Numbered from the stretch's first letter, positions 1 through 42,734 are shown. The stretch is DNA of 42,734 nt from an uncultured Meiothermus sp. (GCF_937863175.1 NZ_CALMCQ010000124.1:1-42734), one strand, 5' to 3'. The notes: generated by a model from the letters alone, not told the origin. Program-made: numbers and translations.

Positions 1-91
1 GAGGAGACCGGCCAAGCTGGGTCTGAGCAGCCGGGTATCGGGTTGGGGTGAAGGCAAGTTTGGTGGCTACAGGCGGCCACCGCAGAAGCGA

Positions 92-97
92 TACAAT
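92..97 (+). promoter_or_regulatory. -10 box of a leaderless-type promoter
   Basis: TACAAT ends 6 nt before the GTG at 104, so transcription would begin at or next to the start codon. No clear -35 is visible and there is no Shine-Dalgarno. Leaderless genes with this geometry are common in Deinococcota. The same spacing recurs elsewhere in the window. Confidence 0.5.
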
Positions 98-103
98 AGC
101 CCG

Positions 104-1000
104 GTGATCCACACCATTGACCTCCATGATCGCGCCCCCAGGGTCATTGCTTCGTTCGTGCTGGAGACTGCTCGGGGGCCAGTGCTGTTCGAAACCGGCC
201 CCGAGTCGCGCTTCTCGGCGCTGCTGGATGGCCTCAATGCGCTGGGCTACGCCGCCTCCGAGATCCAGCAGGTCTTCGTAACCCACATCCACCTCGACCA
301 CGCAGGCGCGGCCTGGCGTTTTGCCGAGCTGGGTTCCACCATCTACGTCCACCCCAGGGGAGCCCCGCACCTGGTAGACCCCGGCAAGCTCTGGGCCTCG
401 GCGGCCCGCATTTACGGCGACAAGATGGAAGAACTCTGGGGCCAGATGGGCTATGTGCCCGAGAACCAGATAGAAATCTTGCAGGATGGCGATACGGTTG
501 TGCTGGGGGGTGTGAGCATCCAGGCCATCGAGACCCCTGGCCATGCCTACCACCACCACGCTTATTTGATTGGCGACAGCCTGATTGGGGGCGATGTGAC
601 CGGGGTGAAAATTGGACACGGCCCGGTCTTGCCGCCCTGTCCGCCGCCGGAAATTCACCTCGAGGTCTGGCGAGAATCCCTGGCCCGGATTCGAACCTTG
701 AAGCCCAGCAGGATTTATCTGACCCATTTTGGCCAGACCCAGGAGGTAGGGCCACACCTGGATATGCTGGAAACCCGGCTCTTAGAGTGGGCCGGCTGGA
801 TCAAACAGCGGCTCAAAGCCGGACTAAGCCGCGAGCAGATGGTGCTCGAGTTCGAGGCCTATGTGGCCGCTGGCCTGCGGGCTGCCGGGCTTTCCGACGA
901 AGAGGTGCAGGAGTACGAGTTTGCCGATCCCTCCTGGATGAGTGTGGATGGGCTGGTGCGCTACTGGAACAAACACCACCCCGAAGAGGTGATGGCCTAG
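104..1000 (+). CDS. MBL-fold metallo-hydrolase
   Basis: This 298-aa cytoplasmic protein has the metallo-beta-lactamase signature HIHLDHAG at residues 61-68. It also has a second histidine in TPGH (H147), the bridging aspartate in GGDVTG (D164) and a late histidine in LTHFG (H208). Together these form a full binuclear metal site. The C-terminal third is helical and resembles the extension of glyoxalase-II-like and LACTB2-like hydrolases. The substrate cannot be told from sequence; a thioester or a phosphodiester is possible. The GTG start is chosen because the -10 box lies 6 nt before it and no ribosome-binding site precedes any alternative. The gene stands alone and ends next to an integron remnant. 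Confidence 0.88.
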   Translation: MIHTIDLHDRAPRVIASFVLETARGPVLFETGPESRFSALLDGLNALGYAASEIQQVFVTHIHLDHAGAAWRFAELGSTIYVHPRGAPHLVDPGKLWASAARIYGDKMEELWGQMGYVPENQIEILQDGDTVVLGGVSIQAIETPGHAYHHHAYLIGDSLIGGDVTGVKIGHGPVLPPCPPPEIHLEVWRESLARIRTLKPSRIYLTHFGQTQEVGPHLDMLETRLLEWAGWIKQRLKAGLSREQMVLEFEAYVAAGLRAAGLSDEEVQEYEFADPSWMSVDGLVRYWNKHHPEEVMA

Positions 1001-1044
1001 GGTAGCAGGACAACATCTGGCTCCCCTGGCGTGAGGTCGCTTTT

Positions 1045-1200
1045 TCAACCCCTCCACTCAGGCATCCAGCCAGGGTTGGCTAGAGGGGTGTAAATTAGGG
1101 TCATCTTCACGTCCTTGCAGCCAGGCAACCCTTGTACCGTGCGGATGTTGTTGCTGTCCTCCCGCAGGTGGATACCAAAGCTGTAGCACGGGGTCTGAAC
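1045..1200 (-). pseudogene. Decayed C-terminal fragment of an IntI-like tyrosine recombinase
   Basis: Read on the minus strand, about 51 codons before a TGA resemble the end of integron integrases. The segment IRTVQ-GLPG-CKDVK-TLIYT matches the family pattern DIRTVQELLGHKDV-TTMIYTH, and YSFGIHL matches HSFATHL. The nucleophile tyrosine in IYT remains. The LGH histidine has become Cys and most of the protein is absent, so it cannot function. Its orientation is that of a true integron: the integrase reads away from the cassette genes that start at 1247. A XerC/D-like or phage integrase fragment is the alternative. The KDV stretch and the flanking cassettes favour IntI. Confidence 0.6.
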
Positions 1201-1246
1201 GCTACCCCGCCTGCGAAGCCCCGCGTTATGCTTAAAGGAGCACATA

Positions 1247-1594
1247 ATGACCAAGTTCAATCCTGAACACAAAGCTGTTCTCGATGACCTGTTGCTGGGC
1301 CACCCTCATATAAGGCCTGGCAAGATGTTTGGCTATCCGGCTTATTACGTTGGCAGGAAGCTCTGTATCTGTCTGTATGAGCAAGGTGTTGGGGTCAAGT
1401 TGCCTGAGCAAGAAGCCGCAAAGCTGTTGGAGAAGGACGGGAATACCGTTCCGTTCCGTCCCCGAGGGAAACCGAAGATGCGGGAATGGGTTCAAATCAA
1501 TCTGGGCCGCTCGGAGGACTACCGACAGTACGAATCTGTGTTTGACAAGTCCATTCGCCACCTGCTGGCGCAGCCAGAGAAGGTAGAATCATGA
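1247..1594 (+). CDS. TfoX N-terminal-domain-like protein
   Basis: This 115-aa protein resembles the TfoX/Sxy N-terminal domain. It carries a KMFGYPAYY motif near residue 28, a LCICLYEQGVGVKLP strand pair, and a PFRPRGKPKMREWVQI segment that matches the family's PF-x-GKP-M-Y region. The family includes competence regulators and many small stand-alone proteins of unknown role. An AAAGGAG ribosome-binding site lies 6-7 nt before the ATG. The gene overlaps the next one by 4 nt (ATGA), so the two are translationally coupled. It is probably the first gene of an integron cassette that begins near GTTATGC at 1225. GC and CTCGAG content are lower than in the neighbouring core genes, which suggests transfer. 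Confidence 0.72.
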   Translation: MTKFNPEHKAVLDDLLLGHPHIRPGKMFGYPAYYVGRKLCICLYEQGVGVKLPEQEAAKLLEKDGNTVPFRPRGKPKMREWVQINLGRSEDYRQYESVFDKSIRHLLAQPEKVES

Positions 1595-2475
1595 GCAAAC
1601 TGCATATACTGCCTTGCCTCGATTCCGAGCAGATGGCCGCCTCCCGACGGCAGGAGTTAAACATCCCTAGAGATGTTGCTGCTGCACTCGGTCGGTCTGC
1701 GGTGGAAGCTGCCCACGCAGGTCGCTATATTACCAAGGCCGGTCAGGAAGTCGTTTGGCGTGATGCTGTACAAGCTGCGTGTGCCGCCAAGCTGAGCATT
1801 CGCCCAGACGCTACGCTGTCAAGTAACCAGCGAATCGCGTTTGCAGAAACACGGGTTCAGGTCACCAATGAGACAACGCTCGGTGCGTCACAACGCCTCG
1901 TTGAGTGCGGATTGCGACCTCTGGCCCTGAATTTCGCCAACGGTATCCACCCCGGCGGAGGCTTCCTTAGCGGGGCCAGAGCACAGGAAGAGGTGCTTTG
2001 TCGATCCAGCGCTCTATATCAGACACTCGTCAACGATCCGATGTATGAGGAGCACCGAAAGCGCCACCTACCGGACTCTACGGATTGGGCCATCTATTCA
2101 CCTGACGTTCCCGTCTTTCGCAGGGATGATGGAACGGAGTTGCCACAGCCTTGGATCCTGAGCTTCATTACATGTGCCGCTCCATATGCGCCTGTCATTG
2201 GTCAACCGCAAGCTGGAGACCTCTTGCAGAAACGGATGCATCGGGTGCTCGCTATCGCACGATCATACGGACATGCCGCGCTCATTCTCGGCGCATGGGG
2301 CTGTGGGGCTTTCGTGAATGATCCGCACCGCACTGCTATGGATTTTCGGCAGGCGTTGGAAAACGACTTTAGCGGAGCGTTCTCCGACATCGTCTTTGCC
2401 ATCACAGATTGGTCGCCCGAGAGGAAATTTCTTGGGCCTTTCCGGGATGTTTTTGCTGCACATGCCAATGTATAA
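1591..2475 (+). CDS. Microbial-type poly(ADP-ribose) glycohydrolase (TIGR02452 family)
   Basis: The 294-aa protein carries the bacterial PARG signature. NFANGIHPGGGFLSGARAQEE contains the GGG loop at residues 122-124 and the catalytic QEE at 132-134. A conserved ILGAWGCGAF-ND segment follows near residue 228. Members of this family cleave ribose-ribose bonds in poly(ADP-ribose) with a macro-domain-like fold. Length is normal and the key residues are present, so it is probably active. It overlaps the TfoX-like gene by 4 nt. Its cellular target here is unknown: self ADP-ribosylation, toxin reversal and phage defence are all possible. An attC-like site follows it. Confidence 0.88.
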   Translation: MSKLHILPCLDSEQMAASRRQELNIPRDVAAALGRSAVEAAHAGRYITKAGQEVVWRDAVQAACAAKLSIRPDATLSSNQRIAFAETRVQVTNETTLGASQRLVECGLRPLALNFANGIHPGGGFLSGARAQEEVLCRSSALYQTLVNDPMYEEHRKRHLPDSTDWAIYSPDVPVFRRDDGTELPQPWILSFITCAAPYAPVIGQPQAGDLLQKRMHRVLAIARSYGHAALILGAWGCGAFVNDPHRTAMDFRQALENDFSGAFSDIVFAITDWSPERKFLGPFRDVFAAHANV

Positions 2476-2496
2476 GCTCTGTAAGGGGAGAAGCCG

Positions 2497-2557
2497 ACCG
2501 AACAAGGGCCTGGAGTCGACTGCGGTTACGCTACGCAGCTCATACCTGGTGTTAGTC
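2497..2557 (+). repeat. Weak attC-like integron recombination site
   Basis: The site begins with ACCGAACAA (R''-like) and ends with GTTAGTC (R'-like, consensus GTTRRRY with one mismatch). Its middle has CTGCG and CGCAG arms around a 9-nt loop. Length is 61 bp, almost the same as the better site at 3386. The outer stem is imperfect, so alone it would not be convincing. Its position exactly between two cassette-type genes supports it. Confidence 0.42.
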
Positions 2558-2596
2558 GCACTCGTTCATGGCTAACAATACTGGTAGGTTGAAGTC

Positions 2597-3367
2597 GTGG
2601 AAGAAACTATACGCTTTCATCTAAATAAGATAGAAGCCAGCGAAAACATCCGAATTGTGTATGCTTGTGAGTCAGGTAGCCGGGCCTGGGGCTTTCCCTC
2701 CGCCGACAGCGATTACGACGTGCGCTTCCTGTATGTTCGGCCAGTCGCCTGGTATTTATCCATTGACGATAAGCGAGACGTTATTGAGCGCCCCATCTAT
2801 GAAGGATTAGATATCAATGGCTGGGATTTGAAAAAAGCCTTGCAACTTTTCCGCAAGTCCAACCCACCGCTGTTGGAGTGGCTTGGCTCACCGATCGTCT
2901 ACCTCGAAAAGTATTCGGTAGCCGGGAGAATGCGTCAGCTTGCCACAGTACATTACTCACCGACCGCCTGTCTATATCACTATTTGCACATGGCACGCGG
3001 CAACTTCCGAGACTATCTGAAAGGCGACGAGGTTTGGGTCAAGAAATACTTCTACGTCTTGCGCCCTATTTTAGCGATGAACTGGATTGAAAAAGGATGG
3101 GGCGTTGTCCCGACCAACTTCAATGTTCTGGTCAACCAACTCGTTACCGAGCCGAAACTGAGGTCAGAAATTGACCGCTTACTGGCGGCTAAACGCGCCG
3201 GGGCAGAGTTAGACCAAGGGCCAAGAATTGCGCCGATCAGTGAGTTTATCGAAAGTGAACTGGAACGCTGGGAGCGACATGAGATTGCTGATTACAAAGT
3301 CACGTTGTCCGGCGACAAACTCGATGAGCTTTTCAGGGAAAGCCTGACGGAAGTCTGGCAGACGTAA
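2597..3367 (+). CDS. YcgL-type predicted nucleotidyltransferase (COG3541)
   Basis: This 256-aa protein belongs to the DNA-polymerase-beta-like nucleotidyltransferase superfamily. ESGSRAWGFPSADSDYDVRF at residues 25-44 contains the GS motif and the metal-binding aspartates D39 and D41. The following GLDINGWDLKKAL and SNPPLLEWLGSPIVY segments are typical of the YcgL family. The substrate is not known; related proteins occur in phages and in RNA-repair or defence contexts. The GTG start is set by the N-terminal alignment, and no clear ribosome-binding site precedes it. The gene lies between the two attC-like sites, so it would be a single-gene cassette. Confidence 0.82.
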   Translation: MEETIRFHLNKIEASENIRIVYACESGSRAWGFPSADSDYDVRFLYVRPVAWYLSIDDKRDVIERPIYEGLDINGWDLKKALQLFRKSNPPLLEWLGSPIVYLEKYSVAGRMRQLATVHYSPTACLYHYLHMARGNFRDYLKGDEVWVKKYFYVLRPILAMNWIEKGWGVVPTNFNVLVNQLVTEPKLRSEIDRLLAAKRAGAELDQGPRIAPISEFIESELERWERHEIADYKVTLSGDKLDELFRESLTEVWQT

Positions 3368-3385
3368 TATAGTATCTGGGCGTGC

Positions 3386-3445
3386 GCCCAACAATGGCAT
3401 GCAGGCGACGTTGCTCCGCAACGCGCCTGAACCTGACCGTTAGCC
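3386..3445 (+). repeat. attC-like integron recombination site
   Basis: The site runs from GCCCAACAA (a perfect RYYYAAC R'' core) to GTTAGCC (R', one mismatch to GTTRRRY). Between them, the arms CAGGCG/CGCCTG and CGTTGC/GCAACG pair perfectly around a TCC loop. One unpaired A lies between the two arm segments, matching the extrahelical bases that orient integrase on folded attC. Size (60 bp) and architecture are typical of attC. The next ATG comes only 4 nt after the site, as in real gene cassettes. Confidence 0.7.
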
Positions 3446-3449
3446 GACG

Positions 3450-3860
3450 ATGAACACCAGTGGACACTACTCTCTTATGGGTGAAGAGCCTCTTCTGGTT
3501 GGGCAGCGCTGCACGGGCTTCGTGCTCCAGCACTTCTACCAGGGCCAGCAGATCACGGATCAAGTCAATGTCGCCTACTTGCGCTTTGGCGAGCAGTGGT
3601 ATCGCTTGTACTTCGAATGCGCAACCATCTTTTGGCGCGCATCAGAGCCGCCGGAAGTAGCCGAAAACGCAGACCTCACCCATGGGCTACTGCTCAATGA
3701 TCTGTCTGGGATGGAGTCGGTGGTCGGCCAGACGGTTCAAGCAGTGGCTTACGAGGGATCCGAGTCCGGCGATGTTCGGGCCACCCTCACGTTTGCCAAT
3801 GGGAAGCGTCTCGAGTTTGAGCATAGCTGTGAGGCCGACTCCACCCGTCTAATCGGTTAG
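3450..3860 (+). CDS. Hypothetical cassette-borne protein
   Basis: I do not recognise this 136-aa protein. It has no signal peptide or membrane segment and reads as a beta-rich cytoplasmic domain with alternating aromatic and hydrophobic residues (VNVAYLRFGEQWYRLYFE). An acidic C-terminal half ends with the strand LTFANGKRLEFEH. The ATG follows the attC-like site by 4 nt and lacks a ribosome-binding site, as is frequent for integron cassette genes. Such cassette proteins often fall into small uncharacterised families, some of them toxin or immunity partners. No partner gene is apparent here. No convincing second attC is seen after the stop. Confidence 0.6.
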   Translation: MNTSGHYSLMGEEPLLVGQRCTGFVLQHFYQGQQITDQVNVAYLRFGEQWYRLYFECATIFWRASEPPEVAENADLTHGLLLNDLSGMESVVGQTVQAVAYEGSESGDVRATLTFANGKRLEFEHSCEADSTRLIG

Positions 3861-4480
3861 CCCCTCGGTCAAGGTGACGCCCTGCGTCGAACCCTGGGCT
3901 TCCCGTAGAGGGTGTGGAAGCGAACAGTCCGCTATACTATCAGGCCTTTCGCTTGAGCCAGGGGTCTGGCAACAAAGAAATCTGTATGCACTCAAGATTC
4001 CGAAACAAGCCTTCTCACAGCAAATTCCGTCATTCCTCAGGTCGAATCCGTGTCGAACACTACCGTCGTCCGAGCGCTGGATGACCTGGCCAAACCAGTC
4101 CACGGACTGGGGGCGTATATCCTGTCCGGGTTCATGGGGGAGCCCTTCAGGTGGTAAACCTGCCATCCGGCAAAGTGGGGGTCGGCGATTTTCCATGCAG
4201 TGCGTTGCTCGTCTGACGTGAGGACAAAGGCCCCTTTTCAGGTTCCAACCAGCAATCGAATGTTTCCCATAAATCTACCTTCTTGTACATCACGCTTAAG
4301 TTAAGCTTTACATCATTCGGGCAGTTTTCAACTTGATTGCATCTCTGGTTACTTTGAAAACCGCCTCTTTACTCCTATGGGTTCCCTAAGTGGGTGCATC
4401 TTCTACGCCAGCCGCCCTAAAATGACGCAGACCAAAGCTGGATTGCTTCGCATGCAGGGGTCGCTTGCAATACCAGAAGT
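3861..4480 (+). other. Gene-poor stretch after the cassette genes
   Basis: No credible gene is seen in these 620 bases. Both strands have open frames of about 115 codons at 3850-4220, but they show no recognisable motif and oppose each other. A short plus-strand frame at about 4115-4216 reads GVYPV then [13 protein letters not shown], faintly like a DUF4241-type protein, but it has no start or body. The segment 4250-4380 is AT-richer. The dispersed 12-mer CTGGATTGCTTC lies at 4438-4449. Confidence 0.5.
4438..4449 (+). repeat. Dispersed repeat 12-mer (copy 1)
   Basis: CTGGATTGCTTC occurs here and again at 19373-19384, both in intergenic DNA with TGACG nearby. It resembles the core of the REP-like elements with GAAGCAATCC cores found in many bacteria. 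Here it sits just past the 3' end of trmI. Confidence 0.4.
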
Positions 4481-5248
4481 CTAAATCATGCGCCGCAACT
4501 GCACCAGAAAAGCCGTATGCCCCACCTGCTGAAACCTGGGGTGGGCGACAGGGGGGCGGATCTCCCACTCGCGGTGCAGCACTTCCAGGGTGCGCTCGAG
4601 CAGGTACGGCAGGTTCTGGGTTTTGATGTACTCGAGAAGCGTGATCACCTGGGTGATATTGGGCAGATAGCAGACCAGAAAACGATCCGGTTTGAGCGCT
4701 GGGGTACTGGCGCGCAGCACCGTCCAGGGCTCCATCATGTCCAGCGCGACGCCATCAAAGGTGTTGGGTTCCAGTTCGGCCTGGGCCAGATCGGCTTCCA
4801 CCCAGATTAGGTTGCCCCAGTCTTCAAATTCGCTCACGTTTCGTCTGGCCCGTTCCTGGTGTCTGGTGCGGGCTTCGTAGCTCCAGACCTGGCCCGCTGG
4901 CCCCACCGCCCTGGCCAGATACATCGTCAGGCCGCCCGAACCCGAACCCGCTTCCAGCACCGTCATGCCCGGAGCCAGGTCGAGCAGAAAGCAGAGGGTG
5001 GCGGCATCCTTGGGATAGGTGGGGGTGGCCTCGCGGGGCATGTTTAGCAGATAGTCTTCCAGGGTGGGGCGGTGGATGGTAAACGACTCCCCCTGCGGGG
5101 TGGCGATCTGCTTTCCAGCGCCGGCCTGCACAATGGCCTGGTGGCGTATCGAGCCCCGGTGATAGTTAAAGCTGCCTCCTTCTTGCAACCGGAAGAGATA
5201 GGTGCGGCCCCGCCGGTCCTGCAGCAAGGCCCAGTCGCCGTAGGTCAT
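4481..5248 (-). CDS. trmI: tRNA (adenine-58-N1)-methyltransferase TrmI
   Basis: The 255-aa product is TrmI, which methylates N1 of A58 in the tRNA T-loop using SAM. In Thermus it works as a homotetramer and is needed for growth at high temperature. The N-terminal small domain is followed by TPTYPKDAA (residues 75-83), the SAM-binding loop VLEAGSGSGGLT (97-108), DGVALDMMEPW, and YLPNITQV. The C-terminal HPRFQQVGHTAFLVQLRR segment is nearly the same as in Thermus TrmI. An in-frame upstream ATG at 5338 would add 30 residues that do not resemble the family. The ATG at 5248 gives the family length and lies 7 nt after a -10 box, so it is preferred. Confidence 0.93.
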   Translation of the reverse strand: MTYGDWALLQDRRGRTYLFRLQEGGSFNYHRGSIRHQAIVQAGAGKQIATPQGESFTIHRPTLEDYLLNMPREATPTYPKDAATLCFLLDLAPGMTVLEAGSGSGGLTMYLARAVGPAGQVWSYEARTRHQERARRNVSEFEDWGNLIWVEADLAQAELEPNTFDGVALDMMEPWTVLRASTPALKPDRFLVCYLPNITQVITLLEYIKTQNLPYLLERTLEVLHREWEIRPPVAHPRFQQVGHTAFLVQLRRMI

Positions 5249-5255
5249 AAGACTT

Positions 5256-5286
5256 AGCCTAGCGGGTTTGCCGGTGGGTTTGTCAA
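5256..5286 (-). promoter_or_regulatory. Promoter of trmI (leaderless type)
   Basis: On the minus strand, TTGACA (5281-5286) is followed after 19 bp by TAGGCT (5256-5261). The -10 ends 7 nt before the ATG. The -35 is perfect, but the spacer is longer than ideal and the -10 is weak. Confidence 0.45.
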
Positions 5287-5343
5287 ACCCAGTGCGGGGT
5301 AGCCAAGACCCTAGACTGCTGTTTGTCCCAGCACCCATCCCGA

Positions 5344-5361
5344 ATCCCCCAAATGGGGGGT
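5344..5361 (+). promoter_or_regulatory. Shared pilin-upstream hairpin, copy 1
   Basis: CCCCC-AAAT-GGGGG with outer A-T and T-G pairs gives a possible 7-bp stem and an AAAT loop. Nearly the same element precedes pilin sets 2 and 3. It could be a DNA operator or an RNA structure in the leader. There is no T-tract after it, so it is not an ordinary terminator. Confidence 0.5.
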
Positions 5362-5628
5362 GAGTTTGTTAATTTCTCGAGGACACCCCTTCAAAAATGT
5401 CGAGCCTCCATTGCAATAACCGGCATTAATCTAAGCGTTACTCAGCGCTTCTTTTAAAGTGAATTATCAGGTCAGAGTTCACCAGAGACCTTCCGGACCC
5501 CTTCTAAGATGCACTCTGGGAGCAAGCGCTGGACGGTAGCAGGAAATCTTCCTGGGTTCACGCCGGTTTCTCCTCGAGCAGTACTCCGCAATTGTTTACA
5601 TCCACTGCGGCGATGTTGAGGGGGTCTT

Positions 5629-6135
5629 GTGAAACAAGCTAGTGGCCTGAGCGTGATTGAACTGATCGTGGTGACCACGATTCTGGGCATCCTGATTGCC
5701 CTGGGCGGAGGCTGGTTTAGCTCGGATCGCATGCGGGTCAACCAGGCGGCCCAGATCCTGAGCGCCGATGTGACCCGGGCCCGTCTTGAATCCTTGCGGC
5801 GCAATGTGCCGGTCGGGATTCGCTTTAGCTTTGCCAGCGGAACCAACCGCTACGAAATTGTGGCCGATACCGATCAGGATGGTCTCGATAACGAAGACCT
5901 GGTGATCAGCCGCACCCAGTTTGGGGCGGGGGAGTGGGGCCGGGTGCTGGGTGGCTTGCGGCAGTGCACGGCTGCCGATGCAGCTGCCTCTACCAGTGCC
6001 GAGGTGGTCTTCGACGCCCGGGGGGTCTATCAGCTCGCCACCAGCCGCAGCGTGCAGCTTTCCATTGGCTCTTATAGCCGCTTCATCAACATCAACCAAC
6101 AAGGTAGGGCGCAGATCAGGACGGCCTGTCCATAG
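5629..6135 (+). CDS. GspH/FimT-type minor prepilin (pilin set 1, PilA1-like)
   Basis: The product is 168 aa with a short leader ending in Gly6, then LSVIELIVVTTILGILIAL. This is a class III prepilin signal with Glu at +5 for cleavage and methylation by PilD and for assembly into a type IV pilus. Basic residues and a GspH-like beta domain follow. DTDQDG at residues 80-85 resembles a calcium-binding loop. The GTG start has GAGGGGG just before it. It opens a four-gene operon whose order matches the Thermus pilA1-pilA2-pilA3-comZ competence cluster, so a role in the tip of a DNA-uptake or adhesive pilus is likely. Confidence 0.82.
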   Translation: MKQASGLSVIELIVVTTILGILIALGGGWFSSDRMRVNQAAQILSADVTRARLESLRRNVPVGIRFSFASGTNRYEIVADTDQDGLDNEDLVISRTQFGAGEWGRVLGGLRQCTAADAAASTSAEVVFDARGVYQLATSRSVQLSIGSYSRFININQQGRAQIRTACP

Positions 6136-6143
6136 GAGCGTAT

Positions 6144-6590
6144 ATGCAGAATCGAGGAATCACGCTGGTCGAGTTGCTGATTGCCCTGGCGGTGATGGGA
6201 GTGGCCTTTGGGGTGCTGGTCTATGCCCAGGTTACCAACTACCAGGCTACCGCCAGGGCCGGGGTGGTCAGCCAGGTCAAAGATACGGCCACGCAAATTC
6301 TGGAGAACCAGGTGGGGGTGGTACTGGCGAACTTCACCCGCTATTACAACGGCTGCCCCAATGGCAACGAAAGCGGGAGTAATTTTGTTTGCTCGGGCAC
6401 CGGGTTCATCATCAATAGCGGCATCAATGAAGGACTGGAGGGAGAGGGGCAGGTTCTGATCCAGTCTTCGGCGGCCAGCCAGGGCATCAGCATCGCCCTG
6501 GCTACCCGGGTCTCGTGCTACGACAGTTTTGCTTCGCGTACTGCGGCCATCGGTTCAGGCAGCCTCGAGCCCTGCCCCCGGGTTAACTAG
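6144..6590 (+). CDS. Minor prepilin, PilV/GspI-like (pilin set 1, PilA2-like)
   Basis: The protein has 148 aa. The leader MQNRG is cut before ITLVELLIALAVMGVAFGV, which has the Glu5 of exported pilins. The remainder is a small extracellular domain with cysteines (GCPNGN, FVCSG, SCYDS) that may form disulfides. It begins 8 nt after the previous gene with a GGAG site and is followed by the next prepilin after 9 nt, so the genes form one operon. By analogy to the minor-pilin priming complex it would pair with the PilW- and PilX-type subunits at the pilus tip. Confidence 0.78.
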   Translation: MQNRGITLVELLIALAVMGVAFGVLVYAQVTNYQATARAGVVSQVKDTATQILENQVGVVLANFTRYYNGCPNGNESGSNFVCSGTGFIINSGINEGLEGEGQVLIQSSAASQGISIALATRVSCYDSFASRTAAIGSGSLEPCPRVN

Positions 6591-6599
6591 GAGCCTGCC

Positions 6600-7277
6600 A
6601 TGAGAACCAAAGGTTTAACGATCCTCGAGCTGATGGTGGCGCTGGCGATTTTTGGCATCGTGCTGGCCATCGCTACCCGTTTCTTTGCCAGCCAGTCGCA
6701 GGACACCCGCATCGTGCAGGAGCGTAACGAAGTACAGGATCGGGCGCGCCTGGTGTTGCAGATGGTCAGCCAGGACTTGATTCTGGCGGGCTCGAGCCGC
6801 TTCATCCGCAACAACGAAGTGCGTTTCGATGCCGCCAACTGGGTTTCCTGTGCGCCTGGAACCCCCTGCCTGACCGGTACCGACCACACCGATCACGATA
6901 CCTTCGTGACCCGCTACCACACCAGCCTCTACCCGAGCGGCCAGGAGTGCCGCTCCATTGGCTACCGCTTCAACGCCACCACCCTAATGCGGGCCGACGT
7001 ACCTTGCAGCCAGGCCCCTACCGGGGCTATCGCCGCTGGCAGCTACCTCGAGTTCGCCACCCAGATCACCCAGCTTAATATTCGCTATGTCTGCGGCGAC
7101 TCCGCTGCTACCGAAGTAGGGCTGCCCAGCGGTTGCATTGCCGTAGCCAACCCCACCGAACGCTTCGTGCGGGCTGCCCTGGTCACGGTCACGGCGGCCT
7201 CACCGCAGGGAGGCTACACCTACACCATCGCCCAGCGGGTGCCAATCCGCAACCTGAAAACCGACGAGGTGCTGTGA
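6600..7277 (+). CDS. PilW-like minor prepilin (pilin set 1, PilA3-like)
   Basis: The protein has 225 aa. The leader MRTKG is followed by LTILELMVALAIFGIVLAIA with Glu5. The next helix contains ERNEVQDRARLVLQMVSQDLILAGSS, the pattern of PilW/GspJ proteins, where a long helix leads to a beta-rich head. Cysteine pairs in the head may be disulfide-bonded. The TGA overlaps the following ATG (TGATG), so the large PilX/ComZ-like subunit is coupled to it. Confidence 0.78.
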   Translation: MRTKGLTILELMVALAIFGIVLAIATRFFASQSQDTRIVQERNEVQDRARLVLQMVSQDLILAGSSRFIRNNEVRFDAANWVSCAPGTPCLTGTDHTDHDTFVTRYHTSLYPSGQECRSIGYRFNATTLMRADVPCSQAPTGAIAAGSYLEFATQITQLNIRYVCGDSAATEVGLPSGCIAVANPTERFVRAALVTVTAASPQGGYTYTIAQRVPIRNLKTDEVL

Positions 7278-8950
7278 TGCGACAACCCCAGGGAATCGCG
7301 CTGGTCGTCACGCTGGCCATCCTGGTGGCGGTCGGGCTGCTGGCTTTTGCCTCCTCGATCACCACCCTGATCAGCCAGTGGAGTGCCCGCAACGAGCGCG
7401 GCGCGACCGAAGCCTACTATGTGGCCGAAACCGGCCTGCAGCAGTGGAAAACCCGCCTGTTCCAGTCCTATCGCTGGCAGCTCTACGAGACGGTGCGCAA
7501 CACCAGTGGCAGCCGTACCCCCACCCGCAGCGAGTGCGGCAACGTGCTGGCGGGCGGGGTGGACTGGAACCGCAATGGGCGCATTGACAGCGATGAAACC
7601 CTGCCCACCACCCGCACCGGGAGCGTACCGATGGGCCCCGGCACCGGCACCTACACCATCACGGTGGCCCAGGATCCCACCCGCCCCCGCTTCATGCTGG
7701 TGCGCTCGGTGGGCCGGTTCAATGGCTCCCAGGCCGTCGCTCAGGCTACCTTCGACCTCTCCAACACGGGTCCCTGGAACTATGCCATTTTTAGCGGACG
7801 CGGTGCGGCCAACCGCCACCTCAACGGTGGGGCCCTGATACGCGGGGGGCTCTATGTGCAGGGCCAGAGCAGCGACCCCGACCGGACTGTGATTGACTCC
7901 AACGGCAACTTCCGCATGGAAAACGAGTACAACTACAGCACCGACAGCGTACTGGCCAACCGCCTCAACAGCGATATGCGCAGCCTCTCCAACCTCTGTG
8001 CCACCCTGCGCGTCCAGTACGGGCGGGTGGAGGTGAGCGGAAGCTCGGAGTATGGCGACCCCAGCAACCCCCTGCTGGGCGCCTATGTGGGCGATGCTAC
8101 CAACGATATTTTTGGCAACACCTCCAGCGTTTGTACCGCCAACCGGGGGATCTGCACCGACGACCGGGGTGCTTTCGATCTGCCTCCTGCTCTGGCTCCC
8201 CGCTTCCCCGAGTTCAACACCACCCCCTGCGCCAGCGACCCCAGCCGCACCTGGGCCGCCTGTGTGCGCGACGAGGCCGCTGCCAGGGGCATCCGCATTA
8301 CCGGTAGCGGCATTCTCTTTCCGCCAGGAGCCCTGCCCACCAGTCCCCTATCGTGCGTCCTGGGCAACGTGCTCAGCGGAGGGGCACTGCGTTTTGGCAA
8401 CGCCAGCATGGACTGCCGCTATACCCTGGATGGCCGAACTGGCGGCTTCCGCTACACTGCGGGTAGTCCCGGCACCCTGGAAATCTACGGCACCCTCCAC
8501 ACCCATGGCATCAACGTCTTTTTTGACCATGCGGTCAACTACCGGGCCTTCGACTTCACCAACCCCACCACAGACCGCAATGCCTCGATCTTTGTCGAGG
8601 GGGGTAGCATCACCCTCAGCCGCGATCTGCTGCCCGATGCCAGCTCGGCCACCTTCCCCAGCCAGGTACTGGGTCTGCTGGCCCAGAACAACATCGAGCA
8701 ACTCACCAGCAATGCCATGGGCATCTTCTATGCCGGAAACCGCTTCCGCACCCAGCGTGACCAGCGCACCCTGGGCACCGTTGTGGCCAACGAATTCTGC
8801 ACCACCAGTGCGGGCGGTAGCCAGTGCAACGCCGGTCAACGGGCCGAGGTCACCTACATTCCGACCATGGGCAATATCCCGGTGGCCGCACAAATCCCCG
8901 AAGACACCATCATCGCCTCCTTCAAGATCATGTCCTATGAGCGGCGCTAA
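7277..8950 (+). CDS. Large PilX/ComZ-like minor pilin (pilin set 1)
   Basis: This 557-aa protein begins MRQPQG then IALVVTLAILVAVGLLAFASS, a prepilin-like helix without Glu5. GATEAYYVAETGLQQW after it is the PilX/GspK N-terminal pattern. Lack of Glu5 is a mark of tip subunits such as GspK. Size and gene order match Thermus ComZ, a large DNA-uptake protein of about 550 aa. Residues 96-107 (DWNRNGRIDSDE) fit an EF-hand calcium loop. The rest is repetitive and beta-rich, compatible with a beta-solenoid. The ATG at 7277 is preferred to upstream in-frame starts because it gives a proper leader and couples to the previous stop. The name ComZ is an inference from context. Confidence 0.78.
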   Translation: MRQPQGIALVVTLAILVAVGLLAFASSITTLISQWSARNERGATEAYYVAETGLQQWKTRLFQSYRWQLYETVRNTSGSRTPTRSECGNVLAGGVDWNRNGRIDSDETLPTTRTGSVPMGPGTGTYTITVAQDPTRPRFMLVRSVGRFNGSQAVAQATFDLSNTGPWNYAIFSGRGAANRHLNGGALIRGGLYVQGQSSDPDRTVIDSNGNFRMENEYNYSTDSVLANRLNSDMRSLSNLCATLRVQYGRVEVSGSSEYGDPSNPLLGAYVGDATNDIFGNTSSVCTANRGICTDDRGAFDLPPALAPRFPEFNTTPCASDPSRTWAACVRDEAAARGIRITGSGILFPPGALPTSPLSCVLGNVLSGGALRFGNASMDCRYTLDGRTGGFRYTAGSPGTLEIYGTLHTHGINVFFDHAVNYRAFDFTNPTTDRNASIFVEGGSITLSRDLLPDASSATFPSQVLGLLAQNNIEQLTSNAMGIFYAGNRFRTQRDQRTLGTVVANEFCTTSAGGSQCNAGQRAEVTYIPTMGNIPVAAQIPEDTIIASFKIMSYERR

Positions 8951-9048
8951 TCCGATGGTCTAACTCAACCCACGTCTGGAGTGTGGGGGTTGTGCTCGAG
9001 GCAGCCAGAACACCAGACCCCAGGCTGTGGGGATCGTAGACTGAAGCC

Positions 9049-10053
9049 ATGCCGCTCAAGCACCAACTGGCCTGGGTCATTGGCTTACTGGCCTTCATTC
9101 CCAACCTGGTTATTGTGGTGACCTTCTGGGTCTCGGCCCGTGGGCAGCCCCTGGAGACCTCGCTCTTCCTGCTGATCTGGGTGCTGGTACTGGCCCTGAT
9201 CGCAGCCTCGGTGGGCTATATCCTGGCCAACACCCTGCTGCGCCCGATGGACGAGCTGACCCGTGGCCTCTACTACCTCCGGGGAGCGGGCCGCACCCTG
9301 GCCGAACTATCGTTGCCCTCGCCCAAACAGCGCCCACCCGCCGAGATTGGACAACTGCGCGAGGGCTTTGAGGAAGTGCTGGATCATCTGCGCGACCTGC
9401 TGGAAGCCCGCGAAGCCACCTACGCCGCCCTGACCCACGATCTCAAAACCCCCCTGCTGGCCAGCTTGCGGGCGCTGGAATACCTGGAAGAGGCCGACAG
9501 GATAGGGCCGGAGAAGCGCAAAGAGATGCTACGCAACCTGCAGGAAGAATTGAACCGTAGCTATCTGCTGGTGGAGAATCTGCTTACCGCCAGCCGGCTG
9601 GAAGCCCAGCGCATCCAGCCGGAAAACCTTTATTTGCGTTCGCTACTGGAGGATTTCCGGCTTCGCTATGCACAACAAGCACAAAAGCGCGGCCTGCGCC
9701 TGGAGATTGAAGGGGCTGGGCAGGCCAGGGCCGAACGGCTGCTCCTGGAGCGGGCTGCGGCCAACCTGACCGAGAACGCTCTGCGCCACGCCCGAAGCCG
9801 GGTGGTGTTACGGGCCGGAGATGGCTGGCTCGAGGTGGAGGACGATGGGCCGGGGTTGCCGGATAGCCTGGAAACTCTTTCCCAGCCTTTCCGCAGCCAG
9901 CGCCTGCGGGGGGTGCGGGCCGGAAGCGCAGGGTTAGGACTCTATGTGGCCCGACGGGTGGCCGAGGTGCATGGGGGACGGCTGGAAAATCTGCCCTCTG
10001 TATCCCAGAGTACCCGGCTCAGAATTAGACTCCAGCCGGTGGCCTCACCGTAG
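9049..10053 (+). CDS. Membrane sensor histidine kinase (HisKA type)
   Basis: The 334-aa protein has two N-terminal membrane helices (about 8-30 and 38-62) with almost no periplasmic loop, then a HAMP-like linker. The H-box ALTHDLKTPL has phospho-acceptor H130. The catalytic domain shows the N-box NLTENALRHA (N243), G1 DDGPGLPD and G2 GSAGLGLYVARR. With so little outside the membrane it probably senses a membrane or pilus signal. A TAGACT -10 box lies 6 nt before the ATG (9037-9042), giving a leaderless-type start. No response regulator adjoins it; the nearest is at 14665, after pilin set 2. Its placement between pilin operons suggests it regulates them. Confidence 0.88.
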   Translation: MPLKHQLAWVIGLLAFIPNLVIVVTFWVSARGQPLETSLFLLIWVLVLALIAASVGYILANTLLRPMDELTRGLYYLRGAGRTLAELSLPSPKQRPPAEIGQLREGFEEVLDHLRDLLEAREATYAALTHDLKTPLLASLRALEYLEEADRIGPEKRKEMLRNLQEELNRSYLLVENLLTASRLEAQRIQPENLYLRSLLEDFRLRYAQQAQKRGLRLEIEGAGQARAERLLLERAAANLTENALRHARSRVVLRAGDGWLEVEDDGPGLPDSLETLSQPFRSQRLRGVRAGSAGLGLYVARRVAEVHGGRLENLPSVSQSTRLRIRLQPVASP

Positions 10054-10130
10054 TTTGTGACATTTGAACAGCTTGACCCGTTCCTGCTCTATCCTCAAGC
10101 TTATTCGTTGAGAACGTAGATCGGTCTAGG

Positions 10131-10159
10131 TTGACGGTGGTTGGCCGGATGATTAATGA
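10131..10159 (+). promoter_or_regulatory. Predicted promoter of pilin set 2
   Basis: TTGACG (10131-10136) and TAATGA (10154-10159) are 17 bp apart, close to the sigma-A consensus. Transcription would start near 10166, so the shared hairpin at 10181-10194 would lie in the 5' leader, about 15-30 nt from the start site. Confidence 0.5.
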
Positions 10160-10178
10160 GCAATTAACGTAACACCCG

Positions 10179-10196
10179 AACCCCCAACCGGGGGTC
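10179..10196 (+). promoter_or_regulatory. Shared pilin-upstream hairpin, copy 2
   Basis: CCCCC-AACC-GGGGG with an outer A-T pair. The loop differs from copies 1 and 3 while the stem is kept. Its centre is about 69 nt before the ATG of the first pilin gene, the same distance as in pilin set 3. Confidence 0.55.
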
Positions 10197-10255
10197 TTTG
10201 ATTTGATCGAAAACCCCTACCTTAGGAACTAAGGAAGCGGGGAGCGTCCCTAAAC

Positions 10256-10741
10256 ATGGCCAAAAAACTGCCAAGAACCTGGTCGCCTGGTGGCTTTACC
10301 CTGATTGAAGGAATCGTGGTGACGGCCATCATGGCCATTATATTTTCGGTTGCCCTGATGGGCTTTCGAGGCTTTTCCAACCCCCTCGAGAACCAGTACT
10401 CCGAACTGATCTCGCTTATACGCCTCGCGCGCATCAAGGCGATGCAGAACACCGCCGCGTATCGTCTTAGCGCAGACGCGGGCGTGGTGAGGGTCGAGTT
10501 TGCTCCCAACTGCACATCCCCCACCTGGAGTAGCGACCCCAGTATTGGACGAGACCTTGGTGGTGGGACTCGAGGTTTTCGTCTCAGTGACGGGGTCAGT
10601 ATGACCCCAGCAAGCTGGATCCTCTGCTTTACCAGCCGGGGCAGCCTGGGGTCTCCCAGCAACCTGACTCTAAACCTGAGCCGCAGTGGTAATACCCGCA
10701 GTATGCAGGTTCATTTGGGTGGAGGTGTGGCTAGACAATGA
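10256..10741 (+). CDS. GspH/FimT-type minor prepilin (pilin set 2)
   Basis: The product has 161 aa. The 13-residue leader MAKKLPRTWSPGG is cut before FTLIEGIVVTAIMAIIFSV, with Glu5 present. The helix continues into RLARIKAMQNTAAYRLS, as in FimT/GspH proteins, followed by a small beta domain. It opens the second minor-pilin operon behind a sigma-A-like promoter and the shared hairpin. The last codons overlap the next gene by 4 nt. Confidence 0.8.
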   Translation: MAKKLPRTWSPGGFTLIEGIVVTAIMAIIFSVALMGFRGFSNPLENQYSELISLIRLARIKAMQNTAAYRLSADAGVVRVEFAPNCTSPTWSSDPSIGRDLGGGTRGFRLSDGVSMTPASWILCFTSRGSLGSPSNLTLNLSRSGNTRSMQVHLGGGVARQ

Positions 10742-11121
10742 GAAACGGCTTTTCTTTGATCGAGGCGCTGGTTGCGCTGGCCATTCTGGGCATCCTGCTG
10801 GCCTTCGTTATTCCCAGTTTTGCTGGGTTTCTCCAGTCCAATTCCAACAACGAAATTCGCAATCAGGCCATAGTGGTCGCCCAACAGCAGATGGACTTTT
10901 GGAGACAGCAAGCGAAAGGCGTAACCGGCTCTACCCTGCCCACCTCGGGTAACTCTGGGACCCAGTCCATTGCGCAGGGGGGTCGCACTTTCAACGTAAC
11001 CACCCGGTTCTGTCCCGACCCGGCCCAGTGCTCGAGCGATAAACGCCAGTTCAGGGTAGAGGTGCGCATGGGAACCCGGCTGGTTTATAGCCTGGAGGCG
11101 GTCTATGTCATTTTCAACTAG
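10738..11121 (+). CDS. PilV-like minor prepilin (pilin set 2)
   Basis: This 127-aa protein has a four-residue leader MRNG and then FSLIEALVALAILGILLAF with Glu5. A helix with NQAIVVAQQQMDFWRQQ follows, typical of PilV/GspI. The head is small and contains a CPDPAQC pair likely to be disulfide-bonded. The ATGA overlap with the previous stop and the 17-nt overlap with the next gene show tight coupling. Confidence 0.78.
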   Translation: MRNGFSLIEALVALAILGILLAFVIPSFAGFLQSNSNNEIRNQAIVVAQQQMDFWRQQAKGVTGSTLPTSGNSGTQSIAQGGRTFNVTTRFCPDPAQCSSDKRQFRVEVRMGTRLVYSLEAVYVIFN

Positions 11122-12040
11122 CTCTTTCCAGACTGGCGGGCCAGATACCTTCCGGCCAGACTCCAGGAGGCCAAGACGTCAACCAACCCGAACGGCTGGC
11201 CTTACCCTGATCGAACTGCTGGTTGCTTCGGCGGTATCCATCTTGATACTGGCCTTGCTGGTACCCATTGTGATGGGAAGTCGCCGCCTGTTTACCCTGG
11301 ATCAGGCCCGAACCGGGGTGAACCAGGAACTCCAAACCGTGGCCTCGATCATCGGTGACGACCTGCGCCAGGCGGGTCAGGGGCTGCTGTACGCGGGCGC
11401 CGGCTACAACTCCAGCCCCAGACCGATCATAGTGACCTCGGGAACCGGGGGCGATACCCTCGAGGTCTGGACTGCCCGCAACAACGCCCCCACCCCCATC
11501 GGGGTTTGCGGTACCGTCACCTCCACCCAGATTCCGGTCTCCAGTTCGTCCAGCGGTTGCGCCCAGGGCGATGCCAACAGCAACAACATTCCCGACGCCG
11601 CAGAACCTTTCGAGAACTTCCGCGTTGCACAGGGGGGAATTGTAGAGGTCTATCTTTACAATCCCGCCACCCGCACGGGCAAACTGGTAAACCTCACAGG
11701 ACGTACTGGGACGGCTGCCAACTTCAACTTTACCTATACCGGGCCCGCCGGGGGCACCTATGGCCAGGGCTCGAGTCTGATCATCCTCAACCGGCGCCGT
11801 TACTCGGTTATGGATGGACAACTCCTGATCTCCGAGAACGGAGGTGCAAATCGGGTGGTGATGGTCGGAATTACCCAGTTCCGAGCGGAACCGCTCACCA
11901 CTACCGGAGGTGCCTGGACTCCCAGCATGCAGCTCTCGACCTTTAGTCAGGTTCGCCTGACCATCACCGCCCGGGATCCCCAGGGTCTGACCCGCACCCA
12001 GACCAACACCTTCTTCCCAAGAAACTTCCTCTCGCAGTAG
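11105..12040 (+). CDS. PilW-like minor prepilin with long leader (pilin set 2)
   Basis: The product has 311 aa. After an unusually long basic leader of about 32 residues comes LTLIELLVASAVSILILALL with Glu5. The long helix continues with GVNQELQTVASIIGDDLRQAG, the PilW/GspJ pattern. DANSNNIPDAAE at residues 156-167 matches a calcium-binding EF-hand-type loop. The ATG at 11105 overlaps the previous gene by 17 nt. No ATG or GTG nearer to the cleavage site exists in frame, so either the long leader is real or a rare start is used. An AGGAGG lies inside this leader (about 11166). Confidence 0.77.
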   Translation: MSFSTSSFQTGGPDTFRPDSRRPRRQPTRTAGLTLIELLVASAVSILILALLVPIVMGSRRLFTLDQARTGVNQELQTVASIIGDDLRQAGQGLLYAGAGYNSSPRPIIVTSGTGGDTLEVWTARNNAPTPIGVCGTVTSTQIPVSSSSSGCAQGDANSNNIPDAAEPFENFRVAQGGIVEVYLYNPATRTGKLVNLTGRTGTAANFNFTYTGPAGGTYGQGSSLIILNRRRYSVMDGQLLISENGGANRVVMVGITQFRAEPLTTTGGAWTPSMQLSTFSQVRLTITARDPQGLTRTQTNTFFPRNFLSQ

Positions 12041-12050
12041 GAGGACACCT

Positions 12051-14174
12051 GTGAAAATGTCTAATCGAGGCTTCGCCTTTTTGTCGGTGGTACTGATGAT
12101 GGCGGTACTGGCATCACTGCTTACCGCCTACTTTACCCTCAGCATTCTGGACACCAGCAACTCGGCTGCCGTTGCCTCGCGCACCCAGGGCTTCTTTGCG
12201 GCCGAGACCGGCCTGAACCTGCGGGCTGGCGCAGTAAAGGATCAGTTTGCCCATCATATGCGGCCTACCGGTACAGCCCCCGCAACCTCCAATGCCTGCA
12301 CTCCCGGCAACCTCGGCAGCGGCGACTTCGCCTGTCAGACCACCACCGTCCAGGGTAAGCAGGTCGTGACCTATATGCGCGAGCTGACCACCAATCTGGC
12401 TACCGGAGACACCGTCCACATTCCTCCAGGCGAGCCCTATCAGGGGCTTTGGGCCAACCAGTACCGCTACGATGTGTTTGCCCGTTCCTTAACCCGCCAG
12501 GGGCAGCCCGAAGCCATTGTGCGGATGACCTTCCGCCAGCGTATGATTCCCCTCTTCCAGTTTGGGGTCTTCTATGAAGGCGACCTCGAGTTCGACCGCA
12601 CCGCTACCATGAGCATGGCCGGGCCCATCCACTCCAACTCCAACATCTTTCTGGATGCGGGCGGGAGTTCCAGCCTAACCATCAGCGACAACGTGACCTC
12701 GGTTCGAGACCTGTACCGTGGGGGAAAGAGCAATGTGGGCTGCGGCGGCACCGTGAGCGTTATTGGTACGACCATTGATTGTGATACCGGAACCCGGCGA
12801 ATCCTGGGTGCAACCGAGATCGCGGGCTGGAACGGACGGGTGCAGAACAACATGAACCGCCTGGAAATTCCCGCTCCAGCAGCGTTCGATCCCGGCGGGC
12901 TGTACTGGCAAAGGGCCGAGCTCAGGGTGGTGCTCAACCTCAACGTAACCCCCCCCCGGGTTGAGGCCCGCAATCTGGATGGTACGGTTCATGCAGCGCT
13001 GACCTCGGCACTTTCCGCAGGCACCGCTTTCGACCCCAATTCAGGGGGGGGAAGCCGGGCAGTGGACTTTTCTGCATCCTTTTACAACAACCGCGAACTC
13101 ACCACCCGGCCTACGCTGGGTCCCATCCAGATGCTGGAAGTGAACATGGGACAGTTGCTGCAAGCCCTGCAGAGCAGCGGCCTGGTCAACCTGGCCGACA
13201 CCACCGACAACGGCCTGGTCTTTTACTTTGGCGTAGAAGGGCCGAACAGCAACGCCCTTAATAATTACGGGGTGCGCATCCGCAACGGGGCCGACCTTAC
13301 CGCCGCCAACGCGCAGATCCGGGGTCTGACCGTAGTCACCAACCAGGCTTTATACCTACAGGGCCACTATAACAGTGATACCTCGACCGGGACCGGCTCG
13401 CGCTGGCGTCCGGCGGCCCTGCTGAGCGACTCGCTCAACATCCTTTCGAGCGACTGGTTTCAAAACCACCCCAACCCCTACATCAGCGGGCATTATGGGC
13501 CTGCATTTACCAACCCGGGTGGCCTGACCAACAACCTCCCCAATTCCTGCGGCACCCTCAGCCTGACCGGCATGGTTACCAACGCGACCGCCCCCCAGAT
13601 TGCCGGCGATGCCAAAAGCAACCCCCGGTGCCGCAACCGCTGGATGAGCCTTCCATCGGGCGAGGACAGCGCCAACGCCCGCAACCGCTGGATCCCTCCG
13701 GCAGCCGACACGAGGGTGCAGGCCGCCGTGTTGACCGGCTCCACCATCACCCCCAGCATCGGCGGCCAGAGCGCAGGGGGCGTGCACAACATCATGCGCT
13801 TCCACGAACAGTGGACCAACCAGTGGCCGGAGGTTCTGATCGCACCCTCGAGCGAGTCCCTGTGGACCGCCAGTAAAGGTTCCCGAATTGGAACCGTGAC
13901 CATGACCATCAACGGCACGAGTCTGAGCATGAGGCGGTTTAACAACCTGACCTCGAGTCGTACTTACAGCTACCTTGGCTCGATTGTGAGCCTGACCACC
14001 AATGGTCCCCGGTTTGTCAATGGGCAGTTTTTCCTGGGCCAGCCCTGGTACCACCCGCCCGTGCGAAACTGGGGCTTCGACACTCGCTTTCGTAACTTCA
14101 CCCTGCTGCCCCCGCTCTCGCCCATGGCCTCGTACATGAGCCAGGAGCTTTTCCACCGGGATTTCAACCAGTAA
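12051..14174 (+). CDS. Large PilX-like minor pilin (pilin set 2)
   Basis: The 707-aa protein starts MKMSNRG then FAFLSVVLMMAVLASLLTAYF, a pilin-like helix with no Glu5. SRTQGFFAAETGLNLRAG follows, as in PilX/GspK. The long remainder is beta-rich, with segments such as MAGPIHSNSNIFLDAGGSS that recall polymer-like surface domains. It is likely the tip subunit for pilin set 2. The GTG at 12051 follows an AGGAGG site; an ATG two codons later is an alternative. It shares length and plan, but little sequence, with the large subunits of sets 1 and 3. No CxxCH motif is present. Confidence 0.75.
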   Translation: MKMSNRGFAFLSVVLMMAVLASLLTAYFTLSILDTSNSAAVASRTQGFFAAETGLNLRAGAVKDQFAHHMRPTGTAPATSNACTPGNLGSGDFACQTTTVQGKQVVTYMRELTTNLATGDTVHIPPGEPYQGLWANQYRYDVFARSLTRQGQPEAIVRMTFRQRMIPLFQFGVFYEGDLEFDRTATMSMAGPIHSNSNIFLDAGGSSSLTISDNVTSVRDLYRGGKSNVGCGGTVSVIGTTIDCDTGTRRILGATEIAGWNGRVQNNMNRLEIPAPAAFDPGGLYWQRAELRVVLNLNVTPPRVEARNLDGTVHAALTSALSAGTAFDPNSGGGSRAVDFSASFYNNRELTTRPTLGPIQMLEVNMGQLLQALQSSGLVNLADTTDNGLVFYFGVEGPNSNALNNYGVRIRNGADLTAANAQIRGLTVVTNQALYLQGHYNSDTSTGTGSRWRPAALLSDSLNILSSDWFQNHPNPYISGHYGPAFTNPGGLTNNLPNSCGTLSLTGMVTNATAPQIAGDAKSNPRCRNRWMSLPSGEDSANARNRWIPPAADTRVQAAVLTGSTITPSIGGQSAGGVHNIMRFHEQWTNQWPEVLIAPSSESLWTASKGSRIGTVTMTINGTSLSMRRFNNLTSSRTYSYLGSIVSLTTNGPRFVNGQFFLGQPWYHPPVRNWGFDTRFRNFTLLPPLSPMASYMSQELFHRDFNQ

Positions 14175-14664
14175 ACCGGCTGCACAAACCGGCCTGGCCG
14201 GAGCAAGGTACGCCTTCAAACCCCAGACCAACCGGAAGGCCAGGCTTAAATCGCAGTCGGCTTCTGCCGGGCTTCGCGGTCACCCTGACCCTCGATAACC
14301 CTGCGACTAGGCTCAGGGCAAGACTCAGGGCAACGCTGAAGGATCCGATACCCGACTCGGTCTAACCCGACCGAAGGGAGGCGCTTTTTTCGCCGACCGT
14401 CCGGGAGGGGTGTGCTCCAGGCTTCAAAAAAATAGCCTCGGGGTCTCCGGGTTGGAGGATGGTCTTTTTGAGTCCGGTATGATGCGCTGCACTGCCCGGA
14501 ATTCGATTGACCTGGGAGTATCCGATTCTTCGGCCCAACGGCCTTAGAGTGGCCTTGCGGCAGTGTGGTAAGCGCTCCGGAGACCAGTCCTGCTTTTGTG
14601 ATAAGAGTCTGGCTCCGCGCTGGTTTCGGTGTAAAGGGCGGAAGATGTGCTATTTTGAGCCGAG
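14175..14664 (+). other. 490-bp intergenic region after pilin set 2
   Basis: No gene is seen. GCCTGGCC (14192-14199) and GGCCAGGC (14238-14245) form a perfect inverted repeat. TCGGTC/GACCGA (14357-14374) forms a short hairpin followed by TTTTTT at 14385-14390, a possible weak terminator. CAGGGCAA occurs twice near 14320. A TATTTT box at 14651-14656 lies 8 nt before the regulator gene. Confidence 0.4.
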
Positions 14665-15249
14665 ATGCGCCTGCTGATCGCCGACGACCACCCCCTGTTT
14701 CGCGTGGGTCTGCGGGCAGCCCTCGAGCGGGAGGGCTTCGAGGTGGTGGGTGAGGCCAGCAACGGCCAGGAAGCCCTCGAGAAAGCCCTCGAGCTGATGC
14801 CGGATGGCGTGGTGTTGGATGTGCGAATGCCCCAGCTGGATGGAATTGCTACAGCCCGCATGTTGCGCGAACGCCGCTTTCGCGGCCTGATCACCCTTTT
14901 GACAACCTTCGCCGAACCTGTTCTCGTTCAGCAAGCCGCCTTTGCGGGGGCCGACGCCTACTGGTTAAAGGAACTTCCTCCCGAGGCGCTGGCCGAGCGG
15001 CTACGCCGCCTGGATCAGGGTCTGGAGCCTCGATTAAGGGCTCCAGAACTTCCCAAACTGACCTCCCGCGAGCAAGAAGTGTTGCAGTGGATGGCCCAGG
15101 GGCTCTCTACCAAAGAGATTGCCCGCAATTTGCACATTTCGCCCGAAACCGTCAAAGACCACCTGGTGCGGCTCTACGAAAAACTCGAGGCCCGCAACCG
15201 TGTCGAGGCCCTCGAGCGGGCCCGCAGCCTGGGGCTGCTGAGCCACTGA
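14665..15249 (+). CDS. NarL/FixJ-family response regulator
   Basis: The product has 194 aa. The receiver domain shows ADDHP near residue 6, the phospho-acceptor D52 in LDVRMP, and K96 in WLKELP. The C-terminal LuxR-type helix-turn-helix is LTSREQEVLQWMAQGLSTKEIA, then ISPETVKDHL. It would bind DNA after phosphorylation. It lies between pilin sets 2 and 3, so the pilin operons with their shared palindrome are obvious candidate targets. The kinase at 9049 has a HisKA domain, while NarL regulators usually pair with HisKA_3 kinases, so the pairing is uncertain. Confidence 0.9.
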   Translation: MRLLIADDHPLFRVGLRAALEREGFEVVGEASNGQEALEKALELMPDGVVLDVRMPQLDGIATARMLRERRFRGLITLLTTFAEPVLVQQAAFAGADAYWLKELPPEALAERLRRLDQGLEPRLRAPELPKLTSREQEVLQWMAQGLSTKEIARNLHISPETVKDHLVRLYEKLEARNRVEALERARSLGLLSH

Positions 15250-15392
15250 AAGGACCATTTCTGCTGCTCTCATATTTCGGTAGACTTCCTGCAGGAGTCG
15301 TGAATAGAACCTAGCGAGTCGTTATCTCGGGTACGGCAAACCCTATAGCGTACGGGTCTTGTGCCAGGGGCCTGCTCCCTCGTCCTACCGCA

Positions 15393-15410
15393 CACCCCCA
15401 AATGGGGGTG
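15393..15410 (+). promoter_or_regulatory. Shared pilin-upstream hairpin, copy 3
   Basis: CACCCCC-AAAT-GGGGGTG gives a perfect 7-bp stem with the same AAAT loop as copy 1. The centre lies about 69 nt before the ATG at 15470. TACAAT follows immediately (15412-15417) and might act as a -10 box. Confidence 0.55.
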
Positions 15411-15469
15411 TTACAATTCAAGGCAATTGCAAACCATTAAGTTACGGTTGTAAGGTTTGGAGGCGTTCC

Positions 15470-17593
15470 ATGCCAAATACAAAGGGAATTACGCTGGTTT
15501 CAACACTGGTCTTCATGTTCATCGTTATTATTCTGGTAAGCGTCTCTACGCTTACCTCCCTCAACAACCGCCGCAATGCCCAGGATGCCCTGCGTACCTC
15601 GCAGGCTCAGTTTGCCGCCGAGGCTGGCCTCGAGCGGGCCGTGGGCCGGTTGTGGCATCAAATTCTGGCCAGTGCCGCTTCTTCTAGCGTAAGTGCCTAT
15701 GCGGTCGAGTTGAACCGTTTCGGCCTGACCAACGGCACCAGCATTGCCAGCCTGTTTGGCGACCCACAAAACCTGGGGGATGGCTCGAGTTTTGTGGTGC
15801 GGGTCTCACGCCAGGACGATACCAGCACCGACCCCGATGCCATCGTGCTGACCCTTACCTCTACCGGCACCCTGGCCGACGGAACCACCAGGCGCTTGCG
15901 CCAGGTTTTTCGGGTAGACCGGGCCTTCTTTCCCTTCGATTTTGCGCTCCTGACCAACAACGCCGAGTGCATTTTCTGCCATCTGGACGTGAAAAGCCTG
16001 GATGCCCTGCGGGGCAACCCCAATCCCGCCGACCCCAGCACCTGGTGGCGGCGGGCCAGGGTGGGGGTGCTGGAAAGCCTGATTATGCGCGACGATGAAG
16101 AGGCCGGGGTGGTTCATGGCTCGCTGCTGGCCCGGGGTACGGTGAGCCAGCAGTACAGCGGCAACATCGGGCCTTCCAACCGCTACCGTACCACCATGAA
16201 CCCCGGCGACACCCGAATTCGCTCGACCACCTTAGTCAGCCCCACGCCTGCCAACTGTTCGACCCCCAGCAACTGCCTGAGCCCACAGAACCTCTACTAC
16301 AACTATCCGGATGGCAGCAATTTGGCGGCCTTTGGCAACCGCTTCCCGGATGGCGAGCTGCCGGATCGTTTTCCCCTGCCCATCGCTGACACCAACAACA
16401 ACCGCCTGATTGACGATGTCGAGTGGAATGCCGAGGTGAGCTCGAGCCTGACTGGCACCAACGAAAGCTACAGCGCCGGCACCATCACGGCCTCCATGAC
16501 CATCAACCCTGGCGGCAGCATGGCCTGGCCGGGAGGAGGTTCGATCCAGACCCTAACCTCTGCCAGTCTGGGTCAGCGCCGCAGCAATGTGATTCTGGAT
16601 GGCTCGGTCACCCCCATTGCCCTGAACGGTACGGTTTTTATTGACGGGGATGTGGTGATTCGGGGGCGGGTTCGCGGCAACGGCACCCTCCTGGCCCGTG
16701 GCAACGTCTACGTGATGGGCGACCTGACCTACGACTGTGGCACCGGAAGCAGCCTGGCCGCCTGCGACTACAGCACCCCCAGCCGCCTGCCCCAGCTCAA
16801 CTTAATCGCCGGTGGGAATGCGGTGGTGGGCGATTATATGACCATTGATACCTTTAACAACGATGCAAGCCGGGACCGCATCAATATGCTGAGTACGGAG
16901 CGCAACCAGCAGACCATGTCCTTCTGCCAAACCAACCCCTCCCATCGGGCTTGCTCACAGCTCACCTCCACTGGCCGAAGCAGCCGTCCCAATCTCGCCC
17001 TCACCGAGATTGCCAACTTCAACCGCCGGGAGCTACAACGCTGGCTGCGAAACAACAGCTACCGCCCCCGCTTCTATACCTTTGGGGAGGACCGGATTTT
17101 CTTTAGTGGACGCTGCTACCACGACCCACAGGGGTACGGGGGCTACAGCACCATCCGTAGCGGGGCCCAGGTCTCGTTCTGCCGGGGAGATAGCGTACTG
17201 AGCACGGTCACCCTAACCGCGGATCAGGCCGAACAAATCCAGCGAAATTCCGCTCGTTTTGAGACCACCTCGAGCACCTTCGACAACGCCACCCTCAAAA
17301 ACCTCTGGGCCGACTCGATGAACGCTCGAGGTACCGGCCCCCTGCGCACCGATGGTCTGCTCTACTCCGCCAATGCCATTTTTGGTCTTTCCCAGCGCAG
17401 GTACCCCAAACTGAATGGGCGCTGGGATCTGCGGGGCGGGCTGGTCGCTGCCGACACTGGCATCTTTGTGCCCGGCCCCGGAGACGGCACCTCGGGCCTG
17501 ACCATCTACCACGACAACCGCTTGCGACCGCGCATTGCAACCGGCCAGCAGGCCCAGCTCAACCGTGGCATCTGGGAAGTGGTGGGGCAGTGA
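15470..17593 (+). CDS. Large PilX-like minor pilin with a CxxCH motif (pilin set 3)
   Basis: This 707-aa protein starts MPNTKG then ITLVSTLVFMFIVIILVSV, a pilin helix without Glu5. SQAQFAAEAGLERAVGRLW follows, as in PilX/GspK. Residues 167-171 read CIFCH, a canonical c-type heme attachment motif, inside FALLTNNAE-CIFCH-LDVKSL. Residues 307-318 (DTNNNRLIDDVE) fit a calcium loop. The rest is long and beta-rich with several Cys pairs. The ATG at 15470 has GGAGG just before it and gives a proper short leader; an upstream in-frame ATG at 15359 would add 37 unlikely residues. In this set the large subunit comes first, whereas it comes last in sets 1 and 2. Confidence 0.76.
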   Translation: MPNTKGITLVSTLVFMFIVIILVSVSTLTSLNNRRNAQDALRTSQAQFAAEAGLERAVGRLWHQILASAASSSVSAYAVELNRFGLTNGTSIASLFGDPQNLGDGSSFVVRVSRQDDTSTDPDAIVLTLTSTGTLADGTTRRLRQVFRVDRAFFPFDFALLTNNAECIFCHLDVKSLDALRGNPNPADPSTWWRRARVGVLESLIMRDDEEAGVVHGSLLARGTVSQQYSGNIGPSNRYRTTMNPGDTRIRSTTLVSPTPANCSTPSNCLSPQNLYYNYPDGSNLAAFGNRFPDGELPDRFPLPIADTNNNRLIDDVEWNAEVSSSLTGTNESYSAGTITASMTINPGGSMAWPGGGSIQTLTSASLGQRRSNVILDGSVTPIALNGTVFIDGDVVIRGRVRGNGTLLARGNVYVMGDLTYDCGTGSSLAACDYSTPSRLPQLNLIAGGNAVVGDYMTIDTFNNDASRDRINMLSTERNQQTMSFCQTNPSHRACSQLTSTGRSSRPNLALTEIANFNRRELQRWLRNNSYRPRFYTFGEDRIFFSGRCYHDPQGYGGYSTIRSGAQVSFCRGDSVLSTVTLTADQAEQIQRNSARFETTSSTFDNATLKNLWADSMNARGTGPLRTDGLLYSANAIFGLSQRRYPKLNGRWDLRGGLVAADTGIFVPGPGDGTSGLTIYHDNRLRPRIATGQQAQLNRGIWEVVGQ

Positions 17594-18048
17594 GAAGGCT
17601 CTCCAAACAGGGCGTGAGCCTGGTGGAGTTTTTGATCGCGCTGGCGGTGCTGGGTATTCTGCTGGGAGCAGGCTTTGTTTCGCTGCGCTCCTACCAGCAG
17701 AGCCTGATCATCCGTGAGGCGGCCACCCAGGTTGCCACCGAGCTCCAGGGCATTCGCCAGCAGGCCCGTCGGCAGTCGGTAAACTTTACGTTCCAGGCTA
17801 GCGCAAATGGCAATACTTACAGAGCAGGCCGCAGCAGCAACCTAGCTTCTCTCCCCAGCAAATCGCTGCCCTCTGGCGTGGTCTTTCAAAGCGTGCCTTC
17901 TGGTGGGGGGATAGTCAGGTTTGATGCCCCGTACGGCATTGTGAGCAGTGGAGCCAATGGCAGTTATGTCTTGCGAGGGCCTGGTAACCGAGTGCTCAAC
18001 ATCAACGTTGTTGGGAGAACTGGAAAGGTGGTGGTTCGTGCACCGTAG
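17590..18048 (+). CDS. GspH/FimT-type minor prepilin (pilin set 3)
   Basis: The product has 152 aa. Its leader MRRLSKQG precedes VSLVEFLIALAVLGILLGAG with Glu5. The helix runs on as IREAATQVATELQGIRQQARRQSV, the FimT/GspH pattern, followed by a small beta domain. The start is GTG overlapping the previous stop (GTGA), so it is coupled to the large subunit. The gene overlaps the next by 11 nt. Confidence 0.78.
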   Translation: MRRLSKQGVSLVEFLIALAVLGILLGAGFVSLRSYQQSLIIREAATQVATELQGIRQQARRQSVNFTFQASANGNTYRAGRSSNLASLPSKSLPSGVVFQSVPSGGGIVRFDAPYGIVSSGANGSYVLRGPGNRVLNINVVGRTGKVVVRAP

Positions 18049-18412
18049 CGGTTTCTCTTTTATCGAAGTGATGGTGGCACTGGCAATCCTGTCTCTTACC
18101 ATCGTTATTTTGAGCTACTTCGGCTCGAGCTTCACCCTCACCCGCAACGCCCAGATAGACACCCAGGCCCAGGCCTTTGCCCGCAGCTACTTCGACAATG
18201 TGCGGGCCAGTTGGACTACCCGCGCAGCCTACAACGCCGCTGTAGCGCCCTCTGTCACCCCTCCAAGCGGTTTCAGTAATCCCACCCCTACCCTCACTAC
18301 AGTCCAGACCGTGGGCACCCAGGTGGTGGTGCGCCGGATTACCATCCAGTTCACCGGGCCACAAAACCGCACCTACCGCTTTGCCACCGAGGTAGTGTTG
18401 CCCCCCCAGTAG
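18038..18412 (+). CDS. PilV-like minor prepilin (pilin set 3)
   Basis: The 124-aa product begins at a GTG (MHRSG) and continues FSFIEVMVALAILSLTIVILS with Glu5. IDTQAQAFARSYFDNVRASW and a short beta head follow. The open frame extends 30 codons upstream inside the previous gene, but only the GTG at 18038 gives a normal short prepilin leader. AAAGGTGG lies before it. The spacing to the next gene is 7 nt. Confidence 0.75.
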   Translation: MHRSGFSFIEVMVALAILSLTIVILSYFGSSFTLTRNAQIDTQAQAFARSYFDNVRASWTTRAAYNAAVAPSVTPPSGFSNPTPTLTTVQTVGTQVVVRRITIQFTGPQNRTYRFATEVVLPPQ

Positions 18413-18419
18413 AGGTTTT

Positions 18420-19256
18420 ATGCGTAAACAAGGCATTACCCTCATTGAATTATTGATAGCCGCCGTTATTGGGGTGGCGATTCTGACCCTAATTGCCACC
18501 AGCCTTCGAGGCAGTACCGACAGCATACGCTTTGTACAAAATTCACAGATGCTTACCGAAGATATCCGCACCGCTGGTAACCTCATTAGTGATTACCTGT
18601 CCACAGCAAGCTTTGTCTATCCACCTGGAACAGTGATTACCTTGAATACCCTCAGTAGCTATACTGTACGAAATCCTATAACCAACACCAACGTTTGGAC
18701 TATTGGTACGCATCCAGCGGTAGCCATGCTGCAACCCATCAACCCCGGCAGTGGTGAGTTCAGATTTGTGATGATTTATGCTATGAATCGTGGCTGGGTT
18801 ACTAATCGCACCCCCTCCTCTGAAATCCCGGAGCGTAGTGTGCCCAATGACAACAAGTGGGTGCTTTACATATATGAAGTGTTGGTAAATGTAGATGTGG
18901 CAAATCGCTTGCCCAATGGTCTGCCGTTAACGATTCCTACTCGCTTTCCAATTGTTTCTACTCCTGGGGGTAATAGCGGGAAATTGTTAGCTGACTATGT
19001 AGCGCCAAATAGGTTTACCGTTAGCTATCCTGACTGCTTGGGATTTGACGAAGCAGGTATTGCCACTCTGGTTTCCTGCCCTACTGCTCCACCAACTCCC
19101 CTCCAAGCAGCCCATAGTTCTGCACGAATTGCTTTTTCGTTGCAAGGCGAAATCCATCAAGGCGGGCGTGACACCCGTGTACCTTCCAATCCACTAAGTT
19201 TTCAAGCTGCACCACGCAATCTTGCCAAACGGTTATCTGATATTACCCGTAACTAG
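18420..19256 (+). CDS. PilW-like minor prepilin (pilin set 3)
   Basis: This 278-aa protein has the leader MRKQG and then ITLIELLIAAVIGVAILTLIA with Glu5. FVQNSQMLTEDIRTAGNLISDYL follows, a PilW/GspJ-type helix. AGAGGTTTT precedes the ATG. From about 18600 on, the gene is clearly AT-richer and uses more A/T-ending codons than the rest of the cluster. It also contains no CTCGAG. The head domain may therefore have been exchanged by recombination while the assembly helix was kept. Confidence 0.78.
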   Translation: MRKQGITLIELLIAAVIGVAILTLIATSLRGSTDSIRFVQNSQMLTEDIRTAGNLISDYLSTASFVYPPGTVITLNTLSSYTVRNPITNTNVWTIGTHPAVAMLQPINPGSGEFRFVMIYAMNRGWVTNRTPSSEIPERSVPNDNKWVLYIYEVLVNVDVANRLPNGLPLTIPTRFPIVSTPGGNSGKLLADYVAPNRFTVSYPDCLGFDEAGIATLVSCPTAPPTPLQAAHSSARIAFSLQGEIHQGGRDTRVPSNPLSFQAAPRNLAKRLSDITRN

Positions 19257-19341
19257 AGCGGGTGCGATGGCATATGGTCATCCATGTTACCACGATGAAT
19301 CCAAGGCTACGATTACGTCATGACGAGTGTCTGAAGGACGC

Positions 19342-19384
19342 GAAGCAATTCAGTCCTGATCTGCATCCTTCGCTGGATTGCTTC
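19342..19384 (+). repeat. REP-like inverted repeat
   Basis: GAAGCAATTCAG (19342-19353) and CTGGATTGCTTC (19373-19384) are inverted copies with one mismatch. The right arm is identical to 4438-4449. GCAGTGACG follows at about 19402. The arrangement matches dispersed bacterial repeats with GAAGCAATCC cores. It lies between the pilin set 3 stop and the lepA stop, two convergent genes, so it may also act as a transcription barrier. Confidence 0.5.
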
Positions 19385-19447
19385 AAGCCCTTTGGGGCCT
19401 CGCAGTGACGCTTCTTTCTGATGTGTGGAGTACAGCCAAATTCGGTG

Positions 19448-21247
19448 TTAGTCCCGCCCAGCCGACAACACCGCCAGGAAAGCTTCCTGCGGCACCTCTA
19501 CTTTGCCGATGGCCTTCATGCGCTTTTTGCCCTCTTTTTGCTTCTCCAAAAGCTTCTTTTTGCGGGTGATGTCGCCGCCGTAGCACTTGGCCAGCACGTC
19601 TTTGCGCAGGGCTCTGACCGTGGCTCGAGCAATAATCTTGCCCCCAATAGCGGCCTGGATGGGCACGGCGAACTGCTGGCGTGGAATTACCTCGCCCAGC
19701 TTGTCCACAATATCGCGCCCGATGCCATAGGCCTTGTCCTTGTGTGAGATGAAGGCCAGGGCATCCACCCCTTCTTCGTTCACCAGAATCGAGACCTTGA
19801 CCAGGTCGCCTTCCTGGTAGCCGATCTGTTCGTAGTCCATCGAGGCATAGCCCCGGCTGATGGATTTCAGGCGGTCGTGGAAGTCGTACAAAATTTCACC
19901 GAAAGGCACTTCGTACACCAGCTCGACCCGCTTGCCAATGTAGTGCATGTTGCTCATCTTGCCGCGCTTTTCCTGCAAGAGCTGCATGATGGGGCCCACA
20001 TATTCTTCGGGGGTGTAGACCATCAGCTTGACGTACGGCTCGAATACCGCCTCGATCTTGTCGGGGCTGGGCAGCTCGGAGGGGTTGTGGATCTCAACTT
20101 CCGAACCGTCTGAAAGGTTTATCCGGTAGATTACGCTGGGGGCGGTGGAAATCAGGTCGAGATCAAACTCGCGCTCGAGGCGTTCCTGCACAATCTCGGC
20201 GTGCAAGAGCCCCAGAAAGCCGCATCTGAAACCAAAACCCAGGGCTTCAGAGGTCTCCGGCTCAAACGAGAGCGCGGCGTCGTTGAGCTTGAGCTTTTCC
20301 AGGGCTTCCCGCAGCCGGTTGTACTCCTGGGTATCGGTGGGGTAGAGGCCGGCAAACACCACCGGCTTGGCCGGCTGGAAGCCCGGATAGGGGGCCTGGC
20401 AGGGGTTTCTGGCCAAGGTGATGGTGTCGCCCACCTGGGCATCGCCGATCTCGCGGATGGAGGCGGTAATCCAGCCCACCTCGCCGGGGCCGAACTGCCC
20501 AACCGGCTCGAGTACCCCAGGCCGAAAGACCCCCACCCGATCCACCTCAAACTCCTTGCCGGTAGACCAGATACGGATCACGTCGCCGTGCTTGATGCTG
20601 CCATCCATCACCCGCACGTAGGGAATCACCCCCTGGTAGGCATCGAAGATCGAGTCGAAGATCAAGGCCTGGGTGGGGTTGGTGGGCTGGCCTCTGGGGG
20701 CTGGTACGCGCGCCACAATGGCTTCCAGGATCTCTTCCACCCCCTGTCCGGTCTTGCCCGAGGCAAACACGCACTCATCGGCGGGAATGCCCAGCACTTC
20801 CTCCACTTCCAGCGCGACCTCGAGGGGCTGGGCGCCGGGCAGGTCAATCTTGTTGATGACCGGGATGATGGTGTGCTCGTGTTCCATGGCCAGGTAGAAG
20901 TTGGCGATGGTCTGGGCCTCGACCCCCTGGGAGGCATCCACGACCAGCAACACCCCTTCCACTGCCGCCAGGGCCCGGCTGACCTCGTAGCCAAAGTCCA
21001 CATGGCCGGGGGTGTCAATCAGGTTGAAGGTATAGGTCAGGCCCGACTGGCTCTGGTAATACAGCCGCACCGCACTGGCCTTGATGGTGATGCCGCGTTC
21101 GCGCTCGAGTTCCAGCGAGTCCAAAAACTGCTCGCGCATCTCCCGATCCGAGACCGCCCGGGTGGTCTGGAGAATGCGATCCGCCAGCGTAGACTTGCCG
21201 TGATCTACGTGCGCGATGATGGAGAAATTTCTAATCCGTTCCTGCAC
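19448..21247 (-). CDS. lepA: Elongation factor 4 (LepA)
   Basis: The 599-aa protein is the ribosome-associated GTPase EF4. It has G1 AHVDHGKST (12-20), the switch RERGITIK, G3 DTPGHVD and G4 NKIDLPGA. The EF-G-like domains II, III and V follow. The C-terminal LepA-specific domain includes [25 protein letters not shown]. Length is typical. It remodels or back-translocates stalled ribosomes. The start is GTG (MQERIRNFS), 9 nt after TACAAT, again nearly leaderless. A flanking open frame on the opposite strand is a shadow of this gene. Confidence 0.97.
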
Positions 21248-21256
21248 AGCCTATAC

Positions 21257-21262
21257 ATTGTA
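21257..21262 (-). promoter_or_regulatory. -10 box of lepA
   Basis: On the minus strand TACAAT ends 9 nt before the GTG start of lepA. No convincing -35 is seen at 16-18 bp. The expected leader is only a few nucleotides long. Confidence 0.4.
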
Positions 21263-21380
21263 GCCGATGCCCCGGGAAACTCTGTAAGTAAACGCTGCAC
21301 AAAGCCAGGAATTCGCCGCCTATCGCCGCCAGCTATTGGCACTTACTGATCATCATCAAGCCCCAGCCCTCACCAGGTCG

Positions 21381-21409
21381 TTGACACACTCATCTGGGTT
21401 TTGTAATGT
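21381..21409 (+). promoter_or_regulatory. Sigma-A promoter of the amino acid ABC transporter
   Basis: TTGACA (21381-21386), a 17-bp spacer and TAATGT (21404-21409) form a near-consensus promoter. The leader of about 48 nt carries a GGGAGG ribosome-binding site at 21451-21456 before the ATG at 21464. Confidence 0.7.
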
Positions 21410-21463
21410 TGAGCACAACGTTCTCTGGCAGCAAAGCTCCAACTGCAAAAGGGAGGTTCGAAA

Positions 21464-22303
21464 ATGAAACGACTGTGGATGGTAGGTCTGATCGTCCTGG
21501 CTTCGCTGGGGCTGGCCCAGACCAGGATCGGCAACTGTGAAGTAACGGGCCAGAAAGGGCAGTTTCCCATTCGCCCGGTGGTAGCGGGCCAGCTCACCGT
21601 GCAAACCAACCTGCCGGGGCCGGGTTTCTGGAATGGGGACAGCCCTGCCACCATCAGGGATGGCTTCGAGTACTGCCTGGCGGCCAACATTGCCCACCGC
21701 GCCGGACTGGATAGGGTGGTGGTGCAGAATGTGGCCTGGGATGCCTTGATTGCGGGGCAGACCCGCAACTTTGATTTTGCGCTGTCGCAAATCACCATTA
21801 CCGAGGCCCGCAAGCGGGTGGTAGACTTTTCCCGGCCCTACTTCTCCTCCGACATTGGGGTGCTGGTGGATGCGAGGAACAGAAACAAGTTTAACTCTGT
21901 AGCCAGTCTCCGCACCGCCCGTCTGGGTGTGCAGCAGGCCACTACTGCGGCTACCTTCCTTACCAACCGCCTGCGCCACCCGCAAAACCTGACCAGGGTT
22001 TTTCCCGACGTGGCAGCGGGCTTCACAGCGCTACGGGCTGGTCAGATAGATGCTTTCATCATTGATACCGCGATAGTGCTGTCCGAGGCGGGCAAGTCCC
22101 GGGGTGCGCTGGCAGTGGTTGGTCAGTTCAAGACCGGCGACAACTACGGGGCGCTTTTTGCGAGAGGCAGTACCAACCGGGCCCTGGTTGACAGGATTCT
22201 GGAGGCGCTCGAGAGCGATGGTACCCTCAAAAAGCTGGCCCAGACCTATCTGGCTAAGGAATGGGGCATTGACCCCACCACCGTGCCGGTCTGGCAACCC
22301 TGA
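21464..22303 (+). CDS. Polar amino acid ABC transporter substrate-binding protein
   Basis: The 279-aa precursor has a signal peptide (residues 1-18, cut after GLAQ). A family-3 solute-binding domain follows. Recognisable parts are GFEYCLAANIA, VQNVAWDALIAGQTRNFDFALSQITITEARKRVVDFSRPYFSS and the closing ESDGTLKKLAQTYLAKEWG. These are typical of GlnH/HisJ-like periplasmic receptors for polar amino acids. The exact ligand is not evident. It is followed by a strong intrinsic terminator before the permease gene, which would give more receptor than membrane subunit. Confidence 0.9.
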   Translation: MKRLWMVGLIVLASLGLAQTRIGNCEVTGQKGQFPIRPVVAGQLTVQTNLPGPGFWNGDSPATIRDGFEYCLAANIAHRAGLDRVVVQNVAWDALIAGQTRNFDFALSQITITEARKRVVDFSRPYFSSDIGVLVDARNRNKFNSVASLRTARLGVQQATTAATFLTNRLRHPQNLTRVFPDVAAGFTALRAGQIDAFIIDTAIVLSEAGKSRGALAVVGQFKTGDNYGALFARGSTNRALVDRILEALESDGTLKKLAQTYLAKEWGIDPTTVPVWQP

Positions 22304-22318
22304 TCACCAGGTTTGTAA

Positions 22319-22354
22319 CCGGGGGTGCAAAAGAAATCCGCCCCCGGTTTTTTT
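22319..22354 (+). terminator. Intrinsic terminator after the binding-protein gene
   Basis: CCGGGGG (22319-22325) pairs with CCCCCGG (22341-22347) and is followed by seven T residues. It lies inside the transporter operon, where partial read-through would attenuate the permease and ATPase. Confidence 0.85.
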
Positions 22355-22357
22355 CGG

Positions 22358-22363
22358 TACAAT
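22358..22363 (+). promoter_or_regulatory. -10 box before the permease gene
   Basis: TACAAT directly follows the terminator and ends 9 nt before the ATG at 22373. This suggests that the permease and ATPase genes also have their own nearly leaderless promoter. Confidence 0.4.
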
Positions 22364-22372
22364 CGCTTATTC

Positions 22373-23479
22373 ATGCCGGAGACAGGTTCTAACTTAAAGG
22401 AAGCACGTCGGCGTACCCCCACCTTGCCCAGGGATGGTTTCAGATTTGCCCTGGTAGCGCTCCTGCTGGCTATCTCGCTGATTGTGGCTACCGGGGCGGT
22501 GATGTGGGAGGTCAAGCAGACCATGGCCACCAACCTTTTTCAGGCCTTATGGGCCGACTGTTTGTTGGTACTGGTAACGCTGGTTCCGCTGGGGCTTTTG
22601 CTCACAGCCAGCCACAGCCTGCGGCAGTCGCGAGCAGCCCAACTGGCCCTTCAGAAGGATAATCTGATTGCTGCTCGAGTCCACAGCTCAGAAGCCCATA
22701 CCTGGGCCTGGTTTACCCTGGGCTATGCAGGGGCGTTGCTGCTATTCCTGCTCCTGGTGCTGTTCTTTATCGCCAATAATGTGGCGGTGGGGCGCACTTT
22801 TTTTCAGCTCCCACTGATTGCAGACTCGTTTGGCCTCATTCTGCAAGCATTCTGGGTCAATGTGGTAATTTTCTTGTTCGCAGGTGTTTTCTCGCTGGCC
22901 TGGGGCCTGGTGGTGGCTATTGCCAAGCTACTGCCTGGTAAACCAGCCCAGCCCATTCGCTTCATTGCGACCATATATACCGATGCCTTTTTGAGCCTAC
23001 CCTCCATCATCGTGATTTACCTAATTGGCTTTGGCCTTCCGCTTACCGGTATCCCCTTTTTCCGCAATCTGCCGTTGGAGGCTTTGGCGGTGGTGGCTCT
23101 GACGCTGACCTACGGAGCCTATATGGCTGAGGTCTACCGGGCAGGTCTCGAGAGCATCCACCCCAGCCAGTGGGCCGCCTCCCGCAGCCTGGGTCTCTCC
23201 TACGGACAGACCCTTCGTTTTGTAGTGGTGCCCCAGGCGGTGCGGCGCATCATCCCACCCCTGCTCAACAACTTTATCGGGATGCAAAAGGACACCGCCC
23301 TGGTCAATGTGGTGGGGGTGATAGATGCCTTTAACCAGGCCCGCATCATTGCTTCCAACGATTTTAATCTCTCGGCAGTGACCACGGTGGCGCTTCTCTT
23401 CATCCTGATTACCATTCCCCAGACCCGCCTTGTGGATCGCCTGGTAGAACGGGATCGGGCCCGCTTCCGGCAGGGGTAA
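22373..23479 (+). CDS. Polar amino acid ABC transporter permease
   Basis: The protein has 368 aa. An N-terminal helix at about 21-42 and further helices near 50-75 and 120-150 precede the BPD_transp_1 core. The EAA loop is EVYRAGLESIHPSQWAASRS then LGLSYGQTLR, ending in VPQAVRRIIPPLLNNFI, as in the HisM/GlnP family. It is longer than usual for this family (about 220-250 aa) because of the extra N-terminal membrane region. An upstream in-frame ATG at 22325 lies within the terminator, so the ATG at 22373 is chosen. The partner ATPase lies 115 nt downstream. Confidence 0.88.
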   Translation: MPETGSNLKEARRRTPTLPRDGFRFALVALLLAISLIVATGAVMWEVKQTMATNLFQALWADCLLVLVTLVPLGLLLTASHSLRQSRAAQLALQKDNLIAARVHSSEAHTWAWFTLGYAGALLLFLLLVLFFIANNVAVGRTFFQLPLIADSFGLILQAFWVNVVIFLFAGVFSLAWGLVVAIAKLLPGKPAQPIRFIATIYTDAFLSLPSIIVIYLIGFGLPLTGIPFFRNLPLEALAVVALTLTYGAYMAEVYRAGLESIHPSQWAASRSLGLSYGQTLRFVVVPQAVRRIIPPLLNNFIGMQKDTALVNVVGVIDAFNQARIIASNDFNLSAVTTVALLFILITIPQTRLVDRLVERDRARFRQG

Positions 23480-23594
23480 TTGAGCAGGGGAGCGTGGGAG
23501 TGAATTTACCGTTTGTCATGGATAGAACGCCGACCAAAGGCGCTTTTTCGGCTCTTGGCCTTCGGCTTTGGGCTTTCGGCTTGGGAGGCCATGC

Positions 23595-24338
23595 ATGAGC
23601 TTTCTGGAAGTCAAAAACGTGGTTAAGCGCTTTGGAACCAACGAGGTATTGCGGGGCCTCAATCTAGCGGTAGAAGAGCATCAGGTGGTCTGCTTGATTG
23701 GGCCTTCGGGCTGTGGCAAGTCTACGCTGCTGCGCTGCGTGAACGGGCTGGAAGAAATCCAGGAGGGTGAGATTCGACTGCACGGCGACCGCATTACCGG
23801 GCCGGGGGTTGACCTGAACGTTCTGCGGCGGGATGTGGGCATCGTGTTTCAGAGCTTCAACCTGTTTCCGCACATGTCGGTTTTGCAGAATATTCTTCTG
23901 GCCCCTATTCAGGTGCTGCGTATGCCCGAAGCCGAGGCCAAAGCAAAAGCCATGGGGTTGCTGCGGAGGATTGGCCTCGAGCACAAGGCCCAGGCTTATC
24001 CCGACCAGCTTTCGGGCGGGCAGCAGCAGCGGGTTGCCATCGTGCGGGCGCTGGCCATGGAACCCATGCTGCTCCTGCTGGACGAGATCACCTCGGCGCT
24101 TGACCCGGAACTGGTCTCGGAGGTGCTCAATCTGCTGCGTGAGCTGGCCCACGAGGGTATGACCATGATTCTGGCGACCCACGAAATGGGTTTTGCCAGG
24201 GAAGTAGCCAGCAAAGTGTGCTTTATGCACCAGGGGGTGGTGCATGAGGAAGGCCCGCCTGAGCAGATATTTTTCAACCCCCAGCACGAGCGTACCCAGC
24301 AATTTCTGTCGAGCATCATCGAAGCCGGGCGTTTGTAG
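23595..24338 (+). CDS. Polar amino acid ABC transporter ATP-binding protein
   Basis: This 247-aa ATPase has Walker A GPSGCGKST (36-44), the Q-loop Q86, the signature LSGGQQQ (139-145), Walker B LLLLDEITSALD (159-170) and the switch H196. It is of the GlnQ/HisP type. GGGAGG lies 6 nt before the ATG at 23595. A nearby ATG at 23591 is in another frame. The 115-nt spacer from the permease holds a short imperfect repeat with TTCGGCT units (23547-23588). A terminator follows the gene. Confidence 0.93.
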   Translation: MSFLEVKNVVKRFGTNEVLRGLNLAVEEHQVVCLIGPSGCGKSTLLRCVNGLEEIQEGEIRLHGDRITGPGVDLNVLRRDVGIVFQSFNLFPHMSVLQNILLAPIQVLRMPEAEAKAKAMGLLRRIGLEHKAQAYPDQLSGGQQQRVAIVRALAMEPMLLLLDEITSALDPELVSEVLNLLRELAHEGMTMILATHEMGFAREVASKVCFMHQGVVHEEGPPEQIFFNPQHERTQQFLSSIIEAGRL

Positions 24339-24344
24339 CAAGGG

Positions 24345-24370
24345 AAAACCCAGGTTTCCCTGGGTTTGTT
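24345..24370 (+). terminator. Intrinsic terminator after the ATPase gene
   Basis: AACCCAGG (24347-24354) pairs with CCTGGGTT (24359-24366) around a TTTC loop and is followed by TGTT. The T-tract is weak. It marks the last chromosomal unit before the integrated element. Confidence 0.6.
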
Positions 24371-24371
24371 G

Positions 24372-24404
24372 GCTCCGCGAGCAGGGCTCGAACCTGCGAC
24401 CATT
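24372..24404 (-). repeat. tRNA 3'-end fragment: left attachment site of the island
   Basis: On the minus strand this is a complete T-arm (stem GCAGG/CCTGC around TTCGAGC), then an acceptor half TCGCGGA, discriminator G and CCA. No D-arm, anticodon arm or matching 5' acceptor strand TCCGCGA follows, so it is only the last 33 or so bases of a tRNA. Such 3' pieces are left when an element integrates into a tRNA gene. The integrase gene at 42548 marks the other end. The amino acid identity cannot be told. Confidence 0.7.
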
Positions 24405-25084
24405 TGTCGAAGCACTGGCAACAGGAGTAAAGGTGGCTGGGTCTGGCAGGTTGGCGGTGTTACCAGCGTGCGTGCTGGACAGACCTCCGGTAAGACCGCC
24501 AAACCCAATGGCCCTGTTGGCATTACCAAGAACACACAACCTGCTGGTGTCGAGGCCGGCAAGGGCAACTCGCTGGCCCAGGGAGACCGGGACGCGCTAG
24601 AAAGGGGCGACCTGGCCGAATTCTGGGCCCCCCTGCTCTCTGGGCTGTGGCCGTGGCGCAGGCCCGAGCGATAGACCCCACCCTTCCCAATAAGGTGCGA
24701 GCAAGGTGCGTTACCCACCGGATTTGACCGGGAGGGTCTGCCTGTCCAGCGCGCACAAAGGGGTCGTTGCTGTAGCCCGTTCGCTCAGGGGTCAGGGCCG
24801 GCACTATCAGGTGCAAGAGGGTTCCTTTATTGGCCTGGTTCATGAGGGTTCCTTTATTGGTATGGTATATGGGGTTCCCTTTGGGTACTCCCCACCCCCG
24901 CCCTGGGCACTATCCGGGAGGCCCCCGAGGATGCCCTGAACCACGGGCCAGGCGCAAGGTGCTGGATTTGGGGCCTGGACAGTCGGGGGAGCGGTGCAAA
25001 AGGGGAAGCGCAATAGGCAGCGGCCTGGGGTAAGCGAAAACCGCTTAAGCTAACACCAGCAGCCGGGTAGACTATTAGCTAGCT
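24405..25084 (+). other. Gene-poor left arm of the island
   Basis: No gene can be supported in these 680 bases. Plus-strand frames of 70-100 codons exist; one begins over the tRNA fragment and yields the well-known spurious AGLEPAT peptide. GAGGGTTCCTTTATTGG occurs twice, at 24817-24833 and 24844-24860, with a 27-bp period. TAAGCG-N5-CGCTTA at 25031-25047 is a small palindrome about 40 bp before hsdM and may be a regulatory site. TAGACT at 25068-25073 might be the hsdM -10 box. Confidence 0.45.
24817..24860 (+). repeat. 17-bp direct repeat, two copies
   Basis: The two exact copies begin at 24817 and 24844, 27 bp apart, so the repeat keeps reading frame (an EGSFIG unit in one frame). It may be an integrase arm-type site near the left end of the element, or a remnant of a coding repeat. 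Confidence 0.5.
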
Positions 25085-26656
25085 ATGGCTAAGGCAGTCT
25101 CGAGCCGGAAGAACAACGGGGCATCGCTGGGGTTTGAAGCCACCTTGTGGGCCGCCGCCGACAAACTGCGCGGCCACATGGACGCCGCCGAGTACAAGCA
25201 CGTGGTGCTGGGCTTGATCTTCCTCAAGTACATCTCCGATGCCTTCGAGGAGCGCTAGCAGCAAGTGAGCGCCGAGTACGGCCAAGAGGCCGCCGAAGAC
25301 CGCGACGAGTACACCGCCGAGGGCATCTTCTGGGTACCCAAGGAGGCGCGGTGGGGCGTGCTCCAGTCCAACGCCAGGCAGCCCGAGATCGGCAGCCGCA
25401 TTGACCAGGCGATGGAAGCGCTGGAACGCGAGAACAAAACCCTCAAGGGAGTGCTGCCCAAAGGCTTCGCCCGCCCTACGCTCAACAAGGAAGTGCTGGG
25501 TGGCCTGATTGACCAGTTTTCCAACCTGGGGCTGGGCAGCGCAGAGCACCGCTCCAAGGACGTGCTGGGGCAGGTCTACGAATACTTCCTCTCCAAGTTT
25601 GCCAGCGCCGAGGGCAAGCTGGGGGGCGAGTTCTATACCCCGCAGTCGGTGGTGCGGGTGATTGTGGAGATGCTGGCCCCCTACAAGGGGAGGGTCTACG
25701 ACCCCTGCTGCGGCTCAGGCGGGATGTTTGTCAGTTCGGAGAAGTTTGTCGAGGCCCACGGCGGCAGGCTGGGAGACATCAGCGTGTTTGGGCAGGAGTC
25801 CAACCCCACCACCTGGCGGCTGGCCAAGATGAACCTGGCCATCCGGGGCATCGAGGCCAACCTGGGGCCGCACAACGCCGACACCTTCCACCAGAACCTG
25901 CACCCCGACCTGCGGGCCGACTATATTCTGGCCAACCCACCTTTCAACATCTCCGACTGGGGCGGCGAGCGGCTGCGCCAGGACAAACGCTGGCAGTTCG
26001 GCGCGCCCCCGGTGGGCAACGCCAACTATGCCTGGGTGCAGCACATGGTTTATCACCTGGCGCCCAACGGAGTAGCGGGCTTCGTGCTGGCCAACGGCTC
26101 GCTGAGCAGCAACACCAGCGGCGAGGGCGAGATTCGCAAAGCGATTATCGAGGCCGACCTGGTGGACTGCATCGTGGCCCTGCCGGGGCAGCTTTTCTAC
26201 ACCACCCAGATCCCGGTAAGCCTGTGGTTTATCGCCAAGAACAAGAAGAACGGGCGCGGCATGGAGGGCAAGATACTGCGCAACCGCAGCGGCCAGACCC
26301 TTTTTATTGATGCCCGCAAGCTGGGCTATATGGAGACCCGGGTCAACCGCAACCTGAGCGACTCGGAGATCGCCCGCATTGCCAGCACCTACCACAACTG
26401 GCGTGGCGACGGCGCGGGGGAGTACGCAGACGTAGCGGGCTTCTGCAAGAGCGCCACAACCGAAGAGATAAAGGGGCACGGCTACGTGCTGACCCCTGGG
26501 CGGTATGTGGGGGCAGAGGCGGTGGAGGACGACGGCGAGCCCTTCGACCAGAAGATGCAGCGGCTGACCAAGACCCTGAACGAGCAGTTCGCCTTGGGGG
26601 CGAAGCTCGAGGCCCAAATCCGAGAGAACCTGCGGAGGCTGGGCTATGGGGAATAA
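25085..26656 (+). pseudogene. hsdM: Type I restriction-modification methyltransferase subunit HsdM, interrupted by an amber codon
   Basis: The full frame of 523 sense-codon positions has normal HsdM length, but codon 58 (25256-25258) is TAG. Conserved sequence continues on both sides: [10 protein letters not shown] before it and [10 protein letters not shown] after it. The downstream part holds SAM motif [11 protein letters not shown] and catalytic NPPF, then the usual HsdM C-terminal helices. HsdM would methylate adenine with HsdS. Either the gene is dead, or translation restarts at the GTG at 25265 giving 463 aa without the N-terminal helical domain, or the amber codon is suppressed. Its last 26 bp are repeated at 27928, after the Fic gene. 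Confidence 0.88.
26627..26652 (+). repeat. hsdM 3'-end repeat, copy 1
   Basis: These 26 bp, coding for the HsdM C-terminal residues NLRRLGYG, recur exactly at 27928-27953. The two copies flank the Fic gene. Confidence 0.9.
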
Positions 26657-26737
26657 AGGCTTATTAAGCGATAAGCTGTTATGCTTTAATAGCGGTCGGC
26701 TATATTCAACGTTGTTTGAATAAGGAGTTACCCCTTC

Positions 26738-27901
26738 ATGCACAGAGGAACGACTGGGCGCTACACGGTCACGAGCACAACAGGCGAGGTGGTGCGGGCT
26801 TTCATTCCCAACCCTCTCCCCCCGGTTCCGCCTCTCGAGTTCACCCCCGCCCGCCAGCACCTACTAGAGCGCGCCCACCTGGCCCTGGGCCGCCTCGACA
26901 GCATCACCCTGCTGCTCCCCGAGCCCAACGTTTTCCTCTACGCCTACGTGCGCCGGGAGGCGGTGCTCTCCTCGCAAATCGAAGGCACCCAGTCCTCGCT
27001 CTCCGACCTGCTGCTCTTCGAGCTGGAGGACGCGCCGGGCGTGCCCTTCGAGGACGTGGTGGAGGTGTCGAACTACGTAGCAGCCCTCGAGCACGGCATG
27101 GCTCGCCTCGAAGAAGGCTTCCCCCTGTCGAGCCGCCTGATTCGGGAGATGCACGAGGTACTGCTCTCGAGGGGGCGGGGCAGCGGCAAATCCCCCGGCG
27201 AGTTCCGCCGCAGCCAGAACTGGATCGGGGGCACCCGCCCCGGCAACGCCCACTTCGTTCCCCCGCCCCCCCCGGATGTGCAGGAGTGTATGTCGGCCCT
27301 CGAGCGCTTCATCCACGACGAGCAGGCCCCCTACCCCACCCTGGTCAAGGCCGCGCTGGCCCACGTCCAGTTCGAGACCATCCATCCCTTCCTGGACGGC
27401 AACGGGCGCATCGGGCGGCTGCTGATTGCCTTCATCTTGAGCCAGGGTGCGGTGCTCTCTCGCCCCATGCTTTACCTGAGCCTCTACCTAAAGCGGTATC
27501 GCAGCGAGTATTACCGCCTGCTGGACCTGGTGCGACAAAAGGGCGACTGGGAGACCTGGGTAGATTTCTTTCTCGAGGGCGTGGAGCAGACCGCCAACAA
27601 CGCTGTGCAGACCGCCCAGCGCCTGGTGGGGTTGTTCAAAGAGGACAGCACCCGGATTCAAACCCTGGGCCGCCAGACCGCCACGGCCCTGCGGGTGTTC
27701 GACGTGCTACGCGAACGCCCGCTGCTGAGCGTGGGCGAAGTAACCCACCGCACGGGCTTGAGCTTCCCCACCGCCACGAAGGGAATCGGTGCCCTGGAAA
27801 GCCTGGGCATCGTGGAGGAAATCACCGGCCAGCGCCGCAACCGGGTGTTCGCCTACCGCCGCTACCTAGCCACCCTGAACGAAGGAACCGAGCCGTTATG
27901 A
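26738..27901 (+). CDS. Fic-domain AMP-transferase with autoinhibitory helix and winged helix
   Basis: The 387-aa protein has the full Fic motif HPFLDGNGRIGR at residues 216-227, with catalytic H216. An N-terminal inhibitory helix SSQIEG (78-83) fits the S/T-xxx-E-G/N rule, so this is a class II, self-inhibited Fic enzyme. A Fic_N-like region precedes it. The C-terminal 80 residues look like a winged helix (SVGEVTHRTGLSFPTATKGIGALESLGIVEE). Fic enzymes transfer AMP to protein hydroxyl groups. AAGGAGTTACC lies before the ATG. The gene was inserted between hsdM and hsdS, flanked by the 26-bp repeat, and is itself intact. Confidence 0.9.
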   Translation: MHRGTTGRYTVTSTTGEVVRAFIPNPLPPVPPLEFTPARQHLLERAHLALGRLDSITLLLPEPNVFLYAYVRREAVLSSQIEGTQSSLSDLLLFELEDAPGVPFEDVVEVSNYVAALEHGMARLEEGFPLSSRLIREMHEVLLSRGRGSGKSPGEFRRSQNWIGGTRPGNAHFVPPPPPDVQECMSALERFIHDEQAPYPTLVKAALAHVQFETIHPFLDGNGRIGRLLIAFILSQGAVLSRPMLYLSLYLKRYRSEYYRLLDLVRQKGDWETWVDFFLEGVEQTANNAVQTAQRLVGLFKEDSTRIQTLGRQTATALRVFDVLRERPLLSVGEVTHRTGLSFPTATKGIGALESLGIVEEITGQRRNRVFAYRRYLATLNEGTEPL

Positions 27902-27957
27902 GCGAACCAAAAACACCAACCGGAGAAAACCTGCGGAGGCTGGGCTATGGGGATTGA
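27898..27957 (+). pseudogene. Remnant of the original hsdM 3' end
   Basis: A 19-codon frame starts with an ATG overlapping the Fic stop and ends in [11 protein letters not shown], the HsdM C-terminus. It overlaps the hsdS ATG at 27947. This looks like the ancestral hsdM-hsdS junction, left downstream when the Fic gene arrived with its own copy of the hsdM end. Confidence 0.75.
27928..27953 (+). repeat. hsdM 3'-end repeat, copy 2
   Basis: An exact 26-bp copy of 26627-26652. It now also contains the start codon of hsdS. Confidence 0.9.
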
Positions 27958-29181
27958 GTGGCGGGAACAGCTTCTCGGCGAAGTTGCTACTTTGCAAAGA
28001 GGTTTTGATCTGCCGACCCAGGAGCGTAAATCTGGCTCTGTGCCGATAGTGTCATCTTCTGGGCCAAGTGATACTCACTCCGAAGCTCGAGTGAGTGGGC
28101 CGGGCGTGGTGACTGGACGATACGGCACGATAGGCCAAGTGTTCTACATCGAACAAGACTACTGGCCCTTGAACACCACCCTCTGGGTAAAAGACTTTCA
28201 CGGCAACTTGCCTCGGTACATTTACTACCTTTTGCAGACAATCGATTTTCACCAGTTCAACGACAAAAGTAGTGTTCCTGGAGTCAACCGCAATCACGTA
28301 AAGCTCATAAGGTAAAAGTTCCGCCCCTCGAGACCCAACGCGCCATCGCCCACATCCTCGGCACGCTGGACGACAAGATAGACCTGAACCGGCGGATGAG
28401 TGAGACGCTCGAGGCCATCGCCAAAGCCCTCTTCAAGTCGTGGTTCGTGGACTTCGACCCCGTGCGGGCTAAGCAGGGGGGCAGGCAGCCAGAAGGCATG
28501 TACGCAGAGACGGCGGCCCTGTGTCCCGATGGGTTTGAGGATTCGGAGTTGGGGGAGGTGCCTCGAGGGTGGACGGTGAGCCAGATTGGCCTCGAGGTTG
28601 ATGTTGTCGGTGGCAGCACACCCAGCACCAAAGAACCCAGCTTTTGGGATGGTCATATTCACTGGGTAACGCCCAAGGATTTATCGGCACTTTCTAACCC
28701 GATTTTGCTCGACACAGAGCGGAAGATAACCGAGCTAGGACTTGCTGAAATTGGTTCTGGTTTGCTGCCTGTAGGTACTGTGTTGATGTCCTCGAGAGCG
28801 CCCATCGGATACCTGGCAGTCAGCCAGATACCTGTCGCCACTAACCAGGGCTTCATCTCGATGAAATGCACCAGGCAGCTGTCCAGTTGGTACGTCCTGC
28901 ACTGGGCCGAGCACAACATGGAAGCCATCAAGGGCCGGGCAAACGGAACGACGTTCCTCGAGGTCAGCAAGGCAAATTTCAGGACGTTGCCTATTCTCGT
29001 GCCGGACGCGGGAAGTCTCCGGGCTTTCGAGACTTTCGCTGGAGGCATATACGCTCGCGTGGTTGCCAACCTCGAGGAGTCCCGCACCCTTGTCGCACTG
29101 CGGGATGCGCTATTGCCTAGGCTGCTATCTGGGGATTTGGGCACTGGAAATGTAGCTGAAGCGTATCGGGAGGTGACCTAA
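27947..29181 (+). pseudogene. hsdS: Type I restriction-modification specificity subunit HsdS, frameshifted
   Basis: The first 122 codons (MGIEWREQLLGEV... to HVKLIR) form the first target-recognition domain. They stop at TAA 28313-28315. The gene continues in another frame from 28312 with VKVPPLETQRAIAHILGTLD, the conserved central helix. A second recognition domain follows (GEVPRGWTVSQIG... ) and the gene ends LRDALLPRLLSGDLG. Total length of about 411 codons is normal for HsdS. A single-base deletion near 28310 explains the break. A half-size protein starting at 28396 might still be made and could in principle dimerise. The stop overlaps the next ATG (TAATG). Confidence 0.88.
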
Positions 29182-30305
29182 TGGCTGATCTGGATTCGTT
29201 GGCGGTCAACTTTACCCGTGCTAAAGAGCGATGGCCCAACGCACCTACGCTTGCTCAGTATCACAAAGCGCTCTCAGCATGTTTCTTAGCCAACGACCAC
29301 GGGCTAGTTGAACACGTCAAATCCTTCATTGAGAGCGTCTGCATAACAATCTTGGGTGAGTTTCGCCAACCTATGCCCTCGAATCAGCCATCAACCACTG
29401 AATTGCTTGTCGCAGCTCTACGCCCTCTCGGCTTACAGAACACTAGGGGGGCAAGCAAACTCGACAAAGTGCTTTCCGCCTTCAATAAGCTTACGGATGC
29501 GTTGTCTGATATGCGGAACGATTTAGGCCCAGTAGCGCATGGAAAAGACGCGTTTCTGGACGCGATTAGTGCCGATCATGCTCGGACGTTTCTTCACGCG
29601 GGGGATGCAATCCTCGGCATCCTTTTAAATGCCTTTGATGGGAAAGAACCTAACCTTGAGGTCACGCGGGAGCCGTACACAAGTTTCCCAACTTACAATG
29701 ACCTGATAGATCAAGCCGTTTCGGTTCAGGCAGCAACCGAGGAGGACGAAGGTAAATCAACCATTGTACTATCTTTTGCTGTAGGTAGGCCCGATGAGGC
29801 CATGCAAATTCGGATTGAGCCTAGTCGTTTACTGTACGGTATTGATCGTTCTGCATACGTCGAAATGCTTGAGGAAGCTAAGTCCATCAAGATTATGCCT
29901 GAGGAAATTCGGCCCGATGATGCCACAGTAAAAATAGTGGAAAAGTTTCAGTTCCCAAGTTTTAAGCTAGTGCCTGAAGTGACTTCTACGTACAACGGCC
30001 GTCTAGCCCCGCTCAGACCCAAGTTGAATGTGTTCTTACTGTCCGAAGGGTTAGACACTAGCGCTACAATTTCCGATGGTGCCCACATCGTTGACTCGCT
30101 ACTGGCGACTGTTGACGAGAACATGGGCGTTGATTGGAGAACAAGAGCGACGCTTCAATCAAGATTGAAGGTTTCTAGTAAAAGAGTCTTCCTGAGGTTC
30201 GGTCAGAAAACAGAGCAGGCCGAGCATTTATCAAAAAGACTGCTCGATTGGCTGAGTGTTCACGTTCCTGATGATGAGGTTCTTTCCGATGCAGGAGCAA
30301 AGTGA
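29181..30305 (+). CDS. Abortive-infection (Abi_C-like) protein
   Basis: The 374-aa protein has an N-terminal helical half and an Abi_C-like core, MRNDLGPVAHGKDAFLDAIS then HARTFLHAGDAILGILL at residues 111-147. R112 and H120 resemble the R-x-H pair of HEPN-type RNases, though the spacing is longer than usual. The C-terminal 220 residues are unfamiliar. Proteins with this domain are known as phage-exclusion factors in restriction-modification loci. The ATG overlaps the hsdS stop by 1 nt, so it was co-translated with it. It has no CTCGAG and is AT-richer than hsdM or hsdR, suggesting a separate origin. Confidence 0.75.
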   Translation: MADLDSLAVNFTRAKERWPNAPTLAQYHKALSACFLANDHGLVEHVKSFIESVCITILGEFRQPMPSNQPSTTELLVAALRPLGLQNTRGASKLDKVLSAFNKLTDALSDMRNDLGPVAHGKDAFLDAISADHARTFLHAGDAILGILLNAFDGKEPNLEVTREPYTSFPTYNDLIDQAVSVQAATEEDEGKSTIVLSFAVGRPDEAMQIRIEPSRLLYGIDRSAYVEMLEEAKSIKIMPEEIRPDDATVKIVEKFQFPSFKLVPEVTSTYNGRLAPLRPKLNVFLLSEGLDTSATISDGAHIVDSLLATVDENMGVDWRTRATLQSRLKVSSKRVFLRFGQKTEQAEHLSKRLLDWLSVHVPDDEVLSDAGAK

Positions 30306-30352
30306 TGTCAACATTCGACGAAAACAATGCCGGACAAGCCACCCTTGAGTAG
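30305..30352 (+). pseudogene. Truncated hsdR 5' end, remnant 1
   Basis: The 15-codon frame reads MSTFDENNAGQATLE and then TAG. It aligns with the start of the intact hsdR at 33518, [17 protein letters not shown], where the TAG replaces TGG. The ATG overlaps the Abi stop (TGATG), as expected of an S-abi-R operon. The remaining hsdR sequence is gone. Confidence 0.7.
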
Positions 30353-30557
30353 AAATGTTATCTGGCTGCTCTCGGTGGAGTCGAGCGTTACGGGCATAAA
30401 TAGGCTTGTCAGTTTTCACCCCAAGGGTGTATATATATTACAATGATTTCTAGGAAATGCGATATTATCGTATTTAGAGGCCGTTTCTTCACGCCAGGGT
30501 TGAAGGCGGGGCTCTGTGTAGGGATGGCGCGGGGTTGTGACCGGTTGGGAGGGGCGG
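30353..30557 (+). promoter_or_regulatory. Upstream region of the toxin-antitoxin pair
   Basis: These 205 bases are AT-rich around TATATATATTACAAT (30428-30442), a likely promoter core for the toxin-antitoxin genes. No gene is seen. Confidence 0.35.
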
Positions 30558-30860
30558 TTGCAGGTTAGGTTCCGCGACAAAAAGCTCGAGAGGTGTTTTC
30601 TTGAGCACAAAAAGGCGACTCGTGAGTTTGGGGAGCAGGTGGCGCGCCGGTTCATTCAGCGGGTGGATATTCTTCAGAATGCACCCGACTACGACACTCT
30701 TATGAAACTGCCCGGGCTCCGCTGCCATCCGCTTAAGGGAAAGCGGGCCGGTCAGTGGGCTATCACACTTGTAGACCGGTGGCGGCTAATCTTTACGTTC
30801 AAGGATGACACAAGAACCATAGTGCAGATAGAGGAGGTGAGCAACCACTATGATGACTGA
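30558..30860 (+). CDS. higB: HigB/RelE-family toxin
   Basis: The product has 100 aa if translation starts at TTG 30558. It resembles HigB plasmid-maintenance killers: LQVRFRDKKLERCF, HPLKGKRAGQWAITLVDRWRLIF, then the closing IVQIEEVSNHYD. Such proteins cleave mRNA on the ribosome. The TTG is favoured by GGGAGGGG 3-4 nt upstream and by family length; a GTG at 30537 would add seven residues. It overlaps the antitoxin gene by 11 nt, in the toxin-first order typical of hig. Confidence 0.87.
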   Translation: MQVRFRDKKLERCFLEHKKATREFGEQVARRFIQRVDILQNAPDYDTLMKLPGLRCHPLKGKRAGQWAITLVDRWRLIFTFKDDTRTIVQIEEVSNHYDD

Positions 30861-31944
30861 AGCGGCTCTACAGTCTGACCTTGCCATCCCGCCTGGCGAG
30901 TACATCTCAGAGGTGCTCGAGGAGTACGGGATGAGCCAAGCCGAGCTGGCCCGCCGCATGGGGAGACCCGCTCAGGCCGTGAATGAGATAGTTAAGGGTG
31001 ACAAAGCTATCACCCCCGACACCGCCTTACAACTTGAGAAGGCGCTGGGGCTGCCCGCCGCGCTATGGCTGGGCCTCGAGAGTCAATACCAGCTCACCAA
31101 GGCCCGCCAGACAGAGGGAGCGGACTCGATGCTCGAGGTCGGTCTGGTGGACGAGTTCCCCTACCGCGAGATGGTGAAGCTCAGGTGGGTTACGCCAGCC
31201 CGGAAGCCCGCCGATAAGGTGCTTGCGCTTAGAGGCTATCTCGGTGTCTCTTCGCTTGGGTCGGTTCAAAACGTCCACGCTTACAACTTGGCCTTCCGCA
31301 AAAAGGGCAAGGCATCCCCCTACGCGGTAGCAGCTTGGCTGCGGCATGCCGAACTCGAGGCCATCAAAACCCCTACCGCACCGTTCAGTTTAGGCCGACT
31401 AAAGGCTCTCCTGCCCGAAATCAGGGCACTAACCGCACTCGAACCCGAAGTCTTTTTGCCCAAACTTTACGACTTACTGGCCTCGTGTGGGGTTGCACTC
31501 GTTATCCAGCCCCACCTGCCCAAGACCTACGCCCACGGTGCTGTCTTCTGGGTGGGCGACAAGGCCGTGCTGGTGGTGACGATTCGCGGGAAGTGGGCTG
31601 ACATCTTCTGGTTTACCCTTTTCCACGAGATAGGACATTTAGTCTTGCATGGCAAGAAGTCCATCCTCGAGGAAGATAACAGCGACGACCCTGAGTTTAC
31701 CCGACTCGAGGAGGAAGCGAATTGCTTCTCTAGAAATACCCTGATCGCACCAGGCGATTACGAAAGCTTCATCTGGAAAAACAGCTTTACCTATGCAGAC
31801 GTGAGCACGTTTGCTCGGCATATTGGCGTTCATGCCGGGATTGTGGTTGGGCGATTGCAGTACGATAAACACCTCCCACCCACACACCTGCATTCATTGC
31901 GCCAACAGTACATCTGGAAAACCAACGCCTCCAAAGAGGATTGA
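30850..31944 (+). CDS. higA: HigA-type antitoxin fused to an ImmA/IrrE-type zinc peptidase
   Basis: The 364-aa protein has an N-terminal HTH of the HigA kind (PGEYISEVLEEYGMSQAELARRMGRP, then VNEIVKGDKAITPDTALQLEKALG). A C-terminal ImmA/IrrE metallopeptidase has the zinc motif HEIGH at 259-263 and a glutamate-rich EEEANCFSR segment near 290. The HTH would bind the operon promoter and neutralise HigB. The peptidase may cleave the antitoxin itself or another regulator. AGGAGG lies 8-9 nt before the ATG. It is unlike the short classical HigA of about 100 aa. Confidence 0.88.
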   Translation: MMTEAALQSDLAIPPGEYISEVLEEYGMSQAELARRMGRPAQAVNEIVKGDKAITPDTALQLEKALGLPAALWLGLESQYQLTKARQTEGADSMLEVGLVDEFPYREMVKLRWVTPARKPADKVLALRGYLGVSSLGSVQNVHAYNLAFRKKGKASPYAVAAWLRHAELEAIKTPTAPFSLGRLKALLPEIRALTALEPEVFLPKLYDLLASCGVALVIQPHLPKTYAHGAVFWVGDKAVLVVTIRGKWADIFWFTLFHEIGHLVLHGKKSILEEDNSDDPEFTRLEEEANCFSRNTLIAPGDYESFIWKNSFTYADVSTFARHIGVHAGIVVGRLQYDKHLPPTHLHSLRQQYIWKTNASKED

Positions 31945-32006
31945 AACGGGGACAAAACGATTGATGACCCAACGCAAATTCAACCCGGCGGTACGATACT
32001 AATTCC

Positions 32007-32129
32007 GTGAGCGCATTCAGCAAGAACACCGTCGAGCAAGCTATCCTTCAAGATTCGTTTTTGCCCAGGCTGCTGTCGGGGGAGTTGTCGGTTTCGGAAG
32101 TAGGGCAACTGGCGGAGGCTAGCGCGTGA
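32007..32129 (+). pseudogene. Chimera of an hsdR 5' end and an hsdS 3' end
   Basis: A 40-codon frame starts MSAFSKNTVEQA, which matches the HsdR N-terminus. It continues LQDSFLPRLLSGELSVSEVG, which matches an HsdS C-terminus. The order R-start then S-end is the product of a deletion joining two neighbouring RM loci. The 20 bases before the GTG also resemble those before the intact hsdR (both have TACGAT and CCGTGA). The TGA overlaps the start of the DUF3800 gene by 3 nt within GTGA. Confidence 0.78.
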
Positions 32130-32860
32130 AGATCATGTACCTCGACGAGTCGGGCGACCACAGCCTGACCAAGATTGACCCGTCCTACCCGGTGTTTGTG
32201 TTGGGGGGCGTGATTGTTGATCAGGACTACGCCAGCAGTGTTATTCAGCCGGAGCTAGACCAGCTGAAGCGGGATTTATTCGGCACTGAGAGCCTAATTT
32301 TGCACACGGCAGACATAAGCCGCAACCGCAACGGTTTTGAGCGCGTGAAAGACAGCATTTTTGGAGCCGAGTTCTTCGAGAGACTAAATGAGGTCATGCA
32401 GCGCTGGGAGTATCAAGTGGTGGCTTGTGCGATTCGTAAGGATCACCACCTGTCGAGGTATTAGAATGACGCCCTTGACCCGTACATGCTTAGTCTGAAT
32501 GTTTTGGTAGAGCGTTTCTGTATGGAGATCGGCGACCAACCCTCGGGTGGGCTGATGATGGTAGAGGCGAGGGGCCGCCCACTCGATGCCCAGCTCCGGC
32601 TGGCGTGGGCTAACCTTCAGGTTGCCGGTACACACTTTATGCGTGCCGCACAGATCAAGCGGCGAATCGCAGGTTTGAAGATCCACCGAAAAAACGAGAA
32701 CATAGCCGGACTACAACTCGCAGACTTGGTTGTCAGCCCGATAGGCCGCCATGTGTTGGGCAAGAACACACGCAGAGATTTTGAAATCGTCGAATCCAAA
32801 TTCCGGCGGTATCGGGGGAGTTATAAGGGAGCGGGCTTGGTGGTTTTGCCCAAACAATGA
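32126..32860 (+). pseudogene. DUF3800 protein, interrupted by an amber codon
   Basis: A 244-position frame begins (V)KIMYLDESGDHS, the DUF3800 opening with its acidic DESGD motif. It includes HTADI and closes with IAGLQLADLVVSPIGRHVLG. These fit an RNase H-like nuclease fold. An in-frame TAG at 32462-32464 splits it after HHLSRY. The following NDALDPYMLSLNVLVERF is family-like and in the same frame, so a single substitution is the simplest explanation. DUF3800 genes often sit in defence islands. The GTG overlaps the preceding hsdS remnant, as in an S-DUF3800-R operon. Confidence 0.8.
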
Positions 32861-32889
32861 AGCCGAGACCCGCTACGCAGTTCTCGGCT
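32861..32889 (+). terminator. Hairpin after DUF3800
   Basis: AGCCGAGA (32861-32868) and TCTCGGCT (32882-32889) form an 8-bp stem. No T-tract follows, so termination strength is uncertain. The hairpin is repeated at 33285-33311. Confidence 0.5.
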
Positions 32890-33132
32890 TATGGTTAGAG
32901 CTTAGCAGAGCAGCTATTAATTAGTTAGTATAAAAATCACATTCTTATTAGGTAACGTCTTGTGAGACATTACGCGTCACCCACTTCTTTATACTTCTGG
33001 TTGGCTTCAGATAACGCGAGCAGCTTGTCACAGAGGCAGCTCAAGCACAATGTACACCCAAACGACATTCTCATTTGCTGTGTAAAGTGTGAGTACGATA
33101 TTTGACATATACTTCAGCTATGGCGTTTGATC
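32890..33132 (+). other. AT-rich spacer between DUF3800 and its partial duplicate
   Basis: No gene is seen. The stretch is AT-richer than its surroundings. GTACGATATTTGACATATAC at 33092-33111 recalls the GTACGAT found before the hsdR starts at 32007 and 33518. The similarity is short. Confidence 0.3.
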
Positions 33133-33311
33133 GAACATTGCCGGGCTACAACTCGCAGACTTGATTGTGACCCGTCATGTGTGGGGTAAGCACGCACAGA
33201 GATTTTGAAATCGTCGCATCGAAATTCAGGCGGCATCAGGGCAGCTATCAGGGGCGGGCCTGGTGGTTTTGCCAAAACAATAACGCCGAGACCCGCTACG
33301 CAGTTCTCGGC
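33133..33311 (+). pseudogene. Decayed duplicate of the DUF3800 3' end with its hairpin
   Basis: These 180 bases align with 32697-32888. They include the LQLADL coding segment, the RRDFEIVESKFRR region, the VVLPKQ end, and the same GCCGAG/TCTCGGC hairpin (33285-33311). The copy has deletions and frame changes and no start. A second DUF3800 gene, or a tandem duplication of the region, once lay here. Confidence 0.75.
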
Positions 33312-33502
33312 CAATGAGCACAATGTAGCATGGCAAGAGCAGACCTGCGAGTGCGAAATCACGTTCCGACCGCTGCAATGCCTCCAGACAAGGGTCGCCC
33401 CCAAATGTCGCTCGCTTCGACACATGGCTTAGATGTGTATATTATGAGACAGAATTTCGACACATACCATTGCACTAAACCTTGAATTTTGCGAGTGGTT
33501 TG

Positions 33503-33508
33503 TACGAT
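33503..33508 (+). promoter_or_regulatory. -10 box of hsdR
   Basis: TACGAT ends 9 nt before the GTG start of hsdR. The same hexamer lies at the same relative place before the chimera at 32007. It indicates that hsdR is transcribed separately from hsdMS. Confidence 0.4.
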
Positions 33509-33517
33509 GGATATACC

Positions 33518-36500
33518 GTGAACGCCTTCAGCGAGAACACTGTCGAGCAGGCCACCCTCGAGTGGCTCCGCAGCATGGGCTACGAGTACCAGTTCGGCCC
33601 CAGCATCGCCCCCGAAGAACCCAAGGCCGAGCGCGAGAGCTACCGCCAGGTGCTGCTGTTGGGCAGGCTGCGCGATGCGCTGGTTCGTCTCAATCCGGGC
33701 CTGCCCCAGGCCGCGCTGGACGAGGCCATCCGCAAAATCGGCACCCTGGAACACCCCAGCCTGATGCAGAACAACCGGGCTTTCCACAGGATGCTCACCG
33801 ACGGCCTGGAGGTGGAGATACTCTGGGAAGGCCAGCCCAGGGGGTACCGGGTGCAACTGCTGGATTATGCCAGCCCGGACAACAACAACTGGCTGGCGGT
33901 GAACCAGTTCACCATCCAGGAGGGCCCGGTCGAGCGCCGCCCGGACGTGCTGGTCTTCTTGAACGGCATCCCGGTGGCCATCTTTGAACTCAAAAACCTC
34001 AAGGACGAGCGGGCCACGGTTGGCAAAGCCTACGACCAGCTCCAGACCTATGCGCAGCAAATTCCCCGTCTGTTCGTCTACAACGTCTTGCAGGTGATCT
34101 CGGACGGCCTTGCGGCCCGGCTGGGCTGCCTGGGGGCCGATTTTGAGCGCTTCCTGGCCTGGAAGACCGTCACCGGCCAGGAGGTGCTGAGCGAGTCGCT
34201 GGAGACCCTGACCAAGGGGGTGTTTGACCGGGCGCGGCTGCTGCAACTGATCCGGCACTTCGTGACCTTCGAGGACGACACCAGAAACATCAGCAAAAAG
34301 CTTGCGGCCTACCACCAGTTCCACGCGGTGCAGAAAGCGCTGGACTCGGTGAAGGCGGCCAGCCAGGGCAGCGCCGAAGAGGGGAAACGCGGGCGTGGAG
34401 GGGTAATCTGGCACACCCAGGGCTCGGGCAAGAGCCTGACCATGACCTTTTTCGCGGGCAGGCTGGTGCTCGAGCCCGCCCTGCAAAACCCCACCATCGT
34501 GGTCATCACCGACCGCAACGACCTGGATGACCAGCTCTTCGACACCTTCTCCTACAGCGCCCAGTTGCTGCGCCAGCAGCCGGTGCAGGCCGAGAGCCGC
34601 GCCCATCTGCGAAAGCTGCTGGCGGTGCAGTCGGGCGGGGTGGTCTTTACCACCATCCAGAAGTTTTTGCCCGAGGAGCGCGGCGACAAGTTTCCTACCC
34701 TGTCCGAGCGGTCCAACGTGGTGGTGCTGGTGGACGAGGCCCACCGCACCCAGTACGGTTTCGCCGCCAGGGTGGACGAACTGGGGCGCACCGCCTACGG
34801 CTTCGCCCGCAACCTGCGCGATGCCCTTCCCAACGCGACTTATGTGGGCTTTACCGGAACCCCCATCGAGTTCGGCGACGTGCGCAACACCCGGGCGGTC
34901 TTCGGCGACTACATTGATATCTACGATATTGAGCGGGCCATTGCCGACAACGCTACCCGACCCATTTTCTACGAGAGCCGCCTGGCCCGGCTGAGCCTCG
35001 AGGAGGCCGAGAAGCCTAAGCTCGACCAGCAGTTCGAAGAGGTCACCGAGAACGAAGAACGCGAGAGCCGGGAGAGGCTTAAGAGCAGATGGGCACAGCT
35101 CGAGGCCCTGGTGGGTACCCCCAAACGCATCGGGCAGATCGCCGACGACCTGGTCAGGCATTTCGAGCAACGCCAGACGGCCCTCAAGGGCAAGGGCATG
35201 ATCGTCTGCATGAGCCGCCGCATCTGTGTGGACCTGTACAACGCCCTGACCCAGCGCCGCCCCCAGTGGCACCACCCCGCCGACGACAAGGGCTTTCTCA
35301 AGGTGGTGATGACCGGCTCGGCCAGCGACCCCGCTGCCTGGCAGGCTCACATCCGCTCAAAGGCCCGCACCAAAGAGATCGCCAGGCGCTTCCGCGACCC
35401 CGGGTCCGACTTTGGACTGGTCATCGTGCGCGACATGTGGCTCACCGGCCTCGACGTGCCCAGTCTGCATACCATGTACCTTGACAAGCCCATGCAGGGC
35501 CACAACCTGATGCAGGCCATCGCCCGGGTCAACCGGGTCTTCAAGGACAAGCCCGGCGGCCTGGTGGTGGACTACATCGGCATCGCCAGCAGCCTGCGCG
35601 AGGCCCTGGCGGTCTACACCCAGAGCGGCGGACAGGGCCAGCCAGTGCTGGATCAAGACCTGGCGCTACGGGCCTTCGAGGACAGGCTCTCGGTCTGCCG
35701 GGGCCTCTTTCACGGCTTCGATTACACCGACTTTTTGGAGGGCACGCCGGCCGAGAAGCTCGAGGTTCTGCGAGACGCTCAGGACTTTATTCTCGACCCT
35801 AAGGTTCTGGACGGGCGGGAGCGCTTCCTCAAGGCCGCCACCGAGCTTGCCCAGGCTTTCGCGCTGATTGCCGCCACCGACGAGGGCGCCAGAGCCCAGG
35901 ACGAGGTGGCGTTCTTTCTCACGGTCAGGGCCGCCCTTGCCAAGCCCACTGAGAGCCAGAAGCAGCAGGCCCGGGCCGACCTGGGGGCGGCCATCCAGCA
36001 GCTGATAGACAAAGCCATCGCCCCTACCGGGGTCATAGACATCTTCGAGGCTGCTGGACTGCAAAAACCCGATATCTCGATCCTGTCCGAGAGCTTCCTG
36101 GCCGAGGTGCGCCAGATGCCCCAGCGCAACCTGGCGGTGGAGATGCTCGAGCGGCTGCTGAGCGACGAGATCCGGCTCAGGTCGAAAAAGAACCTGATTG
36201 AGTCCAGGGCCTTCTCCGAAAAGCTCCTGGCTGCCCTTGCCAAGTACCAGAACCGCGCCATCGAGACTGCCCAGGTGATCGAGGAACTGATCGCCCTGGC
36301 CCGCGAGATGCGGGAGTCGCGCAGCCGGGGCGAGAGGCTGGGGCTGAGCGAGGACGAGATAGCCTTTTACGACGCGCTGGAGGTCAACGACTCGGCGGTA
36401 CAGGTCATGGGCGACGAGGCCCTGAAGACGATCGCCCGCGAGCTGGCCGAGACGGTGCGCAAGAACACCACCATTGACTGGTCGGTGCGCGAGCAGGTGC

Positions 36501-36634
36501 GGGCCAATCTGCGCCGGCTGGTCAAGCGGGTGCTGCGCAAGCACGGCTACCCGCCCGACAGGCAGGAGAAGGCGGCTCGGGTGGTGCTCGAGCAGGCCGA
36601 ACTGCTGGTCAAGGCCGAGGCAGAGGAGACATAA
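33518..36634 (+). CDS. hsdR: Type I restriction endonuclease subunit HsdR
   Basis: The 1038-aa protein is intact. The N-terminal nuclease has [20 protein letters not shown] near residues 142-161, the PD-ExK core. The translocase has Walker [11 protein letters not shown] (about 303), the DEAH box [10 protein letters not shown] (about 405), motif III GFTGTP (about 445), and late helicase motifs including QAIARVNR. A long helical C-terminus follows. It would translocate and cut DNA with HsdM and HsdS, so it has no obvious active partners encoded here. The GTG at 33518 is chosen by alignment with two other hsdR starts in the island; an in-frame ATG at 33482 would add 12 residues. Confidence 0.95.
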
Positions 36635-36740
36635 GGGGGCGCGGCGGGCCTACCTCTTGCCCCTGTTGCGCCCGCCAGCTGCTGTCTCTCGCGCCCCAAA
36701 ACCATCCGCTAGGGCGGCCAGCACCCTCGAGCGCGGCGAT

Positions 36741-37037
36741 GTGATCGGGATGCAGGGCATGAGGGGTGCGGCCACCGCACCCCACGTGGATATGGAGTTC
36801 TGGAAAGGTGGAAACCGCCTCGAAAACATGGGGGATTTTCTGAAGTTCTACATGCAGGACAAAGAAAAACCAGGAGCCAGCCTCCCACAGTCGCAACAGC
36901 AGACCATGCGGGTGGTGGAACATGTGGGGTTGGACAACATCCAGGTGCGCGGCCTAGATCAGGCGCGGGCGCAGGAAGTCAAGAAGGCCGCCGTGGAGAT
37001 GGTGAGGGCAATTGTGCCCAACTACAAAGGCACCTGA
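36741..37037 (+). pseudogene. Decayed fragment resembling the end of an M23 peptidase
   Basis: The open frame runs GDVIGMQGMRGAATAPHVDM, then EFWKGGNRLENMGDFLKFY and an unfamiliar helical tail. The pattern recalls the M23 (lysostaphin-type) motif GD-IG--G--G-STGPHLHFE. The catalytic HLH has become HVD, and the N-terminal part is absent or overlaps hsdR. A GTG at 36741 or an ATG at 36750 could start a protein of 90-100 aa. Phage lysis genes are a possible source. I am unsure that it is expressed. Confidence 0.4.
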
Positions 37038-37050
37038 AGCCCGGACAAGG

Positions 37051-37088
37051 AACATCAGCACCGCTTCAGGAGCGGTGCTGATGTTTTT
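37051..37088 (+). terminator. Strong intrinsic terminator
   Basis: A perfect 15-bp stem (AACATCAGCACCGCT and its complement) surrounds the loop TCAGG, and further T residues follow. It closes the hsdR transcription unit. Confidence 0.92.
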
Positions 37089-37139
37089 GAACAAGGGAAG
37101 CAGAGCAATCCTACTAGGGTGGATGAAAGGAGATCATTT

Positions 37140-37706
37140 ATGCCCCGCTTTCTGGCATTTCTAATTGCCCTTTTGTTGAGCACTTCTGCGATTGCCCAGC
37201 TTCGACTGGCGGGCTACATCCCGACCGCTCGCTCCGAAATGTTCGGTGTGAATCTATACCCCACCGCCCACGCCTACCCAGCAAATCATAAGGTTCACCG
37301 CACCCTGACTGGCGTTATGAGGATAGGTCTTGAGCAGGTCGGAGGCGGACGGTGTTTGGGGGGAATGGAGCTGCGGTTGTGGCAGGCACCGCAGCCCGTT
37401 GATTCCTTGTTGAGGTTCCTCAGTGCCTTGGAGTCACAGGGGTATCGCATGACTGACTTCTCTGATGGGTTGCCGCCAAACCAATTAACCTACCTACTTC
37501 AGAGGCGCGATCAGAGCTTCGTAGTGTTCTTCAGTGTGGGCAACCAGAATGTCCTCTACACCGCTTGCAAGGTGTCCTCAGCCGCCACAGCGGCCCCGAC
37601 CCTCCCCGACCGCCCTAACGCCCCGCCGTTGCACGTTCAGCGCTGCTGGGTATCACCCTTCCCCGGTTCGCCACCGCCTACGTGCCTGATAGCGTGGAGT
37701 TTATAG
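37140..37706 (+). CDS. Secreted protein of unknown function (tandem copy 1)
   Basis: The 188-aa precursor has a clear signal peptide, MPRFLAFLIALLLSTSAIAQ. I do not recognise the mature domain. Its core reads GMELRLWQAP, L--LESQGYRMTD, RDQSFVVFF and LYTACKV. The next gene carries a similar pattern. AAAGGAGATC lies before the ATG. The last 35 residues (from about APTLPD) are Pro-rich. They may be out of frame relative to the second copy, so the two could be one frameshifted two-domain gene. Confidence 0.6.
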   Translation: MPRFLAFLIALLLSTSAIAQLRLAGYIPTARSEMFGVNLYPTAHAYPANHKVHRTLTGVMRIGLEQVGGGRCLGGMELRLWQAPQPVDSLLRFLSALESQGYRMTDFSDGLPPNQLTYLLQRRDQSFVVFFSVGNQNVLYTACKVSSAATAAPTLPDRPNAPPLHVQRCWVSPFPGSPPPTCLIAWSL

Positions 37707-37975
37707 AGGCCCGTGCAAGTTTTTTCGAGACTCTCCAGCGCAACAACTATGCCGAGTGCCTGAGTAACAGCGAGTTCAGGCTATGGGAGGACATCCGGGA
37801 TGGGGGACAGTTACGCACAACACTGGTCGCGGCGATCCGGGGAGCCGGATACGTTCTCGAGGGGGTTCTGGCCCCAGACGCGCTTCACGTATTCACGAAG
37901 GGTTCAAGGCTATTCGTTGTGCAGATTACTGCCACTCCAACTCGCGTTGCTTTGGCAGCCTGCGAAGTGCGCTGA
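37682..37975 (+). CDS. Related protein of unknown function (tandem copy 2)
   Basis: The 97-aa frame contains NSEFRLWEDI, then AAIRGAGYVLEG, LFVVQ and VALAACEV. These match copy 1 in the order EFRLW, GY, FVV, AC-V. The frame opens upstream after a TAA near 37615 and reads ALLGITLPRFATA before the GTG, like the end of a signal peptide. The true start may therefore lie upstream at a lost or unusual codon. It is either a second secreted paralogue or the second domain of a frameshifted gene. Confidence 0.5.
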   Translation: MPDSVEFIEARASFFETLQRNNYAECLSNSEFRLWEDIRDGGQLRTTLVAAIRGAGYVLEGVLAPDALHVFTKGSRLFVVQITATPTRVALAACEVR

Positions 37976-37977
37976 CC

Positions 37978-38715
37978 CTACACCCCAAAATCGAAATCGA
38001 GCCGTTGTGGGTTCATCAACTCCCGCCTTAGCCGCTCCGCTGCCAAAGCGGCCTGTTCAGGCGGAAAAGTCTCGAGCGCGATCCTCCAGGTCACTCCGAA
38101 GAAGAGCAGGAACTGCTGCTTGGCCTTCTCGTTCGACATCCGGTCTTTGATCTCGGCGCGGGTGCGCTCCATCTTGATGATCTCGGTCGCGTAGTCCAAG
38201 ACCTGATCGCCTCCCCTAACAACCTCCCTGAGCCAGCGGTGCAGCGCGTGGACGTGGGGGCGCAGGGCGCGAACGTCTATGCCGTCCCCATCAAAGAGGG
38301 AGCGCTCGAGTTCGGCATCCAGCGGGGCCAGCAGCTCACCCAGGCTTTTCCCGCCCATCGCCGCCACCCAGCGGTTCAGGGCCACTTCGAGGCTGCTCTT
38401 GGCTACGGCTAACTCGTCGTCGGTGGCGTGGTTGTCCTTGAGAGCTTCGTGGATGCGGTCAATCAGGGTGAAGGGGCTGTCGTACTCTATGCCCGAGTAA
38501 AGACGGTGCTTCACGGAGGCAGTGGTGGGGTCTTGGCGCTTGCCCTCCCGTACTCGCTTGGGGTAGCCCGCTCCGTGCGTGGAGCAAACCCGGAGGCCCT
38601 TCACGGCGGGCTTTTTACACTGCTCCCCAGAGCCGTGCGCCCTAGCCTGGCAGCGGGCAGGATGGCCCCTGAGATGATTGCAGAAAGGCTCGAGGCGGTC
38701 GTCTATGCCTTCCAT
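37978..38715 (-). CDS. Mobile-element protein with N-terminal zinc-type CxnC-CxxH motif
   Basis: The 245-aa protein has C22, C33, C44 and H47 in RCQAR, EQCKKPAVKG and VCSTHGAG. This short zinc-binding lead-in is common in phage and integrative-element proteins, where it is usually HGG. A Lys/Arg-rich segment and a helical body follow (residues 75-245, with an IIKMERTRAEIKDRMSNEKAKQQ coiled-coil-like part). The function is unknown; terminase-small-subunit-like or DNA-binding roles are possible. It converges with the secreted-protein genes. Confidence 0.6.
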   Translation of the reverse strand: MEGIDDRLEPFCNHLRGHPARCQARAHGSGEQCKKPAVKGLRVCSTHGAGYPKRVREGKRQDPTTASVKHRLYSGIEYDSPFTLIDRIHEALKDNHATDDELAVAKSSLEVALNRWVAAMGGKSLGELLAPLDAELERSLFDGDGIDVRALRPHVHALHRWLREVVRGGDQVLDYATEIIKMERTRAEIKDRMSNEKAKQQFLLFFGVTWRIALETFPPEQAALAAERLRRELMNPQRLDFDFGV

Positions 38716-38796
38716 ACCTACACCCTAGCACTAACGTCCATAGGGCTCCCCAGACACCCCCTTCCCTTTGTCCTATCCTCCAATACCTCACCCAAG

Positions 38797-38831
38797 GTAT
38801 GCCCCACCCCACGCTGTGTATGCCCTACCCC
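38797..38831 (+). promoter_or_regulatory. Tandem 14-bp repeats before the HTH gene
   Basis: GTATGCCCCACCCC (38797-38810) and GTATGCCCTACCCC (38818-38831) are 21 bp apart, two DNA turns. CTATGCC follows, and CCCTAC/GTAGGG forms a small inverted repeat up to the start codon. This looks like an operator for the HTH protein encoded just downstream. Confidence 0.45.
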
Positions 38832-38852
38832 TATGCCGTGTAGGGTGGAATC

Positions 38853-39200
38853 ATGGACAAGAAACAACGGCAGGTCGAGGCCCAAGTAGCAAGTGAAATC
38901 CGCCGGATCATCAAGGTGCAAGGCAGGACGCAGGTAGGCCTCTCGAGAGCCCTCAAGGTGGGCGACAAGCAGGTCACCACCTACCTATCGGGTGGGCGAG
39001 GGCTGCTCACGGGAACCGCCAGAAGGATGCTGGCTGCACTGCGGGTCAGGGTACGCCTCGAGCCTATTCCTCCCACCTGTGGTGACTGCGCCTTCTTCAA
39101 CTCCAAACTCCATCGTTGCAAGCACTCCAGCCACGGCAACAAGGTCGTGCCGACCTACCAGGACACGCCAGGCTGTCCGAGTTGGGAGATGCTCGAGTAG
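38853..39200 (+). CDS. XRE-like HTH regulator with C-terminal cysteine cluster
   Basis: The 115-aa protein has an N-terminal helix-turn-helix (RTQVGLSRALKVGDKQVTTYLSGGRG, about 25-50). Four cysteines follow (C76, C79, C89, C108) that could bind zinc or a metal cluster. It is a paralogue of the HTH gene split by the IS at 41053: both share VEAQ, an I-R---K-G-T core and Y-G-GLLT-T. Phage-type repressors of mobile elements are the nearest analogy. Repeats just upstream suggest autoregulation. Confidence 0.7.
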   Translation: MDKKQRQVEAQVASEIRRIIKVQGRTQVGLSRALKVGDKQVTTYLSGGRGLLTGTARRMLAALRVRVRLEPIPPTCGDCAFFNSKLHRCKHSSHGNKVVPTYQDTPGCPSWEMLE

Positions 39201-39222
39201 GGTAGCGTTTCAAACGCTACCC
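39200..39222 (+). terminator. Perfect 11-bp inverted repeat after the HTH gene
   Basis: GGGTAGCGTTT and AAACGCTACCC flank a single C, overlapping the stop codon. Without a T-tract, it may be a bidirectional terminator in cruciform or hairpin form, or a protein-binding palindrome. Confidence 0.5.
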
Positions 39223-39479
39223 ATCCCCACCTCAGCCCTTGTCGGGGAAAATGAAGTTGTCGCAAACTCCGACAGCTTCGGCATATGCGTTGGTGCGGGC
39301 GAACTTCACGACCTCGACGCTGTTTCATAAACCCCGCGTTTCAAAAGCGAGGTGTCCAAGTCACGGTCATATGCCGCACCCCCACCCCACGCAGGGTGTA
39401 GTATTGAGGTGTCCCCAACAGGCCAAAATCCAGTACCCCAAAAGCGACTCCCCTTCCGAAGGGAGCCGAAGGAGGATTC
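39223..39479 (+). other. Intergenic stretch in the island
   Basis: No gene is supported here. A short inverted repeat CTCCCCTTCC/GAAGGGAG lies near 39449-39466, just before the GGAGG of a small possible gene. Confidence 0.35.
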
Positions 39480-39659
39480 ATGCTCACACAGAAATACAGC
39501 CAAGCCCTCGAGTACACCTTCAACTGTCTGGTATTGTCCAGGGACAGGCTGTGCATCCCAAGAACCTCGGGGGGAGCGGACGTGGCCTCAGGGCGATGTC
39601 ATGTACGATGTAGCTGTGCAGCGCTGTCCAGCTCGCAGTTATTGTGCCGCAGGATGTAG
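39480..39659 (+). CDS. Possible small ORF before the HD hydrolase
   Basis: An ATG 4 nt after AAGGAGG opens a 59-codon frame, MLTQKYSQALEYTF and then a Cys/Ser-rich tail. The first residues resemble the opening of the HD gene that follows (TRFREALAYAATVH). It may be a truncated relative or a small leader gene. The tail is not protein-like, so I am unsure. Confidence 0.3.
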   Translation: MLTQKYSQALEYTFNCLVLSRDRLCIPRTSGGADVASGRCHVRCSCAALSSSQLLCRRM

Positions 39660-39682
39660 ATTTGCCCGGAGGTGATGGATAG

Positions 39683-40279
39683 GTGGAAACCCCTCAGCTT
39701 GGAACCCGTTTCAGGGAAGCCCTGGCATACGCAGCTACGGTGCATAACGGCCAGCGCAAAAAAGGAACCAGCATTCCCTACGTGTCGCACCTGCTGGCGG
39801 TTTGCGCCATCGTCTTGGAGCACGGTGGCGACGAGGAGGAGGCAGTTGCGGCCCTCCTTCATGACACCCTGGAGGATCACCCGGAGCTGGTCACCCGAGA
39901 GGACCTTCGCCAGCGTTTTGGAGAGCGGGTCGTCAGGATTATCGAGGGCTGTACCGACACGCCGCCGAACTATCATGGGGGTGCGAAACCTCCCTGGCAC
40001 GAGCGCAAGAGGCAGTCCGTCGAGCACATCCGGCAGCAGGGCTCGGAGTTCGCACGGGTGGCTCTTGCCGATAAGCTCCATAATGCACGGGCCATCCTGG
40101 CCGACTACAGGCGGATCGGCGATGAACTATGGTTGCGGTTCAACGCGGGCAAGGAAGACCAGTTGTGGTACTACCGGGAGTTGGTTGGCGCCTTCAGGGA
40201 GGCGCAGGCTCCGATCCGAATGGTGGAGGAGTTCAACGATGTGGTGTCTGAGCTCGAGCGACTGGCAGGAGCGGCATAA
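39683..40279 (+). CDS. SpoT/MESH1-like HD-domain hydrolase
   Basis: The 198-aa protein is a stand-alone HD domain of the RelA/SpoT hydrolase kind. H36 in YVSH, H60-D61 in LLHDTLED, the following E64-D65, and D130 in ADKLHNA form the metal and catalytic set. Such small enzymes hydrolyse (p)ppGpp or related nucleotides such as NADPH. No synthetase domain is present. GGAGGTGAT is an ideal ribosome-binding site 6 nt before the GTG. Within a defence island it may counter alarmone-type toxins or tune growth arrest. Confidence 0.85.
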   Translation: METPQLGTRFREALAYAATVHNGQRKKGTSIPYVSHLLAVCAIVLEHGGDEEEAVAALLHDTLEDHPELVTREDLRQRFGERVVRIIEGCTDTPPNYHGGAKPPWHERKRQSVEHIRQQGSEFARVALADKLHNARAILADYRRIGDELWLRFNAGKEDQLWYYRELVGAFREAQAPIRMVEEFNDVVSELERLAGAA

Positions 40280-40442
40280 CCGACCGCTAATCACTTAACC
40301 CAGAACGAGAGTCCGGCTAATGCCAGAGAGGTAACAACCACGACCAAACAATGGTCGGTGAAATCGCGTACACTGCTCTGCTCTCTCCGCTACCGCCACT
40401 ACGCCATCCGAAGTGCGCTACTGACAAATCTCCCAAATCGCC

Positions 40443-40799
40443 TTACTGCACTAGGTTGGCAGGCCCCATGTCGGGGTCAACCAGCCGGTAGGGGCTTTCA
40501 TCGTCTGGCCAGTAACTTTCGCCGTCATACACCTCACCGTATTGCACTTTGGCGGCGTAGTGATGCAAGGCGGCCTCGAACATACCGCTCTCAGACGGAT
40601 ACAATCCTGCCAACCGTCGGCGGGTTTCTGGCTCATCGCTACCCCCCAGGAAATAGAGGGCGCGATTCTGGGCATAGAAACGCCGTAACAGCCGCTTGAT
40701 AAACCACCAGAATGGCCCAAACGCCCGGTAAGAAGCAGGGTCGTTTTCCAGTAGCTGCACTACTCCTCGTAACTGCTCGGGTCGAATCTCCATAGTCAT
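40443..40799 (-). CDS. Hypothetical protein
   Basis: The 118-aa protein (MTMEIRPEQL...) is not recognised. It is helical in the first half, with FWWFIKRLLRRFYAQN near residue 45, and acidic and Tyr-rich at the end (YGEVYDGESYWPDDE, then YRLVDPD). An in-frame ATG at 40838 would add 13 residues; the ATGs at 40799 and 40793 fit the compositional change better. It has no neighbours in the same direction. Confidence 0.5.
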   Translation of the reverse strand: MTMEIRPEQLRGVVQLLENDPASYRAFGPFWWFIKRLLRRFYAQNRALYFLGGSDEPETRRRLAGLYPSESGMFEAALHHYAAKVQYGEVYDGESYWPDDESPYRLVDPDMGPANLVQ

Positions 40800-40973
40800 G
40801 CCTGATGGGCGTACTCCTCTCCATATTACCAGTGGCAATCATCACCAGCGAGGCTTTGTCATCATGTAGCAGTTTTAGGTTGGCGAAGCTCTAATCCCTG
40901 TCCGCCATGCCCCGATTGTCGGTGACAGTGATATTTTTCCCGACTCCCAGGATTGTCAGCAATGGCTCTAAGG

Positions 40974-41033
40974 TAAGTCTTAGGGACTTGCAATATAAGT
41001 CGTGAAGACTTATACTCAGTCCCAAGGGCTTAT
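40974..41033 (+). promoter_or_regulatory. Three phased operator palindromes over a promoter
   Basis: The motif ATAAGTC-N5-GACTTAT is perfect at 40995-41013. Related copies are centred at 40982 (AAGTC-N5-GACTT) and 41024 (CAGTC-N5-GGCTT). The centres are 22 and 20 bp apart. A promoter lies within them: TTGCAA (40988-40993), 17 bp, TATACT (41011-41016). The middle site fills the spacer, the first covers the -35, and the third covers the start site. This is the layout of a phage-like repressor control region for the HTH gene at 41053. Confidence 0.7.
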
Positions 41034-41136
41034 AGCTGTGTATGCTTCGGAGATGAGACGAGTGGAAGCCCAACTGCTGGAGCAGATCGAGCGGGTCATG
41101 CGAATCAAGGGGAAAACCCTAAGGTGGACCCCTCTG

Positions 41137-42063
41137 TCAAGACAAGATTCGGGCCTGGTCTAAGCGACACTCCCTCCCTTCCATTAGCATTGCATGAGTC
41201 TTGGTTTGGACGTTCTGGCTGACCGGCTGGGTTGAACCAAAGTGCACCTCCGCAGGGGTCTGATACTCGAGTGACTGATGCAGCCGCTCCTGGTTGTAGA
41301 ACTCCAGATAGCAGCTGATACCGCCTCTGGCTTGTTTTGGTGTTTGGTAGTCGTGCAGGTAGACCTCCTCGTATTTCAGAGTGCGCCACAGCCTTTCGGT
41401 AAAGATGTTGTCACTGGCTCGTCCCTTGCCGTCCATGCTGACCCTGACCCCGGCGCGGTGAAGGAGCTGGAGATAGCTGGGACTGGTGAACTGACTGCCC
41501 TGGTCGCTATTTAAGATGTCGGGCCTGGCTTGTACAAAGGCCCGTGCCACCGCCTCCAGCACAAATCCCAGTTCGAGGCTGTCGTCTAGTTCCCAACTGA
41601 CCACGTACCGGGAGAACCAGTCCATGATGGCCACCAGATAGAGCCAGCCCCTGGCTAAGCGGATATACGTGATGTCTATCCCCCAGACCTGATTAGGAAG
41701 GGTGATGGCTAGACCTCGTAACAGGTAGGGGTAGACCTGATGATCGCTGCGGCGTTTGCTCAGGTTTGGACCCGGATGAATCCCCTGGATGCCCATCTCC
41801 CGCATGTGCCGCTGGACAGTCTTGCGGCCCAGGTGCCAGCCTTCTCGGCGCAAGCTCGCGGTGATCCGCCTGGAACCGTAGAAGGGACAACGGGTGTAGA
41901 GTTCGTCGATGCGGTGTTTCAGGGCGATCTCCTCAGTCGACGGCGCAAGCGGGCAGTAGTAGAGCCCTGAGCGGTTCAGGTTCAACAGTTCCGCTTGCTT
42001 CGTGATAGGCATGGTCTCATCCTCCCAGTCGAGTAGGGCCAGGCGTTCAGCTCTGGTCATCAT
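41137..42063 (-). CDS. IS3-family transposase OrfB (DDE integrase domain)
   Basis: The 308-aa protein has the HTH_21-like part (CPFYGSRRITASLRREGW) and an rve integrase core. The catalytic DDE residues lie in WGIDITYI, LNSDQGSQF and TERLWRTLKYEEV. Alone it starts at ATG 42063. In IS3 elements it is mainly made as a fusion with OrfA by programmed -1 frameshifting, and the A9 run at the overlap fits that. It appears intact. Confidence 0.92.
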   Translation of the reverse strand: MMTRAERLALLDWEDETMPITKQAELLNLNRSGLYYCPLAPSTEEIALKHRIDELYTRCPFYGSRRITASLRREGWHLGRKTVQRHMREMGIQGIHPGPNLSKRRSDHQVYPYLLRGLAITLPNQVWGIDITYIRLARGWLYLVAIMDWFSRYVVSWELDDSLELGFVLEAVARAFVQARPDILNSDQGSQFTSPSYLQLLHRAGVRVSMDGKGRASDNIFTERLWRTLKYEEVYLHDYQTPKQARGGISCYLEFYNQERLHQSLEYQTPAEVHFGSTQPVSQNVQTKTHAMLMEGRECRLDQARILS

Positions 42064-42340
42064 AGAGACCTTTTTTTTTGAGCCAAGCCAGTTGCGTGCT
42101 CAGCCGGCCGATCTCGGTGTAGAGCTCTTCGATCTTTTGCTCATAGGCTGCTTGGGCTGCTTTAGCATCCTTATCCCGGTCGAACAGCTGCGGCAACCCC
42201 TCAAGGGCAGCTTTCTTCCAGCGGTGCAGCATACTGGGGTGTACCCCGTAAGCAGAGACCAGCTCCGAAACGGTCTTTTCTTCCCTGAGTAGCTCCAGGA
42301 CCACCTGCGCTTTGAAACTGGCTGAGTGGTTCTTTCTCAT
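42047..42340 (-). CDS. IS3-family transposase OrfA (HTH)
   Basis: This 97-aa protein has a helix-turn-helix (KAQVVLELLREEKTVSELVSAYGVHPSMLHRWKK) and a leucine-zipper-like helix (EQKIEELYTEIGRLSTQLAWLKKK). On the coding strand a run of nine A residues codes for the KKK and precedes the OrfB frame, a typical slippery site. It binds the IS ends and combines with OrfB in the active OrfAB transposase. Confidence 0.92.
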   Translation of the reverse strand: MRKNHSASFKAQVVLELLREEKTVSELVSAYGVHPSMLHRWKKAALEGLPQLFDRDKDAKAAQAAYEQKIEELYTEIGRLSTQLAWLKKKGLYDDQS

Positions 42341-42547
42341 CTTCTATAGTCGCTTAGAGCCTGCGGTTTTCGTGTCCAGTTTATGGGGTCCACTATACCC
42401 AGTCCGACTTTGCGCGCAAGAAGGGAGTGAAGCGGCAGACGGTGAGCCAATACTTTACCGGTAGGAAGGGGCTGCTCACCAACACCGGGAAGGACTTGCT
42501 CGAGTTTCTCGAGGTGGAGATTCGCTTGGTAGCCAGGGGGGAAAAGG

Positions 42548-42734
42548 ATGCCCAATAAGAAAGGTACCCGCAAGGCGCAAGGCGAAGGCCACATCCGCCG
42601 CCGTGCGGATGGAAGGTATGAAGCCCAGGTGGCCCTGGGCTACTACAACGGCAAGCGGGTGCGGAAGAGTATCTACGGCAAGTCCGAAGCCGAGGTCGTG
42701 AAAAAGAAAACCGCGCTGCTTGCACTGCACGGCT
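42548..42734 (+). CDS. Tyrosine integrase, N-terminal part (runs off the window)
   Basis: The first 62 residues are seen, MPNKKGTRKAQGEGHIRRRA then DGRYEAQVALGYYNGKRVRK. This is the AP2-like arm-binding domain of phage and ICE tyrosine recombinases. The catalytic domain lies beyond the edge. The ATG overlaps the HTH gene stop. Together with the tRNA fragment at 24372, it marks the right side of an integrated element. Confidence 0.82.
   Translation, partial: MPNKKGTRKAQGEGHIRRRADGRYEAQVALGYYNGKRVRKSIYGKSEAEVVKKKTALLALHG

Follow-up and report, generated by a model that had tools for sequence, protein, structure and literature searches.

Type IV pilin genes are known to be controlled by two-component systems: PilS-PilR controls pilA in Pseudomonas and Geobacter, and AlgZR controls the minor pilins of Pseudomonas. 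Thermus serves as a model in work on type IV pili and on natural transformation, and the gene for its major pilin, pilA4, is temperature-regulated. Operators of the NarL family take several forms; those of NarL and NarP are 7-2-7 inverted repeats (TACYYMT-N2-AKRRGTA), ComA recognises TTGCGG-N4-CCGCAA and DosR/DevR recognises GGGAC-N4-GTCCC. The pilA4 promoter region is active in T. thermophilus, with predicted −35 and −10 elements placed there (PMC10507856), and a search of the text of that paper found an inverted repeat or hairpin nowhere mentioned. In the literature searched, with subscription papers outside its scope, we found no described regulator or operator of Thermus or Meiothermus pilin genes.

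The palindrome described here, found ahead of minor-pilin operons in a Meiothermus, resembles the NarL/NarP operators in having two inverted heptamers 2 bp apart, the C-rich arm first and the G-rich arm second, and the candidate regulator, encoded at 14665, belongs to the same domain family (GerE helix-turn-helix). It is unlike them in its heptamer (ACCCCCA, not TACYYMT) and in its association with pilin genes instead of nitrate respiration. With the operators of ComA and DosR/DevR, which are bound by dimers of NarL-type response regulators, it shares G+C-rich arms and a 4-bp spacer, but the half-site sequence and the regulon are different; DevR itself is a moderate sequence relative of the 14665 regulator (65 bits). 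Like PilS-PilR and AlgZR, the kinase and regulator considered here form a candidate two-component system for type IV pilin genes. However, PilR is a sigma-54 enhancer-binding protein that acts from far upstream and AlgR is of the LytTR type, whereas the present candidate is of the LuxR type and would act at −42.5 of sigma-70-type promoters.

The window, by which we mean the whole stretch of 42 734 nucleotides analysed, from an uncultured Meiothermus sp., contains three exact matches to CCCCCNNNNGGGGG (table 1), against a mean of 0.31 in shuffled sequences; one of 100 shuffles attains three. They lie where the sequence-only reading had placed them, each with a pilin operon downstream as it had claimed, and its distance of about 69 nt between palindrome centre and start codon in sets 2 and 3 is accurate (68.5 nt to the ATG in both). 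Site 1 is not equivalent to sites 2 and 3, because its 3′ end lies 269 nt ahead of the GTG start codon of set 1 and its flanking genes are divergent, with trmI on the minus strand. In set 2, the PilX-like protein of 707 aa (12051–14174) gives a sub-cut-off match (E = 4e-18) to the HpsA model of cyanobacteria, in the model's C-terminal part. A pilin-based search of viral contigs found nothing.

Table 1. Palindromes, promoter elements and genes of the window, with positions counted from its first nucleotide.
Feature	Position	Strand	Remark
Site 1, CCCCC-AAAT-GGGGG	5346–5359		trmI/pilin divergent intergenic region; lacks a −10 box at +23/24
Pilin set 1: GspH-type pilin, two more pilins, PilX_N-type protein	5629–8950	+	
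Sensor histidine kinase, HisKA + HATPase_c	9049–10053	+	predicted partner of the 14665 regulator
Flanking element TTAACGTAAC, 5′ of site 2	10164–10173	+	GTAAC core invariant and TTAACGTAAC form common in 14 aligned set 2 promoters
Site 2, CCCCC-AACC-GGGGG	10181–10194		proposed activator operator of set 2
Predicted −10 box TACCTT, set 2 promoter	10218–10223	+	23 nt past GGGGG
Pilin set 2: GspH-like pilin, two more pilins, 707-aa PilX-like protein	10256–14174	+	
NarL/LuxR-type response regulator, candidate activator	14665–15249	+	Response_reg + GerE
Site 3, (A)CCCCC-AAAT-GGGGG(T)	15395–15408		proposed activator operator of set 3
Conserved GTTACAAT, directly 3′ of site 3	15410–15417	+	includes −35-like TTACAA; set 3 alignment, 8 species
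Predicted −10 box AACCAT, set 3 promoter	15432–15437	+	23 nt past GGGGG
Pilin set 3: 707-aa PilX-like protein first, three pilins next	15470–19256	+	

The spacing between palindrome and promoter was examined in 34 sites picked only by palindrome and gene, never by their −10 sequence (15 from set 2, nine from set 3 and ten Thermus intercistronic pilin sites), by counting, for each offset from 5 to 40 after GGGGG, the hexamers whose second base is A and whose sixth is T. In all 34, and so in all three operon types, NANNNT begins 23 or 24 nt past GGGGG; the other offsets score between 0 and 8. Both hexamers of the window stand at +23 and 32 nt ahead of the start codon. If the hexamer is a −10 box, as predicted, the centre of the palindrome falls near −42.5, and each of the 34 sites would have the symmetric element near −41.5/−42.5 that characterizes a class II activator operator, which overlaps or abuts the −35. 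Activators that take the place of the −35 contact are typically centred there. By inspection, TTGACA is absent at sets 2 and 3 and at the Thermus pilin site, and present at pilA4. The fixed spacing supports a location of the palindrome near −42.5 of a putative −10 promoter.

A composite pattern, CCCCC-N4-GGGGG-W-N22/23-HANNNT, was then searched over 50 Thermaceae. It matches the window's own genome exactly twice, at sites 2 and 3 (control 0), and only five of 54 oriented plain sites from own-genome loci have NANNNT at +23/24, sites 2 and 3 included. Eighteen of 20 further composite loci that we opened stand directly 5′ of pilin operons, many of different sets, a proportion that is not an unbiased rate because the loci were picked partly for pilin-like spacers; the remaining two are non-pilin by eye (cytochrome c biogenesis and a DeoR-type regulator). 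No −10 hexamer at +23/24 was found at site 1 or at the Pil-Chp-like and amidase sites described below, and these palindromes may act from a distance or repress. Site 1 was also considered facing trmI and rejected by inspection, the minus strand having no −10 box at +23/24.

The sequence-only reading had proposed a genome scan for other pilus or competence genes with the motif. The plain 5-4-5 pattern occurs at 28 places in the genome (3.55 Mb, 488 contigs), against 11 for a reversed control; one Pil-Chp-like operon does carry the motif, and many of the 28 places lie in coding DNA. A refined search with ACCCCCAAWTGGGGGT, allowing up to two mismatches, yielded the three window sites, the Pil-Chp-like site, an amidase site and three others, of which the only one placed lies inside a gene. 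Behind its palindrome, the Pil-Chp-like operon encodes a receiver-domain protein, CheW, an MHYT-type protein and a methyl-accepting chemotaxis protein (the last two by eye). Repeated CGTAACG-type elements such as GTAACGCTTCGCGTAAC lie 5′ of this operon (L022, 3745–3870; G000 C285; relatives L228–L242) and are kept in most Meiothermus compared, even where the palindrome is missing; they are candidates for binding by a second regulator. Just 5′ of the start codon (L022, about 3800–3870) there is a conserved GCGGGCGG...CCGCCCGC stem, identified by eye, that is probably part of the operon's leader. The amidase-site palindrome lies between the amidase gene and the divergent gene for a 316-aa protein of no known family (L016, 4060–5010; no Pfam or NCBIfam match), and is conserved there in several Meiothermus.

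Across 57 sites, 27 of which were picked with the composite pattern (whose spacer is unconstrained), the operator can be refined to ACCCCCA-NN-TGGGGGT, a 7-2-7 inverted repeat, because the first spacer base is A in 53 sites and the last is T in 47. Between these edges lie two bases, mostly TT, that are not complementary, and GGGGG is followed by T or A. The mirror-image sequence that stands at a fixed distance ahead of the promoter box of minor-pilin operons in Meiothermus, Thermus and related families can be written CCCCC-ATTT-GGGGG. GTAAC, GTTAC or GTTAAT elements adjoining the sites are conserved, and a second factor may bind them; considered as a general motif, the flanking element is not enriched in the window, either as CGTAACGC or as CGTWACG.

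Among named loci, those nearest to the window come from Meiothermus hypogaeus and an uncultured Meiothermus, and the related genomes fetched have palindromes at pilin loci beside kinase and regulator genes. In 14 aligned set 2 promoters the ten arm positions (C5 and G5) and the upstream GTAAC core are invariant and nearly all else is variable, spacer and flanks included, in agreement with the earlier description of a kept stem with varying flanks and loop. The set 3 site, aligned in eight genomes, reads ACACCCCC-N4-GGGGGTGTTACAAT, with a 6-nt spacer in one, and site 1 is kept together with a downstream GTTAATTT at L191, L198 and L199 and in G010 and G020. Site 1 would be weak if judged in its own genome alone, but it is conserved in other Meiothermus. 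The sequence-only reading had staked its motif on conservation before orthologous pilin operons; the motif precedes these and non-orthologous pilin operons as well, so the observation of a shared motif was correct, and understated. In many Meiothermus (L192–L205), the interval between kinase and regulator genes (10053–14665 in the window) holds pilin genes whose similarity to the sets of the window is weak (28–32%) or absent, with the promoter kept. Pilin cassettes have apparently been exchanged behind a fixed promoter in this genus.

Beyond Meiothermus, the sole ACCCCCN4GGGGGT of one Calidithermus genome (G004) precedes a pilin operon, as do two of the three in another (G003); the genus names of genomes with G labels were deduced from gene content and named loci. 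Of ten Thermus comZ-type clusters, nine have CCCCC-[AG]TTT-GGGGG, or a sequence close to it, in the gap that separates the first pilin gene from the second; one base is changed in the tenth. In the Thermus comZ–pilA4 region, equivalent to the T. thermophilus promoter characterized previously (PMC10507856), a C-run/G-run palindrome, such as CCCCC-AAAA-GGGGG, directly abuts the TTGACA −35 in eight of nine promoters aligned. It is an exact 5-4-5 in five of them, and the spacer varies from 3 to 5 nt at pilA4. Most of these nine promoters (L321–L329) also have a nearly invariant 11-bp direct repeat, TTTCACACCCC-TTTCACACCCC, 5′ of the palindrome. A nearly invariant CATGGCCGCGCA...GCGCGG block lies 30–60 nt before pilA4, just ahead of the ribosome-binding site, and is possibly an RNA element of the leader.

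A stricter composite pattern was found in 51 of 111 genomes of the GTDB order to which Thermus, Meiothermus and Calidithermus belong, with up to nine composite matches per genome in family f4 versus 0–1 for the reversed control. When 20 loci from families f2, f4 and f5 were opened, most of those from f2 and f5 and about half of those from f4 preceded pilin operons. Elsewhere in f4 the element stands ahead of LemA-like genes, of a gene resembling DUF4388 and of an operon putatively for a secreted protein and a chaperone (by eye), and thus the f4 regulon would be wider than pilins. At two f4 loci (L452 and L459), operator and −10 box stand ahead of an operon with a LemA-like gene (by eye), which suggests a wider envelope regulon.

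The 14665 regulator matches PF00072 (residues 4–113) and PF00196 (residues 131–183) above cut-off, which places it in the NarL/FixJ family; it falls short of the NCBIfam NarL equivalog model for the nitrate regulator (132 bits against a cut-off of 250). Among solved structures, DesR, NarL and VraR come closest to it. The kinase encoded at 9049 carries a HAMP-like region; no sensor domain was recognised in it. Orthologues of the regulator were detected in all 50 Thermaceae searched, 48 of them intact, one a fragment and one frameshifted (G028, where the presence of the damaged gene makes a regulator-absence test uninformative); those from Thermus share 61–67% identity. Kinase and regulator genes are adjacent in G012, G006, L033, L034 and families f2–f5, as would be expected of cognate partners, and are neighbours in basal Meiothermus and Deinococci MAGs too, often behind lepA. 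They are an ancestral adjacent pair, and the pair in the window has therefore been split by pilin set 2. The order regulator–palindrome–pilins is seen in Meiothermus, G006 included, and with one mismatch in G073 of family f5 (CCCCC-ATCT-AGGGG behind the regulator, NANNNT at +23). Also in f5, G098 has CCCCC-ATGT-GGTGG-N23-TAGGCT ahead of a pilin set, and in G099 pilin operons flank the regulator, with two palindrome-bearing ones within 11 kb. Order-wide, the motif is present in 47 of 80 regulator-positive genomes versus four of 31 without a detected regulator, a comparison that ignores phylogeny and in which the negatives include incomplete genomes. Judged by its gene neighbourhood, its presence throughout the family and the layout of the operator, the 14665 regulator is the best candidate binder of the palindrome.

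We therefore favour, as the probable explanation of the whole, a double-stranded DNA operator for an activator at −42.5 of minor-pilin operons, the activator most likely being the 14665 regulator. A dimeric helix-turn-helix activator would bind the two symmetric half-sites, ACCCCCA and TGGGGGT, two base pairs apart, and contact RNA polymerase at promoters with a TANNNT-type −10 box and usually no good −35. Minor-pilin operons would be switched on together, and so would Thermus pilA4, whose TTGACA −35 is bordered by the palindrome. The NarL-type response regulator would most likely be phosphorylated by the 9049 kinase. Symmetry, conservation and fixed spacing to the −10 box are evident from the aligned sites, and the putative role as double-stranded operator is well supported. 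We infer that the −10 box is used and, from where the palindrome lies and because most sites have no −35, that the bound factor would activate and not repress. Several observations count against this explanation. The −10 box is missing from +23/24 at site 1 and at the Pil-Chp-like and amidase sites, and spacers of 3, 5 or 6 nt at pilA4 and some other sites are unusual for a rigid dimer site. G059 and G095 have pilin-type sites and no detected regulator, although in G028 a frameshift had concealed the gene, and many f5 genomes have the regulator without the exact motif. The GTAAC element also flanks several sites, and a second factor may matter.

As an alternative, the palindrome could be an activator (or repressor) operator at pilin promoters that is bound not by the 14665 regulator but by another conserved transcription factor of the order, which we consider unlikely. 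CCCCC-N4-GGGGG does not itself name its binding protein, and the main evidence against assigning it to the 14665 regulator comes from G059 (100% complete) and G095, which have pilin-type sites and no regulator match at E ≤ 1e-38; for G059, synteny with G060 was followed until the contig ended. Many f5 and several f3 genomes show the reverse, a regulator without the exact motif, and in T. thermophilus the CRP-family factor TTHB099 alters expression of some pilin-like genes (PMC7662524). Against this, the 14665 regulator stays beside pilin operons and palindromes in several families, and is present throughout the Thermaceae searched; linkage to the sites was observed for no other regulator gene. 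An operator of CsoR type (metal/sulfur repressor), suggested by the C/G tracts, was set aside as the targets are pilin operons.

The sequence-only reading had left open whether the hairpin was an operator or an RNA leader element; the operator half is supported, and the leader half is disfavoured because the palindrome would lie upstream of any transcript from the predicted −10 box, fixed as that box is at 23–24 nt downstream in 34 of 34 sites. A transcribed hairpin controlling stability, translation or attenuation is accordingly very unlikely, even if a 5-bp G-C stem is possible (8 bp at site 3), the loop differs in length at a few sites (3, 5 or 6 nt) and the start codon follows about 61 nt past sites 2 and 3. 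At pilA4 the palindrome stands upstream of TTGACA; across the aligned sites a C-G pair never gives way to another pair, and at the Thermus site L303 a pair is broken without compensation. The conserved A and T at the spacer edges cannot pair across a 2-nt loop, and Rfam gave no matches in the window. Intrinsic terminators of the upstream kinase and regulator genes would account for sites 2 and 3 lying about 128 and 146 nt behind those genes, and Calidithermus has a related CCCC...GGGG hairpin close behind the regulator, followed by TTGGTTTT. We regard this as extremely unlikely, as sites 2 and 3 have no T-run behind them, the neighbours of site 1 are divergent and the distance to the −10 box stays constant in operons whose upstream genes differ. 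Chance palindromes in a G+C-rich genome, to which the 28 plain matches, many of them coding, might point, deserve almost no credence given the strict conservation in orthologous intergenic DNA of the 14 aligned set 2 promoters, the fixed −10 spacing and the link to pilin operons seen in separate families. At sites 2 and 3 a chance origin is already refuted.

How pilin genes are switched on in Thermus is largely unknown (PMC10507856). Most likely a single pilus activator, not described before, lands on the palindrome, and it is probably the two-component regulator whose gene lies beside the site; the analysis yields a precise operator together with one named candidate regulator and its kinase. 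The promoter rule, operator followed after 23–24 nt by a −10 box, finds pilin operons from raw sequence. More broadly, a single two-component system, ancestrally arranged as kinase–regulator–[operator]–pilin operon, might be the common activator of the minor-pilin operons, which encode the type IV pilus tip, across several families of the order and of the main pilin of Thermus, with new pilin cassettes landing behind a pre-existing copy of the promoter; we see this proposal as evenly poised. The findings suggest unified control of the many parallel minor-pilin sets, and suggest how exchanged pilin cassettes may remain under control.
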